Below are positions 1 through 64,000 of a stretch of DNA of 64,000 nucleotides, in pieces. Positions within the stretch are counted from its first letter, which is position 1, and each line of letters begins with the position of its first letter. Origin of the DNA: Vitis vinifera (taxonomy: Eukaryota > Streptophyta > Magnoliopsida > Vitales > Vitaceae). The position numbers and the translations under genes are program-made. Location: NCBI RefSeq assembly GCF_030704535.1, contig NC_081811.1, positions 2,744,501-2,808,500 of the forward strand, read 5' to 3'. The notes under the pieces were generated by a model that worked only from the letters and a program-made list of their open reading frames with translations, was not told the DNA's origin and made no database searches.

Positions 1-806
1 CTAAAGAAAGACTCGAGTCTCGACCCACAGCCGTGTGGGCTCCATCTAAGATCCAGAGTGCTGGGGACTTTTCCCACCCAACCAACAAAGACTTTCCCGG
101 AAAATCAATGCAGAAAAATATGCCCGTAAGACTGAAAAAGTCCAACAAAATGTGCCTGTGTCACCGTCAAAAAGTTGGGTTCAAGAGTAAAACTTCATCA
201 CATGGTTTCCAATTAAGTTGGGCAAATTTTCTGTTGGAGTCTTTCACTGGTCTCTCCTCCTCTGGTTGAGAAGTATGAGGCCACCTTACTCCACAATCTG
301 CACAAAGGAAAAATGCAGCTAAGATCTAATATTTCAAGCTGATTTCCTCGGAAAATTGACATTCTTTTTTGATGCAGTGATCACATAAAAACATAAACTC
401 TGAGACCCACTAGCTAAATACAAGGCAAAACAATCATTGTTGGCTTCAAATATTCATATCACAAATCTACTTTTGATGATATATGTTTTCAGATGACTTA
501 ATCAATTTCACAGATGGGTGGGGGAAGACTAGATGGAAACAGTGCATAAATGAAATACAGGGAAATATACATTTAAGGCAGTGGATCCAGTACTCTTGTA
601 TAAAGACTTAAATTGTTTAGGAAGCAGAACAATCAAGAAAGCACTCTGTAAAAACAATCCAAAAAAGCTATACTAGCTGAAATAGTGTCATATTCTGAAC
701 AATAACATTATACTACAGGTTGAAACGATTAGGTATTTTTGTTAATTGGGTCAACTAGGATTGCGATTGCGAGAATACCAGCTGTTGGTTGCTTGCTATC
801 CACCCT
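1..806. other. Left edge and 3' flank of the FYV7-type gene
   Basis: No gene is recognised here. The part nearest 806 should hold the 3'UTR of the minus-strand FYV7-type gene. A 78-codon frame at 33-269 opens with GTG, not ATG, and its translation resembles nothing I know. The rest is ordinary AT-rich intergenic DNA. Confidence 0.4.
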
Positions 807-3192
807 CTAACTTGTAGAGCCTTGAATAGTCTGCAAAAGATGCTCAATTCTGTACTTCATTACAGGCTGACCCTTTCGTGTCCTTTTGAACATCTTCTCT
901 CGTGCAGCTTTCCTCTGAGATTCAACTCTCTCTCTTTTTTCCTTCTTGGCTTGAAAAATTGCGTCTCTCTCAATCCTTGTCCTCTCTTCCTCTTCCCGCT
1001 TCTTCTCATACAGTTCTTTCAAGCTGTGTGAACTATCCTTCTTCTTCTTGTTCTTCTTACTCCTCTGACTAACACCTTCACCTTCATTTTCATCCTGTAA
1101 CAGCAATTGAAAATGGTATAAATTTGGATTGCTAGTTCTACAAACTAGAATACATCAAAGATCTTTTTGGATGCCATTAGTAGATTGCCCATGATAGATG
1201 TAATCAGGGGAGCCCAATCTTTCCTAACAAAAAAAAGGGTATAGTTTTCATCGAGAAATTGACAACAAACACTAACAGTCAGATGAAGTTAATAGAGAAT
1301 CGGACCTGCGGTTGTCTTATAGCTGAGGAAATATCATTCTGCTTGCCTTGTTGCTTCAGGGACTTCTTATACTTGCTCACATACTTGGCATTCTTATAGA
1401 ACTCCTTTTGCTTCTCTAATCAAAACAGAATAGAAGTGTCGGTAAAAAAGATCAAACTAAGGTCAAAAGACTAATGTTTCTAATTTGACCCATCTTTCAC
1501 ACAAGGGATCATGTATGCTTCACTTGGTTGCTTAAAAATGTTTGTAACAGAATTTATTTATTTATTTTTTAACCTTAGATATTTTATTATTTGGAATCTG
1601 AGGAAACAAAACCTCCACTTTCCAAGCCCAACACAACTGCTCGGTTTAGTAGAGCTAATTTGTTAATTATTTGGAAACTAAACCACAGGAAAGCAGATCT
1701 TAAATCTTATTATCTAATCTTTTATTCCCTTCTTTAAGCCACCAAACACAGAACTAGGCATAATGGACAATAGCACTCATTGACAGGTCATCGATTTCAC
1801 AAGTTTAACCAATTAGCTCAAACCAGGTTTTTCACTGTGATAGCGGTCATCAAAGTTTTGTGGTGCTCCTTCTGGTTTCCACCTTTTTCATTTCTTGGCC
1901 AGGCCAGTTTTTAGCTTCCTATTTGCTTTCTCTGAGAACATTCCACAACCATCCCTCAAACTTGTTGTAGAAAATAAATAGGATGGAAATGATCCAATAA
2001 TTAGTCATTAGGTGTTTTTAGCATTGATTAGCAAGAAGGCGCCCTCCTATATGATCCTGACTCGATCCAACTTTACTCCCACTTAGATTGTTTACTCAAG
2101 CTACTGCTTTCCATGCACTCCAAACCAAAATCCTCACCAGTCTATTTGATTTTGAAAATGTCATGGACTGGTAATTCAGAACAGTCCAAACAGAAAATTA
2201 TTTGTCACATCCGAGGCCACCCCATATCTCCTCCCTCTCTTTTGCATTAGTAGGATTAAAAAGTTTGCACTATTGACTACAATGTTCAATTGGGCAAGCG
2301 TGGGATTTTATTTATGTCACACAATTGAACTTTGTAGCTTTGTTTTGTTCCCAAAAAGTATTAAGAAAAGAGAAACAAATGTTAAGGAAAATGATTTTCT
2401 CATGTTTGGTTCTATTGTGGAAAATATGAAGGAAAATATACTATAATTAAAATTAATAAGAAATTTATGCATTTTTAAATTATAATTCCTTCATTTTTTT
2501 TTCTTTCCTTCTACTTTTCCTCTATATTTTATTTTCTTCACATTTTTCCTCATATTTTCCACAAAACAAACATAGCCCACAATAAGTTCAAGTTTCAAAC
2601 AATACATTCACCGCATTGCACCAAAAAATTGAAGACAGAACAAAATCAAAACCACTTCCGGAACAGACTACAAAATTTCAGCTAAGCAAATTGGCCAATC
2701 ATAGCCTTCCAACTTAAAACCAAATTTTCTCCTTCCAGAACACGTCTACCCAAAAACCCAACTGGACCTAGAATCATCCAAAATATTTACTACTTCACAA
2801 TCTTCAAATTTCATCATGCTAATATAAAGACAATTATTTTGTTAATTTTCAACACCCAATACCAAGCTTCTTCAAGAAATTCGATAGAATGAAAAGAAAT
2901 TTAACATTTGAAGAAACTCTAGAACTGAAACATAACAAATACGCAAAATCCAATGAATAAAATAAGCTCTAGGGTTTTTATGTAAAAAAAAAATTATACT
3001 TATTAATGCAGGGTTGTAGTTGTTGGTCGTCGATTTAGCATTAGCGAAGGCTTCAAGAGAAAGGCCTCCACCGCCAAGTCTCCTCATATTCTTCTTCTTC
3101 ATCATCATCTCTTTGTGCTTCTTGATTGATTTTGAGCCGTTGATGGGAGCTCCACCGTGATGGCTTTCATCTTCTGCGGTTCGACTCTTCAT
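807..3192 (-). CDS. rRNA-processing protein, FYV7 / CCDC59 (TAP26) type
   Basis: Three coding exons: 3192-3000, 1415-1306 and 1094-807 (196 aa). Junctions have GT donors and AG acceptors and the phases agree (193+110+288 bp). The product is small, basic and coiled-coil-like. The N-terminal third is Lys/Arg-rich (KKHKEMMMKKKNMRRLGGGG, about residues 23-42). Exon 2 encodes the family-typical KEFYKNAKYVSKYKK stretch, and exon 3 a long charged helix with KREEEERTRIERDAIFQAKK followed by RVESQRKAAREKMFKRTRKG. This pattern is known from yeast Fyv7 and animal CCDC59, linked to small-subunit pre-rRNA processing in the nucleolus. An upstream start at 3222 would be TTG, so the ATG at 3192 is preferred. 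Two AAACCCTAA telo-boxes lie just upstream (3221-3229, 3240-3248), as often seen on plant ribosome-biogenesis genes. Intron 1 (1416-2999) carries a MITE. Confidence 0.8.
2402..2573. mobile_element. Small MITE in intron 1 of the FYV7-type gene
   Basis: A 172 bp AT-rich element has imperfect terminal inverted repeats of about 32 bp. The left end (2402-2437) starts ATGTTTGGTTCTATTGTGG; the right end (2541-2573) read backwards starts ATGTTTGTTTTGTGGAAAAT. Both continue into a shared AATATGA(A)GGAAAAT. There is no coding capacity. The layout fits a nonautonomous DNA transposon; the superfamily is not decided because no clear target duplication is visible. Confidence 0.6.
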
Positions 3193-3220
3193 CGTTGCAG
3201 AAGAAACTGTACCTAATCGC

Positions 3221-3248
3221 AAACCCTAAGTTTGGAGAAAAACCCTAA
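3221..3248 (-). promoter_or_regulatory. Two telo-boxes in front of the FYV7-type gene
   Basis: AAACCCTAA occurs at 3221-3229 and again at 3240-3248, within 60 bases upstream of the ATG at 3192. Telo-boxes near the start site are known from plant genes for ribosomal proteins and ribosome biogenesis, which matches the inferred function. GGGCC-type motifs follow further upstream at about 3317-3375. Confidence 0.5.
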
Positions 3249-3249
3249 T

Positions 3250-6200
3250 TTTGAAGAACTGCGAGAGAAAAACTCAGGCGTCGTATTCGTGGGAAGATTG
3301 AAGGTAAGAGTTGGGTTGGGCCGGGTCGGGGCTTTGGCTGGATATTTTATGCCCTAACGGGCCTGTTGGCCGTGCTCGAACTGGATCAAGCACTGAGTCC
3401 CGAGTCGAGGCCCAGTTCTTGGTGAAGCGGAAAACTCATCATGTGTTGGCTTAGATACTAATAGTCGAAAATCTCGACTCTATATGAAGGAGTATCAATC
3501 TCCCCGACAAACATCTATTTGCATGAAACCCAACTTATATGGATAGATAAAAAGATGAAGTAAAAAAAAGATTAATTTCATTTTTACTTCTTCAAGTTTA
3601 GTATAAATATATTAAGATATCATTAGTTTTAAATTTCGTTAGTTAGTACACTATAGATGTATCTCATCTGTAATATTTATGTTTTTAGAGAATTGTTAAA
3701 TATATCTACCTAAATTCTTTCTAAAAATAAATTTTATAAATGGAATAAATTTATGAGGGTGTTGATTGACCAAATTTGGAATTAACAGTGATTATACAAA
3801 ACCTCATGGGTTTGATGGAAATTAACCCAATAAAAAATAAAAAAGATGCCTTGGGAATGTGACGTTTAAAATAATTTGGACTTGATTTTATTGGTGATAA
3901 ATTATTTATTGACAAAAAATGATAAAATTATAAAAAATTTCTTAACATATATAAAATATGCATTCATTTTTAACAAAATGTTACCATTTAAGATTTGTTT
4001 CACCATTGTTTTTTAAAAACAATTCTTAAAATCAATTTTCAATTGTTTACAAGAATAAAATTTTGTATTTAAGAACTTAAATATAAAAATTAGCTTTCTT
4101 AACTTATCTATATTAAATAAATAATTTATGTTTTAAAAGAAAAATTACATATGATATAATAATTCAGTTAATTTCATTCACATTTTCTTAGATTTCGATT
4201 AAATACATCTAACCCTCTTAAGTTTGAAATCTTAGTAAATACCTCATTTATCCTTTTTATTTCTTATTTTCACTCATCTCCCCCTCTCATTCAAAATAAA
4301 GAAGTTGTAGGATGAAATTTGAAACCTTATCTACATATATTTAACCAAAGTTCGAAGGTAAATGAAATTAATCTTATAATAATTTTGTAAAACATATCTA
4401 CTCATTACCATAGGCTTTAAGAAATAATAAGGTATGCTTATTTATTAATTAATAAAAATTAAATTTAATGAGATATAATTACATTTATTATATTTAATTA
4501 TATTAATAATTGACTATTTTTATTTAATATATGTTTAGATTTTTTGTTACAAAATAAACATGTGCATAAAATTATCATGACACTACTATATGTTTTTAAA
4601 CACAAATATTTAAAAGTTTAAAAAATTTGCTTCAATTTTTTTTAAATTATTTTTTCATAATTTTTATTAAATAATTTAAAAAATATACAATATTAACTTT
4701 ATTATCTGCACTTGGAATAAACCCAATTTTTTTAATAAAATATTGTTTTTAAAATATTATTAGTACTTTTAATTATTACTTATAAACCCTATAAAAATTA
4801 AGTGATTTTCAAAATAAATTATCCAAAAAATATTTTTTATCAAAATTTTATTGAAGATATTTTTTGAGTTAAAAAAACTATTTTCTATTAAAAAAAATAA
4901 AAATGGCTTCAAATATTTTTTTTATATTAAATATTTTGGGGAAAAAATTATTTAAAATTTGATATTTTGGGTCGAGGGGTGTTTGTGGGTGACACGTAGA
5001 GTTCCATTCTCCCACTTCCAAACAAACCCAGACCCCCACACCACAAAAAGAAAAACAAAAGGGAAAAAGGTGGCCTCCCCTTGCTTTAGAGTTTAGACCG
5101 ACATTTCATCCCTTAAAATGGAGCAAAAGTACAGCAAGAATACTCCAGGCCACTGCGTTCCACCCCCTAAAATGGAATGAAAATACAAGAAGAATCCAAC
5201 CCTATGTGCTCTCCTACTCAACCGCCTTGCTGTTTGCAAGATTTTGAGCTGAGATATCTATCTACACTCCTTGTGTTTTGATCAAACTATGCATCCAATA
5301 TAAGTAAGCTTAATTGCAGGTGTTCACGGAAATGACTCCAGGCCGACTCCCAGCACTTTTTCCTTGTAGGGTTTTATTCAAGTTGAGACAATGGGTTTGT
5401 TACATTCAACCCATACATAACAAATGAATCTATAACATATACCTAAAATATTACCAAGACCCGTATTTGGAATTGGAGCTAGCTAGCTAGCTGGCTAGGG
5501 CTATAATTTAAATCACAACCGATGTTGCAGGTTTGGTTGCTTTGTGGTATGTTTGACTAGAAGTCATTAATTGCTGTATGAAATCAATTAGCTTCACAAA
5601 TTCAAGCAAAAAAAAGTTGGGTGCCTAGCCTGTTGACTGCTCACTGACCAGTTCATTGATATCTTTGTGACTCACTCACAGATGTGTGGTGGCAAGCTTT
5701 TTAGCATAAATGTGGTTTTAGAGAAAGCATGGATGAAGTTGTGAGGCTAGCTAGCGGCAAGCTTTTTAGCATAAATGGGGTTTGAGGCCACAATTAAGAG
5801 GGTGATTAGCCATCCAGCCAGCTAGCTCCATAGCTGTAATGCCAAATATGATTAATTCCCACTTTTCAAGTAGTTCATGTAGGCACGAAAGATTGTATGG
5901 TTGGTTCCTTTGATCATCGAGAGATTAAAGACTTGTTGTTCTATCAAATTCTTATTTATAGTATGATCCAATATGGGATGTGTCTCAAGCTTAGTAGGCC
6001 ATGAGCTGGTCCTTCATCCATTAATTAATGCTTCATTTCATTTTCATCTTTTCAATATTTAGTTCCAGTGATCACATCGTGTGCAGGAGTATGTAAATAT
6101 GGAAAAACACTCTCTACCGAAAGTGGGTCATTTATGGGATTGAAGGTCGTAACGGTGAAGAATTATAATGGGATCTAACAAACCATTTTCAGAAAATCTA

Positions 6201-6736
6201 TAGAACATACGCCCTCATTAAAAACTTGGTCTGAGATGATCATCTGCCTAAGTTTTTCTTCTCTTTAAGCCAAGGAGAATTCATGCAAAGTCATACTCTA
6301 AACCCCAGTAATGGTAACCAGCAGCTTGAGTTTGGTAATATGAGGAGTTGGAATTCCCAAAAGAAGAAGGCATAAACTCAAAACAGACTAAAGAATTTGA
6401 GAAAAGAGGGTGATGAAGACCAAGATGGATTTATTTTCATACATAGCTATATATAACAAGTACACCCTCATGGTATTTACTGTATTTCGCTGGTTAGTGT
6501 AAGCGATTATTCTGGAAAAGGAAACATGATGGAAAGAAAGCCTCAATGCCCTCAAACAAAACCTAACAACTAAACTACTACTGTTATGCTATATATATAT
6601 AAGCCCTTTCTTTGTATGAAACTGATCATCCTCTTCTCTAGAATTGAGTAGAACTATGTCGCTTTCCTCATCCTTGCAGCTATCTTTCATTCTATGTTAT
6701 CTCACACCCTTATATCATATGCCCGTATACACACCC
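3250..6736. other. Intergenic region, FYV7-type gene to SWEET
   Basis: No gene is recognised. 3,500-4,980 is very AT-rich. 4,980-5,240 is more GC-balanced and contains two similar blocks around CCTTAAAATGGAGCAAAA and CCCTAAAATGGAATGAAAA. An AGCTAGCTAGCTAGCT run lies near 5,478. The phrase GGCAAGCTTTTTAGCATAAA occurs twice, near 5,691 and 5,757, as a 66 bp spaced direct repeat. The stretch next to 6,736 should hold the SWEET 3'UTR. Confidence 0.45.
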
Positions 6737-8078
6737 TCACACCTTCAGTTCACCACTTGGCTCAACCGCCTTGTCCCTAGCGCCACCTTCAGTCATAGCA
6801 GTGTCTTCTGGCTGATCATTTGGGTTTGTATCAGTATTCTCCGCTTTCTTCAGTGTGGGAAAAACGAGGCCGTTTGGTAGTTCTTGCAGCTTAAATTCTG
6901 CGAGCACGCCTTTCTTGGCATTCTTGTAGATGGTATACAGTATCATCTGGGCGATTCCGAAGGCAAACCCTAGGATGTTTGGAAACTGATCATGAAATTA
7001 ACAAGAAAGGATGATATGTGAGTAAAAATATATACAATAACTAGCTATAAATTTTTGGCAAGTGAAAATAGTCTTGAGGGCTTTGGTTGCTCACTGCTAT
7101 GTAGAAATCTCTTATCAGAAGGCCATAGAAGAACCACATAACAGCACAAATTGTGAGGAAAAATGAAAGTGGGAAAGGCATGTACTCCACGCTCTTGGTT
7201 CTTATGACCAGCCTCTGCAAACCAGAGGAAAATTGAGAATCAGACATGGGTGGATGGATGAAGAAAAAACCATAAATTTGAGTGATGAAGCATATATTGA
7301 AAGTAATACTAGTGTAATTAGGCAGTACCATGATACTAAGAGGAGCTGCAAAAACGCAGAGAGAGAAGGCGGCGCAGACCCAACCGACTATCTTAGCTCT
7401 CCGGTGCCCCTTTGACAAGAAGAAGGTGGAAAGTACTATCGCCCCATAGACCCCGGTGTTGAACAGGAGAAGCAGTTTTGCTGTATAGATCTGCAAAGCA
7501 CCAAGCTTAATTACATAACCCAAGAGGAAAAACAACATGATATTCATGTAAAGAAGACTAAATTGAAAGAAAGATAAAGCACCTTGGCTGTCCTTGGTGC
7601 GTATATCATATACACAAGGAGGTATGTAGCTTCTATGCACGTCCCCACAGAGTTGATGGTGATGAGCATTATTTGATTGTCAGTCTTAAGGAAAGCATAG
7701 TACAGCAACAGCATAGCACTAAATAGTGCAACTGAGTAAGGTATGGACTGAAACCCTTCAGTAGATTTCCGCTTGTAGATCCTGTAAAAAGTTGGCCTGA
7801 AAAAAACCCCAAAGAAAATCATAGTTAGAACATAAAGAGAAAGGGAGAGAGCCAAGGAAAGGAGAAAGAAAGAGCTTTACAGTGGGGACAGATACACCAA
7901 GAAGGAGACGATGTTGCCTGCAGAGAGAGAGAGAGAGATCAAAGAGAAGAAAACATATGACAAGAGGGATGGTAATATATAAGAGTAGAAGAAGAATTTG
8001 ACAGGAGGAAATTAATGAAGTAAAGATACCTAGAATGCCAAAGGCAAAGGCCATGTGAGGAACAGTTAACATTGCCAT
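6737..8078 (-). CDS. Bidirectional sugar transporter, SWEET family clade III
   Basis: Six exons: 8078-8030, 7917-7881, 7796-7583, 7490-7329, 7214-7095 and 6985-6737, giving 276 aa. Exon sizes 49, 37, 214, 162, 120 and 249 bp match the conserved SWEET gene structure, including the tiny 37 bp exon 2. Two MtN3/saliva triple-helix repeats are visible: [20 protein letters not shown] with [10 protein letters not shown] in the first, and [18 protein letters not shown] and [17 protein letters not shown] in the second. The charged hydrophilic tail (about 60 residues, ending SGELKV) is expected on the cytosolic side. SWEETs move sugars down their gradient across membranes; clade III members mainly carry sucrose at the plasma membrane, so phloem, nectary or seed/fruit unloading is plausible by family. 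A TATA-like box sits near 8175-8183. No missing core residue is seen. The member number within clade III is not assigned. Confidence 0.93.
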
Positions 8079-8174
8079 TCTTGGGTGTGGAGCTCTCTTT
8101 GTGGGGAAGATGAAGCTGTGGATGAGGGGCAGTCCGAAGAGCTAATATGATAACTCTTTATGCAATCGGCTACT

Positions 8175-8183
8175 CTTATATAG
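8175..8183 (-). promoter_or_regulatory. TATA box of the SWEET gene
   Basis: Read on the minus strand, the site gives CTATATAAG about 95 bases upstream of the SWEET ATG at 8078. Distance and sequence fit a plant TATA box; the start site itself cannot be seen. Confidence 0.5.
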
Positions 8184-8319
8184 CTACAGAAAGTGGAGAT
8201 GACATGGGGGTGGCTTGCTTTAGGGCTTTGGCTTTGAGCTGCTGAACTATCTCTCTCATTCATGAATGTGAACTTCTTTTTGAGGCTTAAACTGTAAGTT
8301 GAGAGGGATATGATCAAAG

Positions 8320-11300
8320 CTCAATTTGGACGTTTGATGCCCATACCATCTTAGGATATTTGCTCATTTCATCAATATCTTGATTTATTGCTTCACGGCA
8401 TGCATGCCCTAGCAAGCCATATGTATCTCTTTGTGTAGTGGGCCTTAACCTCCCAAACTTGTGCCCTATTTGTTTTTCTATGTAGTTTAATGAGTTAATT
8501 TCATGGTCTTCATTCCCATTTTGGTTTGTGGAAAAAAAAAAGGAGCCAAGTGTATGAAGAAATTACATAGATAACAATTGTAACAAAGAAAATTCCATGT
8601 TTGTTATGCCTTCCCATTCATACACATTCATGTTCTATGGCCTCTAGTACATTATTAAGTGGAACCTCAAGAATTTGTTCTCACTACTTTACTTTTGTTT
8701 GCTTTAACTTGTAGAACATTTTCCATGCATGTCAAAAATTTTAAATGTTTTAATTATTTTCTCCTAATGATTTGATGGATATAATCCTCCTAAGTTCTTT
8801 TCTAATGCTTTTAATAACTACTTTTTGGGATGACTTGATTTATTTCAACAAGTATTGATTATGCATTCATGCAAAAAAATTATACCTGTTTTTTTTCAAA
8901 ATGACTTTTGTCGTATTGGTACATTCGTGCGTGCGGTAGTTAGTAAAAGTATATTTTGTCATTATAATCACAGTCATAATTGATAAAGTGAAATTGAATC
9001 ATCAAATTTTGTAATAGTTTGTCGCATGCGCGGTAGTTCACGTGGTTCGCAATGATCTGTCGTATGCGCTGCAATTCACGTGGTTCATATCATCGTTGAA
9101 CTGAAACCTTTTCCCTGTTAACTTAATCCGTTATTTTTGAGACAATAAAAAACAAACTCAAATTGACGACGGTTAAAATGTCGTTATCTGATAAGATAGT
9201 GATCCAGAAATCATACGTAATATACTAATTTAAAAGTTGGTATGTGATACAATCATAGGTAGCGATTCACATGTTAACGCATAATACGATGATAATAAAG
9301 ATGTTAATGATCAAGATATTAATGCACTACACATGTTCATGATTCTTTGGGTCAATCATACATGGGCTTTTACACAAGCCCATTGAGAACTTGACTAAGG
9401 CCCATTGGGCCATGGTGTACTCTCCATTGAAACCCTAATTAAGTGGCTCAAGTGGTTAATTAGAAATGGAAATGGCTTGAGCCATTGAACCATTAGGTGA
9501 CGTGAAGCAAATGATTGATAATAAGGCCAAGAGAAGTAAAGGTGGGTGAGAGTTGTTCACGTTAGCCAAAGTTAAGGGATGGAGTTTGCACGTGAGACAT
9601 TAGACCCCACTAGCCGTTACATTTAAACGGTCTTCACTTGGCTTAGCTTCCGCCGAGTCTTAACCAGCTAGCTAGCTTTTAATTACTTAAAATATTTGAC
9701 CATGTGTATATCTTCTTCCTCAAATTAAAGTCCATTTTTGGAACCAAATTTTCCATTTGGTTGTGAGCCCCACTCCTATGTGAAAATCAAGAGTCCAAAA
9801 TTGTAACATAGCCTAATCATAACCCATTTGGACCGTCGGATCATCGATGTTGTGACAATTGCTATAAAAATACGTGACAATAAAATGATAAATTTGAACC
9901 GTTTGATTAATAATATCAAAATAATCTTTTGATTAAACACGTAACATAAATATCAGATTTTATAAAGATACTATAATTTATCAGTCAAATTAAAAAAAAT
10001 ATCTCAAGTACTTTACAACTAAATTTTCATTAATTTCTATAATCATAAAATAGTGCTAGATATTATATCAAACTGCAATGGGACAGTTGCACACGAAAGT
10101 TTCCTAGCCCTAATCATGGTGGTAGATATTTGGAAGATCTATTGATATTAATCAAGACATGTGGGAATGATTCACAAAATCTACCACCCTATTTCATTGC
10201 AACATATCATGTGGGATTTTTTTGTTTCTAGTTTCGACACATTATTTCTTAATTTAAAATTGTTACAATAAAGTATATATTTCATTTTGTAGCCGCTAGA
10301 ATGTTTATAATATGCTTTAAAACTTTATTTTTAATTAAAGGGTTGTTGTATATATAGATATTTTGGTCCGTACGTCTATTAGGAATACTTCCATGTCAAA
10401 ACCCCAATCATGATACAAATGATATCAAAAAATCAAACTTTCCAAATCTTTATATTTCCTGGGGCTTGGTTTGACATGATCATTGCTTGAAAAATGCCTT
10501 GGAAAAGCTTTCCCATTGGGATATATATATCAATTCAAACATTTTAAATCTTGGAAAATTGTGGCTGCGCCACATAAGCTCATAATGTGTCGTGCCATGC
10601 CACCACAGACACCAAGGAAGTTGCCACGTGGCCAGAAATCTCGACCGTTACCAAACTATCCGGGCATTAAAATATTAGGGAGGGGAGTAAGCCAAAGAAA
10701 ATGCCAAACAACGACATTGCTTTATGATCTCTAAGCCTATTTTTTTTATGTTCTATTTCTGACACTAATGAACATGAATTGTTTGTCTTGATGTGGGTTC
10801 CTTTATTTGGTCTGTTATAAGTCTTCTTCAGTTTCAAGCCTTTTCTCCTCCCTTGTTTATCCGTCTCTCTCCTTCTTTTCCCCATTTATGGGCTTTAGTT
10901 TTGGTTTTCCCTGCTACATAGGCCAAAGCATTGTCTAAAATTAACTCTCCAAGAACAAGAAAGAACACCTTAGAGCTCTGCTGCTATTTAAAGGCCAGAA
11001 AGCTCGAGATTCACACATCTTGAATTTTGTTTTGTTGTTGGATATGTATTTGTAACGGTCGCTATTCAGATGTAAGCAGTCAGCTTCATCCCTTTTATTT
11101 AGCTTTTCCTTTGTTTCTTTTCTTCCGGGAAATCATACCGGCATGCTTATCTTAATGTATATAGAGCTCGAAAATGATAAAAAAAAATCCATGGAAATTA
11201 AATTCGAACCGACTAGATGAGCTAATTAATTTACTGATATTGAAATGATTAGAGAGTTAATTTATTGTAATTATATACTAACTAACTTGGTTGTTGAGCA

Positions 11301-11330
11301 TGAAGTTAGCTAAATTGTTAATGATTGTGG
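8320..11330. other. Intergenic region with promoter-like motifs but no recognised gene
   Basis: No ORF here resembles a known protein. Noted items: a 38 bp spaced near-repeat built on TTCACGTGGTTC at 9,021-9,095; a cluster of TGGGCY/GGCCCA motifs at 9,362-9,411 followed by a telo-box AAACCCTAA at 9,430; a perfect GCCACGTGGC palindrome (G-box/ABRE core) at 10,623-10,632; and a TATA-like TATTTAAAG at about 10,985. Together these could mark a noncoding or lost gene, but no coding exon was found. Confidence 0.35.
10623..10632. promoter_or_regulatory. G-box / ABRE-type palindrome
   Basis: GCCACGTGGC is a perfect 10 bp palindrome around CACGTG, the core bound by plant bZIP and bHLH factors. It lies about 360 bp upstream of a TATA-like motif at 10,985. 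No coding gene can be tied to it. Confidence 0.4.
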
Positions 11331-14090
11331 GTCTAGGTGATATGATTTAAGAGGCTTTAAATTATGAACTTTAATTTGATTAAAAAAAAGAAGAAAGAAA
11401 AGTAAAGGTAATGTATGGAAGTGTTTTTGGTATTAGAATGAATGAAATCATAGTTAGTTTATTTAGTATTATATGATAAATATTAAGAGTCTTTCTAAGT
11501 TGATTCGTGAAGTTTTAGGTTTTAAAGTTGGTAAAATTGGAGTATGAATTGTGTGCTTTGGCCTATTTGTTAGGGGGTTGGTGACAGTTGAAGAAAACTC
11601 TGGGAAATGGGAATAGTTAACACCTGTTATAGAATAGTGAATATTTTATTTACATAAGTTCAAAATTCTTCACTAATAATAACCACCCGACATGAAAAGA
11701 TAATAATAACCTAAGAATATCTAAGCAAAATGACAATAAGTAGAATATAGAACAACCCTCCTAAAAGAGGTAAAAAAACTGTGGAAAAGATTTCTTTTGT
11801 TTCAATCAAAACGAGAATACGACTTCTCACTAACTTCTATATATCTTAGAAACTAGTAAAGGTGATATCATCCAAGAGACTTTAAATTACTAACTTTGAT
11901 AAATAAATAAAAAAACGTTTTTATTCTTAGGATGAATGAAATTATAGTTAGTTTATTTGATATTATATGACAAACATAAAAAGTCTTTTTGAGTTTGTCC
12001 ATGAAGTTCAGGCTTTAAGTTAGAAAAATTGGATTTATATTGTGGGCTTTGGCCTACTTGAGGGAGGTTGATAATAAACTCAGCAAAATGGGAATAACTA
12101 GCACATATTACAATAGTGAATATTTTATTTGCACAAGTTCAAAATTCTTCCCCGATAATAACTATCTGGCAAGAAAAGATAATAATAACTCAAGAATATC
12201 TAAGTAAAATGATATCAAATATAATAAAAAAACCCTCACAAAGGAGGTAAAAAAACCCTAAAGAAGATTTCTTTTAGTTGAATCAAAATAAGCCTTAATT
12301 AGAAACTAGTGAAGGTGATATAATCCAAGAGACTTTAGATTACTAACTTTGATAAAAAAAAAAAAGAAGAAAAAAGAGTAAAGGTAGATCAATGAAAGTG
12401 TTTTTAGTCTTAGGATAAATGAAATCATAGTTAGTTTACTTGATATTATATGACAAATGTGAAAATTCTTTTGAATCGATCTATGAAGTTCAGGTTTTAA
12501 AGTTAGAAAAATTGGGATCTATATTGTGGGCTTTGGTTTGTTTGTTGGGGTTGATGACGATGTCTAAGTAAAATGATACCAAGTATAATATGAAAAAGCC
12601 CTCCTAAAGGAGGTAAAAAAACCCCAAAGATGATTTCTTCTATTTGAATCAAAATAAGCTTTAGAAACTAGTGAAGGTGATATGATTCAAGAGACTTTAA
12701 ATGACTAACTTTGATTAAAAAAAAGAGTATAGGTAGATCACTGAAAGTGTTTTTAGTCTTAGGATGAATGAAATCATAGTTAGTTTGTTTGATATTATAT
12801 GACAAATATAAAAAGTCTTTTTAAGTCTGTTCATGAAGTTGAGGCTTTAAATTGAGAAGAATTGGGATTTTTGTTGTGCGCTTTGACTTGTTTGTTAGGG
12901 GTTGATGATAAACACAACGAAATGGGAATAACTAGCACCTATTACACTAGTGAATATTTTATTTTCACAAGTTCAGAATTCTTTCCCAATAACAACTATC
13001 TGGAAAGAAAGAATAACAATAACCCAAGAATGTCTAAGTAAAATAATACCAAGTATAATATGAAAAAAAAAACCTCCTAAAGGAGGTGAAAAAACCTTAA
13101 AGAAGATTTCTTCCATTTGAATCAAAATAAGCTTTAGAAACTAGTGAAGGTGATATGATCCAAGGTACTTTAAATTACTAACTTTGATAAAAAAAAAAAA
13201 AAATAGAGTAAAAGTAGATCAATGAAAGTGTTTTTAGTCTTAGGATAAATGAAATCATAGTTAGTTTACTTGATATTATATGACAAATATAAGAAGGCTT
13301 TTTGAGTCCGTCCATGAAGTTTAGACTTTAAATTTAGAAAAACTGGAATCTATAATGTGAGCTTTGGCTCGTTTATTGGGGGTTGATGATAAACTCAATG
13401 AAATGGAAATAACTAGCGCTAATTACACTAGTGAATATTTTATTTGTACAAGTTCAAAATTCTTCCTCAATAATAACTATCTGATAATAAAGGATAACAA
13501 TAACTCAAGAGTAAAGATAGATTAATGGAAGTGTTTTTGGTCTTAGGATGAATGAAATCGTAATCAGTTTATTTGATATTATATGACAAATATGAATAGT
13601 CTTTTTAAGTTGGTCCATGAAGTTCAAGCTTTCAAGTAAAAAAAATTGGGTCTATATTGTGGGCTTTGGCCTATTTGTTGGAGGTTGATGATAGTTGAAA
13701 AACAATTTAATGAAATAGGAATAGGTAACACTTGTTACAGTAATGAATATTTTATCTACACAAGTTCAAAATTCTTCCCCAAGAAAAAAAAAGGATAATA
13801 ATAACCCTAAGAATATCTAAATAGAATGACACCAAATATAATGTGGAAAAACCCTTTTAAAGAAGATAAAAAAAACCTAGAGAAGATTTCTTCCATTTTA
13901 ATTAAAATGAGAATACAACTTCTCACTAACTTCTGTGCTTTAGAAACTAGTGAATGTGATATAATCCAAGAGTCTTTAAATTATTAATTTTGATAAAAAT
14001 AAATAAAAATTAATAGGTAGATCAAGGGAAGTGTTTTTGGTACGAGGATGAATAAAATTATAGGTAGTTTATTTAATATTAGTAGGTTTG
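11330..14090 (+). repeat. Degenerate tandem repeat array, about seven units of 360-530 bp
   Basis: The phrase GGTGATATGATCCAAGAGAC, or close variants, followed by TTTAAATTACTAACTTTGAT and an A-run recurs near 11,336, 11,862, 12,315, 12,677, 13,150 and 13,956. A truncated unit begins near 13,501. Each unit continues with AAAGTGTTTTTAGTCTTAGG, GTTAGTTTATTTGATATTAT, a GGGCTTTGG block and AATATTTTATTTGCACAAG. Unit length varies because of internal deletions. The array has no coding capacity and no terminal repeats that would mark it as one transposon. Confidence 0.75.
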
Positions 14091-17000
14091 TTCCAAGCAC
14101 ATGGACAATTAGGTAATAAAATTAATATATGTATTATATTAACTATTTAATAAAAATTATAAAAAATAATTTAATAAAAAATGGAACAAAATTTTTAAAC
14201 TTCTTAGTATTTGCATTTAAAAAAGTATTGTAGTGTGTCTAAGCAATTCTATGCATATATTTATTCTATAATAAAAAATCTATAAATCAAATTAAAAATA
14301 ATTAATTATTATTTTTATTTAATAAATAAACATAGTAATTATTTATTGAGTTGGTGAGTATGACATAATTAAATAAGATTTGTTTAACAAGATTTTCTTC
14401 TAAAATTTTAAAAAATAAAAAACTTATCAATTCTATTTAAATAGAACTTCTTATAAATATTTCCTTAACTTTTGGAAAACTAAAATAATAATTCTATTTA
14501 GATGAGATTTCAAAATCGTATTAAATTAAAATAAAAATAAATTATACTTCAATTACAATCTTCTACAAATAATAATAATAATAATAATGATAATAATAAT
14601 AAAGCTAGCTATGGAAGTAGGAGCATTTATAAACAACCAAAAGAAAGTAAGCCTCAATTTTGTGACATCTTCTATCATTACAAAATAAATAAGCCTTAAA
14701 TTAAAAAAACTTAAGTTTTAAATTTGAATAATTATTTGAATTTTAAAATCAATACATTTTTATCTATAATTCTATATAAATATTTTTTTTTTTCAAAAAG
14801 AAAGAGTTGTTGGTATTTCCTTATTCTTGAATTTTATAAATCGAAATTTGTGTTTACAAACTTTATTATGTTATGAGTGTTTTTTCTCTTAAAATAAAAA
14901 TACAAGTTTAGGTTAGGAAAAAATTATTTCTTAATGTTATATATTTGGTAAATATTAATTTTTATAATTATTAATGTTTTTATTTGATAAATATTATTGT
15001 TTATTTAAAATAAAAATGGAAAAGGGTTATGAATGAGACCAGCCCATGTGCTCGTCACTTTTCACATATCTTAGAAACATAAGATCAATTGGAAGAAGTG
15101 AAAAGATTATACTAGCTACAATAACTTCATAATCAGTTGAAGGAAGAATTCCCATGATTGCTTACTAATTGATTCTTAGCCTGAGCAGGCTATCCATGAC
15201 AAAACGCTTGGGAGCATTCACCATTAAGCCCTAGAACAGTACTACAAACAACCCTTATTTTCTTTCCTTTTTCTCTTCAATAAACTACCACCTTCAATTT
15301 TTTTTCAACATCCATAACAAGAAACCTTAGATGCTACCTATATTTGGGCTTAGAAACACCAAAAAAGAATAGCCCAATATATATGAGCTTAAGAGACTTT
15401 TAATGGACCCAAAAAACCTAGCCTAACAGTATTATGTTGGTTAAATTTTTGTTGCATTGGTAAGTCCATGTAGTCCATTGTAACTAAAAAATATGAAAGG
15501 ATAAAGACATAAATGATTGCATTGAAAAGTACTCTTTCATTTTATATTGTTCTAACTTCCTATTGTTATTTAGGTATCAAAGTTGTGAAAACTTTTTAGG
15601 ATTAGCAAACAATATTAAAAAATGATATGAATTTGGGTTGAGGCTAATTGTAAGAGTTTTATTTTAAATGAGAGTTTTAATTCACTTAACTCATTTAATT
15701 ATTGTGTTATATTAACATTATTATTGTTAGCCTAAGGTTTCACTTGGCAAATTTTGCTAATCACAAAACAAATGATAATGATTTAATCATGTGTTTGAGT
15801 TGTTTGAAGATAATCATCAAATATTCAAGCTAATGATATATGTAACAACATGAATCAAGAAGAGCTTATTAAATATATGTTTTTTTTTCTAGGATATTTA
15901 TGCAATATAAGGTTAAGGTGTATTAGATATGACTTCTTGCATATATTTAAACAACACATTGTTAAATAAGGATTGATGACAACTGATCTTTTCTGAATTG
16001 ATTATTAAAGTTGAAATGGTTTTCTAAATTTTATGAAGATCAAATCTAACCACCCCCTTAGACAATTGTAGCTTATACACTAGTAAAAACATACAAATTT
16101 ATAAGTTCATTAAGTAGAAAATGGGAACAAGTTTTGACATTATCTAACAATCATTTTATTGGTTGAGGGAAACCACAACTAGTCAAAGTATTGATCAATC
16201 AATTCCACACTTAGTTGACTTGTGACCTCCCATGGTTATGCATAAAAGTATAACAAATAGTTACACAATCAATTAGTTAAGTTGTAACTCGTATTTAATT
16301 ACTAAGTACAACTTGGAACTCTCATTTAAAGCTCTTGAAATTTATTTATGAGGTTACTAATAATAGAGATTTATTCACATCCCTCCAAAAAAACCTTTCA
16401 TTTCATTTCTTTGAGTATATTTATTCATAAATTAAATCCTTTAGTGTACCTTGACCCTAGCTAAGGGTGGGGGGAACGTTTTGAACCTTGTGAAGGTCCA
16501 TTGAAATTGTGAATACGTTAATTGAAAGGTTTTGGTTTAGAAATCCCTTGATTTAGAAGAAAGGTCTCAAAAATAGGAAGAAACAAGATGGAGTGGATGA
16601 TGACAATTGTTAAATCATTGTAAAATTGCCTAATCATTGTCAATCTTTTGTACTTCGGGAATCAACCGAGCTTATAAATTGTTCACCAAAACTATCCTAA
16701 TCTATTAATGAACTTGGGAGCAACTCAAGGACTCATAGTGCCTACTTGGCCCATCTTAACCTAACCGTAAGATTAGAGAATGAAGACACTGATCCATTGA
16801 AAACCTTGAATTTCAATGAAAACCCATGTGACTCATTCGATATACATACTTTTTTTTTTTTTTTTTGTTAGCCTTAATGAAAACCAAGAGTAACTATACA
16901 GCCTTTACACCAAATGAATAACCCAACATCTTGTGCTAATTAATAAAAAGGTGGAAGACCTGCTCATAGTACCTGCAAGCATCCATACTCACATAAATTT

Positions 17001-17225
17001 TGTCTATTGTGCCAGGAGCTGTAATGACTTTCTGCGCTCCTACAGATTCCAAAGTGATCAGAGTTGTCTTGTTACGGATTCAATACATTCACTCTCCTTC
17101 AATGCATCTCCATCTTCCTCCCTTCAAACCCCATCTACCCACTTTCCCCTATTAATACAACACATGCACTTCTCCTCCATCTCCATTTCTTCCACTTATT
17201 CATAAGCTTTCTCCTTCAATCTCCA
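14091..17225. other. Gene-poor AT-rich interval before the CASP-like gene
   Basis: No gene is recognised. An imperfect AAT trinucleotide repeat lies at about 14,565-14,602 and a T-run at about 16,851-16,868. The block 16,440-16,800 is less AT-rich and looks like an old dispersed repeat, but no family can be named. Just before 17,226 the C/T-rich stretch should be the 5'UTR of the CASP-like gene. Confidence 0.4.
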
Positions 17226-17930
17226 ATGGAGTCCCAATGCAGGCCAAATGTGGATGGGGTGCATAACGGAGTGGAGAGCCATGTGAAGGTGGTGGAGAAG
17301 CCAAGGAGCGTGGGGTCGTCTTCCGAGTTCGTCCTCCGCATTCTTGGGCTGCTTCTCACATTGATTGCTGCAGTGGTGGCCGGTGTTGATAAGCAGACCA
17401 AGATCATTCCTCTTACTCTCATAAAAACCCTGCCTTCCCTACATGTTCCTGTCACTGCTAAATGGAGTGATATGTCCGCTTTTGTGTAATTTATCTGGCT
17501 TTTTCTCTATTTTTCCATGTGGGTTTTGTGTTTTTGGAGTAAATTAAATGATATATGGTTTAACATATTCTTGTTTTGAAGGTACTTGGTGGTGTCAAAC
17601 GCAATAGCATGCTCATATGCTGCAATATCTCTAGTACTAGTGACAATGCTGGGCCGGAGGGGGAAAGGTGGCAGGGTGTTGGCAGTGATAGTCCTAGATT
17701 TACACATGGTAGGGCTTCTCTTCTCGGCCAACGGAGCTGCAACCGCAGTTGGAGTCCTGGGCCAATATGGGAACTCACATGTTGAATGGAAGAAAGTCTG
17801 CAATGTGTTTGATTCCTTCTGCCACCACTTGGTCGCTTCTCTAGCGCTGTCTTTTCTCGGGTCACTCTCCTTTCTCGGGTTGGTGTTGCTTGCCATTTTG
17901 AACCTGCACAAGAAATCTAGCACCAAGTAA
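17226..17930 (+). CDS. CASPL1E: CASP-like protein 1E (four-helix membrane protein)
   Basis: Two exons, 17226-17485 and 17582-17930, joined in phase (GT|G = Val) to give 202 aa. Four hydrophobic helices lie near residues 36-55, 86-109, 118-142 and 165-192. The first exon has the family block LLLTLIAAVVAGVDKQTK and KTLPSLHVPVTAKWSDMSAF, the second SNAIACSYAAISLVLV, and a conserved WKKVCNVFDSFCHH before helix 4. This matches the CASPL1E subgroup. CASP proteins form plasma-membrane scaffolds at the Casparian strip; CASP-like members are thought to build other membrane domains, and the specific job of 1E proteins is poorly known. The ATG at 17226 gives the normal length; an in-frame start further upstream would add a non-family extension. 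Nothing is broken. Confidence 0.92.
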
Positions 17931-18983
17931 TTTTGGTTTAGTAATTTCTTGGTGGATGGGGCAAGGAAAGTTGGTAAATATAATGCAGTACTTGCTAGTA
18001 TATGCTCTGTTTGCAGTGATCATGCATGGCGTAGGCTATGTAAGTTTGTAATTCGAAAGTACCGCCTATAAAAATAGGAAATATTTTAGGTATGGACGAT
18101 GTTGTGTGTGATTATTGTGATATTCAGTCATACAAAGAAAAAAGTTTCCAAATACTCTATATATATATATATATATTACCTGATCGAAGTAGGTTATTAC
18201 AATCGTATAACAGCAACGTATAACCTGTGTATTGGTGAATTACTGTAAAGAAATTGAAGCTAAAGAAGAAATTTTTGAGAAAGAAAATCAGAGACAAAGA
18301 GAAAATCAAAGGAAGGATGCAGGAGAATTTGATAAATTGCCTTCATCACTCCTCTTATTGTATCCAAGAGTATAAATCCAAGCTCTGAACCAACTTCTTG
18401 TGAGATGACCAGCTTGTTGCTGGGTACCACTGCCAAGCAGACTTACGCAATGCAACATACAGAGTTAAATGTCACTGCCAAGTAGAACCATGCAATGCAA
18501 TGTGCAGAGTTATCGCGAAGTAGTGCTGATAGTCGTAGTCTGATACAATCTAACAATAAAATTGGTTATTCTAATATTGGGTTGAGGGGCTCCGATTAGA
18601 GAGAAAAAAAAGAAGGGTCTGTTTGGTCATAAATTACATTTTTCATATATATATAAAAATATTTTAATGATTTGATTTATATTTTGAATTTTAAATTATT
18701 TTAAGAAATAAACAACGATGCATTCATAGCAAGATACAGAAAATCATCCAAGCTTTAGCTCAAAAAATGTAAGAAGAATGGCAGAAATATCACTAGACTT
18801 CATATCTCACTGAAGGAAGAAACTACTGGACAACCAAACTGGAGCTTCAAAAGGCTATTATCATACAACACAAAACAATTCAACTCAACTGATACAAGAC
18901 CAACATACATTTCTTTTGTAACAATGTGGTGTAAACTGAGAGCTAATTCTACCAGTTTGATGCCATGGATGCATACTGCAATT
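17931..18983. other. Interval between the CASP-like and B-box genes
   Basis: No gene is seen. A TA dinucleotide run lies at about 18,158-18,177. Around 18,425-18,520 the phrase CACTGCCAAG(C/T)AGA followed by GCAATGCAA recurs at about 60 bp spacing. The last few hundred bases before 18,984 should hold the 3'UTR of the B-box gene. Confidence 0.4.
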
Positions 18984-21900
18984 TCAGTGATCCATCTTAG
19001 CAAAACGCCCCTTGATTCGTATCCTGCTCTCTGCTCGAGCCTTCCGCGACTCGTACCTGATGTGCTTCTCATATCTGTTGTTTTCCAGGTAAAGAATATC
19101 AGTCCAAGAAGTTCAGAAATCTCGAAAAAAATTCGAATTAAGTGTTCGTTTCTCATGCTTAATTGTATCCAGTAAACAGAAGTCGACAAAGGATTCACCG
19201 TTGAATTTGGTAGAAATTGAAGTTTGAAACTTGTTTTTGAAGTTTCTGGGAAGGACTGAAAACCCTTTTAAATGAAAACTTTCTATTGGAGTCCAACAAT
19301 GTCGCTCTTAAGTCCGAGATGGATCACCCAAATGATGGCTCATAGAACAGTTCCATAGGGGTGGATTCAAGTGGGGCTTAGAGGGGGCACATGCCCCACT
19401 GAAAAATAAAAAATTTACCATGCAAAATTAGGTTTTGATCCCATAACCGCAAGTTTTGTAGAGAAATTATGCTATCAATGAGTCAAATCTTACTTTTTAC
19501 CTTAATTTTTGCCCCCCTGTATCTAATCTCTTTAAGATACGAATGTATTGAGTAGTTGACATCAAATTGTTGAGCCCTAATGCAATTTCCCAAGAAAACT
19601 AGGTAGATCTATGTTTAGATTGAATCACATATTATTTTCTTACGGAAGTTTGGGGATGAGTTATTCAAATTATGACTCTTAGAAAAGACACCACTCTTAA
19701 GCCCAAGGATGAGTCACCCGAATGATGACTCTTAAAACAAACTTATAAGGTGTAATATCGAATGTCATAAAAGTATTGGGGTCTACTTTCATTGGACACC
19801 AATTGGTTTTTAGATGAGATAGTCAAAACTCAATCTAAGAGTTGGTATTAGTAACACCCACTCTCAAGCCTTGGGATGGGTCATAACCTTATAGAACACC
19901 AATTGGATTTTAGATAAGATGGTCAAAGCCCAATCCAAAAATTGGTATCAGCAGCACCCGCTCTTAACTGTAAGGATGGATCATCCAAATTATGCCTTTT
20001 AGAAAAGGCTCATGAGGTGTAATGGTGAATGTCAGAAAAGGTTTGGTCCGCACCAATTGGTTTTTAGATGAGATGGTTCAAACCTGACCCAAGACTTATA
20101 TAGGATACGATATATATCAGGCACTCTAACACCTTAATATCCGGAAATAAGATATACCATAATCAACAACCAATTTTCCTAAAAGCTTAAACTTGTAGTA
20201 TTTGAACCCATAATACATATCATATACTTTAACAGATCTAGTTAACTATTTCATCTTCCTCAATGTGCTTATGTACTTCGAACTATAAATTCGAGAAGAT
20301 TAACCACAGGGTGAGGGGTGGTAAAGATACCTTCTAGTTTTCTTCTTCTCCTTGTACCGTGAAATTGCAGAGTCTCTTTCCTGGCTGTTTAGCTCATGCA
20401 CAGAAACTTTAGGAAGGGCTGGTAATGTTTTTGTAACAACAGGACACTCTGATTTCCCTTCATCGCTACCATTGGTATGGCTTACACTACCACCGATATC
20501 TGAATGTTTCCTGGGAACCAAACACTTTTCGTCAGCACAACTTCCTAATAGTACAGATGGGAGAACTTGATTTGCAGCCTCACTGCCATCACTGCACCAC
20601 TGAAATGCACTTGCCTGCATGGAGAAGAAAACCGAACTCAAAATCCAAGCAAAAGAAAAGCACACTAATGATCGAACTTGTCCACTATCACACTGCTAAT
20701 AAGATCCAAGCAGAATTGGAAAATGAAGGAAAATTGGGATCAGATTAGGTCACCAACAACCACAAAACTTTCTGAATAAAAGAACATACTAACCAAAGAT
20801 GAAAAACCTTTTACCTCATAGGTAGGAAAAACAAACTCCACCTCATGGTCACAACTGTTACATTCATTTTCTTTCTGAATGAGCTGTTTGGGTATATGGG
20901 ACTGGAAGCCAATAGGCGGTTTAGCATCTCCATGATCAAAATCAAAACTCAGTTCGATCTTTGCCAATTGGCGAAGCTGATGAATTATTTCTGCTTTGTG
21001 TTGCCCGCAAGGAGCGCCACGGTTCTGATTCAATAACAATGTCACTGAAGTAAGCTAAAAATTATAGTAGTAGAACGAGCCAAAAGGAACCAGCAAAAGC
21101 ATCCCTCCAAATTCAAGTGAATTGGGTGGATATAAACCCCAAGACAACACCAAAAATCAAGGCTATAGAACTTATCAAGTCAAACAAAATAAGCCATAAT
21201 CTCCATCTGGGTGCTGAAAAGTGTGCTAACAATAAGAAGGAACAAGATTAAAACAGAGAAAAACCTAAAGATTTCAAAACCTCAGCCAAATTGAGCTCCT
21301 GCTACTACTTGACTCGCTTAATAAATAAAAAATGTTCCATTCTTCTGTTTTCTGAGCAACCAATCAGGGTGAGACACAGAAATGAACAACTGGGCACTGA
21401 CCTTGGGCAGAGGAGGAACCCCCATAGCTTGAAAGTTGTGATCACAAGCAGTTGAAACAATCAAATCATCAAGATTAACAACAGCAGGAGTGTCCCAAAC
21501 CAGGAAATCTGAAAACTCTTCATCCACACCCACCGATTCATAAACCCCACACCCCAAAAACTCATTAACCTCACTCTCATCTCCACAAAACAAAGATTTC
21601 TTCCCCAAATCTTCAAACCCAACAAACGCCAACAACTCCGTCACCGAAGGTTGCCCAGAGAACCCCTCCAGAGGCCTTCGATCATGCGCCGACGACAAAG
21701 AACGGCCGTGCTTTGCCCAATCACAGTTCTGGCAGAGAACGAGGTTGTCGGTGGAGCAGAGAATCGAGGCAGGCGAGGCATCACAGACGTCACAGAGGCG
21801 TGAGCGAGTGTGCTTGGTGAACAGCTGGTTGGTGGAGTGGACCTCCCGGTCGCAGGAGAGACAGAGCTTTGCAGAGTCGGCTCTGCAGTACAATAGAGCC

Positions 21901-22001
21901 ATGGAATCTCCACAGAAGTCGCAGAGCCGATTCTGGATCGTCATCTTCTGGCCTTCTTCTTCGTGACGATGATGCAAATTGTCTCCCGGTGAATCACTCA
22001 T
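18984..22001 (-). CDS. CONSTANS-like transcription factor, two B-boxes plus CCT domain
   Basis: Four exons: 22001-21402, 21024-20815, 20614-20331 and 19074-18984 (394 aa; 600+210+284+91 bp). Two adjacent B-box zinc fingers are at about residues 26-64 ([20 protein letters not shown]) and 69-107 ([20 protein letters not shown]), with all Cys/His/Asp ligands seen. The CCT domain is split by the last intron: YKEKKKTRR at the end of exon 3, then [20 protein letters not shown] and KGRFAK in exon 4. The family binds DNA or NF-Y partners through CCT, and proteins through B-boxes, in light, flowering-time and growth control. The block [11 protein letters not shown] and the B-box spacing look closest to the COL13-15 group rather than CONSTANS itself. 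An in-frame upstream codon at 22055 is GTG, so ATG 22001 is chosen; an ATG at 21944 (MTIQNRL) is a possible alternative. Intron 3 (19075-20330) holds repeats. Confidence 0.9.
19270..20150. repeat. Repeat-rich insertion in intron 3 of the B-box gene
   Basis: Imperfect copies of several phrases recur: GATGAGTCACCCGAATGATG-like, CACCAATTGGTTTTTAGATG and AATTGGTATCAGCAGCACCC-like, at 130-250 bp spacing. The content looks like an old dispersed, probably LTR-derived, repeat of the host genome. Ends and family cannot be fixed by eye. It lies wholly in an intron, and the exons on both sides still join in frame. Confidence 0.45.
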
Positions 22002-23200
22002 GCTCGCTGTTCTACTCTGTTTTCGCTGTGTTTTAGCCGGGTTTAAAATATCCACATCTACCGCAGATTTACTTTTTGATATTTTATCGATATTTTGTTT
22101 TTTTTTTTTTGTTATTTAATTAAAATGGCCTCTCAAAAGTCAAAACCCAATTTTTAAAATAGTATAAATACTTAAAATTAAAAAAAATATTTATATAAAA
22201 AATGGATTACTTTTTAAAAAAAAAAATGAAAAAGTTAGATTTTCAATTTTGGGGATTATTTAATCCCTTTTAACCAATTTTTTTTTTTTTTTTTGTGTTT
22301 CAACCGATGTTTTATTGATATTTTTGAATATTTTACCATAATTTATTGATTTTTTTTATTAAATAAATAACTTATAATTATTTTATTATTATATTTGATT
22401 TAATTTATTACAAAAAAATATAAAAACATAATTTTTAATAGATTTTTTATATAATCTATATATTTATTAAACATAATAAATATAAATATTAAAAAAATTA
22501 TACATATATTATTATTTATTTGATATAATTAAACAAGTTTAAATTAAAATGAATCATAATTTTAATATTAAATATATTTTAAAATTAAATATATTATCAT
22601 AATAATATTATAAAATAACAACTTAATAATAAAATTACATATATAAAATTTATATTTTTTTATCAAGAATATAATTATTAAATATGACAAATTATATATA
22701 TATTAATTTTTAAAATAAATAATTTTAAAATATCTATTTTTACCTTTTTAAGTTTTTCTTATTATATTCATAATTTTAAAAAATTATTTTTAAAATTATT
22801 TAATTTAATATTTTTGAAATAATTTTTATACATATATAAATATTTTTTATACATATATAAATATTTTTTCTTTAAAAAATTATTTAATTTAATATTTTTG
22901 AAAACTACTTTTATTTAATTTAGTATTTTTGAAAAAAAAATTATTGAAAAAAATTATTTAACTTATTTTATAAAATATTTTATATGTATGTTCTTAAAGG
23001 GTATATTTGTCCGTTACTATTTCATATCCTTCAACTCAATTTGAAGAGTTATATGAACATTTTGTTAATTTGGGGGCCCATCTACCCCCAAAAGATAATT
23101 CTCCCTTTTATATATCCGATAAAGATATATTCGTAATTACCTTCTATATTTTCATCCTCCTCTGTTTCTTGCTGCAAGGAAAAGGGGAAACTACTGGTTC

Positions 23201-23356
23201 ATGGCTGTGGATGTGGCAGAATCCAAAGAGAGAGCTTATCCATTGAGTGGCATGGCTGTGGCTGTGGCTGTGGCTGTGGCAGAATCCAAAGAGGCAGCTT
23301 ATCCAGTGAGGGGATATGGAAGAATAGTATTCCGAGCAGAAAGGCTCTGCTGTTGA
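23201..23356 (+). CDS. Small ORF of 51 codons with an internal repeat, unknown
   Basis: ATG at 23201, stop at 23354-23356. The peptide contains the same module twice: VAESKERAYPLSG near residues 5-17 and VAESKEAAYPVRG near 26-38, joined by MAVAVAVAV from a GCTGTG hexamer run. The two halves arose from a DNA duplication about 60 bp apart. I recognise no family, see no signal peptide, and cannot tell whether it is translated. It sits alone in AT-rich DNA, so it may be chance. Confidence 0.2.
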   Translation: MAVDVAESKERAYPLSGMAVAVAVAVAESKEAAYPVRGYGRIVFRAERLCC

Positions 23357-23526
23357 TAATTATGTTTGGTCACCGAGAAAAAGGTATTTTCACTGCCAAA
23401 GAGCAATCAAAACTCAAACGTGGCTGCTGCCACACCATTAATGGTGATTACTGGGAATCTCTCTCTACAACAGTGTGAAAGTAGGCAAAAAAATTTCCTT
23501 TTCTAGAATTCAGGCTTATTTTTTGA

Positions 23527-24080
23527 GGTCTTAATTTAATTTTAAATTAAATTATTAATTTAAAATTTATTACTTTTTTATTTTAAGAATTACATTTATC
23601 TTACAAAATTAACTTAAAATTTATTTTAAATTATCAAATTAATATATTTACCTTCTTTAATTTAATTAATATTTATCTTTATTGATTTTAACTCATATTT
23701 ATTTTTATTAATTTTAAATAATAAATTTATTTATAAAATATTAATATTTAAAGCATTGTAGATGAAATATTTATTGAAAAATGAATCATGTAGATTTATA
23801 ATATTGAAATATATTTTTACTAATATAAGTAAATAAGGTAAAAAAAATTGAGATTAATAATATATTAACTATTTTGATTTAATACTTAAAGTTAAAAATA
23901 ATTATAAGTTGTAATATTAAATTATTTTATTAATCATACTTAATTTATTTAATAATTTAAATTAAGTTATTATAAAATTTAAATTTAAATTAATTTTTAT
24001 TTTAAAATTTGTAAAATTTTTATTGTGTGATTAATTTTATGTTGTAAAATTTTAATTAAATAAAAATTTGTAACATAAAG
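23527..24080 (+). repeat. AT-rich MITE-like repeat, copy 1
   Basis: This block aligns by eye with 32,201-32,738 in the same orientation. Shared phrases include AAAATTAACTTAAAATTTAT, TTAATTAATATTTAT, TATTTTTATTAAT with AATAAATTTATTTAT, and ATTTTGATTTAATACTTAAA. The ends are less clear than in the second copy. No coding capacity. Confidence 0.5.
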
Positions 24081-26921
24081 AATTGATCTAAATAAAGTAG
24101 AAAAACAGGAGATGAACTTCAAAAGTGTTTCATTATAATAATGTTAACCTTCAATTTTTTTTTTATTTTTTATTTTTTTGAAGAGGACTACAGGAAATTT
24201 CCAAATTAAAACTTTATGGGCCAATTAATTAGAAACTTTTTGGCCTTCTCGTGACATCACTAAAACCTGAAGTGACCCATAAAACCCAACCAACACACAG
24301 TTGGTAGATGTCATTTATTGACCCACTCCTTTGGACTGCTCCCAACCACATGATTTTTCTATAGAAAATTTATTTAGATTTCACTTCATTTATCATTTAT
24401 TTAGTTTTTTTTTTTTTTGAAATGATTTTTGTTTTTTATTTTATATTTTTCTTAAAAATATCATTGATTAAAGAAAATAAACTTAAAAAAATAAATCAAT
24501 GAAATCTTATTTAATAATAAGTTTTTGCTCATATGAAAAGGGGTGAAAATAAATATAATTAAAATTATACATAACATCCATGTGGTATATTATAAGATAT
24601 ATTTTTTTAAAAGAAAAAAGAAAAAAAAACAACGTAATGATTTCTAAGGGAGATCTTTGTCAATGATTTATTTTATTTTTATATTTTGTTTTGAACTATA
24701 TGAACACGTCAAGTCCATGAAAGAAGAGCGTTGCAAGGACAGCAGCCAGAGGGGCTAGTATGATTGCTAGGTCTTTGTAGGGTGAATGGGCAAGCAAGTG
24801 GGAACACAATCACCGAATCAGGAAGAAGGTGCATGAATCATGAATGAGAAGGACAGGTGAAGGCAACCTCGTGAAGATTTTTATTTTCTCACGAAAGCTG
24901 ACATTTATGTTGGTGGGGCCACTCTCTGCCCACCACATGGCCTCCTGGACGGTGCCTCAGATCCCCTCTGAATCTTCACAGAGATTGTGTTACCCTTCTT
25001 GGTTTCGTTCTAGGCCAAAAAAAAAAAAAATTACTTAACCCAAGACTTAAAAAGAAAGGTGAAAATTGAGAAGAATATATTAATTTTTTATTTTTTAAAA
25101 AATAATTTTTATTGATTATGAAAAAAAGGTAAAAAAATATTGATTTAAATTTCATTCTTTTTGTAAATCTCAATAAAATTTAATTTAATTTAGTGACTCA
25201 AGAAAAAAAATACACCATTTTTTTTAAAATAAAAATAAATTATTATTATTATTATTTAAAAATCAAACATCTTGGAATATATATATATTTAAAATTATGT
25301 ATGTAAAAAATAACTAAAAATATGTCAAAATTACTTTTTTTAAATGATATATTTTTAGAATACATTTTTTAAAATTTAGTTTTCTAAAAATAATAAATTT
25401 TCAAAATAATTATTTAAAAAAATTAAGATAAAAAAGTTTATCAAATATTATGATAGAAAATACTCAAAATAGTTTTAAATGGTATATTGGTCTTTTCACT
25501 TTCTATATTCTTCTTATCAATTATACGATTTTTATGGGTCAAATCTTAATTTTTGGATCCAACTGATCCAAAACACAATTGTCCCTTTTCTAATCTTCAA
25601 AGCTTTGGACCTTTCACCAATTTGGATGGTTGATGATGTTGCTTCACTTTTCGGATGGTAGAATTTTAAACCAATGATATTTATGTTTTTTTTTTTTGGG
25701 GGGGAAATTCTTATTTGGGTAAGGTTCTTGCTATCCTTGAATCATGAAAAACAATATTTTAATATTTGCTAAAATTCAACCTTATTTTCAAAGTAATTTC
25801 TAAAAAACATAGTATCAAATAAATGATTTTTTTAAAAACATGTTTTTAATTAAAATCACTTCCAAGTTGAAAATGTTTTAAAAATTTAAAAAACACATAC
25901 AATTGAAGAGTTAGTAGGTCTTTTACTATTCCAACCTCCGTTATTACTCGAACTTTTCTATTCTAACCTTAATTATAATTTATAAGAATAAATATGTTAA
26001 TATGATAATTAAGAATAAATTTTAAGTTAATTTTATTAAATAATCTTAATATTTTAAAATAATAATTAAATAATAAATTTTAAGTGGATAATTTAAATAT
26101 AATTTAACTTAAAATCGAATCAAATCATTAAATTTTATCAAACACCAACTTAGTCATATTCTTATGCTAATAAGAGGGACCATGATTTTTTGTCGTCTCA
26201 TAGCTGATGCCAGAGTAGGACAAAAGCGATTTCCTTTCCATTGTCATTCATTAAAGCCTCCAGAAAATAAAGATAAGAAAGAAAATTTCAGTTTGATTGC
26301 CCTGCAAGAAAATAATCTTTTGGTCTTTAATTGCCACACATTATCTTATCCACACTGCATAAGAATTCCTCAGTCTGGGCTACTTTCTTTGACTTTTGAA
26401 GCTATTTTGTGGAAAATTAAAAAGTTTTAAATTAAATATAAGAATTAAAATTCAATATTTCTCTGTAATCATCTGCCTTAATAGGTAATCTAAACGACTA
26501 TGTGTTTGTTTCCAGCAGACTGCATCAATGACTCCTTCAACTTGATGCTTTTCCTTGCCTTTGCCTTGATCTAAAAACATCACCAACCCATGATCCCTCA
26601 ATGGGCACCAGGGTGGTGGACCAAGGCGTTGGGCCAAAGCATACAAAAACAGATTAAGATCAAGCCATTGCAGATTGAGATACCCTTTACTAGGAAGATC
26701 AAGGACCAGAAAACTGAGTAGTAAAAACAAGACTTTATGTTGTATTTAAGCTGTAATTTATCACATTGACCATCTATCGATTAGAAGGATTGAAGAAGCA
26801 TTGGTTGTTTCTCAATCAAAATGGTTTCTGCAGTACATTAGTAGGCAACAAAGAGTACCCGTCACAAAGGAAAAGTCCCCTGTGGGAGTAGTAGTTATTG
26901 ATGGTTTTCCTTTCGGTGCAG

Positions 26922-29900
26922 TCATTCATGATCTTCTGGGGCTGCAATCTTGCGGGTGTTGTATGAATTGCAGGAACTGCACTTGTGCCCCAGAATGTGA
27001 TAGAAGACTTTGCAAGTCTTGTTGCAGTCGTTGCAGAGGATCCAGACCTGTAAAAAACCATTGCAACTCAGTATATGCTTTGGTTGGCAAGTAGCTGTAG
27101 CAAGGAGAAGCTCAAAATGAAGGCAAGGAATGGCCATTACACAAACAAACTAAAAGAGAAGCATGGAAGAAGCAACTACCTCATGACTGTATTCCTCAGG
27201 CATGGCAGTAGCTCTAATCTATCAAGAAGAAGCGTTACCAAATTAATGCAGAACCACAAATTTATAAGAGGAAAAAAAAAATATTGCCAAGATAAAATTC
27301 ATTACAAGGAAAAGCAACTATTATTCGGCAACTTATATACTTAAAGAAAACTAGCAATGCTGCAAGGCACACTCCCCTGCAAGGAGTTTGAAGTGAAGTG
27401 ATGGTCTACTATGAGAGAAAAGAAGAATAATTATTTCTTCTCTAAATTTTATATAGTAATTTGATTGTGAGGAATAATTGCAAGAATATTGCACATGTTT
27501 CTAAGTTCCTTTCTACACATAACCCAACCTAGTCTTTGCCACATTCAGTTTTTCATAGAGGATTCTTATTTTTCCTTTATTCTTCTGTTTTTCCATTTTT
27601 TTTTCTTGTTCTTTCTTCCTTTGGGAAAGAAACAGACGTTTTGAGGGAAACAACCTCAGCATCTTGATTAGTGTGATGGTGCTATAAAACAGACATTGGT
27701 CAGCTTTTATTTTCATTTATAACTTAAGAGTTTGGCTTAGAAAGGCAACAGGATGCTGCTGAAGTATTACAATAATAGAAATGTTCCCCATTTCATACAT
27801 CTGGGCCAATTTTCTTTGCCACTGCCATAGCCAGAAAGGCAACGACAAAAGGTGCGGTAACAATCATTGCATTGATTTTTGAACTTTAGTTTTATGCATA
27901 ACTTTTAGATCCTATATCTTATTTTCCATATTATATTACCCCAAAGATTGCAAAAAATACAAGTGGGGGTTCACAAAATTTTAATCTGAAAATCCACACC
28001 TCCTCCAAAACCTAAGAACTTTTGTCACCCTTGAAAAAAACTAAAGAATTGATAGTTCAGAACCACACTGATAGTTTTAAAATAACAAATCTGAAGCTCT
28101 AATACCTCCCAGTCTAATAATTCCCAGGATCTTGACATGTCAATCATGGACTTGGAGCAGATGGGACAACGATACCTGAGAAAGAAATCTAATGCAATTT
28201 ATATAAAATTCTTTGAATTGTCAAGAAACAAAATTGGAAAATACTAATAGCAGTAGCAATACTACTACTACCACCACGAATGATAAAGTAACAATAAAAT
28301 TGCAAGATAAACTGAAGCATACTGATTTTGATTTGCCATTTCAATGTAGCATTCTACATGCATTGTGTGTCCACATTTCATAATCGTTGTGCTTTTAACT
28401 GATTCAAAAAGATACTGCCAACATGGTATAGAGCTGTTAGACCACAGAAAACTTCAAAGCATTGAAATGCGATTAATTAAAATGTCAAGAAACAACCTCA
28501 AAACAGATGGGGCAGTGACTCCTCATAGAGTTCTCTACACATAGGTGATTATCGCGCAGATCCACTGAATAGCAGGATCCTGTGTTCTTACACACCATTA
28601 AAAGGGGAAAACAATGACTAACTTGGGAAAAAAATGACTTGTAAATTTAAATTTATAAAGTGAATAAGATTGAGATTTAGTAGGATTAAAACATTCTGAA
28701 CTTTAAACCAGATACAACATAACTAAATTGAGGAAAGACACATTTAACACAGGGATTGGATAAGAAAGTAGTACTGTAGAGGATCAAAGAGAAACAACCC
28801 ACAAGAAAATTGGGACCCACATCTTTATTGTTCTTCTACGTCACTTCAAAAGATAAGGTGGGAGCTCTCTCTATCTCAAAGAGTAATGCTGTAGAGAATA
28901 AAAGAGAAGCAATCACCAGCAAATTGAGAGCATTGTGTGCATGTGTACCCATGTTTACACATCTGTAATGACTGAATCAACTCCCTCAAAGCCTCTTCTA
29001 GTGTCTTGCTTGCTCACTGGCTATCATTTCACATTGTCCACATGAACCCATGACCAATAGTATCAAATTTGAAGCACCAAGTGCCTTCCCCCATCTTCCT
29101 TCTGTAATCTCTTTGTCCTCGAGTTCTTAGTTGTATTGCATGTGAACTCGACTTTAGCTGAGTTAAGTTTTTATATTTTTAAATTCAGCAAGTTCAAATG
29201 TAAAATTACAAAAGAAATTTTGCAGCCAATATCAGTAATATGAGGGGAGAAATTCCATCTGAAACTTCTTTTTTTGTAAAAACCAACTATGATAGAGAAG
29301 CAACCATCAGCAAATTGGGCACTGTGCATGTGTGTATCAATATTCAAACATGCTTATAGTGATTGAATCAACTCCATCAAAGCACACTGCTATCACAAAA
29401 CCATCATCAATAGTAGCAAATTTCAAACACCACTTTCCTCCCTGTCTTCTTTCTCTCATTTCTCTGTCCTCAAGCTCTCAGCTCTATCCCACATGAACTT
29501 GAATTTATTAGAGTTTGTTTCATATTTGTTTTAGTTCAGCAAGTTCAGATGTAAAATTTAAAAACAATTTTCCCTGTTAACATGAATGGGGAAGATTTTT
29601 TTTTCTGAAACTTCTTTCTTTGGAAAACCCAACTATGACGAAAGTCTAACTCTAGATCCCAAATTGTTCTCCAACTCTCAATTCTTCCCTTATCTAATTT
29701 TTGTTTCTCTGGGGAAGTTTTGAACCAAGGTTGCATTACAACCTCCAACAGTAAGTCATCAATAGTTCGAATTTCATTTGTACATTCCAGCAATAAAATT
29801 TGGTAACTTGGGATAATTTCTAGAGATGTTAGGATCCTAAATTAGCTAGATATTTGGATCTCTCTAGTTAGAGTTTCTGAAAATATGTCAAAAATGGATT

Positions 29901-31496
29901 TGGATCAAGAACCATCTTGCCTATTGCTAACCAAGACTCACTTTAAAGATCCGCCAACAATGAGATTGAATTTGTATGATGTCATACATTTCATTGAACA
30001 TCATCTCCACCAGTGGCAAAATCCCATCTTCGAAAACATCCTGTTATTGTTTCACTCAAGTCTATCTAAAGCTTTTATGTAAGCATACTTTTATGGCCAT
30101 CTAATATTACTTTGCTTTCTCATTCTACATTGATAGTGAATTTTTCTTTTAATGTAATTCATAATCCATCAGTTTCTCAATCATAATTTCTCTGTGTGGA
30201 AGTATTCTACCAAAAAACCAAGAAACCCATGACAACTTCATGCTCTAATCATGGAAGGCTAACAAGAAACAAACAGGAGAAAGACCCATCAACACAATAA
30301 GCTTATAAAATTACTGAAAACAAAGGACAATGGAAAGTAAGATGCATACCACACTTTTGGCAATGAAAGAATTTCTCTCGGCCACCAACTCTGGAAAATC
30401 ACAACATAGTTCAGAACTGTTCACTTCACAAAACACATTAATCTTAACATTTGGGAGAAAAATGAATACATTTGTCATATAACCTAATTGTTGACAGTTG
30501 TTGCTCACCTACAAATTCCACATTCATCACAATGAAACTGCTGCTTCTCAGTCTGCAACAAAAGCAAACAAAAGATGGCCAATACAAAAAAGAATAAATA
30601 AATAAACAATATCATCTCCAGATCAGGATTCAAGTATTTTCCATCTAAATAACTAATGAATTAAAACTAATTGTATAATTACATCATCATCATAGAATTT
30701 GCAAATATCGCAAAAATATTCCCCCATGTTGACACCACAGTTGGAACAAACCCGAGCAACCTGGAAAAATACAGAGCAAAAATATTTCACAAATCCACTT
30801 GAGGCATTCAATTAAAGGAAAATCAACATACATGAGATTGCAATATTCAGCTCAACAACCAAGTCACACCTGCTGCTCCTCATTGCAAACCGAACATATC
30901 ACCTGAAAAATCATTTCCATTTTTTTTTTTTTTTTTTGCATATATCAAAAACCCAATTCAAGAACAATTACCGTATGCAAACTATCACGAAATACATAGA
31001 TGGAGACGTACTTGCTTAATGTCGTGCCTAACAATTTCATGACGATCCTTGGGGTCGCTCAAAGATGTCTAATTCAAACAAAGAGAGCATATTAGCAAAC
31101 TTCCAGCACAAGAAAACACAGGAAAACCTTTATACATTCATACAATGGCTCAGCAAGCACTAAGTCAAACAAAGACAGAAATTAGCGAAAACCAGCGAAA
31201 ACCCAGATCCAAAAATAAAAAAAAATAAAAAAACTAATCTATACATATAAAATATACCATGGCTTCGTTATGGCAGTGGCGGCATGGGAAGATCTTGTTG
31301 CAGCATGGGGCTCGAATTTTGCAGCGTCTCTTGTAATGCTCGCATCTGAAGAAAAGATATAGAGATTAACAATTCAGAAAACACTGAGACCGAAAAAAAT
31401 AAAAAATAAAAAATAAAACAAACAGTGAGGCATAGATTACCCGTATTGCATTTTTCCAAAGTCTTCCTTTCTCTCAGTGGCAGTGTCTTCCTCCAT
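26922..31496 (-). CDS. MIEL1: CHY/CTCHY/RING zinc-finger E3 ubiquitin ligase, MIEL1 type
   Basis: Twelve exons: 31496-31441, 31345-31258, 31068-31012, 30902-30870, 30760-30683, 30552-30509, 30390-30350, 28579-28497, 28414-28323, 28175-28106, 27218-27180 and 27047-26922 (268 aa). Domains in order: CHY finger (about 20-95; [20 protein letters not shown]), CTCHY finger (95-155; [20 protein letters not shown], then [20 protein letters not shown]), RING (about 155-198; [26 protein letters not shown]) and a C-terminal zinc ribbon (228-262; [22 protein letters not shown]). This is the plant RCHY1/PIRH2-like set. It transfers ubiquitin from an E2 to target proteins; Arabidopsis MIEL1 acts on MYB factors in defence and wax/ABA control. 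[18 protein letters not shown] favours MIEL1 over CHYR1/RZPF34. The large intron 28580-30349 contains a tandem duplication. All metal ligands are present. Confidence 0.92.
27793..27867 (-). CDS. 24-codon hydrophobic ORF in the MIEL1-like gene's intron 10
   Basis: ATG at 27867 and TGA at 27793-27795 give a peptide with an uninterrupted hydrophobic core ([13 protein letters not shown]) and a short charged tail (KKIGPDV). It would make one membrane helix. It lies between exons 10 and 11 of the ligase gene on the same strand, with no obvious splice acceptor before it. I recognise no family; it may be chance or a remnant exon of another gene. Confidence 0.15.
   Translation of the reverse strand: MIVTAPFVVAFLAMAVAKKIGPDV
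28903..29637. repeat. Diverged tandem duplication inside an intron
   Basis: Unit A (about 28,903-29,293) and unit B (about 29,294-29,637) share AGAGAAGCAA, AGCAAATTG, GATTGAATCAACTCCATCAA-like, CTTTGTCCTC/CTCTGTCCTC and TTCAGCAAGTTCA(A/G)ATGTAAAA in the same order, offset about 391 bp early and less later. A weaker partial copy of the start is seen near 28,787. The duplication does not touch coding exons. Confidence 0.65.
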
Positions 31497-33685
31497 TGGT
31501 TCTGATTGCAATAGGGACTCTCGTCGGTGCGAATCGCAGGCGGTAACGGAGGCTTGGAACCCAGAGCTTTAGCGGCGGAACTTATCGAATGCGAATGACA
31601 GCGAAATTTTCCATTTTATTGTTTGGCATGCGAGAAAATTCCAAATAGTGAATTTTCTAACCGTACCTTTTTTTTTTTTTTTTTTTGTGTCTTGAACCCT
31701 GTAAAACCAAAATAGAAAATGTGAAAAAGCCCTAATTGTTGCAAATTTCTGACGTTTGGCGGTTCGATTCAAATTTATATATATTTGTTTTAATTTATTT
31801 TTTAGGAAAATTAAAAATCGGAGTAATTGATTTTTTTGTTCGCAAAATGAAACAAATAACAAATATTTTCTTTTTTAAAATTTTGAAAAAAAAATCAAAT
31901 ATAAATTAAATTAGTTGAAAATTAATAAATTTTTATATAATATATTAAAAATAAAATGAACAAAATTATTTTGAAATATCATATTAAATCATTATTAATT
32001 TTAATTTTTAAATTTTTTTGTTTTTATTTTTTTCTCTCACTTTTTTTTTTTAATTTTGTAAAATTTAATTTAGCCTAATAATATCCTGTCTAACCAAATT
32101 ATCATTACAATATTAATAAAATTAAAATAAATTCAATTAAAGAAAATTCTAATTTGTAATTCAAATTCGTAATATGAAGCGAAATGTAAATAGTTGAGTG
32201 GGTGTTCATTAAAATTTAATAACTTAAATTAACTTTAAGTTAAATTGTTCTTAAATTATTAACTTAAAATTTATTTTTTATTTTTTATTTTAAATATTAA
32301 AATTATTTGATAAAATTAACTTAAAATTTATTTTAAGTTATTGAATTGATATATTTACCCTATTAATTGTAATTAATATTTATTATTAAAAATTTTAACT
32401 AATATTTATTTTTATTAATCTTAAGTAATAAATTTATTTATTAAATATTCATACTTAAAGTATTATAGATTTATAAGATAACCTTAAAATATTTACTAGA
32501 AAAAATTATTTATGAATTTGAAGTTATGATTATTAAGTATATTTTTATTAGATGTGGGCAAATAAAAGTATAAAACAAAAAGAAAAAAAATTTGGGTTTA
32601 AAAATAAGTTAATCATTTTGACTTAATACTTAAAGTTATTTATTTTAAATTATTAAATTATTTACTAAATATGTTAAATTTATTTAATAACTTAAATATT
32701 AAATCAATTTAAGTTGTAAAATTAATCTACTAAATACCTTTTAAGTCCATATTCTATTTATTAAAAGATACAAGAACTCGATATATCTCCGATATTTTGA
32801 TGGGTTTTCGTTGATATATCTCTGATATTTTGACTTTGACGGGCTTTCACTAATATATCTCCAATATTTTAACAGGCTTCCTTTGCTGCTCTGCACATCA
32901 TTTCACGTTCGATTTTTTCACCGATTTATTGGTTCCAAACCGTTCAATAATCAGTACTCAATATCCTTTCGAGGTTGTCCAATATTCGATGTATAAGCGA
33001 AATATCGCCGATAAAAATCGATTTTTCAATCTATGGCTAAACCTAATCTTAATCTTCTCATTCTCATCCTTTGATGCATTTAAATAATTTTTAAAATCAT
33101 TATTTTTTTCTTGTACTTAATATTAATTAAGATTATTAATTTTTTTATTTTTAAAAATATAAAATAAAAAATGCATCTAAACATCACCTTAAATTTAAAG
33201 TTTTTATTTGTTGATGAATCAAATAATAATCTCTTACTTAAAACAAAATACTTCATTCAAATATATTACTAGATGGGTTCTTAATTAATTTAATAATATT
33301 ATTATTTATAGGATAGTTATATCATACTTTAAAATTTTAATCAAATAAAAAATTATTTCTTATATGTAAATATTAAAATTCATTACATTAGTCATGAGTT
33401 TAAAAAAAAAAAAAAAAAAATTCCCTTGGCATGCATGAAGAGGTATGGTTTGAAACAAGCATTACATGATGCCTGTGCCTAAACCATAACATTCACATAA
33501 ATTGGACAAAAAACAAGCAATTCAGTCCCCATATCATACCTATCACAACTGAATATTTCTCATGCAAATTATCCCTACTCTATCACCATCATCTTCTTGC
33601 ATTCCCTTTTTTTTTTCCTCTCCTCCCCTCTCTGAAACCAAGAAGAAAGCCAACAACTCCTTGAAAACTCAACTTGAGTTCTATC
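31497..33685. other. Interval between the MIEL1-like gene and the UBL gene
   Basis: 31,497-31,640 should hold the promoter and 5'UTR of the divergently placed ligase gene. 31,800-32,200 is AT-rich. 32,201-32,738 is a MITE-like repeat. 32,770-33,050 is a diverged repeat built on GATATATCTCCGATATTTT-like phrases. The bases before 33,686 are pyrimidine-rich and fit a 5'UTR of the UBL gene. Confidence 0.45.
32201..32738 (+). mobile_element. MITE-like AT-rich element with inverted ends, copy 2
   Basis: The element starts GGTGTTCATTAAAATTTAAT and ends in a sequence whose complement begins GGTATTTAGTAGATTAATTT; both ends then share an AACTTAAATT block. It is 538 bp long and noncoding. Similar sequence occurs at 23.5-24.1 kb. 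Ends of the form GGTGTTTGGT...ACTTAATAACTT are common in plant hAT-like MITEs, so that class is likely but not proven. Confidence 0.5.
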
Positions 33686-34180
33686 ATGGCTGACATGGTC
33701 ACCTTCGAAATCAAGGGAGGAGAGGTGGTACCTGAGATCCGAATGCCATCTTCAGCCACCATTCTTGAACTGAAGCAGAAAATTGAAGAGGATTTGAACG
33801 TGAAAGTGGCAAGGCAAACCCTCCTGTTCAACCAGATTAATCTCAACGATGAAGACGCCATTGCGGATTATGGCTTTCATAGCATGACATGTATTCGTCT
33901 TTCTGTCACCCCGGAGCCAGACAAGGAGTTTTTCATCGACTTGAAGTCGGGGACTAGGCCAACAACCAAGGTCAGGGTGAAAGAATCATACAAGGTTGGA
34001 GACTTGAAATCGAAGCTTCAAAGGCTTTGGGGCATTGAAAAGAAAAATATTGCTCTCTCTCGCCTTTCTAAGAAGATGGAGGATGATCATTTTCTCTATT
34101 CTTATTACATCTACGAGGGCACTGAAGTTTTTGCAGAAATTGCTATCAACAACTCCTATGGAATTACCAGGCTGAAGTGA
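33686..34180 (+). CDS. Tandem ubiquitin-like domain protein, intronless
   Basis: A single exon encodes 164 aa. Two ubiquitin-like folds in series are inferred. The first is about residues 4-78 (VTFEIKGGEVVPEIRMPSSA, then ILELKQKIEEDLNV and RQTLLFNQINLNDEDAIADY). The second is about 82-158 (FFIDLKSGTRPTTKVRVKES, then VGDLKSKLQRLWGI and IALSRLSKKMEDD). The pattern of a beta hairpin, a helix with L..KI/L, and an LxxxxxxLxDxxxxxxY strand is that of ubiquitin. There is no C-terminal Gly-Gly (it ends ITRLK), so it should not be conjugated; a binding or adaptor role is inferred. The codon at 33674 is TTG, so ATG 33686 is the start. The lack of introns suggests a retrocopy or a lineage-specific plant UBL family. 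No exact function is known to me. Confidence 0.75.
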   Translation: MADMVTFEIKGGEVVPEIRMPSSATILELKQKIEEDLNVKVARQTLLFNQINLNDEDAIADYGFHSMTCIRLSVTPEPDKEFFIDLKSGTRPTTKVRVKESYKVGDLKSKLQRLWGIEKKNIALSRLSKKMEDDHFLYSYYIYEGTEVFAEIAINNSYGITRLK

Positions 34181-34339
34181 ACTTAAAAACTTTTTCTGTC
34201 CAGAAAGTGAGAAGCCTGCTTTTATTATCTGCTAAAGATACAATAAAAAATACTAATGATTTGAGTTAAATTCTACTTAAAGTCAAGGGAATGATCTACA
34301 AATTTGACCATCCCTATTAAGTAATTAATTCTATAACCC

Positions 34340-35336
34340 TTAACAATTTGGCTTATGGTCAGTGGATGACCTTTCCCAACCTCTTATCCATTTGTCTTCG
34401 TAAAAATGGTTGGGCAACATATCCACCCCTTCATCTTTCTCTTCCACACAGTTCTGTGAATAGGCCAGAAGGTCTTGAGCAAAAGCTTGTATCCAGTTTC
34501 CTCCACCTCCTTCTGCAAAATCAACTCCTCTAGGTGGAGTTTCTTCCTGCTGTCCAAAAAAATCATCTTCCCTTTGTGGTGTGGAGCTCCCCGGCGGTTC
34601 CGTTTCTTGCTCCTTCGGTACTGTAACCTTTGGGTCAAGGATTTCATTGCAGTTTGTTTGAATGGCTATGGCATCATCTCCTTCTACTTCTTGTTGCTTT
34701 ACTGCTACTTTCTTTGAAACCATTCTTTTGATTCTACAGATAACGTAGTCGTTGCCCTGCATGAAACGAAAATGGGTCAAAGGGAAGATTGTTTTGGAAA
34801 AAAAATTTCTCTAAAAGGAAATTATCTAACAAATTTCCGAGTTTGGAAAACAAAAAAACTATTTTTAAAAGAAGTTCCAAACAAACTCATTAATTCTTTA
34901 TTGATACAGAACTTACTTGATTGTAGCAGTCATAAACACCATCAAGCCTATACTCATGCATGACCCAACCATGCTTCACTCTGGGCTTTTCCTTCTCCAC
35001 CAACGAGAAACATCTCTTGGAACCAATATGTACTTGCTCTCCCATGCAAATCTTCTTGTCTGATTGTGCCTTCCAAGTGTTGCACCATGCAGTAGCTCTA
35101 CTGGACCACGACATCTTCCGGGTCGTCTTCTTCAACTTGGTGAAGAAGTAAAGACAATTGCGTTGGGTTCCTTCGACTCGTTTCCTCCACAATTCTTCAT
35201 CTCCATAAAGATCACATTCAATCACTTCTCTCACGAAAGGAGTTTTCCCAGTCACCTTATTCAGGAGATAGTGTACCATCTCTTCGTCTGTAGGGTTGAA
35301 TACCAACTCTGACTCCCCCTCACCCACATGATCCAT
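34340..35336 (-). CDS. NAC-domain transcription factor, divergent type
   Basis: Two exons, 35336-34917 and 34756-34340 (278 aa). NAC subdomains can be followed: A (LVFNPTDEEMVHYLLNKVTG), B (VIECDLYGDEELW), C (LYFFTKLKKTT, then TWKAQSDKKI), D (VHIGSKRCFSLVEKEKPRVK, then HGWVMHEYRLDG) and E (DYVICRIKR) at residues 1-150. The C-terminal half is acidic and Ser/Pro-rich, as in NAC activation regions. Two points are unusual. The core GYWKATG of subdomain C is replaced by NTWKAQS. The usual first NAC intron is missing, leaving only the one before subdomain E. NAC proteins bind DNA as dimers through the NAC fold; the altered core may weaken or change this. A gene, rather than a fossil, is favoured because the frame and splice sites are intact. 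Confidence 0.85.
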
Positions 35337-37011
35337 TGCTCTGCGCTCAGGTTTTGTATTTGCTTAATTTCTTCTTCTCTGCCATGACCATGAGTTGTAT
35401 TTATGGAAGAGGGTTTACGAAATTGTATATGATAAGGAGACATAATCCGAGTAGGACTCAGATTTGCAACATTAATTGTTATTATTTATTTATAATTATA
35501 TATAAAAAAATTATTAAAACTATTAAAATTTTTATTTATTTTTAAATTATTTAATTTTTATATCTATGAGTTAAAATAAACTAAGTGAGTTTAAAGTAAT
35601 TAATAAAAGTAATTTATTAATTTTTATTTTTAAAAAACCAAACATAACTTCAATTATAAAAAATTTGATACCGTAAGTCTTTCATTTTAGATTTTGAGGA
35701 TAATGCAGTTTTAACCTCAGATGAAATTAAAAACATTTGGCTTGTTTTTCTTTCTCACAAAGAATGTAATCATATCTAAATATTATATTATCCACCATTG
35801 ATGTTAATATCCTCTCATCCCTCTTACTCTTTGTACACCAATTATAGTGACATCATTTTATTTATCAATAATTATATTATATATAAGATCAACCACACGA
35901 TAAATAAATCCCTTATTTTTCTTAAGTGGTGTTTTTTTATTATTTAATTCTAAATAGAACTTTAATGTTTAATAGAATTAAATATCAGATTGTTTGTTTT
36001 TGTAATATTTTATTTTTATTGAGTATTAAAAGGTAAAAAAAAATTAGTATGTTATATTTTTTATTTAGAAAATATCAAATATTTTGATTTTTTTTATTTA
36101 GCAAAAAGTTTATAATAAGTCATGAAAAAATAAAAAAACAAACGATCTAAAGTCTGAAAGTAAATTACTTTAAGGAAAAAGCTAAAAAAACAAACATCCT
36201 CTAATCTCTTCTTTTCCCTTCCATTTTTAAAGTTGATTAACCCTTATTTTGTAAAAGGTTTAACCAAATAAGAATTCAATACAAAATTCAAAAAAATCTT
36301 TCTAAAAAATCTACAAAAACATAGATGATAAAACTCATTGAATATTGTGACTTAAGTCTCTTATAAAATATAAACCAAGGGCACATAAAAATCATAGATG
36401 ATAAAATCCATTAAAAATCATTCAACATTGAGACTTAAAATCTTTTATAAAATATATACGAAAAATTCATGAAGGCCAAAAACTCTTTATATTTGAGATT
36501 TAAGCCTCAACAGCCTTGAGGCTCTTGCCTCAAAGTTATAAGCCTCAACAGGGTGAGACTTAAACCTCAATTACCCTAGTTGAAGTTATAGCATTAAGAC
36601 AATTTGTAGAGCCTCGTCTTGGAGCAAGTCCCTGGGTCTAAACCTCAATGGCCTTTTAAAGCATGGGATACAAGAAAGTTGCATGTAAGTGCCTTCCTTT
36701 GCTACCATATGAGGTTGGTGCCCCTGCCCCATCCCAGGCAGCTCAACTGACAAGCCCTGAGCTCCCGCTCACTCTGGAGCGGGATAAGTGTCGTAAGTAC
36801 ATGATACAGTGTTCTTTCTGGAAGGCTTAGGCATGGCTTTCCTCAACGAAAAAGGTAAGAAGGGATACCACATGAAATAGACGATCTTAGAAGGGGTATA
36901 ATGAAATTCTTTGATTGGTTCTTCCCATAGGCATAAGAATGATCCATTTTATTTGACTGATAGGTCCAACAAATAATAAAAAATATAAAAAAATTTAAAT
37001 AATAAATAAAG
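35337..37011. other. Intergenic region, NAC gene to plastid insertion
   Basis: No gene is seen. 35,480-35,660 is AT-rich. 35,935-36,205 looks like a MITE, with T-rich GGTGTTTTTTTATTATTTAA near one end and AAAAAAACAAACATCCTC at the other. At 36,310-36,460 a phrase with ATAGATGATAAAA(C/T)(C/T)CATT and CTTTTATAAAATATA is repeated at about 70 bp. 36,690-36,850 is GC-richer with an inverted pair CCCGCTC...GAGCGGG near 36,765-36,783. Confidence 0.4.
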
Positions 37012-37505
37012 TGTTTTTATTTGAAACACCTTGTGATCTTCAACTAATTATGTGCTTTAATATAATTACCAAAAGTAAGTGCTATAACTTATTTCCAATA
37101 CTCCGTAGTTTGATCGAACCAAACTTCCATAATTTCATAATCTCCTTGGCGAATGGCTTGTTCTCCCCAATCGGAATAGGCAGGTCAATTCCTTCCCTTA
37201 GAACTGTACTTGAGAGTTTCCTACCTCACACGGCTCATCAGTCATTTATTTTGATGTCCCATTTTAATCTACCATATCCGAATAAGATTGTTCATAAGAA
37301 TAGCTGCACTTTTAGTATCTTAACAAGGTTTTGGGGCATTGGGGTTTTTGCAGTCGAGCCACTGCCCCCACCCCCGTGGATGACCGGCTTTCTTATTAAA
37401 AGCAGTCTATCAATTAAACGAATTTGGGTGGTGAAGCATAGGACCAGTCACAACATACCCCACAAGAAGCCTTGTAATAGCTCCTTGATTTGGAGAAGAT
37501 GATAG
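37012..37505 (-). pseudogene. ycf3: Nuclear plastid insertion: ycf3 (pafI) exon 3 and part of group II intron 2
   Basis: Read on the minus strand, 37169-37017 is 153 bp, the usual size of ycf3 exon 3, and gives [20 protein letters not shown], then TEYWK, and near the end LKITRCFK. This matches the C terminus of Ycf3, a plastid photosystem I assembly factor. Two in-frame stops and several changes of the C-to-T kind show it is dead. Directly upstream lie a group II intron domain VI (about 37,170-37,196) and domain V (37,201-37,236, GAGCCGTGTGAGGTAGG through AGTACAGTTC), then more intron sequence to about 37,505. Group II introns of this type sit in plastid genes, so the piece was copied from plastid to nucleus. 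The plus-strand 163-codon frame over the same bases is an artefact. The outer limits are approximate. Confidence 0.88.
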
Positions 37506-39118
37506 CAGCTACAAGATTTCAGAAAAGTTGTCTTGCAGCCATTCCTGAAAATCCACATCTCAAAATGAAATAAGAATAAAACAAAAAACCTTATTTCTAG
37601 TGAGATAATTAGTTAAAAAATGTGCACTCGAGGGATTACTTTGGAGAATGTAACACAAGGACATATTCTTAAAATATTTTCGAATTAATGACTCCATCAT
37701 AGTGAATGAATTCACAAAAACGAAATGGGATGGTTCTGTTTCTGGATATAACAAAGCCATATTTATATACACAACAAATATGCAAACTCAAAAATATTTT
37801 TTCTCAAAAAAAGAAAAAGGAGAAAAAGAACAAAAAGCCAGCCAATGGAAAATTAGAGAGAATGCATTCAACAGCCTTAAGAGGCGTGGAGTAATTCAGA
37901 CTTCAGAGAGAACGAATTTCTTAAGACATCATCCAAAAGATAGGTTTTGATTAAACAAAAAATACCAATAACGCTCAGCACAGAAATCATCACAGATTGC
38001 ATCACACAACTCAAATCAGTTTTGAAACGGAATTGGAGCTTTGCATGACATTATATCACACCAAATGTGATCTGTAAACGAACCACACCCCAATTAATAG
38101 GATTTGAATTTAGTCACTAGTGGGGTTGAGCACTCAAAAATATGCTATGAAAATCATGAAATGGAAAATAGTAATGAATAGTATTATTATAGAAAATACT
38201 CAAAGAGGCAAAACAACTATTGAAAAAATGCTCAGAGAAATGGTATGCATGTAAATGGAAGAGTCCACTAGGTCTTCTAATTGCCTGATCTGTCAATGAT
38301 TGTTTAGATCAGGAATTGACCACTTCAGAGCACATGCTAACCTTCTCATCCTGCAAATACATCAAAAAGAAAGCAAACAAGGAGTTTAGTTGTAACCCAA
38401 ATGAATGTGAATATAAGGCTACCAAGGGAAGGGAATTATGTTCACATTCAACTTCTTTTCTCATGCACGTTAAACCATTACAATGGCCAAGGCCAATAAT
38501 ATAAACATTGTTCATTGAACAAAATGTCCACCGTCATTGAACAAAAAGCAAACATAACAGAAAAAGAGAAGCATTTTAACAAACCTTCACTCACACTTTG
38601 ACAGAAGTCGTATTGATAAAATACCACTAAAGAAGTGTTGCCTTCAATCCCTGAAATCATTTCAATGTTGAAGAACCCAATCACAAGTATCCTATCCTTT
38701 TCAAATCCACTTCAAGGACCAAAATGTTGGTGTATTTGGTATATAAAACAAAAAGGTGTAGAATTATAATGTTCCAAATGTCTGAAGGAGCTGAAATGCC
38801 ATGTCTTTTATGAGTTCCACAGATGTTAAGTACATGACTCAGCATACAAATGAGCACTGCCCCTCTCTCTCTCTCTCTTGGAAACACATACACAACCTTC
38901 CCATAAAATTCAGAGATTATTCATGGAATAAATTCTGATTTCACTTACATGAGAAAGATGACAGCACGAACAACAGCAGAAGCAATTACAAGGGAAAAGG
39001 GCAACCCACTAAACTGTATATAAGATCTTACATTACACTAACATCATAATGGAAGAACAAAAAAATGTGAAGAGGTGATCATGTTTGTAATTGCAACTAC
39101 AAACCATGCTTCCCATTT
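37506..39118. other. Interval right of the plastid insertion, including MUB 3' flank
   Basis: No coding gene is recognised on either strand; the ORFs found are short and unlike known families. 37,506-37,600 could still be diverged plastid intron. A CT run lies at 38,862-38,878. Sequence near 39,118 should be the 3'UTR of the minus-strand MUB gene. A longer 3' transcript or a noncoding RNA in 38.3-39.0 kb cannot be excluded. Confidence 0.35.
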
Positions 39119-40719
39119 TTAAAGGATGATACATGAGCACGAATTCTGCTTTGGCATCTCGTCCTGGTTCTTGTCTGCAGTGCACCCAAAATGGGAGGGA
39201 ACCAAAGAAAAAAAAAGATGGTAAAATGTTAGGTTCTGTGATAGTAGCTATTGGAACAGAGTACTGGTACATTATAAAAGAAATTAAGATTATTATGAAA
39301 TGATTCTAAAAGGATTTTGAGCATCATGACAATCCTAAATTGCTGTGAAGAACACAATTGAATTGTTATCTGTTTTAAGTATGCTATCCTGGGCAAATAT
39401 CATCCATCCATCTATCTAGATATCTATAAAAATATAACTGATCTACTGAATTTCTGGACAAAATTATCCAATCACAAGCTAGAACATGTTCCTCTCCCTT
39501 CCTTTCCACTCTCTAGCCTAGGTAATTTAAATGGTAACTCACGTCAGGAAGATGGTATCTGTTTCAAGGGCATAAGAAAATTTTGGCTTTAAGAAAGAAC
39601 AAATGTAAAAACCAACTTAAGAAGTTTCTTAACTAATTATTGATATAGACATTACAAAAGGGGAATGAACCATGGGAATTCACTAATTTATTCGATAAGA
39701 TTAAGAATTCTTATGTTGGTTTCAATAACAGCAGGTGAAAATGCTTACAAGCGCTGATGAAGTTGTACCAAAAAAAGAAAGAAAGAGAATAATAGAGGTA
39801 CTGATTATGTGTCCATTTCAGTAATATAGGTGCCTAAGGCAACCACTATCATGAATTTAATCCCCCGGCATCATTTCTCTTCTTCTTATCCATTGTTTTT
39901 AGTTATCAATATAAATCTGAGATTACAGCATGCATCAACTGAAATATTCTCTCTTTCATTTTTTTTTTTCTGAAACAAAAATTATATGAGCAAAGTTCCT
40001 CAACACTGAAGGGATGGCATGAACTCCACAGCAATGTCCAAATTCACAGATATAAACGATGAAAAATTTGACTAACCTGTCTTCTTTTTAGCTACAGGAG
40101 GCTGCACTACCACATGCATTGTAATGACACCACTAGGAAGATCGCCAAAGGTTATTCTAGATTCAGCAAGTGTTTTGCTATTCTCCAAAACTTTTCCAGC
40201 GTGTATGAGCTTCATATCATTAACCGACTTAGGTATGACTGTTTTGTCTGTACATACAAAGCCTCTATTAGAAATTCAGATAAAGTAGAGCAAAAAATTC
40301 AAGTTTGATGTAAGATGTCCTAAAGCCAATAACATCTGAGGCCTAATGACAAAACTATAAACCAGACCAAGATAAAGCCATATCTATAATTACCCACAAA
40401 AAGTAGAGAAATAGAGAACTTAAGCATTGAAACTCAATGCAAAAACAAACCCTTAACACATTATACAAGTGACACTCAACCAGTTCAGTCCAACTAGGGT
40501 CCTAACTGACACTCAAATTCCAATTATAACAGCATAAAGTATCAAATCAGCAACAGAAAGAAAGCAACAGAAAATAAGAGGATAACCTGGGGGCCATTCA
40601 GCAACCAGTCTTTGCTTGAGAGTTGCGACAGTAGTGGATGAAGCATAGGTGCGATGACCTATATCTGTTCCATCATAAATGCGAAATTTAAGCTCGATAT
40701 GCTCCTCTCCTTCAGCCAT
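39119..40719 (-). CDS. MUB: Membrane-anchored ubiquitin-fold protein (MUB)
   Basis: Three coding exons: 40719-40587, 40247-40077 and 39174-39119 (119 aa; 133+171+56 bp, phases agree). One ubiquitin-like fold fills residues 1-100: IELKFRIYDGTDIGHRTYAS, TTVATLKQRLVAEWP, IPKSVNDMKLIHAGKVLENS and GVITMHVVVQPP. The last exon ends SCSCIIL. CIIL is a CaaX box with Leu last, favouring geranylgeranylation; the Cys two before it could be palmitoylated. MUBs sit on the plasma membrane by this lipid anchor and dock group VI E2 enzymes (UBC8 type) there. Length and exon pattern are normal. At least two introns lie in the 5'UTR: splice acceptors are visible near 40,872 and 41,352 and donors near 41,212 and 41,860 on the minus strand. 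Confidence 0.92.
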
Positions 40720-41930
40720 AATAGCCTTCCCTCTTCAACGCCAAGCTTGCTAATCCAATGCAAGACCACTCCACTTAAGAGGAATTCACCCCTCACCTAA
40801 TCAACGGCAGAAGAATCCCCAGGACTCCCTAAGGCCAAGATTCCACCTAGCTCGGTCCGGTTTCCGAGAAACTAGAGCAAAAGGAAACAAAAATAAAATA
40901 ATCAATTTGATGAAACCTTACACAATTATTTGGTGGAGTCCGTTTTCCTTTATTCACAGGTAACCTTTTTCCCTCATATTGGGGACCAAAACCAGAACCT
41001 CCAACATACCCACCCTTATTCCTTGCCACTTGAACCACTTCTCAAGGGCAATTATTTGTTGGAGCTATACTCAGCTCTTTGCTTTTTTGGAACTAAACAG
41101 CAGAATAAGTAAAACTTTATTTTCCTTGATGTTCTCGTAACAGAAAATCGAAATGCAGATATCAAAGCAAGAACAGAACATAAATCTTCTTCCATTGGAC
41201 ACTGACCTCACTAAATCTGCCAAAAAGCTTGTTTTGTGCAAAAACATAAGACAACAGTACACTTGAATCAACAAATAGAGAAGGAATCGGATCCAGTAAG
41301 CACTTCATATGATCCAATAGCTTCTCTGACCAACCGCTCAAACAGATGTTTCTGCAACACCACATGAAAGGTTAAAAACAGGAATCCAATACACACCGAG
41401 ACAACGATGAAAGATCAAATAATTCAAAATATTTTCCCTAGTTGAGCTCTATAATTTCGGATCTAGGTCCATTTTTACCAAAATCAGACAAACCACATCC
41501 ACCTTTAGAAATCCAAACCCAGAAAAAGGAAAATAAAATTCCTAGCATTCCTTTTCATTGCTTTGAAAGCGCGGGAACAGATAGAAATCAGAGATTTTTC
41601 ACTAAAACGTAAATATCCATTTGACTGGGCCTAACACAACTATTCAGCTTAATTGAGGCGATATTCCACATGTAGGAAACCAAAACAACATAAAATACAG
41701 AAACAAATAAAAACAGACAAAATCAAAATTTCAAATTCTTTCCTGTCCTCCATTTCCTCCGCAAATCCAGAAATAGATCCAAAGAATCAAACCAAAGGTA
41801 CAAAAGAAGTTATGAAATAATAATCGTAATAATAAGAACAATCGTTGAGAGAAATACCTGATCAAGACTCCATTAACGACAGATCATAGCTCACGGAGGA
41901 CCTATTCAATGCGGTTAGGGTTTGGGCATC
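40720..41930 (-). promoter_or_regulatory. Spliced 5'UTR leader and promoter-proximal region of MUB
   Basis: Read on the minus strand, a leader exon ends CTTGATCAG|GTATTTC near 41,860; a second starts after GTGTTGCAG near 41,352 and ends TTAGTGAG|GTCAGT near 41,212; a third starts after TTGCTCTAG near 40,872 and runs to the ATG. A telo-box (TTAGGGTTT on the plus strand) lies at 41,915-41,923, where transcription should begin. Plant ubiquitin-fold genes often have leader introns that raise expression. The exon limits are inferred from splice signals only. Confidence 0.45.
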
Positions 41931-42029
41931 CGTTTCGGTGTTTGGAGACCACAAAGAGAGAGAGCGCTCCTTTGTCTGTTTCTCGGTTATTTCTTCTTAT
42001 TTTCTTTCGTTGGATCATTTCTCGGAATT

Positions 42030-42145
42030 TGGATGAATTTTTCTTTACCTTTTTCTTTTTCTTTTTCTTTCTCTTTCTTTCCTTTTTTTTCTTTTATTGT
42101 TTTTGGTTTTTTTTTTCTTTTATTTTTTTATTTTTTTGCCGGGAG
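42030..42145 (+). repeat. Long polypyrimidine tract upstream of MUB
   Basis: About 115 bases are nearly all C and T (TTTCTTTTTCTTTTT units). On the MUB sense strand this is a polypurine run just upstream of the inferred start site. Such tracts can form triplex DNA or act as GAGA-like promoter elements; here either role is inference. A Phe-rich frame read through it is an artefact. Confidence 0.55.
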
Positions 42146-45100
42146 CGGTGTCAGCGGTGGAATTTAGTTACTGAATATGGAGCGAAATTTATATATTTCT
42201 GGTGGGGATCACATGCAGCTTCGGAAAGGGTTTAGTTTACCTTACAACCAATCCCAGTAGGCCACGTAAGCGATCGGTGTCCAGTTATTCTCTCACGAAA
42301 TGATAAAAACGACGTCGGATTGGAATGAGTTGGAGGCCGTTGAGGATCAGATGGTTTGTAACTTTGTATTTTGTGAAGAAAAAAGTCCGTTAATGTCGGT
42401 TATTGTACCCCTAGAGGGTACCCTAATGTAGGGGCTCATCCTAATCTCAATCCAAACTATTTTTGGCGAGGGTAGAACGGTCCTTTCGTAATTTGGATTA
42501 GATTTAGATTAAAAAAAAATTCCAATTAAATTCGACATGGGTTGAAGTGTGAGAAGCCAAACTCAATTAAAATTGAATGTTTATTATTTTTAATTAGATT
42601 ATCATATTTTATTATATTATTTAATTAATGATATTTAAATTTTAATTAAATTTAAAATCTAATTAATATAAAAATAGATATATTAGCTTTTTATTTTATT
42701 AAGATAATTTATGCCAAATTATTACATTAGATTAATGGATTTAATATTAATGAGATTAATAAATATAATTTATTCTTTAAATGTCAATTTCCACAAGCAA
42801 ACTTATATATTTTATTTTATTTTTGACTTTTTTTTCTTGATCCAACTCAACTCTATCCCATCTAAATTTTAACCCGACTAATTTGACCAATCCCATCAAC
42901 CTAGGTTTACTCAGACATTTTTCTCTACTTCAACCTTAGGAAAAAAAAAGACTTGGATTGAATTAAGGTTAGACGACTCATGTTGCAAATCAAATTTAGT
43001 TGAATTGAGCTTCAGGCATACGAGATTTATCTTAGCATTGAGTTTGAATTGAATATCAACTCAACTCACTTTAGATTAAAGGAGGCTATGAATGTGTTCA
43101 TGATACTTGATTATCCTTCTCCATAAGTATCTAGTAAAATCTTAATTATAGCCAAAAAAAAAAAATGCAAACAATTCATGATATTCTCAATGTTATCTTG
43201 ATGATATTCTTTATGAAAAAAAAAAGATCAAAACACGTCTGATTAGACTTCATTTCACATATCAACATCCACACACATTTTTTTTATCAACTAATATTAC
43301 TATACCATACTTATATTATTTATTAAAAAAAACATGTTATTATATATTTATTATTCATTGTTTTTGTTTTATCATTGATCAAATTTCACTCAATTTTAGT
43401 CAATTTTTATGATTTTATTTTTACGAAAATTTTCACTGATATCGATATTTTCATAAAATCAAATACCATCAACATTGATATTTTCATTAACGAATGTAAC
43501 AAATATATTGAATGAAAAGTTTTATGCTTATTTCATTTATTTTGAAAAGAAATTTGGGAATTCTCTATCATCCTCAACAAGACATGGTGATCAAGTTATT
43601 CCTATTAAAAATGTAAATCTTGATAAAGTCATGAGATTACGTGGATGTTAGGTTTGTTGCAATGTCACTTTTTGATTAATAACAACTTAAATTTTTAGTT
43701 TATGATTTTGTTTATTGTAGACTATTGTCGCATGAAAAAGAAGTAGTTATATGTCCATTTATGTTGATTAATTTTTTTGTTGAATGACTAATACCTTATT
43801 TAAAACAAAACCCTTATTACACTTCAAAATCACAAGACGTTGATAAAAGGAATTATTTGATTCAGAACAATATTATTTTACAAAAAATAATGGCTTAAAA
43901 GTAAACTCGACTATCGTTCCTTCCCAAAATTACAATGATCATGATTCGAAATAAACATGTAAAAGACAATTCTTAATATAGTTCGAAGATAAATGTAATC
44001 CTTATATTTATAAAGTGCACTAACATTCATAAATCCACTAATTAAATTAAAAACAAAGGTTACAATGATGAAGACTCTCACTCTCTTTTTAATTGTGACC
44101 ACACTCCGTTTTTTTTTTTTTCTTCATGAAACGAGACGTTAAAAATACAATAAGAACAAACTTATTATTCAATAATAATAAAAAAAAATCATCATGAAGA
44201 ATAACAGGACTAGAGTGGTGATTTGGATAGTTTAAACAAGTCGTTTGGCCCGTATGCATTGAATCCTTTGATGAATCTCGGCCTGACACCTCAGGCAAAG
44301 AACATTTCTGTATTTAGGAACTGGGTTCATCTATAGATGGCATCTACTAAGTGGGTTTATCCGATACAGGCTGGTCAGAATCAAATTCAAGGAAAAAGTA
44401 GAGCCAATACCCTTTTTCAAGGATGAATTTTACGTGTGAACTTCTGTGAGAAACCTTGCATATACGCTAGTATATGAATGTGATAATGATCTTTACTTCT
44501 ATGTATTCACGATAATGTATATTTGTAGGTACTGAAATGCATAATTTTCCATGACCACATGGTCTAAAGGACACCTCTAGTGTTGTAGGCAGACATGAAC
44601 ATATGCTGAGGATTGCTAGTTGGAAAAGGAATATTGAGGTTTGGTTCTATCCGAAGAGTGCTATATACACTGCAATGCAAGCACACTTGCAGTATTCCCA
44701 ATCAGTTCAGTTGATAAAACACAGAACCAACCACTAGAAATTGGTCACTCAGTCCCTCACTTTATTCACTATAGCAATCTTTATCGATTCCTCTGCAATT
44801 CCCGATTAAGATGGAAGGTGATTGATAAAGCAGTGAGTTTTTACTACTATCTGTCTGTCTCTGTGTCTGCATTCCACCTAAATTTTCTACCTCTTTTCCA
44901 TTAGAAACAACAGAAAAACACATATTGCTAAGAGATTTTTTAGGAGTTTAAGCACCTCAAAACTCTGTTATCAAGAATGTTCTATGGGAATGGACATGGG
45001 GGACTGGGGAAGGAATCAAAGATGCCCGATAGCTCAGGTAGAAAAGTATGTCTAAGACATGTGTTCGAGTATCTTGCTGAGTTTGAAAAGTATTCAACCG

Positions 45101-45721
45101 GTAACAATTTGACTAGCCCAACAACCTACTAAAGCTAAAAAGACAAGGAATGCAATACCCTTCTTTATCAAAGATAAAGTAGAAGAATCCAGGGCACCAC
45201 ATACCAGAAAAGTTGAGCATCTTGATTTTCAGCTTTTAGCATAAGGAAAAGATTCGATAAGGAAGTCAGATATGAAAAGATCCCACTGCTATCTCCCCTT
45301 ATTGGCATCATATTTTCCATGTTCTGGAATCATACAATGTCTTTATTTTATTTATATACAAGAATACAAAATGGCCATTCTAGCATTCTTCTTAGAATGG
45401 TAAGACTGAAAGATATTAAGTTCTGCAATTTAACCATGATGCTCCAACAAAGGTCATCTGAGCCCTTTTTGTGTTTCCCCCCCGTTCTAACTGAAGTTGG
45501 GGGTTTGAAACAATGACAGCACACTCAACCCTGTTCAGCTTATAGCAAATCGAATCGAAATCTCTAAAAATACTTTTCAAATTATGATTAAAAGCTATCT
45601 GCAGCTAGTTCTTTAGTAGTACTCATTTTCAAGCACTGTTCTCTGATGGCTACTTGAATCATTCAACTGTATTGCTTGAAGCTAATGTGCAATATCCATA
45701 TATAGTCTGCTTTAATAATCA
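42146..45721. other. Intergenic region, MUB promoter to glutaredoxin pair
   Basis: No gene is recognised. 42,480-43,500 and 43,700-44,200 are AT-rich. 43,430-43,510 repeats a GATATCGATATTTTCA/GATATTTTCAT phrase. Near 45,020-45,150 is a weakly tRNA-like stretch that may be a SINE head. The ORFs at 44,641-44,904 and 45,319-45,516 have no family similarity I can see. Confidence 0.4.
45020..45150 (+). mobile_element. Possible tRNA-derived SINE remnant
   Basis: A pol III A-box-like TAGCTCAGGTAG near 45,030 is followed about 31 bases later by a B-box-like GTGTTCGAGTATC. There is no proper anticodon stem, so it is not a tRNA gene. A similar A-box, TAGCCCAGATAG followed by a GAACCC stretch, occurs near 47,820. 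SINE heads look like this, but neither copy shows a clear tail or target duplication. Confidence 0.25.
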
Positions 45722-45921
45722 TGTAGAGACTAGAGAGTACTCAAGAGTAGAGAGACAGCGGGTTAATAAACGATAACTTCATTATGAAAAGGAAGGTTAC
45801 ATGCATAAGACAATCACTATTTAACACGCGAGGAGGTACATAAGATTACACATATATAATAAAGAGCCCATGAGACTAGTAGTTTAAAGCCACGTTTATT
45901 CTTGTCACATGGTATCAGAGC
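45722..45921 (+). mobile_element. Fossil copia-type LTR end with primer-binding site
   Basis: TGGTATCAGAGC at 45,910-45,921 matches the initiator-Met tRNA primer-binding site typical of plant Ty1/copia elements. The sequence directly before it ends in CA, and a TG at 45,722 would make a short LTR of about 188 bp. No internal coding region follows, because the glutaredoxin stop codon lies only a few bases further on. It is a small remnant, perhaps TRIM-like, in the 3' flank of that gene. The left end is a guess. Confidence 0.4.
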
Positions 45922-45928
45922 ATTAAAA

Positions 45929-46237
45929 TTAAGATAAAGTCTGCTGATATGGCTTCAGCAGGGGAATGAGGGAGCCGCTTAGGTGACGGGACATGACTTC
46001 GTTGGTGGATCCCACGAGCTTTCCACCTATGAACACAGCTGGGACAGGAGCATTGCATCCCAGCCTCAAGAGGGCTTTCTCCATTTCCCTTCCATCGGGG
46101 TCTTGGTCGATTTCATGAACCGTGGGAGTGACCCCAAGTTCTTGAAACAGAATGTTGACAGCATAGCACAGGCAGCATGAGCTCTTGCTGAAGATCACCA
46201 CCCCTTTCTCTGAAGCCAATCTCGTCACCTTATCCAT
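45929..46237 (-). CDS. CC-type glutaredoxin (active site CCLC)
   Basis: An intronless gene of 102 aa. The thioredoxin-fold active site is KSSCCLCYA near residue 20, the plant-only CC class (ROXY group). Other family blocks are HEIDQDPDGREMEKAL, the cis-Pro loop NAPVPAVFIGGKLVGS and the C-terminal helix LSGSLIPLLKP. CC-type glutaredoxins use glutathione and bind TGA bZIP factors, acting in flower development and stress or nutrient responses. The tail here (KPYQQTLS) lacks the ALWL motif that ROXY proteins use to repress TGA factors, so its output may differ from ALWL members. An upstream in-frame codon at 46267 is TTG; ATG 46237 gives normal length. A TATAAATAG box lies at 46,492-46,500 on the minus strand. 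It is a neighbour of the glutaredoxin at 48.1-48.4 kb. Confidence 0.93.
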   Translation of the reverse strand: MDKVTRLASEKGVVIFSKSSCCLCYAVNILFQELGVTPTVHEIDQDPDGREMEKALLRLGCNAPVPAVFIGGKLVGSTNEVMSRHLSGSLIPLLKPYQQTLS

Positions 46238-46491
46238 CCTGTGCTCTGGGCTCAAGAATATGCACAAAATTCTAATGTGAAGATCAAATTAAAGCAGAGG
46301 AGGAAGAAAATCTTGGAGGGTTAGCTTAGATTCAATCGAAAACCTCAAAAAACCATCGGATCGAAACTAAATTTCGATCCAATGGTATTATTGAGATGGA
46401 AATATGAGGAGGAGGAGGAGTATGAAAGGGAGAAATGAGATTGAAGATTAAGCTTGTTCGAACTTGAGCTCTCATGTTACACTATTTATAA

Positions 46492-46500
46492 GGAAAGCAG
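46492..46500 (-). promoter_or_regulatory. TATA box of the CCLC glutaredoxin
   Basis: On the minus strand the bases read TATAAATAG, a standard plant TATA box, 255 bp upstream of the ATG at 46,237. Confidence 0.55.
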
Positions 46501-46939
46501 AGGATGGACTACTCCTTTGAACATAGACATGGATTCAAAAAGAGGTCGTGCTTTACTTAGATGCCTAAATTAATAAAGTTACTTTTCGAGAAAGAGACTA
46601 CTGTGTTTCTCATTTGCTGTACAAGCTGGCTTATATGGTTATGCACAATTTACATGATGGACTGACTCCATATCAGTCTATTATAACCATCTGATATGTC
46701 TACCAAAACTTAGCTATCTTTCTGGATGGATGTCTGAGAACTCTGATCAATGTTGGGATTGATTCATTTGGCTCATCACACACGTGTTCTTGCTAATGAC
46801 CATTTGTGTAACTTTTGCAGATTCTATGGAAACAAGAATACTCTCTCCACCTAAACACAACAAAAGTAGGAAATTCTCAAAGGTGGTCGATTTCTGCCAG
46901 ATTCTCACAATCATCTTCTTTGAATTCCCAGGCAGAAAG

Positions 46940-47164
46940 ATGGCGAAAATGAGATGGCTTCTTTCGGTGGCTCTGATTCTTTGTGCGCGCGCCCACCAAC
47001 TTGTTCGATTCCTCCCCGCCATCTCCCATGCCCGTGGGGCTGAAACTGCTCTCTATACAGCTGTTTGCACGGATGGATCAGTATGCAAACGGCCACAGCC
47101 TGCAGTATCCAAACCTCATAGCAGCCTCAACTATCTAATGGTAACATATCTATATATGTCATAG
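46940..47164 (+). CDS. Possible small secreted protein, 74 aa, unknown
   Basis: ATG at 46940 opens MAKMRWLLSVALILCARAHQ, which looks like a cleavable signal peptide (basic start, hydrophobic core, small residues). The remaining 54 residues hold two Cys and several basic residues but match no peptide family I know. No TATA box or splice signal supports it strongly, and a minus-strand frame overlaps it. It could be a real secreted peptide, the first exon of a longer gene, or chance. Confidence 0.25.
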   Translation: MAKMRWLLSVALILCARAHQLVRFLPAISHARGAETALYTAVCTDGSVCKRPQPAVSKPHSSLNYLMVTYLYMS

Positions 47165-48118
47165 ATTCAAGAAGATGGGAAAAACTATGACATGTATGCC
47201 TCCAAATATGTATGCAATTGTGAACAAAAGCATATGTTTGTATGTATCCTGTACAGTACTACATATGTAAGTATGCATTCAGGAGGAGGGATAGTGTATA
47301 GCCTTTTTCTTGTACACATGAAAGTCATGAGTATGAGAGGGCTTTTACAGTGATAGCACAGATGTATAAAGGTTTCAGCATTTTAGATATGGAGGAATGC
47401 AATAAAGACATGAATTTTCAAGCATCACCCTTTATTCTGTCCTTATGCCTTCCTGTCAAAAAATAACACATGATGCCTAGCGATTCATTGGCCTTAATTT
47501 CAGCTTGTGTGCGATTCGTGCTGAGCTTAAATTAAATTCATTAGAACCCAATAAAACAATGGTGTCCAGGAGCACTTTTGCATTGATTTAATGGGTTACA
47601 GCAAGTTTGTGATAGAGAGGATCACATTTTGGTGGATAGATAACGTTTCTGTTTAAGCACATATCTTATTTAAAAGGTGGTGCATTGTGGTAACTTTATT
47701 CCATTGTGGATTGAATGGCAGCAATTCGTCTGAATATTCCCAAGGGGGGAAAATCCTCTATATCACTCTATATCACTGTCTGATCGTGAATTTGATCTGG
47801 GAATTTACGATAATCACTTAGCCCAGATAGAAAAAAAACAGTACTTCATGGATATGGGGGTTTGAAGTTTGAACCCAGTTCAAGGAATAGTAAAAGAAGA
47901 CAAGGCAAAGCAACTGTTAAAGCTTAAGAAAAGCCTCAGGCTATTTTAGTATCAGTGACTTCATACAACAGAGTCACCAAACTCCAGGAGAACAAAGAAA
48001 AAGAAAATTAAAAGAAGATATACCCCTTCTACAATGCTGCTCTTAACATGGTATGGAGCTTTGTGGTAATATACAACATTAGCCGTAGATGCTATAGAGC
48101 TTTTTTTCCAAGGCTGCG

Positions 48119-48427
48119 CTAGAACCAGATGGCTCTGGCTGCAATGAGCATTTGCTTTAGAGACCCATCAACATGGCTGGTAATCACATCTTTAGCAGAC
48201 CCAACAAATTTTCCGCCTACAAACACAGCAGGGACGGAGGGGTTGCACCCTATCCGCCGCAAAGCCCACTCCATTTCCCTTCCTCTAGCGTCCTTATCGA
48301 GCTCATGAATCGCAGGGCTCGCACCCAGATCGTAGAACAGTGTCTTGATGCTGTGGCACATGCAGCATGAGCTCTTGGTGAAAATCACTGCAGCATTCTT
48401 CCTCGCCAACTCCTCCACCCTATCCAT
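48119..48427 (-). CDS. CC-type glutaredoxin (active site CCMC)
   Basis: Intronless, 102 aa. The active site is KSSCCMCHS near residue 20. It has the family blocks HELDKDARGREMEWAL, NPSVPAVFVGGKFVGS and a helical C terminus ending AARAIWF, close to the ALWL/AIWL tail through which ROXY proteins contact TGA transcription factors and TOPLESS-type repression. A role as nuclear redox co-regulator of TGA factors is inferred from the family. An in-frame codon at 48430 is GTG, so ATG 48427 is chosen. A TATA box lies at 48,581-48,590. It has the same length and strand as the glutaredoxin 1.9 kb away, but the two differ enough that the pair is old. Confidence 0.93.
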   Translation of the reverse strand: MDRVEELARKNAAVIFTKSSCCMCHSIKTLFYDLGASPAIHELDKDARGREMEWALRRIGCNPSVPAVFVGGKFVGSAKDVITSHVDGSLKQMLIAARAIWF

Positions 48428-48580
48428 CACAGAAACCCTAGTTTTCTTTCAGCCGAGAAACCCAAGAAATGCAGTACTCTCAAGAACGCAGAAAAATGAT
48501 CACTTGGGCTGAATGCACTAAAACCCTAGCAAAAGTACTCTTCCTACTTCCTTGGTTGGAGTCTGAGGCTTCATGAGCCT

Positions 48581-48590
48581 TATTTATAAA
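48581..48590 (-). promoter_or_regulatory. TATA box of the CCMC glutaredoxin
   Basis: The minus strand reads TTTATAAATA, about 155 bases upstream of the ATG at 48,427. Position and sequence fit a TATA box. Confidence 0.6.
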
Positions 48591-49716
48591 GGTTGGTGAG
48601 GGTGGTGGGTGGTGGATTGCATTGTTTAATCCAAACCCCCGAAAAAGGAAGAACAATATTTGGAAAAAAAAACAAAATTATAGAAAGATAAAAAGAGAAA
48701 GTTCTTTGAGATATTTGTTTGGATAAGGAAAATTCTCCTGATGATTTTCCTGATAATGACCTTTGTGCTAACAACAAGTTGCATCCAGTATTTCTCATTA
48801 TCATAATTCAAATCATCGGGGACTTCCGTACAGATGAGCAGTGTTGAAAGGATATGGAAAAGAATTGTTTAACCCAAAGTTTGGATTTGGTGCTGACAAG
48901 ATGAATCCCATGTGATTTTTTATTTTTAAAGATCAAATCTCTTTCCATCTTCAGGAAAGGAGAGTTTAAGGGAAAGGAAAACACGTTCATTCAAGATCTC
49001 ATTTTCTCGAGAAACAAACACATTAGTCGACTGATCTTGGGTTTTAAAAATGCAGAAAAACAAAATGGAATTTGTCGATTTGCGTGATTCCTTTGTCTGA
49101 CGCGGAGAAAGATAAGAGTTTATCCAATCCAGTTCCACTTTCTCGATTCTGTCTCTTTATCAAATTCATGGGACAAAAAATAAATAAAAATTACAAATTA
49201 CAAATTAATAATCATCTGATCAACCTATTTCTAAGCAGAAAATCGGCACACTTTAAGGTCTTGTTCCAAAAATTGTTTATTTATTTATTTATGTTTTATT
49301 TTTCTTTTAGATGAAAAAAAAGAAGAAAAAAAACGGAAATTAGGTAGAGATTTAGTTTAGAAAATATTTGATGGATAAATTGAACTGAAATTAGGAAATA
49401 TTGAAGTGTCCCCTCAAAGATCGTAAGGGCTACTACGAAAGGGCCGGACAAAATGAAAAGCAAGGCCATTGCGTCATCAGCAGATTCTAAGGTATAAATG
49501 CATCTTCTCTTTGTTCTGCTTCATCTTTAATACGCAAGAATCTTGAATTAAATCTTAGAATATTTCTTTATTATTGTTATTATTATTTCCATGCATATTA
49601 TGAATAATTTATTGGGCGTGAGATTATTTCAGATAATATATATGGTATTATTTGTTTTATTTGTCAATTAGTTCATATGTTAAAATCCCATCACTTATGG
49701 TATCTTGAATTTATTC

Positions 49717-49930
49717 GATATTAGTTATTGCGGGATGCTCGATATCCCGATATTTGGGTTCTTATAAATTTCTATCAGTGTTGATACCTTAAATTTATTC
49801 GATACTAGTTGTTGCAAGATGCTCAACACCTCAAGATTTGGGTTCCTATAAAATCCTATCACCATTGATACTTTGAATTTACTTAATACTAATTGTTGTG
49901 GGATGCTTAACAACCCGATAATTAGGCCCT
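49717..49930 (+). repeat. Three-unit tandem repeat of 84 bp
   Basis: GATATTAGTTATTGCGGGAT, GATACTAGTTGTTGCAAGAT and AATACTAATTGTTGTGGGAT start at 49,717, 49,801 and 49,885, each followed by a GCT(C/T)(A/G)A block and GGGTTC/GGCCCTTA. The spacing is 84 bp both times. A minus-strand frame through it gives a repeated Ile/Leu-rich peptide that is an artefact. Confidence 0.65.
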
Positions 49931-50183
49931 TACAAAGAGTTTTAAATATTTGATCATAAAAAATTCCTTAATTATCATTATATATACATCATCAAGTTTA
50001 AGTTCAACGATGATTTATATCTCCAGCACTACTTTTGTTAGAAAATCCTATCAAAAACAAAATTTGATGGGAAAGTATGAATCTTAAACAATGAGGTTCT
50101 TGCCTTTTTATTTACTTTTTTTCAAAAAATAATAATAATAATAATTATGTTTTAATATCTTTCGAACCGACGTAGGGGGCTTT

Positions 50184-50495
50184 ATGCTGGTAGGTTTAGA
50201 AGAAAGAAAAAGAGAGGGGACAAGTGGGAGAATGAGAGAGGAGTTGAGACAAAGGGAGGCTTTTATTCAGATACTGCAGACTTATTTTAGAGATCATGGT
50301 GGGAGATGGAATGTCAACTTGAGAGAGATGCCCACCCACGACACTCTTCTTCTAAAATCACTACATCACCTACAAGCCACAGGTCAAATCTCTCCCTCGT
50401 TTCATTCTTTTTCCCCTTTTTTTTATAATAGTATGTTTAATTGCCAGAAAATTTGTGAGAAAATTAAAGGGATAAAAAATAGAAATAAAAAGTAG
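50184..50495 (+). CDS. Unrecognised ORF, 103 codons
   Basis: ATG at 50184. The first 73 residues are hydrophilic and look protein-like (REAFIQILQTYFRDHGGRWN, then EMPTHDTLLLKSLHHLQ); the rest runs into low-complexity sequence. A CAG|GTCAAAT donor after residue 67 and a TTTTATTCAG acceptor inside the frame suggest it may be an exon of a spliced gene or a relic. No family is recognised. Confidence 0.2.
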   Translation: MLVGLEERKREGTSGRMREELRQREAFIQILQTYFRDHGGRWNVNLREMPTHDTLLLKSLHHLQATGQISPSFHSFSPFFYNSMFNCQKICEKIKGIKNRNKK

Positions 50496-51657
50496 AAATA
50501 AAAATAATTAATTAAATTAATTTAAAAAAAGAGATTTAAAGATAATAAATTATTTTTATATATTATTTTATGATTTATTTTGATTATTTAATATAAAATT
50601 AAATCATTTATAAATTATTTTACCTTTTTAATTAATTTTAATTTTATTTATTTATTTTTTCATATTTTTCATAACATAATTAAACAAAACAAAAAAAAAA
50701 TTATTTTTTTCCTAAATACTTTCTGATAACCCATCATAACCCTTATATTTTTTTCTTTATATATATATAATATAATTTTTTTTTCATATTTTTATTAATT
50801 AAGATACGCAAATAATGAATTAAAATATATAAATATTTGTGGAAATGACACATGTTACGTTGCCTCTAGTAATTGCAAATGACACCTCCCATTCCAATCC
50901 TGATTTTATTTGATCCTGATTTTATTTGATGACGTAGATGTGATCCAACAGTTGAAAGTTGGATTATTTCAGATACTCTTTCTCATGGTGTTGGTGCTTC
51001 TATATCTTATCGACTTTGAATATTTCTTACATAAAGCTTTTGGTTCTCTTGTCAAGACAAGGGTCGTTTGGCTACATGGTCAACTTCAAAATCCTACTAA
51101 AGTTGATTTTCATCTTGTCGCTTTCCTCTAAAAGCCTAAATTTTTGTTGTTCAACTTTTTACTATTCGAAAAAACTCTTAATTCAAACGAATTTTATGTT
51201 TCAAAACCTCGATAATAATTATAATAACGTGATAAATGTCATTTTTATTGGTTCTTGATTATGATCAATCCTCTAGGTAGTCACTTCAATGCCTCTTGTT
51301 CTTAATGATCCCATAAAAAAGGTATGCTCGGGTGTGTGCCAACAGATCTCTCCAATTCTAAGGTAAAACCTACATATCACTCTTTTTTTGCATTTCTTCT
51401 TATTTTATTGATTTGAGTTTTTACAATATCCACTTGTTTTTTATGACTTATTTTAATTTGGTATTTATATTATAACGTCATCTTAGTAATATCATGTACC
51501 CCACTAATGTCGCATATCAGTCACTTTCTTATAATGTTGTATAACAGTCAATTGCTACTAACGACACAATTAAGTTAATTCAAATATAATTGTTCATGCT
51601 TACTTTGCTCAAGGAAATATACCTATTTAGATAATTCATGTATGAGACGCTTATCTG

Positions 51658-51839
51658 GATGACCTACTACCAAGGGTATCCATAATTTCTACTAAGCTCC
51701 AACTTATTTCCTATCTTAAATTTCATCACGTTTTTTTGGACCATGAAAGATGACCTACTACCAAGGGTACCCATAATTTCTACTAAGCTCCAGGTTATTT
51801 CCTATCTTAAATTTCATCACCTTTTTTTGGGCCATGAAA
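51658..51839 (+). repeat. 91 bp tandem duplication found only in copy 1
   Basis: Two units start at 51,658 and 51,749 with GATGACCTACTACCAAGGGT and end with CCATGAAA. Copy 2 has a single unit at 57,456-57,546. So the unit doubled after the large duplication, or copy 2 lost one. Confidence 0.8.
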
Positions 51840-53499
51840 TTTGGCCTTGAGAGAAAGAGTATACTTTTGTTATTCCTCTTGTGAATGTCACATATCCAAG
51901 GCTCCATTCTAAAAATTTTCAATGGTACTCATTCTTGATTCATAAGCAACCAATCAATCACTAGTTTTTATTTAATAATAGATCTTTTAATACTAATTTT
52001 CATTCAATGAAATTTAAACTCTGATAGACTATTTGACATTATTAATATAAACCTTGATATAAGATTAGTTAATGAAAAATAAATAAATATTTACATGATA
52101 AATAAAAATATGAATAAGAAAATAAAAGAAATTTTGGAGGTAAGTAGAAATAAATTACGCTATAAAGATATTTTACAAGAATAAATAGGTAAAATTTCAA
52201 ATGTTCCAAAGGATAAATAATTTTGATTACACCATGCACTTTGTATTTTCAAATGAATCATAATAATAATGAATAAATAAAATAAATTTTTTATGAATTT
52301 GGTTTTTAAAATAAGTAAGATTTTAATTTGTATAATAAATAAAAGTAGCCAACACGAAGTAAGATAATTTTTTTATATAAATGGAAATAAATTATATTAT
52401 GAGAATATTTTTGATGAAATAAAAGATTTAATGTAATATATATTTAAAATAATTAAAATAATTTTAAAAATCTAAATAATAACTATTTAATATTAAAGTT
52501 AATATAAACTCATCATTCTTATTCTTATTTTGATATTTTCCTTTTAAATTATCTCCACGTTTATTTTTTCTAGTTTATTTTATCCATTGGAATTTCGTAA
52601 ATTAAGAATCTAAATAAAATGTAATAATAAGAGTGGAAAAAAAATCAAATTTCATTAAATCCACATAAATAGAATAATTTCTCAATAATCAAAATTATAA
52701 AATTCATCCGTTCATATATTTTTTTTAAAGTTAAAAATTAATAATTAATAATAATTAAATATCTTTAAAAAATATCATCAAGATAAAGTGCATAATGCCT
52801 AAATTATTTATTTAAATATAGTAAAATTTAAAATTTATTGCTAACAGTTATTTTATAATAATACAATTATTTTTAAAATAAATATGAAATTTAATTAATT
52901 AATATTTTTATTTTTATATAAAATGAAAGAATTTAAGTAAACGAATTTATGCACAATGAAATATAAATAAAACAATATATATATATATATAGATATATAT
53001 ATATATTAAATTTGTGAAAACCGAAACCAAAATTGAGAAGTTTTTTGTTTTCTAAAATAAAAAATAAGGAAAACTCATTTGATAATAAAAAAGGGTTTTT
53101 ATTTTTTTTGTTTTTAACAATAGAAAATAAGATATTTTTAGAAAACATTTTTTAGATATTTTATATTGTTTTCATTTATATTTTTAGGACTAGTTTAAAA
53201 AATAATGATGCAAATATATAAAATAATTAAAAATAAAATATTAAATATTAAATTTATTTTTAAAACATATTTAAAAAATATTAAAAGTGAATTAAAAATA
53301 TTTTAACATTTCAAACAATCTTTTGTTCTATAAAATATTAAAAAATAATTTTTAAAAACTGTTATGAAAAACTGTTTTAGAAAACAATTACTAAATACGC
53401 CTTCAACTCCATTTGAACTTGAACTTGAAGTTGGTTGAGGTGATTTTTTCATCGGCTCAAGACATCCGAATTGCAGAATTAAAGATTTAAGCCCACTCA

Positions 53500-53680
53500 G
53501 AGCCCACAAATAAAATTTGGGTCGGCCCAGGCTCGGCCCATTATCACCTGTCTAACGCTGAACATCGCTTTAGGGTTTGGTTGCAGTACCAGAATCCCCC
53601 ATGTATATTTACGCCAAATGATTCCATCATAGTTTCTTCTCCAAACGCTGCGTTTCTGTTGATCTTTGAGTTCAAGGTAC
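53500..53680 (+). promoter_or_regulatory. Promoter and noncoding first exon, copy 1
   Basis: GGCCCA-type site II motifs near 53,523-53,540, a telo-box TTAGGGTTT at 53,570-53,578, and an exon ending TTCAAG|GTACTG (donor at 53,677) have the form of a housekeeping-gene 5' end. A six-codon upstream ORF starts at ATGTATATTTACGCC near 53,600. The LINE at 54,366 separates this copy from the continuing sequence, so it may be silent or serve as a distant alternative start. Confidence 0.55.
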
Positions 53681-54365
53681 TGCTCCAATCTCTTTTCCCC
53701 ATTCAATCAATTGAGTTATAGCTTAGATACATGTTTGGATGCTGAGAAATTTCTAAGTTTGATACGATCGTTTGGATGCTGGCAAAATAATGAGAAACTG
53801 AAAGAAAATTTTCCATCGTAATTTTTTAAGCGTATAGGGGTCGAGAATACAGAATATGGTACTTTACCTAAAACTCGACACTTCGGCTTAGTTGATCTGA
53901 GGAGTTTTTTTTTTTTTTTTTTGGAATTCTAGGGTTTCCGTTTGAACAGCCGCGGAGATATTGCAAATTTGAATTACAGATCAGACTGGAATTTTCGTTG
54001 GTTTGACGGTCTTTACTATTTGGGAATGTTTCCTTGTATGGAAATAGATTTAGGAAAAAAAAAAAAAAAAACAGAAGAGAAAAGTAATAACAAAATGAAT
54101 AAAAGGGTGAATTTATTATGATCTTTAAGGTGAATTCGTTATGATTGTTAGAGCTAATAATAAAAGTGTGGAATATGGGGGGAAATAAGTGACATGGTAG
54201 GGATAGTTTGAGAAGGAAAAAGTCTACAAATAACATTTGGTGACTTCTGCATGTGCTTGTAGTAGTAGGGCATTGTGTATGCACTTGCATTGGCAAAATT
54301 GGGAAAAAGTTATGCACGCTATCTTGCTAAGATTATGGATGCAAAAAACCTAGCCAGGATGATAT

Positions 54366-56873
54366 ATTTTTTTTTGTTTGATGAATAAAGAGCAATATAT
54401 TAAAAGAAAAGAGGCACAAGGAAGCACCCCAAAGTATACATGTAATATACAAAAGAGAGCAAAAAGAAACCCTTGACTATGGCCTAACCAATCTACAAAA
54501 TCTACAACGGAAGGGGGACCAGAGCCAAAAAACCCCTTAATTCCACGCCCACAGATTACAAAGGAAAAACAATTTACATCCACGAATCGAATGCTCCTCG
54601 TTTTCAAACACCCTACTATTTCTATCCTTCCAGACAATCCAAAAAAAGCACAAGAGAGTTGAAAACCACACTTTCTTCCTTTCCTTTCCCACACAAGGCT
54701 CAAGCCAACCCAATAACGTCTCTCTAACTGAGGAGGGGAGCACCCATGAAACCCCAAAGAGGAAAAAAAGTAAGCTCCATAAACTTTTGGCCAACACATA
54801 ATGCAAGAGGATGTGATCAATAGACTCTTCCTCTGATAGACACAAATAACATCTGTTAGCCAAGTAGAACCCTCTCCTCTGAATACAATCCAAGGTTAAG
54901 GCTTTTTTCCACGTAGCCTCCCAAGCAGAAAAAACACACCCTTGGAGGCACCAAAGAATTCCAAATAACTCTTGCAAGAAAATCCCATAGTCTTTTTGGT
55001 TCCAATGTCTTGTAAAGAGACTTAACATAAAATCTTCCATCTTTGCTTTTGTCCAAACTACTTGATCTTCCACATCACCATAAACCCTCCTCCCTTGCAA
55101 CCTTAAGAGAAAACGTTCTACATCGAACACTTCCCCATCATTAAGCTACCTAGAGAACCTAGGAGCCCACACTCCCCCTCCAGCATGGCTCCACACATCC
55201 TCCACCCAAGCCTCCTTAGCCAAGGATATAGCAAATAAAGAGGGACCACACCACTTGTTCTTCCAAAATCTAACCCTCGTACCATTCCCCACAGAATAAA
55301 CCAAGTTGCCGCCTATCACATCCCAACCTCTTCTAATCGCTTTCCATAAACCAACCCCAAAACTACCTCTCACAACGCAGGGCCTCCAACCGCCCTCTTC
55401 TTCCCCATACTTTGCACAAATAACTTGCCTCCACAAAGCTTCCCTTTCTACTGCAAAACGCCAACTCCACTTACATAGGAGGGTCTTATTCAACAACGCC
55501 ATATTCCTCACACCCAATTCACCCTTTTGTTTATCTGAGCAAACAATAGACTAATCCACTAAATGGGGCTTCCTCTTTAGGGCTCCACCACCCCAAAGAA
55601 AGTCCATTTGGATCTGCTCCAATCTCAAACTCACACTCCTTGGCATATGAAACAGGAACATACAGTAAATAGACATACTAGATAGAGTGCTCCTGATCAA
55701 AGTCAGTCTACCCCCTTTGGAGATATACTGTCTTTTCCAAAAGGAAAGCCTCTTCCTCATCCTTTCCTCAACCCAGTCCCAAACCGCCACTTCCTTGAAA
55801 CGAGCACCCAAAGGAAGACCCAAATAAGAAGATGGGAGCTTGCTAACCTTGCAACCAAACTCAATGGCCAACTCCTCTACATTCTCCACTCTTCCCATCA
55901 CGATGATCTCACTTTTGTCCAAATTCACATTCAACCCTGACATGGCTTCAAACCACATAAGGAGTCAACTCAAGTAGGACACCTGATCAATGAAAGGCCC
56001 ATAGAATACTAAAGTGTCATCCGCGAACAACAAATGAGTGATCTCCACTCCCGCACCTCCTCTACCATTGAGCTACCACCCCAACAAAAACCCTCCCTCC
56101 TTCGCTCTCTTCAATAAACAACTAAGAGACTCCATGACAATCACAAACAGGTAGGAGGATAAATGATCTCCCTATCTCAATCCCCGAGAACTTTGGAAAA
56201 AACCTGAGGGAGTCCCATTAATAAGGACGGAGAAACTGACAGTACCAATACACCACTGAATCCAGCTAATCCATTTATCTCCAAAACCCATCATTTCTAG
56301 CAACCAAAGAAGAAAACTCCAATTTACATGGTCGTATGCCTTCTCAATATCCAACTTACAAAGAATGTCACCACCCCCACTTTTCTACATTGAATCAATC
56401 GCCTCATTCGCAATCAGCGAGGCATCCAGAATTTGCCTTCCCTCCACAAATGCATTTTGGGACTTAGACACTATCTTACCAATCACCTTTTTAAGCCTAT
56501 TAGCTAGCACATTTGCTAACAACTTGTAAAGATTGCCCCCCAAGCTTATAGGCTTAAAGTCATTGAGATCTATAGCTACTCCTTTCTTAGGAATTAAAAC
56601 CAGAAAAGAAGCATTAATGCTCTTGACGAACTTGCTCTGATCATGAAAGTCCTAAAGAACCCCATAACTTCCTCCTTCAAAAAACTCCAACCGAATTGCC
56701 AAAATGTCATTGTGAAATCATCAGGACCAGGAGTTTTATCTCCATTGAGGTCTGAGAGAGCACCAAACACCTCTTCCTAAAAAAAATGAGCCTCTAACAT
56801 TGCTGCAACTTCCTCTTCCAGGACCCTAACCTGCAGCCCATTGCATCTGGGCCTCCACTCATTTCTTTTTGAC
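54366..56873 (-). mobile_element. 5'-truncated L1-type LINE at the duplication junction
   Basis: On the minus strand the element runs from about 56,873 to an A-tail at 54,377-54,366 (T-run on the plus strand). Reverse transcriptase pieces are clear: LSDLNGDKTPGPDDFTM near 56,760-56,710, [15 protein letters not shown] near 56,354, [10 protein letters not shown] near 56,175, and the catalytic THLLFADDTLVFYG near 56,040-56,000. Then come the thumb region (SSYLGLPLGARF, 55.85 kb), GGRLTLIRSTLSSMSIY, and the zf-RVT motif (CYLCLSEEESIDHILLH, 54.85-54.8 kb). ORF1 and the endonuclease are absent, so it is 5'-truncated by about half. The coding part is broken into at least four open pieces by stops and frame changes. 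The usual flanking target duplication is missing: the left flank is the end of copy 1, the right flank the start of copy 2. Confidence 0.9.
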
Positions 56874-57986
56874 AATACAATGGCCAACTTCAAAATCTTA
56901 CTAAAGTTGATCTTCTTCTTGTCACTTTCCTCTAAAAGCCTAAATTTTTGTTGTTCAACCTTTTACTCTTTGAAAAACCTCTTAGCACAAATGAATTTCA
57001 TACCATTATGTTTTAAAACCTCGAAAATAATTATAATAACATGATAAATGTCCTTTTTACTGGTTTGACCAATCCTCTAGGTAGTCACTTCAATGCCTCT
57101 TGTTCTTTACGATCCCGTAAAAAAAGGTAAGCTCAAGTGTGTGCCAACAAATCTCTCCAATTCTAAGGAAAATCCTACATACCTCTCTTTTTTTGCATTC
57201 CTTCTTATTTTATTGGTTTGAGTTTTTGCAACATCTTATAACTTATTTTAATTTGGTATTTATATTATAACGTTATCTTAATAATATCATGTATCCCACT
57301 AATACCGCATACCAGTCATTTTCTTACTAATGTTGCATAACAGTCAATTACTATCGACGACACAATTAAGTTAGGCCAAATATAATTACCCATGCTTACT
57401 TTGCTCAAGGAAAGGTACCTATCCAGATGATTCATGTACGAGACGCTTTTCTGGATGACCTACTACCAAGGGTACCCATAATTTCTACTAAACTCCAATT
57501 TATTTCCTATCTTAAATTTCATCACCTTTTTTTGGGCCATGAAATTTGGCCTTGAGAGAAAGAGTATACTTTTGTTACTCCTCTTGTGAATGTCGCATAT
57601 CCAAGGCTCCATTCTAAAAATTTTCAATGGTACTCATTCTTGATTCATAAAATCAATCACTAGTTTTTATTTAATAATAGATCTTTTAATACTAATTTTC
57701 ATTCGATGAACTTTAAACTCTGATAGACTATTTGACATGATTAATATAAACCTTGACATAAGCATAAAGAAATGAATATCACAATTTATGATTAGTTAAT
57801 GAAAAATAAATAAATATTTACATGATAAATAAAAATAAGAATAAAAAAATAAAAGAAATTTTGGAGGTAAGTAGAAATAAATTACGCTATGAAGATATTT
57901 TACAAGAATAAATAGGTAAAATTTCAAATGTTCCAAAGGATAAATAATTTTGATTACACCATGCACTTTGTATTTTCAAATGAATC

Positions 57987-58026
<40 letters not shown>

Positions 58027-58938
58027 CAAATAAAATTTTTATGAATTTGGTTTTTAAAATAAGTAAGATTTTAATTTGTATAATAAATAAAAGTAGCAAA
58101 GACAAAGTAAGACTATTTTTTTTATATAAATGGAACTAAATTATATTATGAGAATATTTTTGATGAAATAAAAGATTTAATGTAATATATATTTAAAATA
58201 ATTAAAATAATTTTAACAATCTAAATAATAACCATTTAATATTAAAGTTAATCTAAACTCATCATTCTTATACTTATTTTGATATTTTCCTTTTAAATTA
58301 TCTCCACGTTTATTTTTTCTAGTTTATTTTATCCATTGGAATTTTGTAAATTAAGAATCTAAATAAAATGTAATAATAAGAGTGGAAAAAAAATCAAATT
58401 TCATTAAATCCGCATAAATAGAATAATTTCTCAACAATCAAAATTATAAAATTCATTAGTTCATAAATTTTTTTTAAAAGTTAAAAATTAATAATAATTA
58501 AATATGTTTAAAAAAAATCATCAAGGTAAAGTGCATAATGCCTAAATTATTTATTTAAACATAGTAAAATTTAAAATTTATTCCTAACAGTTATTTTATA
58601 ATAATATAATTTTTTTTAGAATAAATATGAAATTTAATCAATTAAGCTTTTTTATTTTTATATAAAATGAAAGAATTTAAGTAAACAAATTTATGCACAG
58701 TGAAATATAGATATTTGTTCCATAAATAAAACAATATATATATATATATATATATATTAAATTTGTGAAAACCGAAACCAAAATTAAGAAGTTTTTTATT
58801 CTCCAAAATAAAAAATAAGGAAAACTTGTTTGATAATCAAAAACAATTTTTATTTTATGTCGTTTTCACTTATTTTTTTAGGACTGATTTAAAAAATAAT
58901 GATGCAAATATATAAAATAATAAAAAATAAAATATTAG

Positions 58939-61900
58939 TGTGGACCCCGCATTTCAGCTCATGCGTTTCCCACTCGAAGGCGAGCTCGATTTTGATTTCG
59001 AAAAATGATTTTATTGATTAAGAAAAATTGACTTGGAGTCGCCACTTATTTTTGTTTTATTTTAAAAAAAAAGGATAAACAAAATAAGAAAGAAAACCCT
59101 AAGTGTGACTCCTTATTTTGGAAAATGTGGTATGTGAAAAACCGGATCAGGCTCGAGAGTCAGATTACTTATCTAGAAGGTACGGTAAAAACCGTAGCAC
59201 CCCTCTAAGTTCCTAAAGTAAAAACCGTAGCACCCCTCTAAGTTCCTAAAGTAGGGTCTCTACTAATAAAATTGAAACAATCATGACAATGGATGAGTAA
59301 ATCAATAAATACCCAGGATAGATCATGCACATGTGAGTATCGGGACATGCATAGACAATGATTAGAGGGAAAATGGATACATAGCTAGGCAACGATCCAC
59401 CATGCGCTATCAATAAAGGGGTTAGTGCACAATTTAGGAATAATTTCTAGTATACATGTCAGAGAGCAGGATAAATCAATCATGTATCATAATCAAATCG
59501 ATCTATCAGTTAATCAATCTATCAGTCACATATGTGGGGCCCCCACCAAAGCCCGTTTATTTTACATAAATTAATCCCATAAATTCCATTATTCGGAATT
59601 ATGGAAAATTCCATTATTCGGAATTATGGAAAATTCGTTTATGCTTATTAAAATCAAGAGGAGCAGAAGATTGTTTGAAGACCAGAATGGAATTAAAGCT
59701 ATTTGAGAGAAAATCGGATTTTTGAAATTCATTTGAAAAATTGGAGTCTCGAAGGTTATTTAAAGAAAATTGGGATTTTAGAGTTTATTTGAAGATCGGA
59801 CTTTCAGGAATTAAATGTGAGAATGAGAATTTTTATAAATTAAATTTGAACAAGGTTGGAAACTTGAAAATGATTTGAGAGTTCGGGATTTTAAATGAGG
59901 GGATAAGTGGATGAGTGAATAAGTAAAGGAATGAAATAACGATGGTGAAATAATAAAGTTTAGGTAAATAATTGCGAAAGATGGAATTTTAGAGATTTGA
60001 AGATGTGAATTTAGATATTGAAAACTTAAGAATTTATTTAGAGATGAGATCTTTGGTATATGAATAACTGAATAAGTAAGTGGATGAGATAACATTAATA
60101 ACGAGAATAATCATTAAACGGCGATATATGGACGATGGAGTTTTTGAGATTGGAAATTAGATTTGGAAGTCGGATTCTGATGAATTAAACTTTAACAATT
60201 AGAATAAACAGATAATATGGAATAATAATGCTACTTAACGGAAACAATATTTTAAACGAATAGAAAAGGAGCAGTGGAATTTTAAGATTGAAAATTAAGT
60301 TAGGACGTTGAATTTTTGAAGAATTGGACCTTAAATGAATAAAAAAATAGGGGATAAAAATTCTAGTTAACGAAAATAACATTTAGGCGAATAATAGAAT
60401 TTCTAAGGTTGAAAGTTAAATTGAGATTTTTGAAAGATTGGACTTTAAATAAATATGGGATGATGATTCTAATGGATGAAAATGAAATTTAAACGAATTG
60501 TAGAATTTTTTTTTAGGATTGAAAAATTAAATTAAAATATGGAATTTTTTAAGGATTAGAATTTAAATAACTAAATAAATACGGGATTATAATTTTAATT
60601 AATGAAAATAAGATTTAGATGAATTGTAGAATTTTTAGGATTGAAAAATTAAATTAAAACATGGAATTTTTGAAGGATTAGACTTTAAATAACTAAATAA
60701 ATACGATATTGTAATTCTAAGTGATGAAAATAAGGTTTAAATGAATTGTAGAATTTTTAGGACTGAAAATTTGAATTAAAATATGGAATGTTCGAAGGAT
60801 TAGACTTTAAATAACTAGATAAATGCGGGATTACAATTCTAATTAATGAAAATAAGATTGAGTTGAATTGTAGAGTTTTTAGGATTTGAAAGATTAAATT
60901 AAAACATGGAATTTTTGAAGGATTAAACTTTAAATAACTAGATAAATACGGGATTATAATTCTAATCGATGAAAATAAGATTTAAATGAATTACATAATT
61001 TTTATTATTGAAAAATTAAATTAAAACATGGAATTTTTGAAGGATTAAACTTTAAATAACTAGATAAATACGGGATTATAATTCTAATCGATGAAAATAA
61101 GATTTAAATGAATTACATAATTTTTATTATTGAAAAATTAAATTAAAACATGGAATTTTTGAAGGATTAAACTTTAAATAACTAGGTAGATACGGGATTA
61201 TAATTCTAATTAATGAAAATAAGATTTAGTTGAATTGCAGAGTTTTTAGGATTTAAAAGATTAAATTAAAACATGGAATTTTTAAAGGATTAAACTTTAA
61301 ATAACTAGATAAATACGAGATTATAATTCTAATCGATGAAAATAAGGTTTAAATGAATTGTATAATTTTTAGGATTGAAAAATTAAATTAAAACAAGGAA
61401 TTTTTGAAGGATTAAACTTTAAATTACTAGATAAATACGGGATTATAATTCTAATTGATGAAAATAAGGTTTAAATGAATTGTAGAATTTTTAGGATTGG
61501 AAAAGTAAATTAAAACATGGAATTTTTGAAGAATTAGACTTTAAATAACTAGATAAATACGAGATTAAAATTCTAATTGATGAAAATAAGATTTAAATGA
61601 ATATTTGAAGAATTAAATTAAGACATGGGACTTTTGAAAAATTACTTAAAGGCCTAAGTTTTGAAAATGGGATTTAAAGTTTAGAATGTAGAAAATTATT
61701 TGAGTCCAATATAAATTTATTTATACAAAAAATTTTCATATATGGTGATTTAGACATAATTTAAAGATGGGAAGGTGAAATATAAATTATCTTGAGTTTT
61801 GAAAGGATATCCAACCTTAATAATTTGTCCTTTAATCGTCCTCAAGTTGAGTTAAATAAATTGGTAGAAATAGAATAAGATAACAAATAAAAGGGAAGGA

Positions 61901-62222
61901 TTGAATTAATTAATTATGGATATTAGAGATTTTTAAGAGAATTATTTAGGATTTGGGCAACCTAATGGGCTAAATTGATGTGGGCATGGGCCAATGAGGG
62001 TGGCTAGCATAGGAGGCATGGGGCCTTCATCAACATGCTTGGGTTGGGCTCCAACTCAAGCCCAAACCCGTCACCAAGAGCTTAGGTCTGGGCTCCAACT
62101 TAAGCCCAAGGCACCATCACCATCAAAGCTTGGGCCTAGGCTCCAACTTATTTCAAAAAAGAAATGCAAAGAAGAGAGAAAAAAAAACTCTCTCCCGGGG
62201 CCCCCCACAAAAGGGGTCTACA
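58939..62222. mobile_element. Solo LTR, Ty3/gypsy-like, 3.28 kb
   Basis: The element begins TGTGGACCCC and ends GGGGTCTACA (imperfect inverted ends, TG...CA) and is flanked by a 5 bp direct repeat ATTAG at 58,934-58,938 and 62,223-62,227. The matching place in copy 1 (near 53,241) has no insert. It holds no coding region or primer site, so it is what remains after recombination between the two LTRs of a longer element. The lead region with GAGTCGCCACTTATTTTTG and CGTAGCACCCCTCTAAG is typical of long gypsy LTRs of dicots; Tat/Ogre-like is a guess. It is younger than the segmental duplication. It looks like a whole LTR. Confidence 0.85.
60541..61640 (+). repeat. 122 bp tandem repeats within the solo LTR
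   Basis: The phrase GGAATTTTTGAAGGATTA recurs at 60,541, 60,663, 60,785, 60,907, 61,029, 61,152, 61,274, 61,397 and 61,519: nine units of 122-123 bp. More degenerate units extend left to about 60,300. Two adjacent units (about 60,907-61,151) are almost identical, so some amplification is recent. Units contain AACTTTAAATAACTAGATAA and ACGGGATTATAATTCTAAT. Confidence 0.85.
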
Positions 62223-62469
62223 ATTAGATATAAAAATTATTTTTAAAAAATATTAAAAGTGAATTAAAAATATTTTAACATTTCAAACAATCTTTTGTTC
62301 TATAAAATATTAAAAAATAGTTTTTAAAAACTATTATAAAAAAACTGTTTTGGAAAACAGTTACTAAATACGCCTTCAACTCCATTTGAACTTGAACTTG
62401 AAGTTGAGGTGATTTTTTCATCAGCTCAAGACATCCGAATTGCAGAATTAAAGATTTAAGTCCACTCAG

Positions 62470-62660
62470 AGCCCACGAGTAAAATTTGGGCCGGCCCAGG
62501 CTCAGCCCATTATCACCTGTCTAACGCTGAACTCAAGTTGTACATCGCTTTAGGGTTTGGTTGCAGTACCAGAAGCCCCGATGTATATTTACGCCAAATG
62601 ATTCCATCATAGTTTCTTCTCCAAACGCTGCGTTTCTGTTGATCTTTGAGTTCAAGGTAC
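62470..62660 (+). promoter_or_regulatory. Promoter and noncoding first exon, copy 2
   Basis: It contains the same elements as the block at 53.5 kb: GGCCCA motifs near 62,490-62,507, telo-box TTAGGGTTT at 62,550-62,558, the ATGTATATTTACGCC upstream ORF, and an exon ending TTCAAG|GTACTG with its donor at 62,657. Here the following intron-like sequence runs uninterrupted to the right edge, so this copy probably drives a gene whose coding exons lie beyond 64,000. Confidence 0.55.
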
Positions 62661-63349
62661 TGCTCCAATCTCTTTTCCCCATTCAATCAATTGATTTGTA
62701 GCTTGATACATGTTTGGATGCTGAGAAAGTTCTAAGTTTGATACGATCGTTTGGATGCTGGCAAAATAATGAGAAACTGAAAGAAAATTTTCCTTCGTAA
62801 TTTTTTAAGCGTATAGGGGTCGAGAATACAGAATATGGTACTTTACCTAAAACTCGACACTTCGGCTTAGTTGATCTGAGGGGTTTTTTTTTTTTTTTTT
62901 TTTGAATTCTAGGGTTTCCGTTTGAACAGTCGCGGAGATATTACAAATTTGAATTACAGATCAGACTGGAATTTTCGTTGGTTTGACGGTCTTTGCTATT
63001 CGGGAATGTTTTCTTGTATAGAAATAGATTTAGAAAAAAAAAAAAAAAAAAAAGAACAGAAGAGAAAAGTAATAACAAAATGAATAAAATGGTAATTTAT
63101 TATGATCTTTAAGGTGAATTTGTTATGATTGTTAGAGCTAATAATAAAAGTGTGGAATACGGGGGGAAATAAGTGACATGGTAGGGATAGTTTGGGAAGG
63201 AAAAAGTCTACAAATAACATTTGGTGATTTCTGCATGTGCTTGTAGTATTAGGGCATTGTGTATGCACTTGCATTGGCAAAATTGGGAAAAAGTTATGTA
63301 CGCTATCTTGCTAAGATTATGGATGCAAAAAATCTAGCCAGGATGATAT

Positions 63350-64000
63350 TGATTATGCCAAGTTCTGCCTGCTTGCATGGTTGAATGGCCTATCGACATA
63401 TATATGAATGTAGATACATGTATTATCCTTGCTGAATGTAGATATGTCCGGTTTCTTGCATGTAATTGGTGAAAACTGATCATTGTCTGAGATGCAGGTT
63501 TAATTTTCGGAGTGTTTATATAAATGCTGCGGATTTTTCGTTATGTAGTTAATTTGAAGGATTTAACTGTCAACAACTTTTGTGTGTCATTTTTAGATAC
63601 TGTGAACCTACAAATTTTGCTAAGTATGGTCCGAGTTGACTTTAGGTGGATATAAATGGTCCTTTTTCCTGCCTTTTCTTTTTGGAGCTTGCAATATTAA
63701 CTTCACATTATGATCCTTTTCAATTTTTCTTTCTTTTAGACGCACTCAAAAGTTTGATTTTCAGCCTACAGTTCTCTGTTTGATGTTTGGTGCCTGAAAA
63801 ATTTAGGTTCATATACGTTTTAGATATCAGTCTTACCATTTTAGCATTCTAATACCCACACTTGGATTAAAGGGCTGACTACTCATCTTTTTCCTATTAT
63901 GGTGACCAGTAACTTAAGAGTGAGAAGGATGTGGGTTAATTTCTGTATCACAGATTTAAGCAATAACTAATATCATTTGTCTGCTTATCTAGCGTAGAAA
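63350..64000 (+). other. Right edge, probable first intron of the next gene
   Basis: Unique sequence follows the end of the duplication. No ORF of note is seen. Its T-rich base composition and position after the splice donor at 62,657 fit a first intron. Candidate acceptors occur (for example GAGATGCAG near 63,498), but no coding exon can be recognised. Confidence 0.4.

Follow-up and report, generated by a model that had tools for sequence, protein, structure and literature searches.

In this study, we show that two direct copies of a ~3.2-3.3 kb unit, lying in a 64,000-nucleotide stretch of grapevine (Vitis vinifera) DNA (the window), have between them a 5'-truncated L1-type LINE whose two ends coincide exactly with the start and the end of the unit. 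We propose that the LINE, through its own insertion, probably created this tandem duplication as a giant target-site duplication. The original prediction had placed the LINE exactly at the junction of a tandem duplication, and both self-comparison of the window and the base-level edges confirm that position. Alignment of the two copies gives three blocks of self-match, with BLAST identities of 86%, 90%, and 95%. The right edges predicted earlier are exact, and the left edges, given as 51073 and 56876, were off by three to four bases and now stand at 51076 and 56880 (Table 1). That nothing but the LINE lies between the copies holds except for one extra A. The left outer edge reads GGCTAC/ATGGTCAAC.

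Table 1. Positions in the window of the duplicated unit, its parts, and the LINE at its junction
Feature	Position	Strand	Remarks
Copy 1 of the unit	51076-54365	+	3290 bp; starts ATGGTCAACTTC (51076), ends GATGATAT (54365)
91-bp tandem repeat, 2.0 copies	51658-51839	+	Private to copy 1
MITE-like dispersed repeat	53039-53399		Copy 1; many genome matches
Promoter/5'-leader-like stretch, copy 1	53512-54226	+	Orphaned by the LINE; 74-79% alike to the C3 stretch
Likely splice donor, copy 1	53677		By eye, inferred
Single A separating copy 1 from the T run	54366	+	From base-level edges
5'-truncated L1-type LINE	54367-56879	-	3' end on the left (nine T = A9 tail, 54367-54375), 5' end ~56879
LINE piece with zf-RVT (PF13966)	54537-55142	-	37.2 bits, Pfam cut-off 27.5
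Two LINE pieces, partial RVT_1	56172-56651	-	27.1 and 26.2 bits, below the cut-off of 29.6; E 4e-6 and 8e-6
Junction of LINE 5' end with copy 2	56876-56883		ATGG in native sequence; in the LINE family two bases off register
Copy 2 of the unit	56880-63349	+	6470 bp; starts ATGGCCAACTTC (56880), ends GATGATAT (63349)
TG..CA insert, 3284 bp	58939-62222		Copy 2 only; dispersed family, putatively solo-LTR-like
Promoter/5'-leader-like stretch, copy 2	62481-63210	+	Matches the same C3 stretch as copy 1
Likely splice donor, copy 2	62657		By eye, inferred
Right edge of copy 2	63349-63350		GATGATAT/TGATTATG

Within copy 1, single-copy sequence is followed by an AT-rich stretch, a MITE-like element, and promoter/5'-leader-like sequence that is halted at the LINE. 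Copy 2 owes its greater length only to the TG..CA insert, which interrupts its counterpart of the MITE-like repeat and is flanked on both sides by ATTAG (58934-58938 and 62223-62227); minus the insert and one ATTAG, it measures 3181 bp against the 3290 bp of copy 1. When the genome (495.6 Mb in 21 contigs) was searched, the whole unit was found, among the matches listed (40 candidates scored), only at its own second copy, indicating that the duplication is not due to chance. The remaining matches are to pieces of it, namely the dispersed MITE-like stretch, short AT-rich matches, and the promoter-like stretch on contig C3. A genome-wide search for relatives spanning position 51076 gave nothing beyond the second copy and, at ~50400-50760, a dispersed repeat.

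The outer breakpoints are clean, and this bears on how a LINE could have come to lie at the junction. An unequal crossing-over between LINE copies on either side of the unit would be expected to leave just such a LINE behind. However, it needs a LINE at an outer edge as well, and in the 2 kb on each side there is no match to the LINE, nor do the two flanks match each other; we regard this origin as very improbable. Just as improbable is an assembly artefact in which two haplotypes of one locus were joined head to tail: there is no N in the window, the copies differ at 5.4% of sites, and the sequence runs unbroken across the junction, through a LINE that has a neutral history of its own.

The right part of the unit resembles the start of a gene. 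An OTU-protease reading frame lies downstream of the leader-like stretch of copy 2, beyond the window. A motif search for the first coding exon of the gene, ahead of the OTU frame, found none, and the leader is therefore linked only putatively to the OTU gene. No OTU frame was found near the related C3 stretch, around which 7 kb was read. Nor does the C3 relative bear witness to the native right edge, since its match ends before that edge is reached (at 63210); the native state of the edge is thus putative, too, and this counts against a joint origin of LINE and duplication.

The LINE itself retains its 3' end and an A9 tail at its junction with copy 1, as target-primed insertion gives. In the Pfam scan, which took in five reading-frame pieces, zf-RVT, the region after the reverse transcriptase, scores above its cut-off in one of the five. 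The endonuclease domain is missing because of the truncation; Exo_endo_phos is matched in the longer copy L004 (27.4 bits, cut-off 24.5, with stops read as X), and no match to it was found in the L005 and L007 stretches given. At the 5' end of the LINE, the microhomology, as read from the sequence, is ambiguous and may amount to 0-4 bp.

No short target duplication flanks the window LINE; the best match between its two flanks spans 10 bases, includes one mismatch, and does not lie at the junctions. Formally, the entire duplicated unit occupies the place of the target duplication. The absence noted in the original prediction stands but carries less weight than was given to it there. Clear short target duplications are present in only three of 14 other copies examined (L038, 11 bp; L044, ~13 bp, by eye; L004, a 22-bp exact match), with L043 and L045 judged by eye only. 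Since most other old copies show no clear target duplication either, the absence in the window copy is weak evidence alone, a further point against a joint event. The cut site at the 3' junction, GATGATAT/TGATT, contains no T run, the motif of the human-type L1 endonuclease, and this counts against a joint event as well. The lack of both a T-rich cut motif and a short target duplication would fit a LINE cDNA that, without the LINE endonuclease, patched a double-strand break where the region was already duplicated or in the course of duplication. Nevertheless, endonuclease-independent insertions often have no intact 3' end and A tail, both of which this LINE possesses, and we consider such a patch quite improbable.

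It was also of concern whether the duplication reflects a property of the LINE family. Its copies carry A-rich tails at their 3' ends, and their 5' ends fall at many positions. The sister copy L002 (contig C11) has its 5' end within ~4 bases of the LINE position at which the window copy ends, and the two are grouped with a support of 67 (8 copies) or 87 (16 copies). The truncation seen in the window may therefore be inherited or mark a stop hot spot, and the shared end counts against a joint event. It had been suggested that one event made the duplication and also the truncated 5' end; the joining of a LINE cDNA to a site ~3.3 kb away would account for the duplication and its junction at once, and the first part of the suggestion is supported, while the second is weakened by L002.

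A habit of this LINE subfamily to form giant target duplications was rejected: of the other truncated copies, 11 were tested (L002, L006, L008, and L038-L045; chosen non-randomly, by score and truncation), and a young flank duplication was found in none. The test was sensitive enough for nine of them. The duplication in the window was itself missed with 1500-bp flanks and detected with 2000-bp flanks, and L006 and L008 were therefore unable to show one. L002 was retested with 5.4-kb flanks; in all other copies, duplications much larger than 3.5-4 kb would be missed. L045 has repeats of 65-66% on both sides; as there are several of them, and their divergence exceeds that of the LINE, we take them for an older array. 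The flanks of L004 hold direct repeats of ~140 bp (79%), with the 22-bp exact stretch at the junction; there, the LINE either hit a short array or made a target duplication of moderate length. Likewise rejected was an element with constant ends and a fixed size of 3.05 kb; it was an effect of the truncated query L006, and longer copies extend further up.

The ages of the LINE and of the duplication were compared. With the 91-bp repeat copy at 51658-51748 and the insert omitted, the copies differ at 167 of 3084 sites (5.4%), or 0.027 per lineage. This divergence is uneven, with 10.6% in the left block and 2.9-8.1% elsewhere, and the left block, taken by itself, yields 0.053 per lineage, or double the strict LINE count; a single age for the duplication is therefore a simplification, and the unevenness counts against a joint event. 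The LINE carries private changes at 69 of 2492 sites. They are spread evenly over the codon positions (19/22/20), in contrast to the 24/10/50 of four internal branches (p = 0.0007), for which counts were taken from four tree-consistent splits and eight conflicting splits of 3-7 sites each were left out. Most of the private changes therefore arose after insertion, and at most 38% could be older. The tree branch of the window copy, which is an upper limit only on the age of the LINE, measures 0.053 with 8 copies and 0.052 with 16. The LINE age of 0.016-0.053 per site brackets the value for the duplication, and transversions alone give 0.0072-0.0094 for the LINE versus 0.0091 for the duplication. 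One-sided C-to-T decay, expected from spreading methylation, was not seen in the block adjacent to the LINE (18 vs 28). Judged from these counts, the two ages appear compatible within error, with no detectable sign that the LINE is the younger of the two.

This comparison touches on the possibility that the tandem duplication came first, by end joining or a replication error, and that the LINE landed later at or near the junction, where a deletion erased both the junction and any short target duplication. Deletions at LINE insertion sites are known, and structure alone does not separate this order of events from a joint one. Moreover, the left block allows for an older duplication with gene conversion of the rest, and the LINE could be as young as the lower end of its range. 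However, two independent events would have to meet at one place, a younger LINE is not what the ages indicate, and the native breakpoints show, by eye, no obvious microhomology with each other, so that we hold duplication before insertion to be unlikely. The earlier view that the LINE is unlikely to have arrived later, by a simple insertion that left an ordinary target duplication, is supported by the agreeing ages, the LINE-free outer breakpoints, and the precedent of human L1. A joint event is favoured by the clean outer breakpoints, by private changes that are mostly post-insertion, by ages that agree within error, and by the lack of young flank duplications in the other truncated copies.

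In such a joint event, the cut in the plus strand would have fallen behind GATGATAT, at the native right edge, so that GATGATAT/TGATTATG would represent the native sequence where the LINE cDNA was primed. The RNA of an L1-type LINE would have annealed there through its A tail and been copied from this end by target-primed reverse transcription. The resulting cDNA would then have been joined, through its 3' end, to a break or nick ~3.3 kb upstream instead of the usual second nick a few bases off, the upstream partner being possibly the same duplex after opening, the sister chromatid, or the homologue. Fill-in or chromatid bridging could have produced the order unit, LINE, unit in a single event. 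Later, the TG..CA element would have entered copy 2, and the 91-bp repeat would have arisen in copy 1.

It seems somewhat more probable than otherwise that, in the germline of a plant, one LINE integration whose cDNA was joined ~3.3 kb away duplicated the promoter and leader of a gene. Integration of a LINE that involves a distant second break would hence give rise to inherited duplications of kilobase size in organisms other than animals, and would leave a spare promoter next to the intact gene. If true, the failure by which human L1 produces kilobase target duplications in repair-deficient cells also occurs, and is inherited, in plants, and provides a route for copying promoters and first exons. 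Its signature, a unit whose ends are the ends of a LINE, could be counted genome-wide, and the poorly understood second-nick step of LINE integration could be tested in plant repair mutants. Among the open-access papers listed in our searches, no kilobase duplication made by a LINE was found for plants. We think it likely that the present locus is an inherited plant case of a mechanism known from human cells and a tumour (PMC5223499, PMC7058536).

Ordinary LINE insertions carry short target duplications, with a median of 21 bp in humans (PMC4245944, PMC12350158). The window LINE resembles ordinary 5'-truncated insertions in its truncated 5' end, its A tail, and the possible short microhomology at the 5' junction, and differs from them, as well as from its relatives L038, L044, and L004, in having no short target duplication (PMC4245944, PMC12350158). 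In a human tumour, an L1-bridged tandem duplication has been described; in the model of its authors, the cDNA is joined to a sister-chromatid break (PMC7058536). As in the window, a direct tandem duplication has a single L1 at the point where its copies meet; however, the tumour duplication is 22.6 Mb in size, somatic, and has a TTT/A-type motif at the 3' breakpoint, whereas the one reported here is kilobase-sized, inherited, and has no such motif (PMC7058536). In repair-deficient human cells, L1 target duplications are given as 5 bp to 5.3 kb, with a median of 1495 bp (PMC5223499). Those are new engineered insertions in cultured cells, in contrast to an old, diverged plant locus with no known repair defect, yet the arrangement in the nucleotide-excision-repair-deficient cells is like the one in grapevine, with a LINE between direct kilobase copies of its target (PMC5223499).

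We show that a tandem duplication with a LINE at its junction, as the original prediction had it, is real, since self-comparison and base-level reading place the LINE between two direct copies of one unit. The single A at 54366 has no clear assignment to either copy 1 or the LINE. Without a 3284-bp insert in copy 2, the unit measures 3290 bp in copy 1 and 3181 bp in copy 2. In the genome searched (495.6 Mb, 21 contigs; the window is C7:2744501-2808500), the unit as a whole had no further occurrence among the matches listed (40 candidates scored), and the remaining matches listed were a MITE-like piece, short AT-rich pieces and a promoter-like stretch on contig C3. The insert, a member of a dispersed family in the genome search, looks like a solo LTR; within it, at 60449-61602, a 122-bp unit is repeated in tandem about 9.4 times. 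Elsewhere in the window, a direct-repeat cluster at 11335-14081 includes a 481-bp unit with two copies at 12560-13510.

Features of the duplicated region and its surroundings
Feature	Position	Strand	Remarks
Copy 1	51076-54365		Self-comparison and base-level reading
LINE, window copy	about 54367-56879	minus	Self-comparison and base-level reading
Copy 2	56880-63349		Self-comparison and base-level reading
3284-bp insert	58939-62222		Inside copy 2; starts TGTGGACCCC, finishes GGGGTCTACA (TG..CA); ATTAG at each side
OTU-domain open reading frame, 303 aa	C7:2809878-2810786		Outside the window

In the domain profile search, the LINE gave a zf-RVT match above the cut-off and two partial RVT_1 matches, both below it; an endonuclease match is present in one longer copy of the family. 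Relatives of the LINE stand at 40 or more genome places (only the best candidates were scored). In the window copy the truncation falls immediately ahead of the reverse transcriptase part; the 3′ end has nine A, and LINE similarity at the 5′ end extends to about 56879. ATGG is present both at 51076 of the native sequence and, shifted by two bases, in the LINE family, so microhomology at the 5′ junction is put at an uncertain 0-4 bp. Beyond 63349, copy 2 continues towards the frame with the OTU protease domain (E 2.5e-35), and the promoter-like stretch matches C3 in both copies. Since the C3 match ends at 63210, short of the right edge of copy 2, and a motif search upstream of the OTU frame found no first coding exon, we infer rather than observe that the right edge of copy 2 and the left edge of copy 1 are native and that both LINE junctions are derived. 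Should this assignment be correct, the promoter and leader in copy 1 are orphans. Four short fragments on C5 (1972438, 2075268, 2183158 and 2291034) correspond to the last 26-27 residues of the OTU protein at 92-93% identity, and their spacing of about 103-108 kb suggests a large tandem array on that contig.

The absence of a short target duplication, also claimed in the original prediction, was borne out by comparison of the flanks, in which no match was better than 10 bases including one mismatch, and that one lay clear of the junctions. Alone this is weak evidence, because a clear short duplication was seen in just 3 of 14 other copies examined (11 bp in L038, about 13 bp in L044 as judged by eye, and an exact 22 bp in L004), in a survey where L005 and L007 reach upstream of the tested stretch and the reading of L043 and L045 was by eye alone. 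In terms of LINE structure, the entire duplicated unit stands in the target duplication's place, since one copy starts after the A tail and the other finishes ahead of the 5′ end. Crossing-over between LINE copies, as another origin of the duplication, is disfavoured by the 2-kb outer flanks, which contain no LINE sequence on either side and do not match each other. No young direct flank duplication was found in 11 other truncated LINE copies (flank against flank, long enough in 9 to reveal a duplication of this size), and the structure is therefore not a habit of the LINE family. One of the 11, L045 (C10:19894100-19898900), is a truncated LINE in an older array of ~350-400 bp repeats with 65-66% identity. 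A twelfth copy, L004 (C12:62940-65498), has, besides its 22-bp exact junction match, direct flank repeats of about 140 bp (79%, at 15-150 and 4053-4193), representing either a short array that was hit or a moderately long target duplication.

Over 3084 aligned sites the two copies show 167 differences, 111 of them transitions and 56 transversions (K2P distance 0.0565), or 0.027 per lineage, with divergence by block, left to right, of 10.6%, 2.9%, 8.1%, 4.1% and 2.9%. The left block (51076-51657 / 56880-57453) is far more diverged than most of the rest, mostly by transitions and with no C-to-T bias towards one side. This would fit a block that changes faster as well as gene conversion of the others, and the left block alone would allow an older duplication (0.053). 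The LINE carries 69 private changes in 2492 sites relative to seven other copies, and its tree branch measures 0.053 with 8 copies and 0.052 with 16. Private changes fall on codon positions 1/2/3 as 19/22/20, against 24/10/50 on four internal branches summed (p = 0.0007), and the pooled terminal branches are likewise nearly even (110/117/131). Most are therefore post-insertion, with at most 38% older, which gives a LINE age of 0.016 or more. When only transversions are counted, the LINE comes to 0.0072-0.0094 and the duplication to 0.0091 per lineage, the error being wide. The two ages are compatible, and the LINE may be moderately younger.

We consider a joint event quite probably the best explanation of the duplication and the LINE junction. 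Target-primed reverse transcription would have started at the right edge of the unit, and the cDNA end would then have been connected, possibly on the sister chromatid, to a nick or break some 3.3 kb upstream. The original prediction proposed a mechanism of this kind; its proposal that the same event truncated the LINE is doubtful. The window LINE's nearest sister, L002 (C11:7931942-7934474), groups with it at support values of 67 in the 8-copy tree and 87 in the 16-copy tree. L002 lies at an unrelated site, yet in LINE coordinates the two 5′ ends are no more than about 4 bases apart, and the truncation may thus predate the insertion.

The open-access literature searched yielded no plant precedent for a kilobase duplication made by a LINE. 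In cells lacking nucleotide excision repair, L1 target duplications of kilobase size are described in PMC5223499 (5 bp to 5.3 kb, median 1495 bp); in HeLa cells, according to the same paper, duplications of >100 bp never exceeded 10% of events. The same kind of joining is the explanation given in PMC7058536 for a tumour's L1-bridged tandem duplication. The kind of event is thus already known, and what is added here is an old, inherited plant example.
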